A stretch of 40,883 nt of DNA from Halonotius pteroides (lineage in GTDB: Archaea > Halobacteriota > Halobacteria > Halobacteriales > Haloferacaceae): NCBI RefSeq assembly GCF_003605635.1, contig NZ_QMDW01000022.1, forward strand, positions 1-40,883. Reading direction: 5' to 3'. Positions 1 to 40,883 of this stretch are shown here, piece by piece (position 1 is the stretch's first letter; each line of letters opens with the position of its first letter). Below the pieces are notes generated by a model. It ran no database searches, was not told the DNA's origin, and worked only from the letters and a program-made list of their open reading frames with translations. The translations under genes were made by a program, and so were the position numbers.

Positions 1-296
1 GAGACAATTCTTGAAACTGTGCTCTAACTCACCAACAATCTACGCCACAAGAGCGTTTGTTTAAATAAATATGTCGGCTCACTATCGTGCGAGCCGATAG
101 AGCGGTCTATTACGGCTCCTCACGCCGTATCATTCGTTGTGTGTTACGTGACTTATCTGTCCTTTTGCTTTTGCGTCGTCGCATCTGGCGGCCACTCTAC
201 GGAAAAGCGGGCTCCTGTCGCACGACCCCTCGGCCGCGTGAGTTGCCACCCCTGCCGGCTCACAACCCCTTTTTAGCTGCATCGGCAACGATCGAT
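1..296. other. Left-edge non-coding stretch with a short hairpin
   Basis: No convincing gene is seen here. An A/T-rich TATA-like run lies at about 59-72. A 7-bp inverted repeat (TCGGCTC at 74-80, GAGCCGA at 91-97) follows within the distance where a transcript from that box could begin. The frame of the downstream zinc-ribbon gene stays open back to 87, but the residues encoded there are Arg-rich and unlike an acidic haloarchaeal protein, so this part is treated as untranslated. A second T-rich box at about 269-275 fits a leaderless start at 297. Confidence 0.4.
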
Positions 297-1115
297 ATGG
301 AGATCCGCGGACAGCGCCTCTGTCAAGCCTGTAACACTGAGTGGTCGTACTACGAGACCGGCAGCGTCGCCTGTCCACACTGCGGCTCACTCCGCAGTGT
401 CGGCCGCGATGCGGAACGCCAGCTCCACACCGACACACCGGCCGCGCTACCGCTGGCAACGTTCCGCGGTCGGATCGCCGAGGAGTCGGTGGCGGCCTAT
501 GCTGACGAGCTCAAATCGGTGCTCCGGGAGTACACTCGGAAGCGTGGCTTCATCAGCGGCGGTGAGCTTCGACCGCTCGACGATCGCTATCTTACAGCTC
601 GGACACTGCTGCATACTGTCGATATCCTCGCTCGGGGTCAAACACCGACCGCCGACGCCGAACTATATCTTGTATCGCTATACGAAACACTGGCTGACGA
701 CGCTGCTGATACGGCTGTCGATACCACAATCGATGACAGTGCTGACGAGACAACCGTCAGCGACAGCAAGGCCGACACGACGGAACCCGATATCGACGAC
801 GTTGAACTGGCTGCCGCACAGGTGCCAAGCGACCTTCGGGCTGCGTGGGGGTTGGCTGTCGCCGACGCTGTGGCTGCCTACTGTAGCGACCTCCGAACGT
901 GGTTGGACGCGACGCCCGACGAGTCGGCAGCGACGACGCTCAGTCAACTCCGGGATCACGTCAACCGCCTCAATGCCCTCCACGGCGATGTTGAGCCGGC
1001 CGTCGCAGCCGATCTCGTCGTAAGCACTCGTGCTGTCGGTCGGTATCTTCGGACGGACGACGAGGCAGCACTCACGGCCGCTCGCGATCGGTTGACGCGG
1101 CTCTCGCAGGCATAA
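297..1115 (+). CDS. Zinc-ribbon haloarchaeal protein (DUF7117-type)
   Basis: This encodes 272 residues. The N-terminus has a CxxC...CxxC zinc ribbon (CQAC and CPHC within the first 30 residues), followed by a helical domain. The middle is low-complexity and rich in Asp and Thr, and a second helical domain ends the protein. The layout matches an uncharacterised haloarchaeal family that I recall as DUF7117; the name is from memory and the function is unknown. I chose ATG 297 over upstream in-frame starts for two reasons: the zinc ribbon begins right after it, and a TATA-like run lies about 25 bases upstream, as in leaderless genes. A small Cys protein follows 32 bases downstream on the same strand. 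Confidence 0.75.
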   Translation: MEIRGQRLCQACNTEWSYYETGSVACPHCGSLRSVGRDAERQLHTDTPAALPLATFRGRIAEESVAAYADELKSVLREYTRKRGFISGGELRPLDDRYLTARTLLHTVDILARGQTPTADAELYLVSLYETLADDAADTAVDTTIDDSADETTVSDSKADTTEPDIDDVELAAAQVPSDLRAAWGLAVADAVAAYCSDLRTWLDATPDESAATTLSQLRDHVNRLNALHGDVEPAVAADLVVSTRAVGRYLRTDDEAALTAARDRLTRLSQA

Positions 1116-1147
1116 TACAAAAGCCCCCCTCGCTCCTTGCGCTATCT

Positions 1148-1378
1148 ATGTCGGAACCGTTTGATATCCACGATCACCGCCACCAGATGAAACAGCTCAG
1201 AGAGAGCAGCGACACCGGCCTGTACGATAACCGCGATGGTGTCTCCTGCCCAGTGTGTGCGGCAGTCTTCGATCGCTTATTCATCCTGCGTGGTCGAACC
1301 CAACAGTTTCCGGAAAACGACGGTGTACGGTTCTGTCTGCTGAATCAGGATGACGCCGTCTATCTCTTCCGGCATTGA
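1148..1378 (+). CDS. Small conserved Cys-containing protein (DUF7385-like)
   Basis: This is a 76-residue acidic protein. It opens with a His-rich segment (HDHRHQ) and has one CPVC pair at about residues 35-38, plus a single Cys near the C-terminus (RFCLL). It resembles a small haloarchaeal family sometimes annotated as a flagella cluster protein (DUF7385); that link is recalled and unproven. It could be a half zinc ribbon that binds metal as a dimer or with the later Cys/His. It lies 32 bases after the zinc-ribbon gene, so the two may share a transcript. It ends 6 bases before the convergent folD gene. Confidence 0.65.
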   Translation: MSEPFDIHDHRHQMKQLRESSDTGLYDNRDGVSCPVCAAVFDRLFILRGRTQQFPENDGVRFCLLNQDDAVYLFRH

Positions 1379-1384
1379 CGGCGC

Positions 1385-2278
1385 TTACGGTAATTCGATG
1401 TCGATGTCGTGTTGCTCGCTCGCAGCGTTCACGGCATTGTACAGCAACATCGCCCGCGTCATCGGGCCAACGCCACCGGGGACAGGGGTGATCGCGCCGG
1501 CGACTGATTCCGCGCTCTCGTAGTCAACATCGCCGACGAGCTCATACCCCTTCTCGGTATCCGCATCGACACGGTTGATACCCACGTCAATGACGGTCGC
1601 CCCTTCGTTGAGCATTGCGCCATCGATGAACTCCGGGACGCCGGCGGCGGCGATGACGATATCGGCTGTCTTCGTTTTGGCTTCGAGATCGTCAGTGCGG
1701 GAGTGACAGATCGTCGTCGTTGCGTTGCCCTGTGGGGCTTTCTGGATAAACAGATTAGCGAGGGGTTTGCCGACGATATCCGAACGGCCGACGACGACCA
1801 CGTCCGCGCCCGCAGTCTCGATCTCGTAGGCCGCTAACAATTTCTGGACGCCGTGTGGGGTACAGGGCTTGAATCGCGCGTCGCCGGCGACAAGCCGACC
1901 GACGTTTTCGGGGTGGAAACCGTCAACATCCTTCGCGGGGTCGATCGCCCGGATGACCGCGCGCTTGTCGACGTGGTCGGGAACCGGCAACTGTACCAAG
2001 ATCCCGTGAACCTCAGGGTCATCGTTGAGGCGGTCGATCGTTTCGAACAGCTCCTCGGCTGGTGCGTCGGGATCGATCTCAACGTGGATGCCGTTGATCC
2101 CGACCTCCTCGCAGTCTTGTTGTTTCATCGAGACATAGGTCTCGCTGGCAGGATCGTCGCTCATGAGGACAGTCGCCAAGCCGGGGGTGACGCCGCTGTC
2201 CTGCAGTGTCTCAACACAGTCGGTGAGTTCGGCGCGGATGTCGCCGGCGACGGCGTTGCCGTCGATGATCTCGGTCAT
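1385..2278 (-). CDS. folD: FolD: methylene-H4folate dehydrogenase / methenyl-H4folate cyclohydrolase
   Basis: This encodes 297 residues, the usual FolD length. The enzyme oxidises 5,10-methylene-tetrahydrofolate with NAD(P)+ and hydrolyses the methenyl product to 10-formyl-tetrahydrofolate, supplying one-carbon units in the cytoplasm. Family signatures are plain: the YVSMKQ segment with the catalytic Lys, a GILVQLPVP stretch, DVDGFHPEN, the VVGRSDIVGKP cofactor loop, and PVPGGVGPMTRAML near the C-terminus. Start ATG 2278 gives the canonical MTEIIDG N-terminus. An AT-rich run at about 2303-2309 is suitably placed for a leaderless promoter. A hairpin (GGCAGC at 2322-2327, GCTGCC at 2335-2340) lies just upstream. 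No folate partner gene is adjacent. Confidence 0.97.
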   Translation of the reverse strand: MTEIIDGNAVAGDIRAELTDCVETLQDSGVTPGLATVLMSDDPASETYVSMKQQDCEEVGINGIHVEIDPDAPAEELFETIDRLNDDPEVHGILVQLPVPDHVDKRAVIRAIDPAKDVDGFHPENVGRLVAGDARFKPCTPHGVQKLLAAYEIETAGADVVVVGRSDIVGKPLANLFIQKAPQGNATTTICHSRTDDLEAKTKTADIVIAAAGVPEFIDGAMLNEGATVIDVGINRVDADTEKGYELVGDVDYESAESVAGAITPVPGGVGPMTRAMLLYNAVNAASEQHDIDIELP

Positions 2279-2628
2279 TACGCGGATGAGGGGTGGGGAT
2301 CGGCAAAAGGATTCGGAACCGGGCAGCCAGCTTCGCTGCCGCGTTGGCTCTGTGTGTCGGAGCTTGTGTTGTCGCTGCTGGTGTTGATCGTGTGGGCCGC
2401 CTCAGACCGACGGTTTGTCGCTGTGGGTTACTACTGTTTTTGCCAGTTGACAGGATCAAAACTAGCTAAACCAAAATCTCAGACGATTTACACAGAGTGT
2501 TTGTAAAAATACGATACTAGTGTATTATGTCACTATGTATTCAGTAAAGCGTGTCCGGTTTTGGGATGTTCGTTGTTGTCGCTGGTGGTCGGTCGGCGTG
2601 ACGGCAGTCCAATGCCCTACGCGTTATG

Positions 2629-2635
2629 TTTAAGA
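2629..2635 (+). promoter_or_regulatory. TATA-like box of the candidate RNA
   Basis: The run TTTAAGA lies about 26-32 bases before position 2661. That is the expected distance from an archaeal TATA box to the transcription start, so the predicted transcript would open with the 13-bp hairpin. This is an inference from spacing only. Confidence 0.45.
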
Positions 2636-2660
2636 GCCTGTCTGTCGTACCACTATATGT

Positions 2661-2786
2661 CCATCTGGTGTCTCGGTTCTCAGTGCTGAACATGGTGAAC
2701 CTTCTCTCAGACACCAGATGGGTGATTCAACTGACGCCGTTCTGAGAACACTGCTGCTGTGATTGTGCGCCTATGGCTCTTGTTTT
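2661..2786 (+). ncRNA. Candidate structured small RNA with 13-bp hairpin and possible pseudoknot
   Basis: The sequence shows a perfect 13-bp stem: CCATCTGGTGTCT at 2661-2673 pairs with AGACACCAGATGG at 2709-2721, across a 35-base loop. Inside the loop GTTC (2676-2679) can pair with GAAC (2688-2691) or GGTTC with GAACC (2697-2701). In addition GTTCTCAG at 2676-2683 is fully complementary to CTGAGAAC at 2742-2749, outside the hairpin, which would make an 8-bp pseudoknot or a switch. A TATA-like box lies about 26-32 bases upstream, and a T-rich run at 2782-2787 could end transcription. It does not match tRNA, SRP RNA or RNase P RNA features I know. An H/ACA-type guide is possible, but I see no clear ACA box after the stem. 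The 3' end is a guess. Confidence 0.5.
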
Positions 2787-2952
2787 ATTAGTGATATCCC
2801 TGTCAAACCTACTGCGACAATGCTACCGACGATCCTTCCGCCGTTCGCACATCAGTTATCATAAGTCGATGTTCCGCTGATCCGGTAACACTGCTGACCT
2901 GCGAACACTCGCAGGGCGTACAGTTTTATCACCTCCGACTGTTGGGTGTCGT

Positions 2953-3069
2953 ATGATCGGTGAGTCAGCGAATCCGGCGGCGACACAGGAGGTTGTCGTT
3001 CTCGCGGGGATTGTGGGTGTCGTTGTTATCGTTGCTGTCATCGGATTTCTCTGGATGCTCTCCCGATAA
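2953..3069 (+). CDS. 38-residue single-pass membrane peptide
   Basis: An ATG at 2953 opens a 38-codon reading frame ending in TAA at 3067-3069. The peptide has a short polar N-terminus (MIGESANPAATQE), then about 22 uninterrupted hydrophobic residues rich in Val, Ile and Gly, ending WMLSR. That is a classic single transmembrane helix with a positive cytoplasmic end. A TATA-like TTTTATC run lies about 25-30 bases before the ATG, fitting a leaderless transcript. The family is not recognised. It is too short for most gene callers. It could be a regulatory or structural membrane micropeptide, but chance coding cannot be excluded without homologs. Confidence 0.5.
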   Translation: MIGESANPAATQEVVVLAGIVGVVVIVAVIGFLWMLSR

Positions 3070-3192
3070 GATGCGATCGATTGCTCCAGCGACCACTGGT
3101 AACTTATTTCTGGCTGTGAGCCTGCCTCCTCCCGCTGTGTGTGAGGGCGTCTCGGAGTATAATTAAATATCGGGGGGTTCGTACCTTTGAAT

Positions 3193-3711
3193 ATGCTTGC
3201 GGGGACTGATACCACTGCTCATGATCTGGTTACCTGCGAGAAGTGCGGCCAGCAGGGGCCCCCCGAGAAGATGGTTGACCACCACATCGTTCCACTGGCG
3301 TTCGACGGCCGGGACGATCCCGACAACATCGCGACACTTTGTGCTCATTGCGCGCGGTATGCGCCCGATGACTTTCTTGACCCCGAGGAGTACGAACCAG
3401 TCTTTGCGGAGTATGTCGCTACCGACACACGCCCAGAGGTCGATTTCGCGTACTTTGGGGTGATTGCTACCGAAAAACTGGCGACCGCCTACCGCGATGC
3501 AGCAGGGGGGATCAGCGGCGAGTTAGACCCCGACGAACTGGTCGAAAGCATCGATCCGATCGTTAACACCGTCCAGAGTCTCCCGGCGACTGAGGACGAA
3601 CACAGCCCGGCGTACTACTGGATTCTGTATGCCCGGTTTGCGGAGTACGGCCGAGTCACCGAGGCTGAGCCCCTCACCGAGAAGTACATCGACGGTGACC
3701 TGACGGACTGA
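3193..3711 (+). CDS. HNH endonuclease-like protein
   Basis: This encodes 172 residues. The N-terminal 55 residues form an HNH-type beta-beta-alpha metal finger: a CxxC pair (C15, C18), then the DHH core (D29, H30, H31), Asn45 and a second CxxC (C50, C53). The usual late His of the HNH motif is not obvious (the second pair is followed by ARY), so nuclease activity is likely but not certain. The remaining acidic, helical two-thirds has no family I recognise. ATG 3193 is preferred over TTG 3187, and an AATTAAATAT run about 23-33 bases upstream fits a leaderless start. No methylase or phage gene is adjacent, so its DNA substrate is unknown. Confidence 0.75.
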   Translation: MLAGTDTTAHDLVTCEKCGQQGPPEKMVDHHIVPLAFDGRDDPDNIATLCAHCARYAPDDFLDPEEYEPVFAEYVATDTRPEVDFAYFGVIATEKLATAYRDAAGGISGELDPDELVESIDPIVNTVQSLPATEDEHSPAYYWILYARFAEYGRVTEAEPLTEKYIDGDLTD

Positions 3712-3800
3712 CTGGCGTGGCTCCACATCGATGTCTCAGACGGCTGGACGCAACGATACTTTGACAAAATCTAATTATGACTGCAGCCAAATGATACGGT

Positions 3801-4298
3801 ATGTATCGAACACTCCTTGTGACGCTGATACTCGCCGTTGCGCTCGTTGCTGGCGTCACCGGCCCGGTCAGTGCTCAGTCGAACCCACCGATCACCTGTG
3901 GTGGTGAGACGGGCGAAATCCAGATCGATCAGGTCGTTGCTGTGTACAATAATAACACCGACGCCGTCCCCTCAATGGTGGGCTCGGTTGCGGCATCTAA
4001 CACCACTGAACTACAGGTCAAAAACGCTGCCCAACAGAACTACACCCTGCAGGCTGACGGCTCCTTGGAGATCACCTCAGTCGAACTCGGTGCGGCTGAG
4101 GATCCGAACGTGATCGTCAAAACAGACCGCCAGACGGCGTGTTCGCTGTACACGGCTACGGATCCGGTCGCGGCGTTCAACCAGGCCTACGACAGCGGCG
4201 AGATCACGATCGAAGGCGCGGGGACGATCGACAAGGCAAAGATGTTCATCGTCGAGCGTGCGATAGATCTTGCTGGTATGTTCGGTACGGCTGCCTGA
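3801..4298 (+). CDS. Secreted protein with signal peptide, unknown function
   Basis: This encodes 165 residues. It starts with a Sec-type signal peptide (MYRTLL, a hydrophobic core, then cleavage near VSAQ at about residue 26), so the mature protein lies outside the membrane and has no second anchor. The mature part has two Cys (C33 and C113) that could form a disulphide, and several N-x-T/S sites that could be N-glycosylated. The C-terminal 40 residues (DPVAAFNQAYDSGEITIEG onward) loosely resemble the end of SCP2-type lipid-transfer domains; that is an impression, not a family assignment. It stands alone between the HNH gene and a convergent HAH_0734-type gene. Confidence 0.75.
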   Translation: MYRTLLVTLILAVALVAGVTGPVSAQSNPPITCGGETGEIQIDQVVAVYNNNTDAVPSMVGSVAASNTTELQVKNAAQQNYTLQADGSLEITSVELGAAEDPNVIVKTDRQTACSLYTATDPVAAFNQAYDSGEITIEGAGTIDKAKMFIVERAIDLAGMFGTAA

Positions 4299-4325
4299 TC
4301 GGTACGTGGTCGAACCGTCTCGCCG

Positions 4326-4592
4326 TTAGACGGATAGTTCGTTGTTCGCCTGAATGACATCAAGTGACTCGGCGTCGATGGTGTCGACGTCGAGCCAGTT
4401 GGGGACGTACTCACGTTTCTCGAAGGTTTCGCGTTCATCCTCGGTGCCGATCGTACACCACAGCTGTACCGCATCGGGGCCGTGCCAGTCGCCCTGTCGC
4501 TGGATCGCAAAACAGATCTGCTCACGCCCATCGTAGTTGATGATCGCGCCCTTGCGAATGCCGGGATCGCCGGTAACGATGAGATGTTGCAT
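4326..4592 (-). CDS. HAH_0734 family conserved protein
   Basis: This is an 88-residue acidic protein that matches a highly conserved haloarchaeal family of unknown function. It has the characteristic N-terminal VTGDPGIRKGA segment, a beta-rich middle (ICFAIQRQGDWHGPD), VQLWCTIGTEDERE, and a C-terminal PNWLDVDTIDAESL segment. It has one Cys and no membrane segment. The tight beta-strand layout suggests a small beta-barrel, possibly nucleic-acid binding; this is inference only. It is convergent with the secreted-protein gene (27 bases between stops) and divergent from hpt (122 bases), so both upstream promoters lie in that short gap. Confidence 0.85.
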   Translation of the reverse strand: MQHLIVTGDPGIRKGAIINYDGREQICFAIQRQGDWHGPDAVQLWCTIGTEDERETFEKREYVPNWLDVDTIDAESLDVIQANNELSV

Positions 4593-4714
4593 ACTCGGGC
4601 TTCGACTGGCTGGCTGTTAATGGCTTCGATGCGGGTGATTCGGCCACAACCACCGTTGCACTCGGCTTGATAGGAGGATCGTCATCTTTAGGTCTCGTCT
4701 AGCGAAGAGAGGAT

Positions 4715-5281
4715 ATGGATCGCTTGCAGCAGTCGCTTCTCGACGCACCGATCATCGAAAAGGGCGACTACGAGTATTTCGTTCATCCGATCAGCGACGG
4801 TGTTCCGATGCTGCGCCCTGAGCTGCTGCGGGAGATTGTCATTCGGATCATTCGGAAGGCCGAGATCGAAAACGTCGACAAGATCGTCACGCCGGCGGCG
4901 ATGGGGATTCATATCTCGACGGCCGTCTCGCTGATGACCGACATCCCGCTTGTCGTCATCCGGAAACGCTCCTACGGGCTTGACGGCGAGGTATCGTTGT
5001 CGAAACAGACCGGCTACTCCGAATCGGAGATGTATATCAACGATGTCGAGCCCGGCGACCGCGTGCTTGTGCTCGACGACGTGCTCTCGACGGGCGGGAC
5101 GATGGCGGCCATCCTTGATGCGTTGACCGAGATCGGGACGGAGATCGCCGACGTGGTCGCGGTGATTAAAAAGGCCGGCCCGAACGAGCTTGATGAGACG
5201 GAGTACCACGTCAAGACGCTAATTAACGTGACCGTTGAGGACAGCGAAGTTGAGATCACCGACGCGATGGGTGACGACTGA
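4715..5281 (+). CDS. hpt: Archaeal hypoxanthine/guanine phosphoribosyltransferase
   Basis: This encodes 188 residues, the normal length for the archaeal HGPRTase-like family. It salvages hypoxanthine or guanine with PRPP to give IMP or GMP in the cytoplasm. The PRPP-binding motif [13 protein letters not shown] is at about residues 117-129, the PAAMGIHI segment at about 59-66, and the family-typical RKRSYGL block follows. Distant relatives include adenine phosphoribosyltransferases, but the overall pattern matches the archaeal Hpt group. It is a single gene whose stop lies 90 bases before tRNA-Thr. The upstream gap of 122 bases to the divergent HAH_0734-type gene holds its promoter. Confidence 0.93.
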
Positions 5282-5370
5282 GCCGGCGTCGATACCACCG
5301 ACAGCACGGCGGCTGTTTCGCAACCCTTATTTCCGCAATCACGCAACCACAAAGTAGCCACGGACGGCCT

Positions 5371-5444
5371 GCCGGAGTAGCTCAGCCTGGCAGAGCGAAT
5401 CCTTCGTAAGGATTAGGCCGAGGGTTCAATTCCCTCCTCCGGCT
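5371..5444 (+). tRNA. tRNA-Thr (anticodon CGT)
   Basis: A full cloverleaf can be drawn. The acceptor stem GCCGGAG (5371-5377) pairs with CTCCGGC (5437-5443), and the discriminator is T at 5444. The D stem is GCTC/GAGC, and the anticodon stem is AATCC/GGATT with loop TTCGTAA, so the anticodon CGT at 5405-5407 reads ACG. There is a 5-base variable loop and a T arm with loop TTCAATT. No intron and no encoded CCA. The gene lies between hpt and the receiver-kinase gene. Confidence 0.96.
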
Positions 5445-5552
5445 TTAGAGGTAGTATGTCAGCTAACTGTCTCAGTATGTCTTATCAATATCACCGACCC
5501 CAGTGCCCGCAGTTTCACTTCCGCTGACAGGCTACGACGACAAACCACTCAC

Positions 5553-6971
5553 ATGGTGAGACACGAATCGCTCTCGATACTCGTTGTCGATGACAGTGAG
5601 TTCTTTGCCACCCTAGTCGCCGAGACGCTCAGCGAGGAACACGGGATGGCGACAACCGCTGTCACCGACCCTCGAGAGGCGGTGTCGATCGCCGCCGAGG
5701 GCACGGTCGACTGTATCGTGAGCGACTACCAGATGCCGAAGCTCACCGGGTTGGAGCTGTATGACTCCATCGTTGACACAACTGACATCCCGTTTATTCT
5801 GATTACCAGCGAGGGCGATGAAACGGTTGCCAGCCGCGCGATCCGAAAGGGTGTCGACGAGTACATCCTCAAACAGGATATCAACGAGGCCGACGCGCTC
5901 AAACTACTGGCCAACCGCATTGACAACGTCGTTGACCGCCACCGTACCCAACAGAAATACGAGTGTCTTGTCGCCAACGCCCCCGACGAGATCAGCCAGG
6001 TACGACTCGATGGGACGATCTTGGCCGCAAATGAGACAATGGCGCGGGCGTTCAACACAACCACCGATGAGCTTGTTGGCCAAGAACTGTCGTCAATACT
6101 TCCCGAGGATGTTGCGGAAAACCGCCGCACACAGGGGCAACGAGCGATTACCGCCGGCAGCGTTGTCACGTTTCAGGACAGCATCGGGCTTCGACATTTC
6201 CACAACATCGTGGTTCCACTGGAGACCGGCAGCGAGGAGAATTCGGTGCAGATCGTCACCCGAGAGATAACTCTCCAGAAACACAACGAGGAGGAGCTCC
6301 GCCGGAAAAAAGAGGAGCTCACCTTCATCAATCGGATCGTCAGCCACGACATCAAAAACGATGTCAACGTCATCTCCGGGTGGGCGGGCGTCCTCACCGA
6401 TCACACCGATCCGACAGCCATCGAGATGGTCGAGCGGATCAAAAACACAAGCGATCATATCGCTGAACTCGCACAGATCGCCAAGGACTTCGTTGATTCA
6501 ATCGAGGGGACAACCGATGTCGACCTCGAAGCGATCGACCTTGGCGACACTGTCGACACCGAGGTGAGCAAGCTTCGCTCGAAACATGACACCGTGTCGA
6601 TCACCGTCGATGATATCGACGCTGTTGTCCGGGCAAACGAACTGTTGTCGTCTGTGATCGCCAATGTTCTGACAAACGCTATCCGCCACAACGACACCGG
6701 GAACACGGAGATCGAGATCACCGCCGACCGGACGGCCACGGCGATCGTCGTCCGGATCGCCGACAACGGGCCTGGCGTTCCTGACAGCGAGAAGGAGGCT
6801 GTTTTCGAGAAGGGCCGCAAGGGAGCCGACAGCCCAGGTTCGGGGATCGGTCTCTACCTTGTCTCGAAGCTGGTCGACCAGTACAACGGCAGGATCTGGG
6901 TCGAGGATACCGAGCCAATCGGGGCGGTGTTTGCTGTCGAACTCCAGCGTTACGACCCGGATATCGACTAA
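5553..6971 (+). CDS. Hybrid receiver-PAS-histidine kinase
   Basis: This encodes 472 residues and is soluble. Residues 5-125 are a canonical CheY-like receiver: acidic pocket D13/D14, phosphoacceptor D58 in IVSDYQMP, T85 and K107. Residues about 135-245 are a PAS domain. A short coiled coil leads to the H-box with H265 (RIVSHDIKND), then the HATPase domain with an N-box near N375-N380, DNGPG at 404-408 and GSGIGLYL at 429-436. It therefore should autophosphorylate and may also take phosphate on its own receiver. There is no membrane segment, so it senses a cytoplasmic signal through PAS. It has no partner regulator next door and lies 108 bases after tRNA-Thr. It is the only intact receiver among three in the window. 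Confidence 0.93.
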   Translation: MVRHESLSILVVDDSEFFATLVAETLSEEHGMATTAVTDPREAVSIAAEGTVDCIVSDYQMPKLTGLELYDSIVDTTDIPFILITSEGDETVASRAIRKGVDEYILKQDINEADALKLLANRIDNVVDRHRTQQKYECLVANAPDEISQVRLDGTILAANETMARAFNTTTDELVGQELSSILPEDVAENRRTQGQRAITAGSVVTFQDSIGLRHFHNIVVPLETGSEENSVQIVTREITLQKHNEEELRRKKEELTFINRIVSHDIKNDVNVISGWAGVLTDHTDPTAIEMVERIKNTSDHIAELAQIAKDFVDSIEGTTDVDLEAIDLGDTVDTEVSKLRSKHDTVSITVDDIDAVVRANELLSSVIANVLTNAIRHNDTGNTEIEITADRTATAIVVRIADNGPGVPDSEKEAVFEKGRKGADSPGSGIGLYLVSKLVDQYNGRIWVEDTEPIGAVFAVELQRYDPDID

Positions 6972-6993
6972 CCCCTGACGACCGCCGCACGAC

Positions 6994-7416
6994 TCAAAAG
7001 AGGCTATCGGTTGTTACAGCCCCGACAACGCTAAAGACAGCCGCGATGCTGATCGCCCGGACAGTGACGCCTGCGCGGGCCGCCGGCGCAAGGTCGCTTA
7101 GGAACACCGCCGGCGCGGTAATCGCAACCGCGAGCGCGCCGACAGAGCCGAAGGCGACGAGTAACACCGAAATAAAGCGGATCGGGATGCCGCCGATCGC
7201 CGCTTCGCGTCGTGGATCACGGTCGTTGTCCGCGCCGTAGAGGCCACCGTAGCCGATCGCCATCACCGCACCGATGAGGACGACGCTGTGCAGCGGCGTC
7301 ATATTGCGAGCGAGCGACCACACTTCCTCGGTGACGACGAACGGCCCGGCCAGCAGAAACCCGCCGACGATCTGTTGGGCGGTGTCGGCGAGTTTGTGTT
7401 TTCGTCGGTTGTTCAT
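6994..7416 (-). CDS. DUF2391-like integral membrane protein
   Basis: This encodes 140 residues with about four hydrophobic segments: near residues 15-28, 42-60, 80-108 and 115-137. The loop GADNDRDPRREAAIGG carries the charged conserved part. It matches the DUF2391 / TIGR02587 type of membrane protein found in haloarchaea and some bacteria. The function is unknown. It is convergent with the histidine-kinase gene (22 bases apart) and divergent from the small zinc protein at 7601. I see no sign that it works with the kinase. Confidence 0.8.
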   Translation of the reverse strand: MNNRRKHKLADTAQQIVGGFLLAGPFVVTEEVWSLARNMTPLHSVVLIGAVMAIGYGGLYGADNDRDPRREAAIGGIPIRFISVLLVAFGSVGALAVAITAPAVFLSDLAPAARAGVTVRAISIAAVFSVVGAVTTDSLF

Positions 7417-7600
7417 ATCCGCCGTTTAACATGCTGGATGGAAGAGCTATCGGCCGGCAGCTCAATGACACCACTCACAGTCGTCACTTGCCCGATAGGA
7501 CTCTTTTTCTCACTTACGAGCCGATTTCATTGAACTATCTCGACAAAAAATTCGATTGAACATGCACAATCATTATGTAGTTGCCGACAAATCATGGTAT

Positions 7601-7777
7601 ATGGCAACAGCTACCAGTTCGGTTGAACCCAACCGCTGTCCGTTCTGTGAACGACCGATCGGCTCCGCTGGGGCAGGCTTCATGGAACACATTGAGTCAC
7701 ACCCCGAGTGCAGCAAGGCATTTGAGCTGTGGCGTGAGCGTGTTGACGGCGATATGCCGGGTGGCTGGGCCGGCTAA
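7601..7777 (+). CDS. Small zinc-finger-like protein (DUF7501-type)
   Basis: This encodes 58 residues. A CPFC pair (C13, C16) is followed by H30 and H34, then C37 in the HIESHPEC segment, giving a C2H2-like metal site, and the end is a conserved GGWAG. This resembles a haloarchaeal small-protein family I recall as DUF7501; the function is unknown. ATG 7601 is chosen because an AT-rich box at about 7571-7577 sits 24-30 bases upstream, and the 15-residue upstream extension is atypical. Small haloarchaeal zinc-finger proteins are often regulatory, but nothing here proves that. Confidence 0.8.
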   Translation: MATATSSVEPNRCPFCERPIGSAGAGFMEHIESHPECSKAFELWRERVDGDMPGGWAG

Positions 7778-7920
7778 TCGACGGTGTCCCGGACGACCGT
7801 ACGCGCGACGGCGACCAGCGGGTAGTGCTCCGGAACGGGTAGCAAGGGTTTTTCCTATCGGTCTCTTACAGAAAAGCAGATGAATCAGCACGCAGTCGGT
7901 CGGCGGTTTGGAGGACAGCG

Positions 7921-8655
7921 ATGAGGGGTAACGACCAGCAGGCCTACGACCGCGGCACGTCACTGTTTTCGCCTGACGGTCGCATCTATCAGGTCGAGTA
8001 CGCCCGCGAAGCCGTCTCTCGCGGCGCACCGAGTGTCGGTATCCGGACAGCCGACGGTGTCGTGTTGGCTGCCCAGAGCCGCGCGGGCTCGTCGCTGATG
8101 GAATCAGAGAGCATCGAAAAGCTGCATAAGATCGACGGCCACGTTGGTGCGGCCTCCGCGGGCCACGTTGCCGACGCCCGCCAGCTGATCGACTTTGCCC
8201 GCCAGCAGGGGCAGGTCAGTCAGCTTCGGTACGGCGAGCCGATCGATATCGAAGCCCTGACAAAGGAGCTCACCGACCACATCCAGGAGAACACCCAGCG
8301 CGGCGGCACCCGTCCGTATGGGGCAGCCCTGCTTATCGGCGGGATCGACAACGGCGAGCCGCGACTGTTCGCGGCTGATCCCTCCGGAACACCCAACGAG
8401 TGGAAGGCGACGGTCATCGGCGGCTCCGGTGCGGACATCCAGGAGTTCCTCGAGGACGAATGGGATGAAGAGATCAGCCACGACGACGGTCTCGCGCTTG
8501 CGGTGCGCGCGCTTCGTGTCGCAACCGATGAACTCGGCCCGAATGAGGTCAGCATCTCGACCCTCTCCGCGGAGGAGGGGTACCGCGCACTAACTGTCGA
8601 GGAGATCGAAGACATCTTCGACGACGCTGACATCGATCTCGACGCCGACGAGTAA
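7921..8655 (+). CDS. 20S proteasome alpha subunit (PsmC/alpha2-like)
   Basis: This encodes 244 residues, standard for an archaeal alpha subunit. It forms the outer rings and gate of the 20S core, controlling substrate entry to the proteolytic beta rings. The N-terminal H0 region AYDRGTSLFSPDGRIYQVEYARE is the family signature and includes the YD-R gate residues. SAGHVADARQLIDFAR and RPYGAALLIGG follow. Haloarchaea often have two alpha subunits. The TSLFSPDGRIYQ and SRGAPSVG wording and the SLMESESIEKLHK segment look closer to the second type (PsmC/alpha2) than to PsmA, so no symbol is given. The acidic tail (residues 225-244) is typical. It stands alone, with a MOSC gene 86 bases downstream. 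Confidence 0.93.
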   Translation: MRGNDQQAYDRGTSLFSPDGRIYQVEYAREAVSRGAPSVGIRTADGVVLAAQSRAGSSLMESESIEKLHKIDGHVGAASAGHVADARQLIDFARQQGQVSQLRYGEPIDIEALTKELTDHIQENTQRGGTRPYGAALLIGGIDNGEPRLFAADPSGTPNEWKATVIGGSGADIQEFLEDEWDEEISHDDGLALAVRALRVATDELGPNEVSISTLSAEEGYRALTVEEIEDIFDDADIDLDADE

Positions 8656-8741
8656 GCCGGCTGACCGTACGGTCGACGCGACTGCCGGCGAATAGTCTGT
8701 GAAACCGACGGATTTTCTATTCGGCGTGCCGTGTCGCCGAC

Positions 8742-9593
8742 ATGCAACCTCCGGAGTCGGCAACGGTCGAACAGATATCGATATATCCGATCAAATCGCT
8801 TGACCACCGGTCAATCGACCGTGTCGAGATTGTCACCAACGGTGGCCTCGCTGGTGACCGCGAGTACGCACTGTTCGACAGCGACGGCGAGTACGTCAAC
8901 GGCAAACACGATCGGCAGGTGCATCCGATCCGTGCGACCTACGACGGCGAGACCGCCCGCCCAGCGGTGGTGACGTTGTCGACGCCGACGCAGGCCCAAC
9001 GCCGGTTCGAACTCGGTGCCATCGACAGCGACAACCCGACTGCGCTCACCGACTGGCTGCGTGAGTGGTTCGGCTACCCTGTCACGCTTGACCGCAACCG
9101 CGAGGGCGGCTTCCCCGACGACACGACCGCTTCGGGGCCGACGATCATCAGCAAAGCCACGGTCGAAACTGTCGCCGGCTGGTTCGATGGTGTCGATCCC
9201 GAAGGCATGCGTCGTCGCCTTCGCCCGAACATTGTGCTCGGCGGCGTCCCAGCATTTTGGGAGGATCGACTCTTCGCCGACCGCGAAAGCCGCGTTCGAT
9301 TCACGATCGGCGACGCCGAATTTCTCGGTGTCAACCCGTGTCAACGGTGTGTCGTTCCGAGCCGCGATCCGGATACCGGTGAGGAAATCGAGGGATTCAA
9401 CGAGCGGTTCATTGAACAGCGGCGAGCGACGATGCCCGACTGGAGCGGCGGCGACTGGTTCGATCACGAGTTCCGGCTGATGGTCAATACGGCGGTTCCC
9501 GAGGCGAGTTGGGGTGAGACAATCGCTGTCGGCGACGAACTGAAACTCGGTGAGACGGTGCCGACTGACGACACACCCGTGCCGGCCGAATAA
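8742..9593 (+). CDS. MOSC domain protein (mARC/YcbX-type molybdenum-cofactor sulfurtransfer fold)
   Basis: This encodes 283 residues. The N-terminal beta-barrel (MOSC_N) begins with ISIYPIKSL and GDREYALFD. The C-terminal MOSC domain holds the conserved NPCQRCVVPSRDPDTGE segment with C200 and C203. In the mARC/YcbX group a Cys in this segment coordinates the molybdenum cofactor, and the proteins reduce N-hydroxylated compounds with a ferredoxin or cytochrome partner. No ferredoxin domain is fused here, so an external electron donor would be needed. It is convergent with nadC (12 bases between stops). The assignment to MOSC is firm; the substrate is unknown. Confidence 0.9.
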   Translation: MQPPESATVEQISIYPIKSLDHRSIDRVEIVTNGGLAGDREYALFDSDGEYVNGKHDRQVHPIRATYDGETARPAVVTLSTPTQAQRRFELGAIDSDNPTALTDWLREWFGYPVTLDRNREGGFPDDTTASGPTIISKATVETVAGWFDGVDPEGMRRRLRPNIVLGGVPAFWEDRLFADRESRVRFTIGDAEFLGVNPCQRCVVPSRDPDTGEEIEGFNERFIEQRRATMPDWSGGDWFDHEFRLMVNTAVPEASWGETIAVGDELKLGETVPTDDTPVPAE

Positions 9594-9605
9594 GATAACC
9601 TTCGC

Positions 9606-10421
9606 TCAGCCGGTTCGGAACGAGAAATCGAGGCTCGGAGCCGAGTGGGTCAGCGACCCCATTGAGATGATATCGACACCGGTAGCGGCGTAGTCGGCAA
9701 CGTCGCCGAGGGCGATGCCGCCGCTGGCTTCGGTCAGCACGTCGGGCGCGTCGTCAGCGAGGGCAGCAACTACGGCTTCCGTCTCGGCTGGCGTCATGTT
9801 ATCCAACAAGACGATATCGGCACCCACCACGGCCGCTCGGTGGGCCTGCTCAGCTGACTCGGCTTCGACTTCGATCTTCGTCGCAAACGAGACGCGCTCG
9901 CGGAACCGCTCGACGGCGGTTTCGAGTCCCAGTTCGGCGATATGGTTCTCCTTGATCATCACCATATGCGAGAGGTCGAGTCGGTGGCTGTCGCCGCCGC
10001 CGGCGACGACCGCGCGTTTCTCGATCCCGCGTAGGCCGGGCGTCGTTTTTCGCGTGCCGGCGATCCGAACCTCGTTGGCGACTCCGCTCGCACGGTCGAC
10101 AGCCTCGCGTGTTTTCGTAGCGACGCCGGAGGCGTGGCCTGCGAGGTTGACCGCGACGCGTTCGGCCCGGAGCGTCGCTTGGGCCAACCCATTTGTCTGA
10201 AGCACGATATCGCCAGTGTCGATAGCGTCGCCGTCGGCGACCTCGCGGTCGGCATCGACGCCAAGATGGTCGAACACGGCTGCAGCCGCGTCGATCCCGG
10301 CCGCGACGCCCGATTCTTTGGCAACGAGTCGCCCACGCGTGTCGCCACCCACGTCATTGGTCACGTCGTGGTGGCCGATATCTTCTTGGAGCCACCGGTC
10401 GATCTGACTGGCCGTGAGCAT
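9606..10421 (-). CDS. nadC: Nicotinate-nucleotide pyrophosphorylase (quinolinate phosphoribosyltransferase)
   Basis: This encodes 271 residues. The enzyme converts quinolinate and PRPP to nicotinate mononucleotide, the third step of de novo NAD synthesis after NadB and NadA. Signatures are EDIGHHDVT at the N-terminus, RKTTPGLRG, the DSHRLDLSHMVMIKENH active-site block, and EVEAES, LLDNM and EASGGI of the alpha/beta barrel. It is the last gene of the nadA-nadB-nadC operon. Its ATG overlaps the nadB stop by one base (TGATG), indicating translational coupling. Confidence 0.97.
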   Translation of the reverse strand: MLTASQIDRWLQEDIGHHDVTNDVGGDTRGRLVAKESGVAAGIDAAAAVFDHLGVDADREVADGDAIDTGDIVLQTNGLAQATLRAERVAVNLAGHASGVATKTREAVDRASGVANEVRIAGTRKTTPGLRGIEKRAVVAGGGDSHRLDLSHMVMIKENHIAELGLETAVERFRERVSFATKIEVEAESAEQAHRAAVVGADIVLLDNMTPAETEAVVAALADDAPDVLTEASGGIALGDVADYAATGVDIISMGSLTHSAPSLDFSFRTG

Positions 10422-11965
10422 CAGTCCCCGTTTGTCGCTGCGGCTGTCGATCCGTTTTCGGCTGTCGCGCCGTCAACAAGATAGTGACAGCCGATGCTCT
10501 CGTTGTTGTCGGCGGCGGCGTTAGCGATCAGAATTGCGACGACCGTCGCATTCCGGAGCTCGTAGAGCCCCCGGGAGGTGCGGGTTCGCGTGTAGGCGTC
10601 GACCTCGCCTTTGAGCCGGCGCAAGATGCCGCGCGCGCTGTCGATGCCGCCGCTCGTCCGCCGAAGCCCGAGTTCCTCGCTGACGACACGGGTCAGCCGG
10701 TGGAACTTCTCGCCGGCAAAGCGGTCAGGCAGCGCGGGATCGCTGTTTTGGAGCCGCTGGTACTCGATCTCCTCGGGGGTGAACCCCGCAGCATCCTGGC
10801 CGGCGCGGAGCCCCCACACGAGGCCCTCCAGTAGGCTCGTCGACGCCAATCGATTCGCGCCGTGGACGCCGGTGTGAGCGCATTCGCCGACGGCATAGAG
10901 TCGGTCGAGGCTTGTTCGGCCGTGGTCGTCAACATCGACGCCGCCACAGAGAAAGTGCTCGCAGGGTGCAACTGGAATCCCATCGCCTGGATCGATCCCG
11001 TGATCGACGCATTTCTCGGCCAGATTCGGAAACGCCTCGTCGAACGGGTCGCCCAGCGGAGCAATATCGAGGGTCACGCCACCGGTTGCGTCGATCTCAT
11101 CCTGCACCGCACGGGCGACGACATCCCGTGGCGCGAGTTCGGCATCCGGGTGATACTCCGGCATGAATCGCTCGCCGGCGGCGTTACGCAGGATGCCGCC
11201 CTCGCCGCGAACCGCTTCGCTAAGGAGGAACGGCTCCTCGATGTCAGCCGCGGTCGGGTGGAACTGGACGTACTCCATGTCGTCGACGGCCGCGCCGGCG
11301 AGAAACGCCATCGCGATCCCGTCACCCGTCGAACCTGTCGGGTTGGTCGACTGCTCGAAGCAGTCGCCGATGCCGCCGGTGGCAAGAATCGTCGCGCCGG
11401 CGAAGACCGGTTCGCCGTCGGGTTCGGTATCGAGCAGCGCGCCATGGACACGGCCCTCATGCCGGAGGAGTTCGAGGGCGGTTGTCGACTCAACGATCTC
11501 GACGTTGTCGACCGCATCGAGATGCGAGAGAAACGGCCTGAGGACGTGTTGGCCGGTCGCGGCATCAACGTGGAGAATGCGGTCTTCGGAGTGGGCGGCC
11601 TCCTGGGCAAAGTCGTATTCGCCATCACGTGTGTCGAACTCGACGCCCAGCGTCTCGATGAGGACATCGTTGACGGCGGCGGCGGCATTTTCGACCAACA
11701 CATCGACGGCATCGGGGTCGGCCACATCCGCACTGGCCTCGATAATGTCGGCTTTGAGCGATTTGGGATCGCCGCGGGTGGTGGCGATCCCGCCCTGTGC
11801 CCAGTCGGAGGAGGCGTCTTCGGGCTCGCTGGCCTTTGTGACGAGCAACACATCCTCGTCGTTACGCGCTGCGGCGAGGGCGGCCGCACAGCCGGCGATC
11901 CCGGAGCCAACAACGAGCACATCAGCGGTGCGTGGGGTGTCTGTTGGGTGTGTGTTCGGTGTCAT
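10421..11965 (-). CDS. nadB: L-aspartate oxidase
   Basis: This encodes 514 residues. The flavoprotein oxidises L-aspartate to iminoaspartate, which NadA condenses with dihydroxyacetone phosphate. It has the FAD-binding VVGSGIAGCAAA loop near residue 17, the SSDWAQGGIA segment, the HVDAATGQHV and QFHPTA blocks of the succinate-dehydrogenase/NadB family, and GANRLASTSLLEGLVWG near the FAD site. The frame stays open upstream into nadA, but ATG 11965 gives the expected N-terminus and lies one base after the nadA stop, so the upstream codons are rejected. With NadA and NadC next to it, confusion with fumarate reductase or SdhA is unlikely. Confidence 0.97.
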   Translation of the reverse strand: MTPNTHPTDTPRTADVLVVGSGIAGCAAALAAARNDEDVLLVTKASEPEDASSDWAQGGIATTRGDPKSLKADIIEASADVADPDAVDVLVENAAAAVNDVLIETLGVEFDTRDGEYDFAQEAAHSEDRILHVDAATGQHVLRPFLSHLDAVDNVEIVESTTALELLRHEGRVHGALLDTEPDGEPVFAGATILATGGIGDCFEQSTNPTGSTGDGIAMAFLAGAAVDDMEYVQFHPTAADIEEPFLLSEAVRGEGGILRNAAGERFMPEYHPDAELAPRDVVARAVQDEIDATGGVTLDIAPLGDPFDEAFPNLAEKCVDHGIDPGDGIPVAPCEHFLCGGVDVDDHGRTSLDRLYAVGECAHTGVHGANRLASTSLLEGLVWGLRAGQDAAGFTPEEIEYQRLQNSDPALPDRFAGEKFHRLTRVVSEELGLRRTSGGIDSARGILRRLKGEVDAYTRTRTSRGLYELRNATVVAILIANAAADNNESIGCHYLVDGATAENGSTAAATNGD

Positions 11966-11966
11966 C

Positions 11967-13100
11967 TTAGAGCTCCAACATGCGGTCGAGGGCGACGCCA
12001 GCGAGTTCCTTCTCCTCGGGAGCGACCTCAACAACGTTGTGTTCGCGACCCGCCGCTAACTCCTCGAGCACCCACGTCAGGTAGTTGGGGTCGATCTGGC
12101 GCATCGCGTCGCAGTCCATACAGGCGTCGCCGCAGAGCGGCACCACGTTCACATCGTCGTGCCAGCGGTCGAGATGTTTGGCGAGGTGGATCTCCGTGCC
12201 GATCGCCCATGTCTCACCGGCGTTGGCCTCTTCGACGACCTCGGTGATTGTCGCCGTAGAGCCGACCACGTCGGCGGCTTCAACGACCTCGCGGCGACAT
12301 TCGGGGTGGACGACGACGTTGGCCTCAGGATGTCGCTCGCGCACGTCGGCGATGTGGTCGGCGGTGAACCGCTCGTGAACCTGGCAGTAGCCGTCCCAGA
12401 GGACGATCTCGGCGTCTTCGAGCTCGTCGGCATCCTTCGATTCTGGATCCCATGGGTTCCACTCGGCGATCGAATCCTCCATCCCGAGGCGGTGGGCGGT
12501 GTTCTCGCCAAGGTGTTTGTCCGGCAGGAAGAGTACCTTGTCGCCGCGTTCGAAGGCCCACTCGAAGGCCTTGTGGGCGTTCGATGAGGTACAGACGAGG
12601 CCGCCCTGTTCGGCGCAAAACGCCTTCAGATCAGCATAGGAGTTCATGTACGTGATCGGGATGATCTCGCTGTCGGGGTCGGCGTTGGTGATCTGCTCCC
12701 AGGCGGCATCGACCTGGAGAGCTTCGGCCATGCCGGCCATCGGACAGGAGGCCTCCATACAGGGGAGGATGACGCTTTGCTCGTCGTCGGTGATGATGTC
12801 GGCGGATTCGGCCATGAACGTCACGCCGCCGAAGATCACGTACTCGGCGTCGGCCTCGGCGGCATGTTTGCTCAGCGCATAGGAGTCGCCGATGAAGTCG
12901 GCGTGTTCGACAATCTCGCGTCGCTGATAGTTGTGGCCGAGAATGACCACGTCGTCGCCCAGCGCATCGAGTGCGGCCTCGATCCGTGGTTCGCGCTCGG
13001 CCTCGGTCAGATCGCGGTGACTCGCCGGTAGCTGTTCGAGATTATCGTACTTAAAAAGGCTCAGCTCGGTGTCGAACGTCGCTGTTTCCATGTTGGCCAT
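11967..13100 (-). CDS. nadA: Quinolinate synthase A (4Fe-4S)
   Basis: This encodes 377 residues. It condenses iminoaspartate with dihydroxyacetone phosphate to quinolinate using a 4Fe-4S cluster. Conserved features are LGHNYQ near residue 54, GVTFMAES at about 92, C119 in the EASCPMAG segment, HPEC with C268, and the C-terminal C323-x3-C327-x2-C330 set, the usual cluster ligands and neighbours. A second Met at residue 4 is an alternative start. It is the first gene of nadA-nadB-nadC. A perfect inverted repeat lies 37-65 bases before its ATG and is a likely operator. Confidence 0.97.
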   Translation of the reverse strand: MANMETATFDTELSLFKYDNLEQLPASHRDLTEAEREPRIEAALDALGDDVVILGHNYQRREIVEHADFIGDSYALSKHAAEADAEYVIFGGVTFMAESADIITDDEQSVILPCMEASCPMAGMAEALQVDAAWEQITNADPDSEIIPITYMNSYADLKAFCAEQGGLVCTSSNAHKAFEWAFERGDKVLFLPDKHLGENTAHRLGMEDSIAEWNPWDPESKDADELEDAEIVLWDGYCQVHERFTADHIADVRERHPEANVVVHPECRREVVEAADVVGSTATITEVVEEANAGETWAIGTEIHLAKHLDRWHDDVNVVPLCGDACMDCDAMRQIDPNYLTWVLEELAAGREHNVVEVAPEEKELAGVALDRMLEL

Positions 13101-13136
13101 AAGGTCGGATCCGTTGGGTATCTCTACAATGGTACC

Positions 13137-13165
13137 CGTATTGAAGAAGTTTTCTGTTCAATACG
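13137..13165. promoter_or_regulatory. Candidate operator: 9-bp inverted repeat before nadA
   Basis: CGTATTGAA (13137-13145) and TTCAATACG (13157-13165) form a perfect inverted repeat with an 11-base spacer, about two helical turns between arm centres. It lies 37-65 bases upstream of the nadA ATG, where the BRE/TATA region should be, so a dimeric regulator binding there could block initiation. A regulator is not encoded next door, and I cannot name it. Confidence 0.6.
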
Positions 13166-13333
13166 CATCTCCGGGTATAGATGTTCGTACGACACCGTTG
13201 ACGACGATCTCACGTCCACGAAGGCGGTGATCGTTTTATTGTCATTCGGCACGCTGTCACATGGGGCGGCCGAAGCGCAACTGTTTTGATACCAACCCGG
13301 CTACAATCGGATGCATTCAGGCGAATGCAACCT

Positions 13334-13408
13334 GCTCTGGTGGTGTAGTCCGGCCAATCATATCACCCTCTCACGGTGATGACCAGGGTTCAAATCCCTG
13401 CCGGAGCA
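13334..13408 (+). tRNA. tRNA-Glu (anticodon CTC)
   Basis: The acceptor stem GCTCTGG (13334-13340) pairs with CCGGAGC (13401-13407) with one G-T wobble; the discriminator is A at 13408. The anticodon stem is TCACC/GGTGA with loop CTCTCAC, so anticodon CTC reads GAG. The T loop is TTCAAAT. No intron and no encoded CCA. Five T residues follow at 13410-13414, a likely terminator. A TATA-like GTTTTATT run at about 13233 would give a precursor with a leader of about 70 bases; a closer weak box near 13283 is also possible. Confidence 0.96.
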
Positions 13409-13409
13409 C

Positions 13410-13414
13410 TTTTT
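13410..13414 (+). terminator. Oligo-T terminator after tRNA-Glu
   Basis: Five consecutive T residues begin two bases after the tRNA discriminator. Short T runs of this kind commonly end stable-RNA transcripts in haloarchaea. Assignment is by position only. Confidence 0.45.
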
Positions 13415-13497
13415 CAACGAGCGTTGACAGAACAAACAGGCGTTGCTATGGCTGTCTAACGGATTACGTAGTCGCAACCGGGGAGCCGGCACGGGGG

Positions 13498-14328
13498 TTA
13501 TCGATCGGCCGTCGCCGCCGCTGGCTCTGTTTTCTCATCTGTTCGCGGCAGATACTCCCCCAGAGCGTCGATAAACGCCGCATCGTCGCCGATTTCTTCC
13601 CGGTCGAAATCGCGGCTTGGGAGCCACCGACAGGCGCGTTCGATCTTGATTTCCTCGTCGGTGAGACGGTAGCTCCCGAGATCGTCCCACGGTATAATTG
13701 AGCTGTCGACACGCAACCCCTCGTCGGTGACAGCGAGTTCGTGGCCGTCGTTGTCGAACAGAAAGAACAGCGAGGAGAGTCCGGTCAGCGAGGTGAACAG
13801 GGTTGAGCTCCCGTCGAAACCATCGAACGTCAGAATCGGTACCGCAACAGCGGCGACGACGATGAGGCCGATTCCGCCGACAGCAGCAAGAACAACCGGT
13901 TGGCTGATTCCGTCATCGTCGCCATCACCGATCGTAACGACCGCGTGTTCGGTGGCTCGCGCCCGGAGTCGACGGTTCCGAATCCCGGCCGCCGCGAGCA
14001 GGACAGCGATCCCGGGAACGAGAGCGAACAGCCCGGCGATCGTCACCACGGCTTCCGCCTCGATGTCGGCAATGATCATGTAGGGGATGTACGCCAGCGG
14101 CGGGAGGGTCAGCGCGGCGGCCGCCGGCAGCGACGCCACCCGATCCAGGAGGTCGCCGACGGTGGTGGCCGCAAGCGCGGTCGCCCCCGCGATAGCGAGG
14201 CCGGCGGCGAGAATCGTGCCGAACGAGGCCGACGTGACAGCGACCCAGCCGGTAACCGCGAGTGTTGGCAGCAGCAGCGTTGCGACGTAGACGCCGAGGA
14301 GGGCTTCGATGAGGCGGCGACCGTCCAT
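13498..14328 (-). CDS. Membrane protein with a PH-like C-terminal domain, unknown function
   Basis: This encodes 276 residues. Hydrophobic segments lie near residues 9-31, 36-56, 68-88, 93-115, 145-166 and possibly 178-190. The C-terminal 85 residues are soluble and carry the pattern ELAVTDEGLRVDSSIIPWDDL, which is typical of bacterial PH-like (YdbT/DUF304-style) domains where a beta-strand describes 'default' surface residues. This is a fold impression. The tail is Thr/Ala-rich. No family name is recognised. It lies between tRNA-Glu and the divergently transcribed HTH gene at 14463. Confidence 0.75.
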   Translation of the reverse strand: MDGRRLIEALLGVYVATLLLPTLAVTGWVAVTSASFGTILAAGLAIAGATALAATTVGDLLDRVASLPAAAALTLPPLAYIPYMIIADIEAEAVVTIAGLFALVPGIAVLLAAAGIRNRRLRARATEHAVVTIGDGDDDGISQPVVLAAVGGIGLIVVAAVAVPILTFDGFDGSSTLFTSLTGLSSLFFLFDNDGHELAVTDEGLRVDSSIIPWDDLGSYRLTDEEIKIERACRWLPSRDFDREEIGDDAAFIDALGEYLPRTDEKTEPAAATADR

Positions 14329-14430
14329 ATCCGCAAGTGACAGTATCGAGACGCATATACTGTATGATCACCCTGTCGCTGTGAGCCGCAGTCGACCAGC
14401 GGTTTTCTCGTATATCTGAGAGCAATCCTA

Positions 14431-14437
14431 AAATATA
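14431..14437 (+). promoter_or_regulatory. TATA-like box of the HTH/TumE-like pair
   Basis: AAATATA ends 26 bases before the ATG at 14463, the spacing expected for a leaderless haloarchaeal transcript. It is the only strong box in the 134-base gap between the divergent genes. Confidence 0.55.
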
Positions 14438-14462
14438 AGAGAGCAAGCAGCGTATTTGACGT

Positions 14463-15029
14463 ATGAGCGAGACTGGCCTTCCCGCGTGGGACGAGGATCT
14501 GACCGCGAGAGAGCGGGTGCGGGAGATCGCTACCACGCTCACCGAACCCCGGTCGGTCGAGCGGGTTCGGGAGCAGGCCGGTGTGTCTGCGTGGCAGACG
14601 GCCAAAGACGAGTTGGAGATGCTGACCGAGTTCGGGCAACTGCAGGCTATCGAGGGCGACGACGGCCACACGAAGTATGCGCCGAACTATCAACAACGGT
14701 ATTTCGAGGAGCTTGCCGCGCTGATCAACGACCACACGCGGTCGGAGCTCCGCGAGGAGATCGCCACGATCCAAGACCGGATCGACGACTGGAAAACAAC
14801 GTTCGGCGTCAACGATCAACACGAACTCGAAGCGTCGCTGGCAGCCGATCAGAGTGCCGAAGCGATCCGCGAGCGAAACCGCGTGCTCCGCCGCTGGGAG
14901 CGGGCGGCCGACAACCAACGGCTGCTCCGGCAGGCCCTCCAGCTGTACGACGACGCGCGGTCGGTACATCCTACCCAACTTGGCGACACCACTCACCCCG
15001 GCGACGGGTCGGTGTCGGTCTCGGAGTAG
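14463..15029 (+). CDS. Winged-helix HTH protein (DUF7342-like), first gene of a pair
   Basis: This encodes 188 residues. Residues about 15-70 form a winged helix: ERVREIATTL, then the SVERVREQAGVSAWQTAKDEL helix-turn-helix, and a wing ending GHTKYAPNY. Residues about 75-165 are a long charged helix, likely a coiled coil for dimerisation. The tail is flexible. It matches a haloarchaeal HTH family I recall as DUF7342. The second gene starts 3 bases after its stop, so the two are co-transcribed and likely co-translated. A small DNA-binding protein before a second small protein is a common toxin-antitoxin layout, in which the first protein neutralises the second and represses the operon; that role is inferred. 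Confidence 0.8.
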   Translation: MSETGLPAWDEDLTARERVREIATTLTEPRSVERVREQAGVSAWQTAKDELEMLTEFGQLQAIEGDDGHTKYAPNYQQRYFEELAALINDHTRSELREEIATIQDRIDDWKTTFGVNDQHELEASLAADQSAEAIRERNRVLRRWERAADNQRLLRQALQLYDDARSVHPTQLGDTTHPGDGSVSVSE

Positions 15030-15032
15030 CCG

Positions 15033-15539
15033 ATGCTGTTTCTCGCCAACCGCGCAAATCTCGACAGCCGACGGCTGTTGACGCGGATTCATAACCGCCT
15101 ACAGACACAGGTCGACAGCGAAACGACCCCCATCAAGCAGGTGTGGTATCACACCGCCGCCGGCAACAAAATCGGCGTCCGGGCGACGGTCGATCCGGCA
15201 CGGTTTCTGGATCGGGAGTATCCCTGCAGCGAGGCCGAACTACAGGTTTCATTTGACTTCCCCCGCGATCTCGACTACGACTGCTACCGGATTCAGTGGG
15301 TCGAACGCGAGCGAGACCTCATGGTTGGCTGGCATCAAGATGAGACCCACATGGATCTCGGCCTGTGTCATTTTCAACTCGATCATGACGACGCGACTGC
15401 CCAGCGCGTCACGGCGACGTATCTCGATTCCCACCCGCTGAACGTGTTCGATACCCGGATCGATGACCTCATCGCAGTGCTCGACGCGCTCGAATGGATC
15501 GAGGGAACACCGACCGTTGACGACGACGCGCTGGAGTGA
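15033..15539 (+). CDS. TumE-like putative toxin or effector, second gene of a pair
   Basis: This encodes 168 acidic residues with no membrane segment. The central part contains a YRIQWVERERDLMVGWHQD stretch, then THMDLGLCHFQLDH and later DSHPLNVFDTRIDDLIAVL. The cluster H101, D103, H106, H113 and H134 could form a catalytic or metal site. The order (a Y-x-W strand, an aspartate/histidine strand, HP, then a C-terminal helix) recalls TumE-type toxins (DUF6516), but similarity is at the level of pattern only. The N-terminal MLFLANRANLD helix-rich segment differs from that family. It follows the HTH gene by 3 bases and is convergent with cysS (34 bases between stops). Function is unproven. Confidence 0.65.
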   Translation: MLFLANRANLDSRRLLTRIHNRLQTQVDSETTPIKQVWYHTAAGNKIGVRATVDPARFLDREYPCSEAELQVSFDFPRDLDYDCYRIQWVERERDLMVGWHQDETHMDLGLCHFQLDHDDATAQRVTATYLDSHPLNVFDTRIDDLIAVLDALEWIEGTPTVDDDALE

Positions 15540-15573
15540 ACAGATCGGAGAAACCGAGCCCGCAGCGACGGGC

Positions 15574-17052
15574 CTACTCGAAGCGGAACGTCGGCCCGTC
15601 GTCGCTGTCCTGTACCTCAACCCCGAGGTTGGCCAACGAATCCCGGAGCTCGTCTGCGCGCTCGTAGTTGCCGGCCTCGCGGTCGGCCTCACGTATGTCT
15701 AAGACGAGGTCGACAACCTCACCTGCGAGTGCAATATCGCCGTCAGTCTTCGTGTCGAATTGAAGGCCAAAGACCTCACCACCAAGCGATTCGAAGGCTT
15801 CGATGGCGGCCTTGAGCCCCTGATAATCGTAGGGCTCCGCTTCTTCGACGTGCCGATTGACCGCGTTCGTCAGCGAGCGAAGGGCGGCCATCGCCTCCCG
15901 AACGTTGAAATCGTCGTTCATCGCCGCCGTGAATTCCTCGTGGGTGTCGTCGATCGCCGCCCGCAGATCGCCGTCCTCGGTCTTTGCGGTCGCATCAACG
16001 GAATCACAGGCATCGATGGCGGCGTGGTAGGTGCGTTCAAGCCGATCCCACCGCTCCTCGGCTTCGGCCATCGCGTCCTCGGAGAAGGTCTGTTTCGAGC
16101 CATACTCCGTCGAGAGATAGAACGTGCGAATGACGTTCGGGCCGTACTCTTTGAGGGCGTCCTCGACGGTGAAGAAATTCCCGAGACTGGAACTCATCTT
16201 CTCGTCGTCCGTTTCCAACAGGCCAGTGTGGAGCCAGTAGTTGGCGAATTGCTGGCCCGTGGCGGCCTCGCTTTGGGCGATCTCGTTTTCGTGATGCGGG
16301 AAGACCAGATCGTGGCCGCCGATGTGGATGTCGATCGTGTCGTCGAGATGCGTCATCGACATCGCCGAGCACTCGATATGCCAGCCGGGTCGGCCCTCAC
16401 CCCACGGCGATTCCCACGTCTGTCCGGTTGGGTGGTCGTCGCCGTGGTCGTGTTTGGCGTGCTCGGCGATCGCAGCCGGGGTGACGCCGCCGGCCTTCCA
16501 GAGGGCGAAATCCGCGGGATTGCGCTTCTCGCTTCGTTCATCGGGATCGCCTTGGGCTTCAAGATCCTCAAGCTGTTGATTCGAGAGCTTGCCGTAGTCG
16601 TCGAAGGTGGTCACATCGAAGTACACCGAGCCGTTGGCCTCGTAGGCATGGCCGGCCTCACTCAGTGTTTCGACTAACTCGATGATCTCGGGGATATGCT
16701 CGGAGACACGCGGGTAGACCGCTGTGCGTCGGAAGTTCAGCCTGCGCATGTATTCGATAACGCGAGCGATGTAGTGTCGTGCCACATCGGCCTCGGTGTC
16801 CCACTCAGGGCGCTCGCCGACCCGGGCGGCGATCTTCTCGTTGACATCGGTGAAGTTCTCCACATGGCGCACATCGTAGCCCGAGTAGTCGAGCCAGCGG
16901 GCGATCACATCGGCGTGCGTCCAGAGTCGTGCGTGGCCGAGGTGGGGATCATCCGAGACGGTCAGCCCACAGACGTACACCAAGACTTCATCGCCGGTCG
17001 GCTCGAATGTCTCACGCTCGTCTGTCAGGGAGTTTGTCACGGACAGCGCCAT
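15574..17052 (-). CDS. cysS: Cysteinyl-tRNA synthetase
   Basis: This encodes 492 residues. It charges tRNA-Cys with cysteine in the cytoplasm as a class I synthetase. The HIGH-equivalent HLGH lies in VSDDPHLGHARLW near residue 36, and the KMSKS-equivalent KMSSS at about 286. Zinc-site residues are visible: the early Cys in VYVCGLTV, WHIECSAMS, and the HHENE segment. The C-terminal part is a helical anticodon-binding region ending with the VQDSDDGPTFRFE tail common to CysS. It is a single gene, convergent with the TumE-like gene and followed upstream by a DUF7523-like gene on the same strand 57 bases away. Confidence 0.97.
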   Translation of the reverse strand: MALSVTNSLTDERETFEPTGDEVLVYVCGLTVSDDPHLGHARLWTHADVIARWLDYSGYDVRHVENFTDVNEKIAARVGERPEWDTEADVARHYIARVIEYMRRLNFRRTAVYPRVSEHIPEIIELVETLSEAGHAYEANGSVYFDVTTFDDYGKLSNQQLEDLEAQGDPDERSEKRNPADFALWKAGGVTPAAIAEHAKHDHGDDHPTGQTWESPWGEGRPGWHIECSAMSMTHLDDTIDIHIGGHDLVFPHHENEIAQSEAATGQQFANYWLHTGLLETDDEKMSSSLGNFFTVEDALKEYGPNVIRTFYLSTEYGSKQTFSEDAMAEAEERWDRLERTYHAAIDACDSVDATAKTEDGDLRAAIDDTHEEFTAAMNDDFNVREAMAALRSLTNAVNRHVEEAEPYDYQGLKAAIEAFESLGGEVFGLQFDTKTDGDIALAGEVVDLVLDIREADREAGNYERADELRDSLANLGVEVQDSDDGPTFRFE

Positions 17053-17109
17053 TGTTGTCGGTGGTGATACGGGCGGGCGTTTGAAGCCGTCGAATTTTTG
17101 CGCTGCCGA

Positions 17110-17619
17110 CTACGCTGCCGTTTCAACCAGTCGGAGGGCTGTTGCCCCTGCTCGCCGCGGCACGACCACGACAAGCGTGTCGTCGGCGACCCCAGTGGCC
17201 GCAACCTCGATGTCGGCGATCCGCAGCCGATCCAGCACCGTCGCCAACAGGTCGCTGTCGACATCGCCGGTCGCCTGAATCGCGGTCAGCGATGGCGACC
17301 CCGCGGCGACATCCGCGGCTGGCTCCGTGTCCGCGTTGGAACCAAAGCCGACACCGTCGACAGCGAGTTGCGCGTCGGTGTCGACGCGGTCAATGCCGCT
17401 TTTCATGCGAACCGTCATCGACCGATCGGGCTTCTCCTCGTTATCGGCTGTCGACAACGACTCGCCGAACCGACGCAGCGCGGTAGCGATCGCGTCGGTG
17501 TCGCCGTCGATATCGAGGCTGTCGGCGGCGGCGGTATAGTTGAGGATACCCGCCTGCAGTGCGTTATAGAGCGTGGGTCGCTGGCGGACGGCCTCACGTG
17601 TGTCGGCGGCAAGTGACAT
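17110..17619 (-). CDS. Haloarchaeal DUF7523-like protein (ACT-like C-terminal fold)
   Basis: This encodes 169 residues. The N-terminal half has an HTH-like helical stretch (TREAVRQRPTLYNALQAGILNYTAAADSL). The C-terminal 60 residues alternate beta-alpha-beta (LTAIQATGDVD, LLATVLDRLRIADIEV, DTLVVVVPR), typical of an ACT-like regulatory fold. I recall this arrangement as the haloarchaeal DUF7523 family. A role as a ligand-sensing regulator is possible but unproven. It lies 57 bases upstream of cysS on the same strand, so the two may share a transcript. It is divergent from cbiX. Confidence 0.7.
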   Translation of the reverse strand: MSLAADTREAVRQRPTLYNALQAGILNYTAAADSLDIDGDTDAIATALRRFGESLSTADNEEKPDRSMTVRMKSGIDRVDTDAQLAVDGVGFGSNADTEPAADVAAGSPSLTAIQATGDVDSDLLATVLDRLRIADIEVAATGVADDTLVVVVPRRAGATALRLVETAA

Positions 17620-17788
17620 ACCGGAGGCGTGTCGCCGACGGTAATGATGATTTCACCGCCGGTTGGACAGTCATCGACAGGAGACCGGTTGTAAATCGGC
17701 GCAAAAACCACCGCTTGCTCGGTGTCTCGGCAAAACCGATCGGTGATCGCCCGAAGTCCATAAGCCATCGACGCCCGAAGCCATGGGT

Positions 17789-18667
17789 ATGCAATCGCTG
17801 GTCATCGTCGCCCACGGGTCGCATCTCAACCCCGATTCGGCGACACCGACACACACTCACGCCGATACCATTCGTGCAACCGGCGCGTTCGACGAGGTGC
17901 GAACGGGGTTCTGGAAGGAGCAACCCTCGCTTCGTGAGGTACTCCGCACAACCCACGGCGACGACATCTACGTCGTCCCGCTGTTCATCAGTGAAGGCTA
18001 TTTCACCGAGCGGGTCATCCCGCGGGAACTCCGATTGGAGGGCTGGGAGCCGGAGCTATGGAACTCCGATGGCATCTCGGCGGATACCGCCACGCTGGTC
18101 GCCAGCGACATCGACACCGAGGTGTATTACTGCGGCCCTGTTGGCACCCATGAAGCGATGACTGATGTTCTCGTTCGGCGCGCGGAATCGGTTACTGGTG
18201 ATCCCGAAGTTGGGAACGGATTTGGGTTTGCCGTTGTTGGTCACGGCACCGAGCGCAACGAAAACAGCGCGAAAGCGATCGAGTATCACACCGAACGCCT
18301 TCGGGAGACCGGCCGGTTCGACGAGGTCAAGGCCCTATTCATGGACGAGGAGCCGGAGATCGACGATGTGGCCGACCACTTCGACAGCGAGGATATCATC
18401 GTCGTCCCGCTGTTTATCGCCGACGGCTTTCACACCCAAGAGGACATCCCTGAAGACATGGGGCTCACTGACGATTACCGAAACGGGTACGACGTGCCGA
18501 GTGAGGTCGACGGCCATCGAATCTGGTACGGCGGCGCGGTCGGCACCGAGGAACTGACCGCGGATGTGGTGCTCGAACGCGCCGCCGATGCCGGGGCGGA
18601 TATCGGCGATGCGATCGCGCGGGTGCGCAAACAGACCAGCCCAACGACACAGGCGGTGGGTGAATAG
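17789..18667 (+). CDS. cbiX: Sirohydrochlorin cobalto/ferrochelatase, tandem CbiX
   Basis: This encodes 292 residues made of two CbiX-like domains in tandem. Chelatases of this group insert cobalt (cobalamin route) or iron (siroheme) into sirohydrochlorin. The first domain starts with VIVAHGSH (H9) and has PLFISEGYFTERVIP, where the second metal-binding His is replaced by Phe (F72). The second has VVGHGTERN (H152) and PLFIADGFHTQEDIP with H215 intact. So only the second half keeps both His. ATG 17789 is preferred over 17783 because it fits the CATAAG box about 25 bases upstream and the common MQ-LVIVAHGS start. The stop abuts the ATG of the DR2241-like gene. Confidence 0.92.
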   Translation: MQSLVIVAHGSHLNPDSATPTHTHADTIRATGAFDEVRTGFWKEQPSLREVLRTTHGDDIYVVPLFISEGYFTERVIPRELRLEGWEPELWNSDGISADTATLVASDIDTEVYYCGPVGTHEAMTDVLVRRAESVTGDPEVGNGFGFAVVGHGTERNENSAKAIEYHTERLRETGRFDEVKALFMDEEPEIDDVADHFDSEDIIVVPLFIADGFHTQEDIPEDMGLTDDYRNGYDVPSEVDGHRIWYGGAVGTEELTADVVLERAADAGADIGDAIARVRKQTSPTTQAVGE

Positions 18668-19786
18668 ATGTCTGTTGCCGACGCCGCGCTTTCGGCAACG
18701 CAACTGGCAGCGTTCAAACAGCAGCTCGCGGCAGCACCGATCGAGTACGACGAGCTTGCTGCCGAGTACGACGCCGACGAGGACACCTACCACATTGAGA
18801 CGCCTGACCACCAGACCAGCCTCAGTGGTGACGAACTCGGCACGGTTGCCGACGAGCAGGCAGCCTACATTTCGAACTGGTATTTCCACACCCAACAGGT
18901 CACCACTGAGAGCAAGCAGGCGTTCTGCCGGTGGCTCGAACTGGCCGACGATCGCCCGGTTCCGACCCGTTACGACGATCTCGGGGCCGGAATCGACCGC
19001 GAGTGGGGCGAACTTATGATCACTACCACACTAGCCCCCGACGGCGGCCGTCGCTACGAGATTCGCCACGTTGACGACAGCGGTGTCGACGACGGCGCGC
19101 TGACACCTCACACCGATCCGTTTGACGCCCGCGATATCGGAACCCTCGACGCGGACGGTCAGTACCGCCCGCTCCGCACCGCGCCGTCGCTTGACTCCGG
19201 CTGGATCTTCCCCGAACTCACCGCTGATGCGGTCTATGAGGCGGTCGAAGCGTTCTATCCGGCGACGATCGTCAACTGGCACCGCGAACAGCGCGGCAAG
19301 CTTGATATCGACCACTGGCGGGACGAACAGGATCGACAGAGCGGGATCTACAATCTGATCACCGTGTTGCCGGACGAGGCCGTCAACTGGGCGGCCGCCG
19401 CGTGTTGTGACGACTCACAGTGTCTCAAACGACGCGAATGGCAGCTCTCAGAGGACGAGCCGCTGGCTGCTGAGGGCGGCGATGGCGTCTTCCCCTGTCG
19501 GGCACCGTGTTCGACGGTCGTTGCTGCGGGACGAGAGTGGGCCAAACTGGAACGGGAAGACACCCAGACCTACGAGTTCGAACTCACACCAAGTGAAAAA
19601 GAACAGATTGAGGCTATTATCGACGCGGTCGCCGACGGAACCGTCAACGAGATTCGCGAAGCCGATCTCTCAGAGGGGGCCAACCGCTATCGGGCGCGAT
19701 ACCTGCGCGAGAAGCGGTTCGACGATGATGCTACGCTGTCGGGAACGCCAACATATCCCGATGACCACGACGGGGATAGCGAGTGA
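18668..19786 (+). CDS. DR2241 family protein with 4Fe-4S-type Cys cluster
   Basis: This encodes 372 residues. It matches the DR2241 family, usually found next to CbiX in haloarchaea and Deinococcus. The C-terminal third holds a Cys set: C246, C247, C252, C277 and C281 in the segments CCDDSQC and FPCRAPC, expected to bind a 4Fe-4S cluster. The N-terminal two-thirds is acidic and of unknown fold. It begins immediately after the cbiX stop, so the two proteins are made together and may form a chelatase complex or supply redox control; this is inferred from coupling. It is convergent with a DUF7524-like gene (4 bases between stops). Confidence 0.87.
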   Translation: MSVADAALSATQLAAFKQQLAAAPIEYDELAAEYDADEDTYHIETPDHQTSLSGDELGTVADEQAAYISNWYFHTQQVTTESKQAFCRWLELADDRPVPTRYDDLGAGIDREWGELMITTTLAPDGGRRYEIRHVDDSGVDDGALTPHTDPFDARDIGTLDADGQYRPLRTAPSLDSGWIFPELTADAVYEAVEAFYPATIVNWHREQRGKLDIDHWRDEQDRQSGIYNLITVLPDEAVNWAAAACCDDSQCLKRREWQLSEDEPLAAEGGDGVFPCRAPCSTVVAAGREWAKLEREDTQTYEFELTPSEKEQIEAIIDAVADGTVNEIREADLSEGANRYRARYLREKRFDDDATLSGTPTYPDDHDGDSE

Positions 19787-19790
19787 GACA

Positions 19791-20366
19791 TCAGGCGCGT
19801 ACAGCGAGGCCGACGGCAATGATAACCCCAAGCAGCACAACGACCGCGCCAGCGACGACAACGCCGCTTTCGAGTGTGGTGGCGATGGCGACCGCCAGCA
19901 CCACCGCGAGCAGCCCGAAGCCACCCAGCAGTCTGGTCGCGCTCCCGCCGGCGACGGCGGCGAGCTGTTCGGCGGTGGTCGGCTCCGTCGGTGGCTCCCG
20001 CTGGGGTTTTGCCAGTGATTCATCGACGGTAACGCGTTTTGGATCGTCTGTCGGCGGTTGGACGGTAACTGTCGTGTAGGCGACTTCCGCGCCGTATCCG
20101 GTGGCGATCTTGAGCCGACCGGTGACCGCCGTCGATCGTGGGTCGACGGCGACCGAAACCGGCCGTTTGCTTTCAGGTTCGACGTAATGGTTGTTCGCCC
20201 GGATGTCGGCGACGGCTGACAGCGTCTCATCAAGATTGAGATGAACGTAGACGGCCTCGCTGTGATTGTTTAACAGTACATCAAAGGGCTCACTCGTCTC
20301 GAAGCTGTCGGGTGCGGTGATCGAGTGGAGGCCATCCTCGTTGAGCGATACTGTCAGTTGCGACAC
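19791..20366 (-). CDS. Membrane-anchored haloarchaeal protein (DUF7524-like)
   Basis: This encodes 191 residues. The first 115 form a beta-rich domain resembling an immunoglobulin-like fold (LTVSLNEDGLHSITAP, then FDVLLNNHSEAVYVHLNL, LKIATGYGAEVAYTTVTV). A short Pro-rich linker follows, then two transmembrane helices at about residues 145-161 and 165-190. No signal peptide is visible, so the beta domain may be cytoplasmic or face out through a C-terminal anchor. The family was recalled as DUF7524; the function is unknown. It is convergent with the DR2241 gene. The Trm112 gene lies downstream on the same strand beyond 46 bases. Confidence 0.7.
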   Translation of the reverse strand: MSQLTVSLNEDGLHSITAPDSFETSEPFDVLLNNHSEAVYVHLNLDETLSAVADIRANNHYVEPESKRPVSVAVDPRSTAVTGRLKIATGYGAEVAYTTVTVQPPTDDPKRVTVDESLAKPQREPPTEPTTAEQLAAVAGGSATRLLGGFGLLAVVLAVAIATTLESGVVVAGAVVVLLGVIIAVGLAVRA

Positions 20367-20412
20367 GGTTGTGAATCGCCCTCACGGAATAAAAAGCTAC
20401 AGGAACACCGGG

Positions 20413-20607
20413 TTAGGCTGCGGCTTCGTCCCGCATATCCGGTGGCAGCAGGTTCGGGATACCGTCCTCGATGGGGTAGGCCTCGCCGCACTCTGTGCAG
20501 GTGAGTGTCCCCTCAATGATCTCCTCGTCGTCTTTTGTGTCGACGGCCAGTTCGAGGTCGTGTTTGTCCACCGGGCAACAGAGGATGTCCATGAGCGACT
20601 TCTTCAT
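20413..20607 (-). CDS. Trm112-family methyltransferase activator
   Basis: This encodes 64 residues, the normal size of archaeal Trm112. It carries the conserved MKKSLMDILCCPVDKHDLEL N-terminus, two Cys pairs (CCP and CTECG) of a zinc-binding fold, and the C-terminal YPIEDGIPNLLP segment. In archaea and eukaryotes Trm112 binds and stabilises SAM-dependent methyltransferases acting on tRNA, rRNA and release factor. No methyltransferase gene is adjacent, consistent with a hub that serves several partners. It lies between the DUF7524-like gene and the receiver gene, all on the minus strand. Confidence 0.93.
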   Translation of the reverse strand: MKKSLMDILCCPVDKHDLELAVDTKDDEEIIEGTLTCTECGEAYPIEDGIPNLLPPDMRDEAAA

Positions 20608-20666
20608 TATCGTCTGCTGGGGCCGGAATCAACAAAAGCCTACGGGTTCCATCCCTACTTGAGTGA

Positions 20667-21068
20667 TCAGCGGTCGCTGTAGGCCTTCAAAACGAGGCTG
20701 ATCCGATTGGCGAGGACATCCATCTCGCCGGTTGCGTGGTCGCCCTTGTAGACGAACTCGGTGACACCGGCCCGGATCGCGTCGCTGGCGATCGGTTCGA
20801 GCTCTTTGCCGGTGAGAATGATGACCGGGATCGCTGGCTCCTCGGTTCGGCCGTTGATCGAGGCGGCGAGTTTGACCCCATTTGTCTCCGGCAGTTCGTA
20901 GTTCGTTACGATGCATTCGATATCGTCGTACTCCGTGAGTGCCGAGTCGACCTCATCGGCCGTGTTGACGGTCGTCACGTAGAAGCCGTGGATCTCCTCC
21001 AGCGTCTCGGCGACCCGGGTCGCCATGAAATCGCTGTCTTCTACGAGGAGCACATGCGGTGCTGCCAT
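20667..21068 (-). CDS. Stand-alone receiver domain with Asn in place of the phosphoacceptor Asp
   Basis: This encodes 133 residues, one CheY-like receiver. The acidic pocket (E10, D11), T86 and K108 are kept. The residue at the phosphorylation position is Asn56 (codon AAC, in ECIVTNYELP) where the paralog at 5553 has Asp58 (DCIVSDYQMP). Conventional Asp phosphorylation should not be possible. It may be a constitutive or ligand-controlled pseudo-receiver, perhaps a decoy or allosteric partner. A TATA-like box at 21093-21100 gives a leaderless start. No kinase lies next to it. The substitution should be checked against the read data before it is built on. Confidence 0.9.
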   Translation of the reverse strand: MAAPHVLLVEDSDFMATRVAETLEEIHGFYVTTVNTADEVDSALTEYDDIECIVTNYELPETNGVKLAASINGRTEEPAIPVIILTGKELEPIASDAIRAGVTEFVYKGDHATGEMDVLANRISLVLKAYSDR

Positions 21069-21092
21069 TGCTATCGACTCTGGTTGCTACTG

Positions 21093-21100
21093 ATTAATAA
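21093..21100 (-). promoter_or_regulatory. TATA-like box of the receiver gene
   Basis: On the minus strand TTATTAAT lies 25-32 bases before the ATG at 21068, the spacing of a leaderless haloarchaeal promoter. Confidence 0.6.
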
Positions 21101-21226
21101 TTGTATGTCAATCGTATCCGTTTGGTGACAGCACAAGCGACCGCAGCCGCTGGCCCGCTGACTCACAGCATGCGTTCTTGTCACACTATCATCATAACTC
21201 GGCGTCGCGATCCTTGCGTTCGCCGA

Positions 21227-21499
21227 TCAGTATGGGTATCGCTTGATTTTGCCACAGTCACAGCTGATGGCGACATGGCCATCCTGCAGCCTGACACGTG
21301 CGTTGACACCCGGTCGGAGGGCGACCGCACACCGCGGACAGGTAAACCGCTTGAACGCCCGCGGCAGCCCACAGCGGTTTCGCTCGGCGATACGACGGGC
21401 TCGTCGGACGTACTCTCGTGAGCGGTCGAACTCGCCGTCAGCGGTCGCCTGCTTGGCGAGAGCAAACAGTCGCTCGATGCGTTCGGCGGCGATACTCAC
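21227..21499 (-). CDS. rnp4: Ribonuclease P protein component 4 (Rpp21)
   Basis: This encodes 90 residues, normal for this subunit. It assists the RNase P RNA in 5' processing of pre-tRNA. The N-terminal half is a helical region (IERLFALAKQA, then DRSREYVRRARRIAERN). The C-terminal half carries the zinc site C54, C57, C80 and C82 and the closing GKIKRYPY block. The second pair is CxC rather than CxxC, as I recall for haloarchaeal members. It lies downstream of the Gly-rich gene on the same strand (96 bases), and may share its transcript. Confidence 0.95.
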   Translation of the reverse strand: MSIAAERIERLFALAKQATADGEFDRSREYVRRARRIAERNRCGLPRAFKRFTCPRCAVALRPGVNARVRLQDGHVAISCDCGKIKRYPY

Positions 21500-21595
21500 T
21501 GTCGGTATCTCGGAGCCGAGAACGTGTTAGGTGTTGCGACCCACCGCGAAGCTGCGGCCACTTGCTGTTGAAACGAGGCTCCCAGCGAGCACAGC

Positions 21596-22051
21596 TTAGT
21601 CTTCGAGGGCGTCGGCGATCCGGCGTAGCTCGCGGTTGGCATCTCGCACCTCATCGCGGAGCTGACGGATTTCACGGACGAGTTGTTCGTTGTCGTTGGA
21701 CGACTCCTCGCCACCATCCATCCCCGGCGGGCCGCCGCCCATGCCGCCCGGGCCGCCACCGCCGCCCATCATCCCGCTCATCATCTGGGCAAAGGGGTTG
21801 CCGCCACCGCCGCCACCGCCGCCACCCATGCCACCGCCGCCCATACCGCCCGGGCCGCCACCGCCGCCCATCATCTCCTCTGGACTTGGTTGGCCTTCGC
21901 CGCCCTCCTCGCGTTCCTGTTGCCGCTTCTCGCGGATCTCCTCGACGCGTTCACGGAAGGATTTCTCTTCATCGTCGCCGTCCGCGGCGTCGGGCTGGTC
22001 TGGGGCCTCAGGCTCCTCGGCATCCGGTGTGGATTCCTCGTCGTCTGTCAT
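21596..22051 (-). CDS. Gly-rich protein with C-terminal coiled coil
   Basis: This encodes 151 residues. The N-terminal part is acidic and disordered, with a charged helix (KSFRERVEEIREKRQQ) near residues 30-50. Residues about 60-115 are long GGGG and GGMGGG repeats with NPFAQMMSGMMGG in the middle. The C-terminal 30 residues are a charged helix (EQLVREIRQLRDEVRDAN) likely to form a coiled coil. I do not recognise a catalytic domain. The DNA over the Gly part is a (CCGCCA)-like simple repeat and may vary in length between strains. Being beside rnp4 is suggestive of an RNA-linked role, but nothing in the protein shows it. ATG 22051 is chosen because the upstream extension is atypical. Confidence 0.75.
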   Translation of the reverse strand: MTDDEESTPDAEEPEAPDQPDAADGDDEEKSFRERVEEIREKRQQEREEGGEGQPSPEEMMGGGGGPGGMGGGGMGGGGGGGGGNPFAQMMSGMMGGGGGPGGMGGGPPGMDGGEESSNDNEQLVREIRQLRDEVRDANRELRRIADALED

Positions 22052-22052
22052 G

Positions 22053-22072
22053 GCTCCGCGTTCGCGCGGAGC
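22053..22072 (-). promoter_or_regulatory. Start-codon hairpin of the Gly-rich gene
   Basis: GCTCCGCG (22053-22060) and CGCGGAGC (22065-22072) form a perfect 8-bp GC-rich hairpin with a 4-base loop. It ends one base before the start codon of the minus-strand gene, so it could hide the initiation site or cap the transcript end. A weak TATA-like run near 22092-22098 fits a transcript beginning at the hairpin. No RNA-binding partner is known. Confidence 0.45.
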
Positions 22073-22365
22073 ACGGAAAACGGTTGTTGGTTTAGACCAC
22101 ACAGACTTGCTGTCAATGATCGATGTAACCGGGGGGATGAACATCGTTACTCAGCACGCTCTGGGGAGTCGATAATCTCGGCCAACACAACCACCCGATA
22201 ACCCGAGTAAGCGACAAAGCACACAGCGAGCCTCTGGAGTGTTGTGAGCCCAATGAACGGAGTCCTGAAGCAGCAGGTGATCGACTGTCCGCTCTCTCTG
22301 TCGGCGATAGTTTCTGAGTGGCACAACAGCCACCCGTCGCTGAGTACCGCTGAAAATAACGGTTG
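22073..22365. other. Intergenic region between Gly-rich gene and sop2
   Basis: About 290 bases hold no reading frame with haloarchaeal character and no RNA I recognise. The left end carries the promoter of the Gly-rich gene. The right end abuts the stop of sop2, which is transcribed toward it. No strong hairpin terminator is seen. Confidence 0.5.
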
Positions 22366-23099
22366 TTAGCTGACGAGCTCGGCCGACGTCGACGACTCCG
22401 ATTCTTCGGTGTTAACGGTGAGCGACTGGTCGGTGATATCGTCGAGGGCGTCGTGGCCCATCAGCGCGAGGATGGCGAAGCCAACCTTCGTGATCACATC
22501 GAGGTAGACGATCACCATCATCTCAGTGCCCGGGGTCATCAGCCCGAACCCAACCGGTGCAAGCAGCCAAACAACCGGATACAGCGTCCAGAGGACGACC
22601 GTCACGTTCCGGAGTTTGGCGAAGACGATGCCGACTCTCTCACTGGCGAAGGACGCCCGATCCGGCAGTTCGCTCACCAGTAGGTAGGCCAACGCCACAT
22701 AGGCCGCGGCACCGAGGCCAAACAGCGTCAGTGACAACACACCTTCGGTGAAGATGGCGACGATACCCAACCCGATCAGTGCCACATCAAGACCGAGTAA
22801 CAGCGCGTACAGCTGTTTCCCTGGCTTACACAGCATTGTCAGATAGAGGATTAACAGCGGCGTCGTCAACAGCCAATCGACGTAGCGTGATGTGTAAAAC
22901 ACTGCACCATTTACCGATATCGTTCCGATCCCGGTGGAGGTAAACGCGTATGCAAGCGACGCAATCCCCGTGATCGCCGCAAGCACGGCGTAGTATTTTT
23001 GATTCCGTTCGTCACGAAGCGCGAAGTATACTGATGGGATCGTTCCAAGCCCCAGTACAACCGCGCCGACTGCCGCCCAACTGGCTGCTGAGAGTAACA

Positions 23100-23100
<1 letters not shown>
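22366..23100 (-). CDS. sop2: Sensory rhodopsin II (phoborhodopsin)
   Basis: This encodes 244 residues with seven transmembrane helices. It is a retinal photoreceptor for blue light that signals avoidance through its transducer HtrII. Key residues match the numbering of Natronomonas SRII: R72 and counterion D75 in RYVDW, T79, Y86 at the proton-donor position (so it is not a pump), Y174 in TLYP, T204 and retinal-binding K205 in DVITKVGF. That agreement with the signalling residues Y174/T204 supports SRII rather than SRI or a pump. It overlaps the htr2 stop by one base (TAATG), so receptor and transducer are translated together. The C-terminal tail is acidic. Confidence 0.97.
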
Positions 23101-24785
<1,685 letters not shown>

Positions 24786-24810
24786 GTGTTTACATTGTCC
24801 TGTAGCCACC

Positions 24811-24817
24811 TATATGT
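24811..24817 (-). promoter_or_regulatory. TATA-like box of htr2-sop2
   Basis: On the minus strand ACATATA begins about 32 bases and ends 26 bases before the htr2 ATG, consistent with a leaderless operon. A second TATA-like run (TATATTAAA, minus strand) at about 24858-24866 may be another start. Confidence 0.55.
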
Positions 24818-24946
24818 ACGGACTTTGTTGAAAGGGGAACCACGAGGGCTGATTCCCGTTTAATATAGGCTGCGAAGTTGACACCGTGACCGACAGCCGA
24901 GAGCGCTTGGTTCTACCCCTAACTGGCCTCACACAGGGGTATGCGA

Positions 24947-25402
24947 TTACGACCCTGTCTTGTCGGTGTAAGCGCGTCGCACGCGCTCGAATTCATCGTT
25001 CGATTCGAGATGCTGTTGTAGCTTTTCAGCGTACTCCTGGGCGAGGGATTCAGCGGCAGCCACCTTTGCCTGGTCAACCGCATCGTCGTCATCATCAAGC
25101 CCGAGCGCGCTCTTGATCGAGTCGACGACACCGCTGCTATCGTTTGACGCCTCACCCCCGCCAGCGACCTGCCCCCGCTGTGAGCGAACCTGCTCCAACT
25201 CGGGGAGAATCGACTCGATGGCTTCGGTGTCAGCAACAAGCCGGGCAGCCTCTGGGTCGTCGGCACGCTCGATATCGAGCTCGGTCGCGGTCATGATCAA
25301 CCCCCATTCCTGATTTGTGAACTCGGATGCCTGCACACGATCAGTGAACGCCTGATCCACCGCCATTCGAGCGCCAACGATCAGGTCTTGCCACTCACTC
25401 AT
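24947..25402 (-). CDS. Haloarchaeal DUF5799-like protein
   Basis: This encodes 151 residues, acidic, with no membrane segment. It carries the conserved N-terminal block MSEWQDLIVGARMAVDQ, then FTNQEWGLIMTATE and the DDPEAARLVADT segment. The middle is a low-complexity linker (GGGEASNDSS), and the C-terminal 40 residues form charged helices (AKVAAAESLAQEYAEKLQQHL). I recall this as the DUF5799 family found only in haloarchaea; the function is unknown. ATG 25402 matches the family start. It is divergent from the halocyanin gene. Confidence 0.82.
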   Translation of the reverse strand: MSEWQDLIVGARMAVDQAFTDRVQASEFTNQEWGLIMTATELDIERADDPEAARLVADTEAIESILPELEQVRSQRGQVAGGGEASNDSSGVVDSIKSALGLDDDDDAVDQAKVAAAESLAQEYAEKLQQHLESNDEFERVRRAYTDKTGS

Positions 25403-25504
25403 GCTGTTGTGTTGCATCGGCGACGGTTTTAGCCTGCCGCCGCCAGCAGGGTCGGCATCGCTGACAAACGCATCACTAATGCGCCCGCAGCAGTCAGTTT
25501 AGCC

Positions 25505-25939
25505 ATGCACACACCGACCCGGAGACGCGTACTTACACTCACCGCCAGCGGAGTTGCCGCCGGACTCGCCGGCTGTGCGGGCGGCAGCGACACACCGAGC
25601 CCCTACGACGGGTGGCTCGACGGTGCGAACAACTTTGAGGCAGTGGTCGACCGTACCGGTACAGCGACGACAACGATCGAGGTGGGCGCACCAAGCCCAT
25701 ACGCGTTCAATCCAGCTGCCGTCCAGGTTAGCCCGGACACAACAGTCACCTGGGAGTGGACTGGTCGTGGTAGCAGTCACAACGTCGTCGACAACGACGG
25801 GGCCTTCGAGAGCGACTACTATCTTGAAGCTGGCAGCACCTTCGAGTACACTGTCACGGAGCCGGGCGTGTACAAATACTACTGTACCCCACACCAAACC
25901 CAGGGCATGCTCGGCGTCATTGAGGTTGTCGAGTCATAA
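25505..25939 (+). CDS. Halocyanin (lipoprotein blue copper protein)
   Basis: This encodes 144 residues. The N-terminus has a twin-arginine signal (TRRRVL) and a lipobox with lipidated C24 (LAGC), so the protein is exported folded and anchored outside the membrane. The plastocyanin-type domain has the copper ligands H92 (SSHNVV), C127 and H130 (YYCTPH), and M135 (GML). It would carry electrons at the cell surface to or from the respiratory chain. An AT-rich box about 30 bases upstream gives a leaderless start. The Gly/Ser and acid-rich linker after the lipid Cys is typical. It stands alone and is convergent with menC. Confidence 0.96.
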   Translation: MHTPTRRRVLTLTASGVAAGLAGCAGGSDTPSPYDGWLDGANNFEAVVDRTGTATTTIEVGAPSPYAFNPAAVQVSPDTTVTWEWTGRGSSHNVVDNDGAFESDYYLEAGSTFEYTVTEPGVYKYYCTPHQTQGMLGVIEVVES

Positions 25940-25967
25940 TCAACGAGCGACAGCCACCGGAGTCTGC

Positions 25968-27011
25968 TCAGCGGCGCACAGAGCTGAACCCATCGCCACA
26001 GAGCCCGCCGCCGATCGGGACGCTTGCGGTTCCCGAATCGAGTGTGACCGGATCGGCGGCCAGATCGTCGGCGAGTAACGAGGCTGTCGCCAGCCCACAG
26101 GGGCCGACAGCGGGGATTGCCGCCGCGACGTGCACCGCGGCCGTCCGAGCGATAACAGCGTCGATCGTCGTCGTCACCACCGGGTCGACACCGGCCTCCC
26201 GGGCGGCAGCGGCGGCCTGTGTTGCCTGCAACGGGCCGCCGAGAGCCATCGGTTTGAGGATCACCACATCGGCTGCGTCGGCATCGAGAACGGCCGAAAC
26301 AGACGCCGACGCCAGCGATTCATCGAGCGCGATGTCGACTCCGCGGCCGCGAAGTTCGCGGTGACTGTCGAGGTCGTCCGCGGCCAACGGTTGTTCGACG
26401 TAGGCAACATCGAGCGTGGCGAACGCGTCGATAGCCCGCTCGGCGGTTGGAACAGCCCACGCGCCGTTGGCGTCGACACGGAGCGCGATCTCGTCGCCGA
26501 CAGCCTCGCGGACAGCACGGACGCGTTCGATGTCGGCATCAAGCGATCGGGTACCGACCTTGAGCTTCAGGCACTCTGAGCCGCCGGCGATTGCCTCTTG
26601 GGCAGCCGTGACGGTTGCGTCAACCGTTCCGTCGCCGATGGTTGCATTCACCGGCACCTGTTGGGAAATCGGGGCAGCGTCGACGCCGAAGGCTTCCTGC
26701 CGAAGCATCGTCGCCAACGGGGTTTCCTGCTCCCGACCGCGCCTATCAAGACGGGCGAGTTCGACAGCATGGGCGGCCGCCGGTGTCGTCGCCGGATCGG
26801 GGGCAGTCGCAGGCAGCGTCGGCTCGGCCGCTTCAACTGCGTCTCGACAGTCGTTGAGCGATTCGGTCCAGCCAGCCAGCGGGGTGGCTTCACCGATACC
26901 GGCGACGCCTTCGGCGTCAATACCGACAAGAAATCCACGCCGCTGGGTGATCCGGCCACGAGCCGTGTGTAGCGGCGAATCGAGATCAAGACTGAACGAC
27001 TCAACCCACAT
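25968..27011 (-). CDS. menC: o-Succinylbenzoate synthase (enolase superfamily)
   Basis: This encodes 347 residues. It dehydrates SHCHC to o-succinylbenzoate in menaquinone synthesis. The barrel shows the expected residues of the OSBS/muconate-lactonising group: the KLK base motif in ECLKLKVG, then the metal ligands Asp in RVDANGAW, Glu in YVEQPL and Asp in ALDES, and the second Lys in VILKPMALGG. Homologs include dipeptide epimerases, but the one-base overlap with the menA stop and this pathway context make MenC the best call. It is the second gene of menA-menC. Confidence 0.9.
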   Translation of the reverse strand: MWVESFSLDLDSPLHTARGRITQRRGFLVGIDAEGVAGIGEATPLAGWTESLNDCRDAVEAAEPTLPATAPDPATTPAAAHAVELARLDRRGREQETPLATMLRQEAFGVDAAPISQQVPVNATIGDGTVDATVTAAQEAIAGGSECLKLKVGTRSLDADIERVRAVREAVGDEIALRVDANGAWAVPTAERAIDAFATLDVAYVEQPLAADDLDSHRELRGRGVDIALDESLASASVSAVLDADAADVVILKPMALGGPLQATQAAAAAREAGVDPVVTTTIDAVIARTAAVHVAAAIPAVGPCGLATASLLADDLAADPVTLDSGTASVPIGGGLCGDGFSSVRR

Positions 27012-27946
27012 CAGATCGCCAACCCCACGCCGAACAGCAGTGCGTAGCCAGCCAACAGCTTCCCGGTCGTCTCCAGTGCGGGGTTCAGCACCGCGCCACT
27101 CGTTTCAGTTCGAACCGTCTCAGCGACACGGATGGCGACCGGCAGCGTGACCAGCGGCAGCAACACACCCAGCGAGAAATCTGCCGCCAGCCACAACCAG
27201 ATCGGCACGATATACGCCACAGCGAGCAGGCCGATGTACTCCGCGCGGCTAAAGCCGTAGCCGAACCGGACGGCCAACGTGTGCTTGCCCGTCGTTTCAT
27301 CTTCGGCCTTATCACGGATGTTGTTGACGACGAGGATGTTCGTCGAGATGGCCGCGATCGGGAGACTGGCGACGACCGCTTCAAGCGTGATCGTCCCAGG
27401 CGGAATCGTCGTTGCCAGCGGCGCGGCGAGGACGGCTGCGGCTTGGACGTAGTAGGTGCCGGCGACGGCGATGACGCCGAAAAAGACGAAGACGAAGAGG
27501 TCGCCGAGGCCGTGATAGCCCAACGGATAGGGGCCACCGGTGTAGGCGATCCCGGAGATCACTGACAGCAGGCCGATGACGAGAATCGGAACCCCACCAA
27601 CATAGACGAGATAGCTGCCGACGACGACGGCAGCCCCGAAGGTGAGATACATCGCGGCTTTGACCTGCCCCGGCTCGATGAGGCCGGCCTGTGTCACACG
27701 GGTAAATCCCTCGCGGTCGTCGGTGTCGGCGCCCTGGATCGCGTCGTAGTAGTCGTTGGCGAAGTTGGTGCCGATCTGGATGAGTGCCGCGCCGACGAAG
27801 GCGGCAACTGCGGGGGCGACGGCAGCAACGCCGTCGTGGATGGCGAGGCCAACGCCGACGATCACGGGGGCGGCCGCCGCTGGTAGTGTCTGTGGGCGGG
27901 CAGCGGCGACCCAGGCCTGCCGGCGTGAGAGTTCCGTACCGCTCAT
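27011..27946 (-). CDS. menA: 1,4-dihydroxy-2-naphthoate polyprenyltransferase
   Basis: This encodes 311 residues. An integral membrane UbiA-type enzyme, it attaches a polyprenyl chain to 1,4-dihydroxy-2-naphthoate to make demethylmenaquinone. The first Asp-rich motif is NFANDYYDAIQGADTDDR at about residues 61-78, which binds the prenyl diphosphate with Mg2+; the second is NIRDKAEDETTGK near 207-220. About eight or nine hydrophobic segments are visible. Its stop overlaps the menC start by one base, so the two are coupled. It is divergent from the gluconate-dehydratase gene with 87 bases between starts. Confidence 0.95.
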   Translation of the reverse strand: MSGTELSRRQAWVAAARPQTLPAAAAPVIVGVGLAIHDGVAAVAPAVAAFVGAALIQIGTNFANDYYDAIQGADTDDREGFTRVTQAGLIEPGQVKAAMYLTFGAAVVVGSYLVYVGGVPILVIGLLSVISGIAYTGGPYPLGYHGLGDLFVFVFFGVIAVAGTYYVQAAAVLAAPLATTIPPGTITLEAVVASLPIAAISTNILVVNNIRDKAEDETTGKHTLAVRFGYGFSRAEYIGLLAVAYIVPIWLWLAADFSLGVLLPLVTLPVAIRVAETVRTETSGAVLNPALETTGKLLAGYALLFGVGLAI

Positions 27947-28033
27947 GACGGTGTTGGGGCCGGCGCGTGCCTGAATGTTGCTATTTGATCGCAGGTGAGG
28001 AGACTATTTACGAGTGGACACTAACGCCGACAC

Positions 28034-29263
28034 ATGGTCGATTACGACTCCTTACACGACCCGAACGCCGAATATACGATGCGGGAGCTGTCCGGCGAGA
28101 CGATGGGCGTCACCGCCAGCCGCGGCGGCGACCGCGATGTCGAGATCACCGACGTGCAGACAACGATGATCGACGGCAACTTCCCGTGGACACTCGTCCG
28201 GGTGTACACCGATAGCGGCGTCGTTGGCACGGGCGAGGCCTACTGGGGTGCGGGTGTCCCTGAGCTTATCGAGCGGATGAAACCGTTTGTCATCGGCGAG
28301 AACCCGCTTGATATCGACCGGCTCTATGAGCATCTGATCCAGAAGATGTCCGGTGAGGGCACGATCGAAGGCGTCACTGTCACCGCCATCGCGGGCATCG
28401 AGATCGCGCTGCACGATCTGGCTGGCAAGATTCTCGACGTACCGGCCTACCAACTGCTGGGCGGCAAGTACCGCGACGAGGTGCGGGTGTACTGTGACTG
28501 TCACACCGCCGACGAGGCCGACCCACAGGCCTGTGCTGACGAGGCCGAACGCGTCGTCGAGGAACTCGGCTACGACGCACTGAAATTCGATCTCGACGTG
28601 CCATCGGGCCTCGAAAAGGATCGCGCAAACCGCCATCTGCGCCCCGGCGAAATTCGGCACAAAGCTGAGATTGTTGAAGCCGTCAGCGAGCGCGTGAAGG
28701 ATCGCGCCGATGTCGCCTTCGACTGCCACTGGACGTTTTCCGGCGGCAGCGCGAAACGCCTCGCCGACGCCATCGAGGAGTACGATGTGTGGTGGCTCGA
28801 AGACCCCGTCCCGCCGGAGAATCTGGCGGTTCAAGAGGAGGTCACCAAATCCACCGTCACGCCGATCACCGTCGGCGAAAACCGCTACCGCGTCACCGAG
28901 GAGCGACGCCTGATCGAGAACCAAGCGGTCGACATCATCGCCCCCGACCTGCCGAAAGTCGGTGGCATGCGTGAGACCCGAAAGATCGCCGACGTGGCCA
29001 ACCAGTACTACATCCCGGTTGCCATGCACAACGTTTCCTCGCCGGTGGCGACGATGGCGAGTGCGCATGTCGGCGCGGCGATCCCGAACTCCCTGGCCGT
29101 CGAGTACCACAGCTACGAACTCGGCTGGTGGGCGGATCTCGTCGAGGAAGACGTAATTGAGGAAGGCTACATCGAGATCCCCGAGAAGCCGGGCCTCGGT
29201 GTTACACTCGACATGGACGCCGTTGCGGAACACATGGTCGACGGCGAGACGTTGTTCGACTGA
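28034..29263 (+). CDS. gnaD: Enolase-superfamily sugar-acid dehydratase (D-gluconate dehydratase-type)
   Basis: This encodes 409 residues. It is a Mg2+-dependent dehydratase of the mandelate-racemase group. Ligands and acid/base residues are visible: D230 and H232 (AFDCHW), E256 (WLEDPV), E282 (TVGENRY), H332 (AMHNVSSP) and E357 (AVEYHS). The sequence closely resembles the haloarchaeal GnaD I recall, which makes 2-keto-3-deoxygluconate from gluconate in the semi-phosphorylative Entner-Doudoroff route; a related sugar acid is possible. A TATTTA box about 27-33 bases upstream gives a leaderless start. Its stop lies inside a palindromic repeat, so the last few codons come from that element. Confidence 0.85.
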   Translation: MVDYDSLHDPNAEYTMRELSGETMGVTASRGGDRDVEITDVQTTMIDGNFPWTLVRVYTDSGVVGTGEAYWGAGVPELIERMKPFVIGENPLDIDRLYEHLIQKMSGEGTIEGVTVTAIAGIEIALHDLAGKILDVPAYQLLGGKYRDEVRVYCDCHTADEADPQACADEAERVVEELGYDALKFDLDVPSGLEKDRANRHLRPGEIRHKAEIVEAVSERVKDRADVAFDCHWTFSGGSAKRLADAIEEYDVWWLEDPVPPENLAVQEEVTKSTVTPITVGENRYRVTEERRLIENQAVDIIAPDLPKVGGMRETRKIADVANQYYIPVAMHNVSSPVATMASAHVGAAIPNSLAVEYHSYELGWWADLVEEDVIEEGYIEIPEKPGLGVTLDMDAVAEHMVDGETLFD

Positions 29264-29379
29264 GCGGAGCGAAGTCGAGCCAGCAAACTTCACATTTGCG
29301 TCGTTCGACTGAGCGGAGCGAAGTCGAGTCCGTGATTCTCTGAGCTGTGCTGTTCGACTGAGTAGCGCGACTCAGGCTC
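29254..29379 (+). repeat. Three palindromic units at exact 49-bp spacing
   Basis: Unit 1 is at 29254-29279 and unit 2 at 29303-29328, identical over 26 bases. Unit 3 at 29352-29379 is degenerate. Starts are 49 bases apart each time, with 23-base non-matching spacers. Each unit can fold with TCGACT pairing to AGTCGA around GAGCGGAGCGA. The first unit contains the stop codon of the dehydratase gene. Confidence 0.85.
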
Positions 29380-29474
29380 ACACGCCGCCGATCGATGTCT
29401 ATTGATCACTTAGCACAGTTGCCATCGCCTGTTTCGGCCTTCCTGTTGGTGAAATGGACGGATAGATCGATGAA

Positions 29475-29481
29475 TTTTATA
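29475..29481 (+). promoter_or_regulatory. TATA-like box of the receiver-DUF7504 gene
   Basis: TTTTATA lies 25-31 bases before the ATG at 29506 and supports that start over the upstream in-frame ATG codons. Confidence 0.6.
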
Positions 29482-29505
29482 CTTTGGGAGTCTACTATAC
29501 AATCC

Positions 29506-31086
29506 ATGCCTGCGGTGCCACAACTACTGTATGTAGATGATACTGCCGACACGGCAGCGTCCCGGGCTGAGACGCTTTCATCGGGCTACGAGTTTGAGGC
29601 CCATCCCGCCAGTGGCGTGGCTACCGCACAAGCAGCGCTTGAAAGCCACGACATCGATTGTGTCATCAGCGAGTTTCGCCTCGGCGACGATGACGGCCTC
29701 GATCTGCTATCGTACGTGCGCTCGGAACACGGCTCACTCCCGGTGATTCTCCTGATCGACGACGAACCCGAGGAGATCGCCCGCGACGCCTTCAACTCCG
29801 GTGCGACCGACCTCTTCCCCCGATCGATGATCGAACTCTCCTACGAGCCGCTGGTCGATCGGATCCGCGAGCTAACGACCGAGCCGGCAACGGTCACCGA
29901 GGAGATGCCGTCGGGGGCGGACGGCGGTAATGCCAACCCGGGCCCAACCGGGTCACCCTCGTCGATACCGACCGCCGCAGCCGCTACCACAGGTGAGACC
30001 GCGAGTGCTGAGACAACCGAGACGACAACGGCCACCGACACACCGGCTGGTGGGACAACGACTAACGACAATGCAGCCGACACAGCAGCCGGTGCGATGG
30101 CCCCTGAGGACACAACAACGGCAGCCACCAACGGCGCAAGCGACGATCTTGCTGTCTCCGATCTGGACATCGATCACCTCAGAGCACTCCCAAAAGAAGA
30201 GCTGATCACGCTGCTCGCCGAGATCATCGGCGATAGCGACGAGCCAGCGACCGAATCGGCTGCGGCGATGGCCGAAACCATCGATCCAACGGGTGGTACC
30301 GACACCCACGGAAACCCCCAGACGGCACCCCCCGAGACAGCCGGTGGCTCCGCCTCGACAACGAGTGAGCCAGCGATGACTGACGGCGCGGCAGCAACCG
30401 AGGAGCCGACACCCGAACCGGATACCGCGGCGACCCCTGAGCCAGACACTGCTACAGCGACCCCTGAATCAGCCCCAACCGACATCGAGTGGGAAGCCAC
30501 CGATGGCTACCACCGCCCGCCGGGACTTGATCTCTCCCCGGGAACGACGGTTCTCGTGCAATGTGGCTCACAGGATGGCCGCAAACACGACGCCCGGGAG
30601 GATCTCCTCGGCGTGGCCGAACCAAGCGACCGCAACATCCTCCTGATCCAGTACCGGTCGATGAACACCGATCGGCTGGCCGCGATCGCTGAAGCCGCCC
30701 AGCGGGTCAAAGTCATCACCGTCGGCTGTTCGCAGACGGTGCCGAACGCCGTCAGCGACACTGTCGAGGTTGTTACCATTAACAACCCCAACGACGTGAC
30801 ACGGCTCGGCATCCTCTCAACGAAAACGCTAGACGACTGGCAGGCCCTCGATGGTGGAATCAGCGTTGCACTCGACCCCCTCGATGTACTGTTCCGGTAC
30901 AAATCTGTTGAGGGCACCTTCCGATTTCTTCACATCTTCCTCGGCAAACTGAGTACCGGCGGCGCGGTCAGCTCCTTCTTTGTCAATCCTTCAGCCAGTA
31001 ACCCACAGGATGTGAACACGCTCAAACCGCTGTTCGATCACATCCTAACGGTCGATTCTGCCGGCGTCGATCTGGAAGGCAACTGA
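29506..31086 (+). CDS. Degenerate receiver fused to a DUF7504-like RecA-fold domain
   Basis: This encodes 526 residues in three parts. Residues 1-125 are a receiver fold with D11/D12 kept, but the phosphoacceptor is Glu56 (codon GAG, CVISEFRLG). The conserved Thr is replaced (LLID) and no clear Lys is found, so it cannot be phosphorylated normally; Glu may mimic the phosphorylated state. Residues about 130-335 are disordered Thr/Ala/Pro-rich, with one predicted helix at about 217-242 (DLDIDHLRALPKEELITLLAEI) that may be a docking motif. Residues 338-522 resemble the haloarchaeal DUF7504 domain, a RecA/KaiC-like fold; the Walker A position (QCGSQDGRK) is not a P-loop. The ATG is supported by a TATA-like box. 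CheF lies 1.3 kb downstream. Confidence 0.85.
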   Translation: MPAVPQLLYVDDTADTAASRAETLSSGYEFEAHPASGVATAQAALESHDIDCVISEFRLGDDDGLDLLSYVRSEHGSLPVILLIDDEPEEIARDAFNSGATDLFPRSMIELSYEPLVDRIRELTTEPATVTEEMPSGADGGNANPGPTGSPSSIPTAAAATTGETASAETTETTTATDTPAGGTTTNDNAADTAAGAMAPEDTTTAATNGASDDLAVSDLDIDHLRALPKEELITLLAEIIGDSDEPATESAAAMAETIDPTGGTDTHGNPQTAPPETAGGSASTTSEPAMTDGAAATEEPTPEPDTAATPEPDTATATPESAPTDIEWEATDGYHRPPGLDLSPGTTVLVQCGSQDGRKHDAREDLLGVAEPSDRNILLIQYRSMNTDRLAAIAEAAQRVKVITVGCSQTVPNAVSDTVEVVTINNPNDVTRLGILSTKTLDDWQALDGGISVALDPLDVLFRYKSVEGTFRFLHIFLGKLSTGGAVSSFFVNPSASNPQDVNTLKPLFDHILTVDSAGVDLEGN

Positions 31087-31244
31087 TCGGCGCACACCGC
31101 CGGCGAAAACGAGCGTGTCAGCAGCAACCGAGCGACGCGACTGGTCGACTATCGATGATTCATGACACCACCACACATCGTCGAAAACTGCCATACTGCG
31201 AGTCGATCATAACGCTTAACCGTAACTGTGGCATCATCTTTGGT

Positions 31245-31319
31245 AGCGGGATGGGATAGCCAGGAGATTCCGCCGGGCTCATAACCCGGAGACCGGTAGT
31301 TCAAATCTACTTCCCGCTA
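31245..31319 (+). tRNA. Initiator tRNA-Met (anticodon CAT)
   Basis: The acceptor stem AGCGGGA (31245-31251) pairs with TCCCGCT (31312-31318), giving the A1-T72 pair of archaeal initiators; the discriminator is A31319. The anticodon stem CCGGG/CCCGG has three G-C pairs next to loop CTCATAA, another initiator mark. Anticodon CAT at 31280-31282. The T arm is GGTAG/CTACT with one wobble. No intron, no encoded CCA. Confidence 0.96.
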
Positions 31320-31434
31320 CTTCTCACCACACGTTATCAACCGACTATCGTAGTCTGTTGTCTCACGGCGTTGCTGCTACGGGTTTCGAAGACCAAGTTA
31401 GACCAACAAAAACGCCGAGTGGGTCGACGATCCA

Positions 31435-31635
31435 CTACCGCAACTGCTTCACCGGCGCGTAGCCACGAGCCTCAAGCTTCCGTTCGACACGTTCGGATTC
31501 GGCGTCCACAGCGGCTGCGGCAGGTGTCTGTTGTCGCTGGGCCTGTCGGCGGCAGCGTTCTTGGGTCATCCAGCGGGATTTCTCCTCGTCGGTCATAGCC
31601 GCCCAGTCGGGCGGCAGGTCGTAATCGTGTCTCAT
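31435..31635 (-). CDS. Small charged protein, unknown family
   Basis: This encodes 66 residues, mostly charged helix: RHDYDLPPDWAAMTDEEKSRWMTQERCRRQAQRQQ, then an Ala/Glu stretch and a basic end. One Cys. There is no recognisable domain. A TATATA run at about 31672-31677 lies 37-42 bases upstream, giving a short leader. I chose ATG 31635 because the 56-residue upstream extension is AT-rich and hydrophobic, unlike a protein of this genome. It is divergent from the DoxX gene; the roughly 240 bases between them are unusually A/T-rich and hold only promoters. Confidence 0.6.
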   Translation of the reverse strand: MRHDYDLPPDWAAMTDEEKSRWMTQERCRRQAQRQQTPAAAAVDAESERVERKLEARGYAPVKQLR

Positions 31636-31876
31636 AGCGTCGTATGGGCAGTTGTATGGTACAGCGACACGTATATACGCCTTTTCGGTACTGATCATTC
31701 GTTGGCTGTCTAGTGTATTTTGAATTGATATCAGCTGTATCTCTGCATTTAAACGAAAGAAATAGCGTATTATTCGGCGTTTAAGACCGTTGTAATCAAC
31801 CATTGAGAATTCACTGTGCGCTGAGAGACCTTGGCGTTTATATCCCCGTGGTGTCTACCGCCTGTGAGATACTATC
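31636..31876. other. AT-rich divergent promoter region
   Basis: About 240 bases between two divergent genes hold no gene I can support. The composition is markedly A/T-rich compared with both neighbours. TATA-like runs are at about 31672-31677 (for the minus-strand small gene) and 31838-31843 (for the DoxX gene). Confidence 0.5.
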
Positions 31877-32260
31877 ATGGAATCAGATACTACTGACAGC
31901 CTCTCGACGCTGGGGCGAGTGTTGTTCGGTCTTGGCGTTGCCCTCCAAGCAACCGAGGACTTCCGCGAGATGGATGAGACGATCGAGTATGCCGACTCCG
32001 CTGACGTGCCGTTACCGGAGCTGTCGGCTCCGTTTGCCTCCGGGATGATGGTTGTCGGTGGGCTCGGGACAGCCCTCTGGCGGTTCCCGCGGCTGGCGAC
32101 CGGCGCGGTGGCGACGTTTCTGGCGGTGGTGACGCCGACGATGCACGACTTCTGGAACGCTGAGCCTGACGACAAAAGCGGTGAGCGACTGGCCTTCTTC
32201 GGGAATCTCGCTATGTTCGGGGCGGCCCTGGCATTTCTTCGAGCGGCATACAACCGATAG
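31877..32260 (+). CDS. DoxX-like membrane protein
   Basis: This encodes 127 residues. Four hydrophobic segments fit the DoxX fold (roughly residues 10-27, 50-70, 74-92 and 105-122). The N-terminal LGRVLFGLGVALQATEDF and the PTMHDFWN segment are family hallmarks. DoxX-type proteins act at membranes in quinone or redox pathways, but the function of this group is open. A TTTATA box at about 31838-31843 lies 34-39 bases upstream. It precedes cheF by 112 bases, in which cheF has its own TATA-like box. Confidence 0.85.
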   Translation: MESDTTDSLSTLGRVLFGLGVALQATEDFREMDETIEYADSADVPLPELSAPFASGMMVVGGLGTALWRFPRLATGAVATFLAVVTPTMHDFWNAEPDDKSGERLAFFGNLAMFGAALAFLRAAYNR

Positions 32261-32372
32261 CGACGTGTGGCCGTTGTGCCAACACTGTCGCTGTTGACAG
32301 CGGGCGCATCGAGCTAAATACATCATCGGCTGATCCGAAATATACAATACCATGTTCGATAATGGGTAAGTT

Positions 32373-33242
32373 ATGAGTGAGGAGGTTGTCGCGGATTTCA
32401 CCGGAAAGCTCCTCACCGAGGATATCGAGCAGCTCAAACCTGTCAAAGGACGTGTACTTCTCAACCGCGAACAGTTGGTGCTCGTAACAGGCGAGGGCAA
32501 AGAGACCATCTTTCTCTCGACGATCGTTAGCACAAACCCCGGGTCGGTCGCTGACAGCGTCTCACAGTTTCTTGCGGAAGCGATCGCGATCGCCTACGAG
32601 CGAAACGGAAATCGCCGGCAGGCGATCATCGGCGGTAGCCCGGAGACGATCGCCAAGTTTCGGACGCTGCTGTTCAAGCTCCTGATTGGCAAACAGACCG
32701 TTATCGCCAAACATCCCGCCAAACGCGGCGGTCGGGTGACCAACGCGCCGGCGAGAAAGATGCTTCTAGATCTTTCTGAGTCAGCGATCGAACTCAGCGC
32801 AGACGACACAACCGCCCGCATCAACGTCGAAGCTGTGATTGGGTTTGAACACGAACAACGGGAGTTGATGGATCGTGCTCGGCCGACATTGATCCTTGAT
32901 CACGCCGCCGGCAGCACAACGCTGACGACCTATATTTCGCTCCTTAGCAAGCGGAAGCTCACCTTTCTGAGTCAGTTTGTCCGACTCAACTACAGCAAGG
33001 TGGTCGACGACGTACGACAGACCGAGGTCAGCGATACCGAAACCCAAGCCCTCATCTCACTGTACAGTGCCGGCGGCAATGCGTCGCTGGACGGGATCGT
33101 CACCGATGACGACACCGACACACAGACTGTCGCCACGCACCTGCTCGAAAAGGAGTTGGTCACAAAAAAGGAGGGCGTCCTCTATCTCACCTCTCGCGGT
33201 GAGATCGTCGTCACCGAACAACTGGAATCGGTCAACGAGTAA
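32373..33242 (+). CDS. cheF: Taxis protein CheF
   Basis: This encodes 289 residues and matches the archaeal CheF (DUF439) family. CheF links the chemotaxis proteins CheY, CheC and CheD to the archaellum motor and is needed for switching. The first 200 residues form a beta-rich domain with the repeating pattern VLLNREQLVLVTGEGKETIFLS and IVSTNPGSVAD; the last 70 resemble a winged helix (ETQALISLYSAGGNAS, TRGEIVVTEQ). It lies away from the rest of the che/arl genes in this window. A TATA-like AAATATACAA run at about 32337-32346 sits 27-36 bases upstream. A five-codon upstream frame (ATG at 32352) ends before the true start. Confidence 0.93.
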   Translation: MSEEVVADFTGKLLTEDIEQLKPVKGRVLLNREQLVLVTGEGKETIFLSTIVSTNPGSVADSVSQFLAEAIAIAYERNGNRRQAIIGGSPETIAKFRTLLFKLLIGKQTVIAKHPAKRGGRVTNAPARKMLLDLSESAIELSADDTTARINVEAVIGFEHEQRELMDRARPTLILDHAAGSTTLTTYISLLSKRKLTFLSQFVRLNYSKVVDDVRQTEVSDTETQALISLYSAGGNASLDGIVTDDDTDTQTVATHLLEKELVTKKEGVLYLTSRGEIVVTEQLESVNE

Positions 33243-33266
33243 CCCGGCTCACACCGCGTCACACAC

Positions 33267-33551
33267 TCACATCGTGAACAGTTCGGTGTCGTCAGGCACC
33301 GAAAACAGCCCCATTCGAACGCCACAATCGAGCCAGCCGTAGCCGTAGGAAAACGCAGCCAAGGCGTTGACTGGGTCGTCAGCCGCCCGGAAGTGTCGCC
33401 CATCGCGCAGATACGATTCGGCCATCTCCTGACAGTCGGCGGCAGCCTCGCCACACGGCGTTCCGACCGGCGGCCGTATCGTCGCCGCCGCCAACGCATC
33501 AGCCAACATCTGCTCGTAGCGATCCGTTTTTTCATCAAGGTCAGCAGCCAT
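33267..33551 (-). CDS. DUF357 domain protein
   Basis: This encodes 94 residues that match the archaeal DUF357 family: helices with DRYEQMLADAL, YLRDGRHFRAADDPVNALAAFSYGYGWLDCGVRMGLF. It is a compact helical bundle of unknown function. Two Cys residues (C33 and C40) sit near the middle. It follows a small membrane protein on the minus strand by 51 bases and the helicase before that, so the three may be one operon. It is convergent with cheF (24 bases between stops). Confidence 0.9.
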   Translation of the reverse strand: MAADLDEKTDRYEQMLADALAAATIRPPVGTPCGEAAADCQEMAESYLRDGRHFRAADDPVNALAAFSYGYGWLDCGVRMGLFSVPDDTELFTM

Positions 33552-33602
33552 ATCCGCCGTCTCGCCGGCCAGTCGGAAAGCCGTTCGGCCGAGCGGCTGC
33601 CG

Positions 33603-33773
33603 TCACTCCGCGGCAGCCCGCTTCAGCACTAGCGGCGTCATAACCCCATCGAATGCGGCGATCCCATAGGCAACGAGCTGGACGGTTCCAGTAAGAAAAA
33701 AGTACGAGACAGCGGCGACGACGACCGCACCGGAGAGGCCGACACCCCATCGAAATATCGGGTTATGTAGCAT
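33603..33773 (-). CDS. Small two-helix membrane protein
   Basis: This encodes 56 residues with two hydrophobic stretches (about 11-27 and 32-50) and a basic end (KRAAAE). I chose ATG 33773 because the nine codons upstream are atypical. The family is not recognised by name, though small proteins like this are common in haloarchaea. It lies 77 bases after the helicase stop and 51 bases before the DUF357 gene, all on the minus strand. Confidence 0.7.
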   Translation of the reverse strand: MLHNPIFRWGVGLSGAVVVAAVSYFFLTGTVQLVAYGIAAFDGVMTPLVLKRAAAE

Positions 33774-33850
33774 AGCTCGTTGATCGGCTGTGAGACACAA
33801 AAGTCCGGCTATCGGTTCGACGCGCGTTTTACTGACGGTTTGTCACACAC

Positions 33851-35962
33851 CTACAGCTCCTCGTCGGCCAACTCCTGTTCGGCGACGATCTCATATGGCG
33901 ACAGCCCATCTCGGATCCCATCCAACAGCCGGAAGGCGTCATCCGGCGAGAGAAAGTGTCGGGTGACCGCTCGACCCATCTGGGTCGGTTCGAGTCCGTC
34001 GATGAACGCCCACTCAAGTAGCTTTCCGACCGCCCGTTTGGTGTCGATCTCACCAAGCATCCGGTCGTTGAGTCGCTTGGCTGATTCGCCGGCGACGGTG
34101 ATGTTGGCCAGGGTTTCCTCGACGGCAGCGGCCTGATCGTAGACGTTTCGCACATCCTCCATCTCGCCTTTCAGGAGTTTGAACGCCACCTCGTCTTCGG
34201 TCATCTCCATGGAGTTGTGGTAGGTGCAGTCGGGTTCGATCAGCATGTAGACCGTCCCCTTGTCGTGGTAGTCGGGGCGGCCCGCCCGCCCGAGCATCTG
34301 GCTGAACTCCTGGACAGAGAGCCACTCGATCCCCATCGCCAACGAATCAAAGATCACTTGTGAGGCCGGGAAGTCGACGCCAGCAGCCAGCGCGGCGGTG
34401 GTAACGACCGCTGACAGGTCTTGATCGAGGAACTCGCCTTCGACCTGTTTGCGCTTTTTGTAGTCGAGGCCGGCGTGATACGGGGCGGAATCGTACCCCA
34501 GCTTTCGGCTGATCGAATGACAGCGTCGCCGCGAGTTGGTGAATATGATCGTCTGCCCGCGGTAGCCCTTCGAGGATTTCTGATCGAAGGCGCGTTTGAC
34601 GAGCTTGTCCTCCAACCGAAGTTTCTCGCGCTCATCAGCAAAGGTGACGTGCCGTTCGATCGGGACGGGCCGTTCCTCGAACTCGATCAGCGTCGCACCG
34701 AGTCGCTTGGCCAGCCACTCAGGGTTGCCGACGGTCGCCGAGAGGTAGAGCCACTGCGCGCCGCGGTAGTCGTCCCGTGTGTCGGCCCGTTCCGCACAGT
34801 AGTATTTCAGCCGCGAGATGAGGCCATCGAGGCGGTGGCCGCGTTCCGGCTCTTTGAGGGTGTGCACCTCGTCGATGACGACGGTGCCGATGTCGCCGAG
34901 ATTCTTGCCTGTCCGCAGGGCGTGGTCGATCCCTTCGTAGGTGCCGACGATCACATCCGCGCCGGGATCAAACCGCGTGCCGTCGTCGTTGATCCGGCTC
35001 GCGCCGACTCGGATCGTCACATCGAGACCGAGCTGCCCGTAGCGATCACGGAAATCCTCGTGTTTCTGATTGGCCAGCGCGACAAGTGGCACGAGAAACA
35101 GCATCGTCCCCTCGCCGTTCAGCGCGCGGTTGATCCCGGCGAGTTCGCCGATCAGCGTTTTGCCTGTCGCCGTCGCGCTGACGACGAGCTGGTCGTCGCC
35201 ATTCGCTTGCGGGCGTTGCCCGCTCGCATGGTTCGCGGAACTCCGTTCCGCGTCATCGAACAGCCCGTTGCGCACTGAGAGACTTTGCACCGGCAGCAAC
35301 TCGTCAAACCGGGATTCGATCATCGACTGTAGCTGCGGGTGAAGCCCGAGGTCGGCCGTCTGGACGGGATCAACGTCGTCGACGGTCGCGCTGATGGTGT
35401 CGAACTTCGTGAGATCGGGATCGAGTTCTCCCGACAGCAGATCGACGATCCGGTCGAGATCCTGCACCTCAAGCAGTAAGTCCTCCAGTCGTTTTTGCGC
35501 TTGGCCGGTGAACTGGCCTTTGTAGGCGAGTTCGCGCTCTAGCTCCTCGCGGGCACAGTCCGGACAGATATGCTCGCGGTCGGTTTTGATCGCGGTTTCC
35601 TCGGTGATCGGGGAGTACGCGCCGTCGTTGGCGCAGTACCGACAGGTGCGGACGACCTTCGCCGAGAGCTGGTAGCCATCAAGGAGTTCCTGGAGCTCTT
35701 GGCGACCCTCCGCGGAGGTTTGTTGAGAGATCCGGATGCGGGTCGCTGCCCGCGCGATATCGACAAACTCCTGGGGATCGCGGGGCTCGGCGGAACTTCC
35801 GGTCTTCGTGCGAAACTTCCCTGGTCGCGGGCCAGCATGCGTTTCCTTACACTCAAGCGTCCCGTGAAACACACGCTCGTTGTCACGGAGGGCGACAACG
35901 CGGTAGCTATCGCCGTCTGCATGCAGAAACAACGTCTCGACGGCGGCGGCCTGCTGGGACAC
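33851..35962 (-). CDS. Ski2-like DEAD/DEAH-box helicase with zinc ribbon (DUF5814-type)
   Basis: This encodes 703 residues. An N-terminal domain ends in a four-Cys zinc site (C107, C110, C133, C136). The helicase core has Walker A ATATGKT (263-269), DEVH (364-367), SAT (408-410) and the motif VI block QMLGRAGR (555-562). The C-terminus continues as helical Ski2-type accessory domains. It should unwind or remodel RNA or DNA with ATP. Haloarchaeal members of this type carry the DUF5814 domain, as I recall; the substrate is unknown. A roughly 20-residue insertion (about 236-255) just before Walker A is encoded by two short palindromes and is an element insertion in frame. Confidence 0.9.
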   Translation of the reverse strand: MSQQAAAVETLFLHADGDSYRVVALRDNERVFHGTLECKETHAGPRPGKFRTKTGSSAEPRDPQEFVDIARAATRIRISQQTSAEGRQELQELLDGYQLSAKVVRTCRYCANDGAYSPITEETAIKTDREHICPDCAREELERELAYKGQFTGQAQKRLEDLLLEVQDLDRIVDLLSGELDPDLTKFDTISATVDDVDPVQTADLGLHPQLQSMIESRFDELLPVQSLSVRNGLFDDAERSSANHASGQRPQANGDDQLVVSATATGKTLIGELAGINRALNGEGTMLFLVPLVALANQKHEDFRDRYGQLGLDVTIRVGASRINDDGTRFDPGADVIVGTYEGIDHALRTGKNLGDIGTVVIDEVHTLKEPERGHRLDGLISRLKYYCAERADTRDDYRGAQWLYLSATVGNPEWLAKRLGATLIEFEERPVPIERHVTFADEREKLRLEDKLVKRAFDQKSSKGYRGQTIIFTNSRRRCHSISRKLGYDSAPYHAGLDYKKRKQVEGEFLDQDLSAVVTTAALAAGVDFPASQVIFDSLAMGIEWLSVQEFSQMLGRAGRPDYHDKGTVYMLIEPDCTYHNSMEMTEDEVAFKLLKGEMEDVRNVYDQAAAVEETLANITVAGESAKRLNDRMLGEIDTKRAVGKLLEWAFIDGLEPTQMGRAVTRHFLSPDDAFRLLDGIRDGLSPYEIVAEQELADEEL
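35209..35252. repeat. Two short palindromes inside the helicase gene
   Basis: GCGGGC (35209-35214), loop GTT, GCCCGC (35218-35223); then CGCGGAAC (35234-35241), loop TCC, GTTCCGCG (35245-35252). Both are perfect stems with 3-base loops and code in frame for part of the linker before Walker A. The protein around it is otherwise conserved. Confidence 0.8.
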
Positions 35963-36066
35963 GATCAGTAAGTACGACAGCGGCCTATTTGAGCGGTTCG
36001 CTTGCCATCCGAAACCGGCGTCGCGGCGAAAGCCAGCTTAATACCCACAGCGGACAACTATCAGCT

Positions 36067-37251
36067 ATGCGTGGGCTTCGCCTTGGACGGCTCTTCGGAA
36101 TCCCCGTTCAACTCAACTGGACGTTTCTGCTGATTCTCCCGATCTTTGCGTGGATTATCGGCTCCGACATCGTCCGGCTGACTGGACTTGTCAACGACCT
36201 CCTTGGGAGTGCGATCGCCAGCGATCCCCTCACCGTCGGGCTGACGCCGTGGCTGCTCGGCACAGCCGCCGCCGGTGGCCTCTTTGGTGGCGTGTTACTC
36301 CATGAGTTCGGCCACTCGCTGATGGCGATGCGGTACGATGTCGAGATCGACTCGATTACCCTCTGGCTGCTTGGCGGCGTCGCCAGCTTCAAAGCGATCC
36401 CCGAAGACTGGCACCAGGAGTTCACCATCGCCATCGCCGGCCCTATTGTCAGCGTGCTGCTCGGCGGCATCGCTTTTGTCGTCTTTCAGACGCTGCCGAC
36501 GGCCCTCGATCCGGTTCGCTTCGTCGTTGGCTACCTCGCGTTGATGAACGTCGGTCTCGCGGTGTTCAACATGCTGCCGGGGTTCCCGATGGATGGCGGC
36601 CGAGTGCTACGCGCGCTGTTGGCCCGCAATCGCCCGCACGCCCGAGCGACACAGCTTGCCTCCGAGGTCGGCAAGACCTTCGCGTTTGTACTCGGCCTGT
36701 TTGGGCTGTTTGCGTTCAGCCCACTGATGATCCTGCTGGCCTTCTTTATTTACATGGCCGCCTCCGGCGAGGCCCAGCAGTCGGTGCTGAAATCGGCGTT
36801 CCAGGGTGTCACCGTCGGTGATATCATGACAGCACGCCAGGAACTGCTCGTTGTCGACCCGGAGACGACGATCAGCGATCTGTTGACGCGGATGTTGACC
36901 GAACGTCACACCGGCTACCCCGTCGTCGACAGCCGCGAGGAGCTGATCGGTATGGTCACATTAGATCACGCCCGCTCGATCACGGAGGTCGAACGCGACG
37001 CCTACACCGTCGGCGATGTGATGGAACGCGATATCACGGCCATCGCCCCGACCGCCGACGCCTTCACCGCCCTGCAGGCGATGCAGGAACACGGTGTCGG
37101 CCGGCTGCCCGTCGTCGACGAGGCGGGGAATCTCATCGGCATCGTCTCAAAGACGGATCTGATGACCGCCTTCGACGTCATTCAGAGCCGCGAGGATGCG
37201 ACCTCGGTGATCGGTGGCTCGTCGGGTGCTGACATCCCCTCACTCAGGTAG
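36067..37251 (+). CDS. Site-2 protease family metalloprotease with two CBS domains
   Basis: This encodes 394 residues. It has about six membrane helices. The zinc site is HEFGH at residues 79-83 (H79, E80, H83), and the third ligand is in NMLPGFPMDGG with D176. Two CBS domains fill the C-terminal 150 residues, commonly binding adenosyl ligands. Such proteins cut transmembrane substrates, and the CBS pair may gate activity by energy state. ATG 36067 is chosen because the upstream extension is basic and lacks family features. It is divergent from the helicase (104 bases between starts) and followed by a phosphoesterase after 54 bases. Confidence 0.92.
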   Translation: MRGLRLGRLFGIPVQLNWTFLLILPIFAWIIGSDIVRLTGLVNDLLGSAIASDPLTVGLTPWLLGTAAAGGLFGGVLLHEFGHSLMAMRYDVEIDSITLWLLGGVASFKAIPEDWHQEFTIAIAGPIVSVLLGGIAFVVFQTLPTALDPVRFVVGYLALMNVGLAVFNMLPGFPMDGGRVLRALLARNRPHARATQLASEVGKTFAFVLGLFGLFAFSPLMILLAFFIYMAASGEAQQSVLKSAFQGVTVGDIMTARQELLVVDPETTISDLLTRMLTERHTGYPVVDSREELIGMVTLDHARSITEVERDAYTVGDVMERDITAIAPTADAFTALQAMQEHGVGRLPVVDEAGNLIGIVSKTDLMTAFDVIQSREDATSVIGGSSGADIPSLR

Positions 37252-37305
37252 GTGGAACTCGTCGACAACGGTAGTTTTTCCCCACTGCATAGCTGAGTGA
37301 AGCGT

Positions 37306-37815
37306 ATGCTTACTGTCGTGTCAGACACCCACAGTGTCCACGGCCACGAACTGACGGGCCGGACGCTGCAGGCTGTTCGGGAGGCTGACCTTGTCGTCCA
37401 CGCCGGCGACCTCATGCGGGCGGCGGTACTCGACGCCTTCGAGGCCGAAGCCAAAACCCTCCGTGCGGTCTACGGTAACAACGATGACAGCGAAATCCGC
37501 GATCGGCTCCCAGAGACCCGTACCGTCGAATACGAGGGATTCCGGTTTGCGGTCACCCATCGCGTTGGCGGCGGCCCCACGGAACTCACGCTGTTCGGCC
37601 GCGAACGCGACGCCGACGCTGTGATCTACGGCCACAGCCACAACCCCGGGGTCGACACGGGCGGCGAGGTGCCCCTCATCAACCCCGGCAGCCACGCCCA
37701 ACCCCGCGGCTATCGAAAAGCTCACGCGGAACTGGAACCGACCGACGACGGCCTATCAGGGCGGCTTGTCACCCCCAACAACTACGTGATCGATTCGTTC
37801 ACGCTATCTGAATAG
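37306..37815 (+). CDS. YfcE-type metallophosphoesterase
   Basis: This encodes 169 residues with the standard calcineurin-like motifs: SDTH near residue 7, HAGDL at about 33, GNNDD at about 60, THR (residues 83-87) and GHSHNP at about 110-115. These bind two metal ions. The family hydrolyses phosphodiesters or phosphomonoesters, and the substrate is unknown. ATG 37306 is preferred over GTG 37297. It is followed by a tiny membrane protein (45 bases) and the phosphate permease, so release of phosphate could be linked to uptake; this is inference from position. Confidence 0.92.
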   Translation: MLTVVSDTHSVHGHELTGRTLQAVREADLVVHAGDLMRAAVLDAFEAEAKTLRAVYGNNDDSEIRDRLPETRTVEYEGFRFAVTHRVGGGPTELTLFGRERDADAVIYGHSHNPGVDTGGEVPLINPGSHAQPRGYRKAHAELEPTDDGLSGRLVTPNNYVIDSFTLSE

Positions 37816-37860
37816 CCCCCGACCGAAACGTCTTTGCGGCATGCCGGCGGTGAGAAAATC

Positions 37861-38007
37861 ATGACTGTCGCCGAGCTTCTCACCGATCCCGTGTTGTTGG
37901 GGATCCTCGCGGTGTTGCTAGCGTTCGTCTTTTTCGGCTATCTTCTCATGCGGCGTACCGTCCTCGGACTCCGAGAGGGCTATCGTGATGGCCAACGACG
38001 GGAGTAA
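37861..38007 (+). CDS. 48-residue single-pass membrane protein (DUF7859-like)
   Basis: ATG 37861 to TAA 38005-38007 encodes 48 residues. The middle is a strong transmembrane helix (ILAVLLAFVFFGYLLM), followed by a basic, Arg-rich tail (RRTVLGLREGYRDGQRRE). It closely resembles a small haloarchaeal family I recall as DUF7859. It is too short for many gene callers. It sits 45 bases after the phosphoesterase and 30 bases before the phosphate permease on the same strand, so it is probably in the same transcript. Confidence 0.75.
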   Translation: MTVAELLTDPVLLGILAVLLAFVFFGYLLMRRTVLGLREGYRDGQRRE

Positions 38008-38037
38008 TGTGGCCAAGACACACCACCGGAGCATTCC

Positions 38038-39222
38038 ATGATCGGCGTTGAAACGCTGGCAACGTTTGCGGTCGCCGCGGCGGCCAGTCTGTTTATGGCA
38101 TGGGCGATCGGGGCGGGCTCGTCGGGATCGACACCGTTTGCCCCCGCAGTCGGCGCGAATGCCATCTCCGTTCTCCGGGCGGGCCTGATCGTCGGCGTGC
38201 TTGGGTTTTCTGGGGCGGTACTGCAGGGGGCCAACGTCACCGAGGCCGTCGGGGGAGAACTCATAATCGGTGAGCCACTGACCGCCGTGGCCGCGATCGT
38301 CGGCCTACTGACCGCGGCGGTTCTCGTCGCCCTCGGCGTCTTCGCGGGGTATCCGATCGCCACCGCCTTCACCGTCACCGGCGCGGTCGTCGGTGTCGGG
38401 TTGGCGATGGGCGGTGCACCCGCCTGGGGGAAGTACACCGAAATCCTCACGCTGTGGACGCTAACACCCTTTGTCGGTGGCGGGATCGCGTATGCGATCG
38501 CCCGGCTCATCCGCGGGGATCGCTTCGACGAGGATCGCCTCATCGCTGGGCTGGCCGGCGTCGTCGGCGCGCTGATCGCCAACATCGGCTTTACGTTCCT
38601 CGGGCCGGCGGGCGAACAGGGCTCGATCGCCGGCACCCTTGGCGCGACGACCGGGCTTTCGACGACCGCCGGTGTTGTCGTTGCCACACTCGGCGTCGCG
38701 CTCACCGCGATGGCAACGCTGTGGCTCGCACTGAACCGGGATCGGGCGGCCGGCCAGCGGCGCTTCCTCCTGTTTTTGGGTGGCCTGGTCGCCTTCTCGG
38801 CGGGCGGGAGTCAGGTCGGCTTAGCGATCGGACCGCTGGTGCCACTGCTCGGGAGTGGCATCAATATTCCGCTGTGGGCCGTCCTTGTCGGCGGGGGATT
38901 TGGCCTTTTGCTCGGCTCCTGGACCGGCGCGCCACGGATGATCAAAGCCATCTCACAGGACTACTCCTCGCTTGGGCCGCGGCGGTCGATCGCGGCGTTG
39001 ATCCCGTCGTTTGCGATCGCCCAAACCGCGGTTTACTTTGGCATCCCGGTGTCGTTCAACGAGATCATCGTCTCCGCGATCGTCGGCAGCGGGCTGGCCG
39101 CCGGCAACGCCGGGGTGAGCCGCGATAAGATGTTGTATACGGTGTTGGCGTGGGTCGGCTCGCTGGTCTCGGCGTTCGTCATCGGCTATGTCGTGTACAC
39201 TGCTGTCCAACTTGTCCTCTAA
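38038..39222 (+). CDS. PiT-family inorganic phosphate permease
   Basis: This encodes 394 residues with ten or more membrane segments and the inverted duplicate typical of PiT transporters. The signature GSSGSTPFAPAVGANAISVLRAG and GAVLQGANVTEAV mark the first repeat; the matching block PVSFNEIIVSAIVGSGLA and GNAGVSRDKMLY the second. It is likely a low-affinity phosphate importer driven by H+ or Na+. It follows a tiny membrane protein and a phosphoesterase. It is convergent with the CNNM-type gene (59 bases between stops). Confidence 0.93.
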   Translation: MIGVETLATFAVAAAASLFMAWAIGAGSSGSTPFAPAVGANAISVLRAGLIVGVLGFSGAVLQGANVTEAVGGELIIGEPLTAVAAIVGLLTAAVLVALGVFAGYPIATAFTVTGAVVGVGLAMGGAPAWGKYTEILTLWTLTPFVGGGIAYAIARLIRGDRFDEDRLIAGLAGVVGALIANIGFTFLGPAGEQGSIAGTLGATTGLSTTAGVVVATLGVALTAMATLWLALNRDRAAGQRRFLLFLGGLVAFSAGGSQVGLAIGPLVPLLGSGINIPLWAVLVGGGFGLLLGSWTGAPRMIKAISQDYSSLGPRRSIAALIPSFAIAQTAVYFGIPVSFNEIIVSAIVGSGLAAGNAGVSRDKMLYTVLAWVGSLVSAFVIGYVVYTAVQLVL

Positions 39223-39281
39223 CCCGCCGCTTGGCTGTTGCTCCCGAATGTCGTCCGCAAAACGGCTCTCAACATAGACGG

Positions 39282-40643
39282 CTACTCCGTCAGCTCAGGC
39301 TCGTTGTCGCGTTCGGTTTTCGGATACTCCTCGGTGACGGTGAGTTGGGCTTTCAGGATGCGCGTGCTGTCGACCTCCTCGATCTCGATGACGACGCCGT
39401 CGTACTCGAAGGTCTCGCCCTCTTCGACGAGTCGGCCGGCGCGGTTGAAGACGAAGCCGGCCAGCGTTTCGAACTCCTCGCCCTCCGGAAGGTCGATGTC
39501 GAGTACCTCGTTGACCTCGTGGATGTTGACCTCGCCGCGGACGACGGTTGTCTGCTCGTCGATCCGGGTAAACGGCTCACTTTCGTCGCTTTCGAGGATG
39601 TCGCCGACGATCTCCTCAACCATATCTTCCAGCGTAATGATCCCCTCGGTCGTCCCGAACTCATCAAGGACGACAACCATCTGGAGGCGGTTTTCCTGCA
39701 TCTCAGCCAGTAGGTCGTCGACGTTTTTCGATTCGGGAACGTGTAAGGTCGGCTGAACGATATCTGTGAGATCGCTTTTACCCTCGCTGTACTGGTGTTC
39801 ACGCACCAGATCGCGGACATTGACGACGCCGATGATGTTGTCGAGGTTGCCGTCATAGACGGGGACACGGACGTGGTCGTGGCCGATACAGGCCTCGATG
39901 GCCTCCTCGATGGTGGCCCCCTGTGAGACGGCGGTCACGTCGAGCCGCGGCGTCATCACCTCCTTGGCGATGGTGTTGTTGAACGTGAAGATGCGTTCGA
40001 GCATCTCGCGTTCTTCCTCGTCGATGACGCCCTCGCGTTCACCGGTTTCGATGATGTCCTTGATCTCATCGCGGGTGACGTACGGCGATTCGATCGCCGA
40101 GGAGCTGCCCATCGCCTTGTTGACGATTCGCGTGAGCTTGTCGAAGACGATGATCAGCGGAAAAAGCAGATACTCCGAGAGCTTGAGCGCGCGGGCGATC
40201 TGGAGCGCCCACGACTCGGTGTTCTCGACCGCGTAGGACTTTGGCGCGCTCTCACCGAACAACAGAACAACGGCAGTGATCCCGAACGTCGCCGCCACCA
40301 CAGCCTGCCCCTGCGAGAGGTAGATGCCGAACAACGCCGTCGCAATCGAGGACATGGCAATGTTGACGATGTTGTTGCCGACGAGGATCGTCACCAACAG
40401 CCGGTGTGGGTCTTCTTTAAGCCCCTTGACCGTCTCAGCGTTGGGAATCCCCTCCTCGACCATCGACTCGATGCGGTGTTGCGGAAGCGAAAAGAAGGCG
40501 ATCTCGGAGGACGAAAAGAACGCCGAGAGGCCGATCAGCAGGACGATAGCGGTGATCCCGAGGCCGGTGATCGCCGTCTTGCTGAGGGCCGGCAGCTGGA
40601 GCAGCCCGCTGGCGAGAGACACGCCTACAAGTGATAAGCCCAT
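39282..40643 (-). CDS. CNNM/CorC-type membrane protein (hemolysin family)
   Basis: This encodes 453 residues. The N-terminal half is a DUF21 membrane domain with four hydrophobic segments (residues about 1-170, with the conserved FFSSSEIAFFS motif). Two CBS domains follow (about 210-330), and the C-terminal part is a CorC/HlyC transporter-associated domain ending in LTVTEEYPK. Family members handle Mg2+ or other ions; the substrate is unknown. ATG 40643 is chosen because a TTAAG/CTTAAT box about 25-32 bases upstream fits a leaderless start, and the upstream codons lack family features. Confidence 0.9.
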   Translation of the reverse strand: MGLSLVGVSLASGLLQLPALSKTAITGLGITAIVLLIGLSAFFSSSEIAFFSLPQHRIESMVEEGIPNAETVKGLKEDPHRLLVTILVGNNIVNIAMSSIATALFGIYLSQGQAVVAATFGITAVVLLFGESAPKSYAVENTESWALQIARALKLSEYLLFPLIIVFDKLTRIVNKAMGSSSAIESPYVTRDEIKDIIETGEREGVIDEEEREMLERIFTFNNTIAKEVMTPRLDVTAVSQGATIEEAIEACIGHDHVRVPVYDGNLDNIIGVVNVRDLVREHQYSEGKSDLTDIVQPTLHVPESKNVDDLLAEMQENRLQMVVVLDEFGTTEGIITLEDMVEEIVGDILESDESEPFTRIDEQTTVVRGEVNIHEVNEVLDIDLPEGEEFETLAGFVFNRAGRLVEEGETFEYDGVVIEIEEVDSTRILKAQLTVTEEYPKTERDNEPELTE

Positions 40644-40770
40644 TGTCAGTGACCGTTCCTCCGCCCCGGAATTAAGCGTTGTCCTCGGTACATGTTCTCT
40701 TATCAGGATTAATCCAGCTGTCCGCATGCGGTGATTTTCGAGACACCACCTAAGTCAGCGAGGGAGTCCC

Positions 40771-40834
40771 GGCCTTCAGGCCGTCACCAGAACTGCGTTC
40801 TGGTTGCCCGCCAGACGCAGTCTGGCGACCGGGC
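40771..40834. repeat. Cluster of short hairpins at the right edge
   Basis: Three perfect or near-perfect stems lie in 64 bases: GGCC(TTCA)GGCC at 40771-40782; ACCAGAAC(TGC)GTTCTGGT at 40786-40804; CGCCAGAC(GCA)GTCTGGCG at 40809-40827. The last can extend through GCCCG pairing with CGGGC. The 3-base loops resemble the palindromes inside the helicase gene. The left neighbour's leaderless promoter lies just outside. Function unknown. Confidence 0.75.
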
Positions 40835-40883
40835 GGGAATCGCGCCATGAGAACTAATCAACCGACACACTCAATGCTGACCA

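Follow-up and report, generated by a model that had tools for sequence, protein, structure and literature searches.

Hairpin RNA genes of Halonotius with loops complementary to archaellin starts: a candidate antisense family with putative decoys

Antisense RNAs and RNA decoys are known kinds of regulators. To our knowledge, archaeal small RNAs with convincing targets are few, and the post-transcriptional control of the archaellum has been little explored. Among haloarchaea, hvo_1211s of Haloferax volcanii is an antisense RNA affecting motility, described in the same study as the CsmR motif (PMC13286277). It differs from the RNAs reported here in being about 420 nt long, cis-antisense to cirA and encoded at a single locus, and that study describes neither a hairpin-loop family aimed at archaellin starts nor decoys. 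The intergenic RNAs sRNA132 (PMC6560208) and s479 (PMC8155600) of Haloferax likewise have proposed mRNA targets, but these concern phosphate and zinc transport, and the two abstracts report neither a multicopy family nor start-codon mimics. An archaeal small RNA with both cis- and trans-encoded mRNA targets is sRNA162 of Methanosarcina mazei (PMC3510493), although its targets and organism are different and the abstract describes no decoy family. In the CJnc190/CJnc180 pair of Campylobacter, translation is repressed in trans at the ribosome-binding site and an adjacent RNA serves as antagonist (PMC8687705). That system is bacterial and its antagonist is cis-antisense, whereas the Halonotius counterpart, here called a mimic, has a gene to itself, downstream on the same strand, with a promoter of the target's type. 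We found no description of the Halonotius hairpin RNAs in open-licence papers. What appears to be new is a multicopy, paralog-matched set of archaeal RNAs aimed at archaellin starts and accompanied by putative decoys that share the operator of the targets.

The stretch analyzed, called the window below, comprises 40,883 nt of Halonotius pteroides. In it, the initial annotation had proposed a previously unlisted structured RNA gene with a perfect 13-bp stem, a TATA-like box upstream and a possible pseudoknot. The features relevant here are the following.

2621 to 2634, + strand: promoter, consisting of a TATA box (TTTAAG, 2629 to 2634) and BRE-like bases before it; the spacing of the TTTAWN box is kept across copies.
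2661 to 2673, + strand: 5′ stem arm, identified by its pairing with 2709 to 2721, by covariation and by duplexes with mimics.
2674 to 2697, + strand: loop segment CGGTTCTCAGTGCTGAACATGGTG, antisense to archaellin starts (CACCATGTTCAGCAC...) according to alignment columns 14 to 35 and duplex predictions.
2698 to 2708, + strand: 3′ side of the loop (columns 36 to 48), hypervariable and with indels across copies.
2709 to 2721, + strand: 3′ stem arm, whose changes covary with those of 2661 to 2673 (GC↔AU at columns 3/59, UA↔CG at columns 11/51).
2739 to 2749, + strand: local palindrome GTTCTGAGAAC with the supposed pseudoknot partner; its sequence is not conserved and differs in two orthologs.
2850 to 2864, + strand: operator remnant of a lost mimic (CATCAGTTATCATA), from pairwise alignments and the operator scan.

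Read from the sequence, the two arms are complementary at 13 of 13 positions. The fold of the window hairpin is modestly stable (z = −1.3; in single-sequence folding, 19 of 200 shuffles equaled or exceeded its stability), and by our own estimate an 8-nt loop segment finds a complement within the next 65 nt by chance in about 2–3% of cases; for these reasons the single-sequence evidence is weak. Comparative evidence establishes the hairpin, its stem covarying across copies and species. A search of the window genome with 2661–2696 gave further copies, and we built two covariance models, one from four copies and the other from 15. The window hairpin (2661–2721) is one of these 15 copies, which are found in all five Halonotius genomes with two to four per genome. 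They occupy five loci, whose names, like those of the genes, rest on our reading of translations and sequences.

Locus A, directly after the V-ATPase subunit D gene (atpD): all five genomes.
Locus B, the window locus, near folD: three genomes.
Locus C: four genomes, with a tRNA gene nearby in at least two of them.
Locus D, on contig C41: the window genome only.
Locus E: uncultured A07HN63 only.

The four-copy model had no match in the family outside Halonotius (27 other genera), and the 15-copy model gave nothing convincing outside Halonotius among 392 genomes of the order; its one weak match, in another genus (G038), lies by sequence inside a coding region and was taken as chance. Scanned for the exact pattern, 84,980 species gave named matches only in Halonotius aquaticus, H. 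roseus, H. terrestris and A07HN63. A viral pattern match fell within a phage portal-like gene, in its coding sequence, and was likewise taken as chance, stricter viral scans being empty, and a plasmid search with one copy found none. The copy on G000:C41 is restricted to a single species, is of the GTC variant, lacks a mimic and sits on a small contig, which may be a mobile replicon.

Across the 15 copies (11 distinct), the stem was paired in 93% of cells, as against 34–43% when one arm was slid, and two stem pairs showed double changes. The 5′ side of the loop (columns 14–35; TCGGTTCTCAGTGYTGAACATGG) was nearly invariant. No open reading frame of at least 60 aa covers 2507–2858, in agreement with the earlier statement that no protein frame spans the region, and Rfam gave no match to the region at gathering level or at E ≤ 1. 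The TTTAAG box lies 27–32 nt ahead of the window stem, and a TTTAWN box was found at −31/−32 from the stem start in 13 of the 15 copies, most other upstream sequence having diverged. This kept spacing favors the proposal that the predicted transcript begins at the base of the stem and, with the covariation, bears out the prediction of a structured small-RNA gene. A promoter of its own at fixed distance and a locus apart from its putative targets, the archaellins being encoded elsewhere, are the features expected of a trans-acting antisense RNA.

The initial annotation lacked two features, the complementarity of the loop to archaellin starts and the accompanying mimic genes. After the copies themselves, the best matches to the hairpin in its own genome included four archaellin starts, all in antisense. 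Halonotius genomes have 5 to 14 matches to PF01917 (Pfam) each. A 23-nt start pattern, allowing up to two mismatches, matched 55 times in the five genomes and the reversed-pattern control not once; by coordinate comparison, 54 of these matches were archaellin starts, antisense RNA copies or mimics, the exception being in G059:C4. In other genera the pattern occurred at most once per genome. In terms of duplex energy, 33 of 45 archaellin starts paired with an RNA of their own genome more strongly than all 895 background ATG windows, which were drawn from the 40,883-nt window only; as archaellin starts are homologous to each other, the targets are not independent. As a control for shared protein ancestry, we took 24 archaellin starts of other genera; even with whichever of the 15 RNAs paired best, they reached only −12 to −27 kcal/mol, none above background, in comparison with mostly −29 to −42 kcal/mol in Halonotius. 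The conserved segment is thus complementary to several mRNA starts in trans above background. For about a quarter of the archaellins (the MSxxARG, MFESxTRG and some MFxTESRG types) pairing did not exceed the background, and a comparison of own-genome with cross-genome pairing as a test of coevolution revealed no general own-genome advantage. The antisense segment is partly paired within the predicted hairpin (mean unpaired 0.39–0.57), so pairing with a target would need some opening. Many archaellin 5′ UTRs have a hairpin-like sequence (e.g., GCGTCTGACC..GGGCAGGCG) directly before the start.

The RNA variants correspond to classes of archaellins. Codon 3 of the archaellins is AGC, AAC or GAC, and the RNA triplets facing it are GCT, GTT and GTC.

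Window-type RNA, GCU: faces AGC (MFST archaellins).
RNAs of the atpD and tRNA loci, GUU: face AAC (MFNT archaellins).
Single C41 RNA, GUC: faces GAC (MFDT archaellins).

In each archaellin class, the mean duplex energy was best with the matching RNA variant. Three genomes have a GCU RNA, and each of their 11 AGC archaellins paired best with it; GCU RNAs are missing from genomes with none or one AGC archaellin. The window copy, being of the GCT type, thus fits best the MFST-type archaellins.

The mimics, 19 in number, adjoin most RNA copies and occur also at separate loci: those of loci A, B and C lie approximately 250–370 nt downstream of the RNA copy on the same strand, and eight more are found elsewhere. 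Each has its own TATA box, followed by a 5′ hairpin (often CAGCCTGTG...CACAGGC) and, after it, (ATG)TTCARCACTGAGAAYCGAGRCACC. Their short open reading frames have only the first residues in common, and the locus-B mimics of two species lack the ATG yet keep the complementarity. Duplexes between mimics and RNAs reached −50 to −65 kcal/mol and extended into the 5′ arm of the RNA, GGTGTCT in the 3′ half of that arm being also complementary to CGAGRCACC of the mimics; archaellins had a median of −43 and a best value of −52 kcal/mol. Judged by sequence, the mimics are thus predicted transcription units that bear the target sequence and pair more strongly than the real targets, as would RNA decoys. 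In many mimics a further hairpin is predicted (e.g., GAATCGAGGC...GCCTTGATTC), with the RNA-pairing segment as its 5′ arm, and both sides vary between copies. The window locus has no mimic; in pairwise alignments with H. aquaticus, a deletion at 2864/2865 accounts for its loss. At 2953–3069, a 38-codon open reading frame (MIGESANPAATQEVVVLAGIVGVVVIVAVIGFLWMLSR), likely a small membrane protein, is conserved at the same locus in H. aquaticus and H. roseus.

Upstream of the TATA box, the mimics carry an operator, TATCA-N4-TGATA, which is the CsmR motif of Haloferax archaellum promoters (PMC13286277). With up to two mismatches, it was present in 19 of 19 mimic, 28 of 45 archaellin and 2 of 15 small-RNA promoters, and in 46 of 1,814 background windows (2.5%). 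MFST-type archaellins mostly lack a CsmR-like operator. A CsmR-like regulator would be expected to bind the operator, and a gene for a 110-aa winged-helix protein beside a KaiC gene, adjoining archaellins of the window genome, makes a candidate CsmR/CirA pair. The region, G000:C39:29000-44500, holds an archaellin cluster with the winged-helix gene, the KaiC-like gene and a transposase-like open reading frame inside the archaellin region.

We consider it probable that the window gene is a member of a Halonotius family whose RNAs act in trans, as antisense, to block archaellin translation, with the mimics as relieving decoys. The RNA would start at the foot of a 12- to 13-bp stem, and its loop of about 35 nt would present an antisense segment of about 22 nt, pairing with the last bases of the archaellin 5′ UTR, the AUG and codons 2–8. 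Covering of the start codon would block ribosome entry and repress archaellin synthesis, the paralogous RNAs being tuned to archaellin classes through the triplet facing codon 3. The mimics, with an archaellin-type operator and promoter, would yield short RNAs bearing the start sequence with longer complementarity; once archaellin transcription is on, these may titrate the small RNAs and create a threshold or a delayed on-switch. From these sequence patterns we infer transcription, repression rather than activation, and the decoy action. For the full three-part circuit we see an even chance; in it, paralog-specific antisense RNAs with independent promoters would silence archaellin mRNAs, and operator-sharing decoys would absorb these RNAs once the archaellum regulator acts, so that switching has a sharp threshold and one or another of up to about a dozen archaellins can be selected. 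Counting against the antisense reading, H. roseus, described as non-motile (PMC6719526), retains the whole system of RNAs and mimics.

The same pairing could have another outcome, with archaellin mRNAs being stabilized or activated, or the paralogs sorted in determining filament composition. The match between RNA variants and codon-3 classes, together with the escape of some paralogs, is what selection among archaellins would predict, and in Haloferax, protection of the target has been proposed for one antisense RNA (PMC13286277). However, the pairing spans the AUG and the first codons, the usual site of translational repression, and nothing in our analysis pointed to activation, which leaves this outcome unlikely. 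We give still less credence to the mimics being the main partners, the RNA pair controlling something else, such as the leader frame of a Tat-signal gene, and the archaellin match being left from an origin in a duplicated archaellin 5′ end. The longest complementarity is indeed with the mimics, and in three genomes a mimic forms a 12-codon upstream open reading frame ending in a stop that overlaps a Tat-signal gene's start; yet the class matching is with archaellins, and every genome shows archaellin pairing, the window genome, with its adjacent mimic lost, among them. The window-genome case of this arrangement is at G000:C11:13829-13851 (−), where the frame MFNTANRGSQRL has a stop overlapping the ATG of the Tat-signal gene MTSRRQLLRGVAG..., and H. 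terrestris has a similar one at G060:C19:127855.

Palindromic ends and several copies per genome could also suggest a mini inverted-repeat element, as the initial annotation had allowed, or an untranscribed relic of an inverted archaellin duplication. We regard this as very improbable because the loci of the copies are fixed and syntenic from species to species, the arms covary, the promoter is conserved with its TATA spacing, and the loop is conserved across the genus. Dispersal at nonsyntenic sites with target-site duplications, as of a mobile palindrome or MITE, was not seen, nor were flanking duplications on reading the copy sequences. As to the proposed pseudoknot, GTTCTCAG at 2676–2683 is complementary at all eight positions to CTGAGAAC at 2742–2749. 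The latter is half of the local palindrome, which is possibly part of the RNA 3′ end; orthologs carry CTAAGAGC and CCGAGAGT near the site, and paralogous copies have nothing comparable. The compensatory changes sought in both helices were thus present in the stem and absent from the second helix, and a conserved helix crossing the first, as in a pseudoknotted RNA or riboswitch, was not found. Despite the perfect complement in the window and a partner partly kept in two orthologs (7/8 with G–U pairs), a pseudoknotted regulatory RNA or switch is hardly credible, as the partner is absent from the other copies, the loop segment is accounted for by target pairing, and Rfam has no match.

Under the preferred reading of antisense RNAs with decoys, the sequence itself indicates the targets, backed by strong internal controls, and the putative decoys share the operator of the targets. 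As several Halonotius species are cultured, the model is directly testable. It suggests a route by which a multigene surface-protein family may give rise to small RNAs that diversify along with it, and it implies a so far unreported RNA circuit, one that may control archaeal motility.
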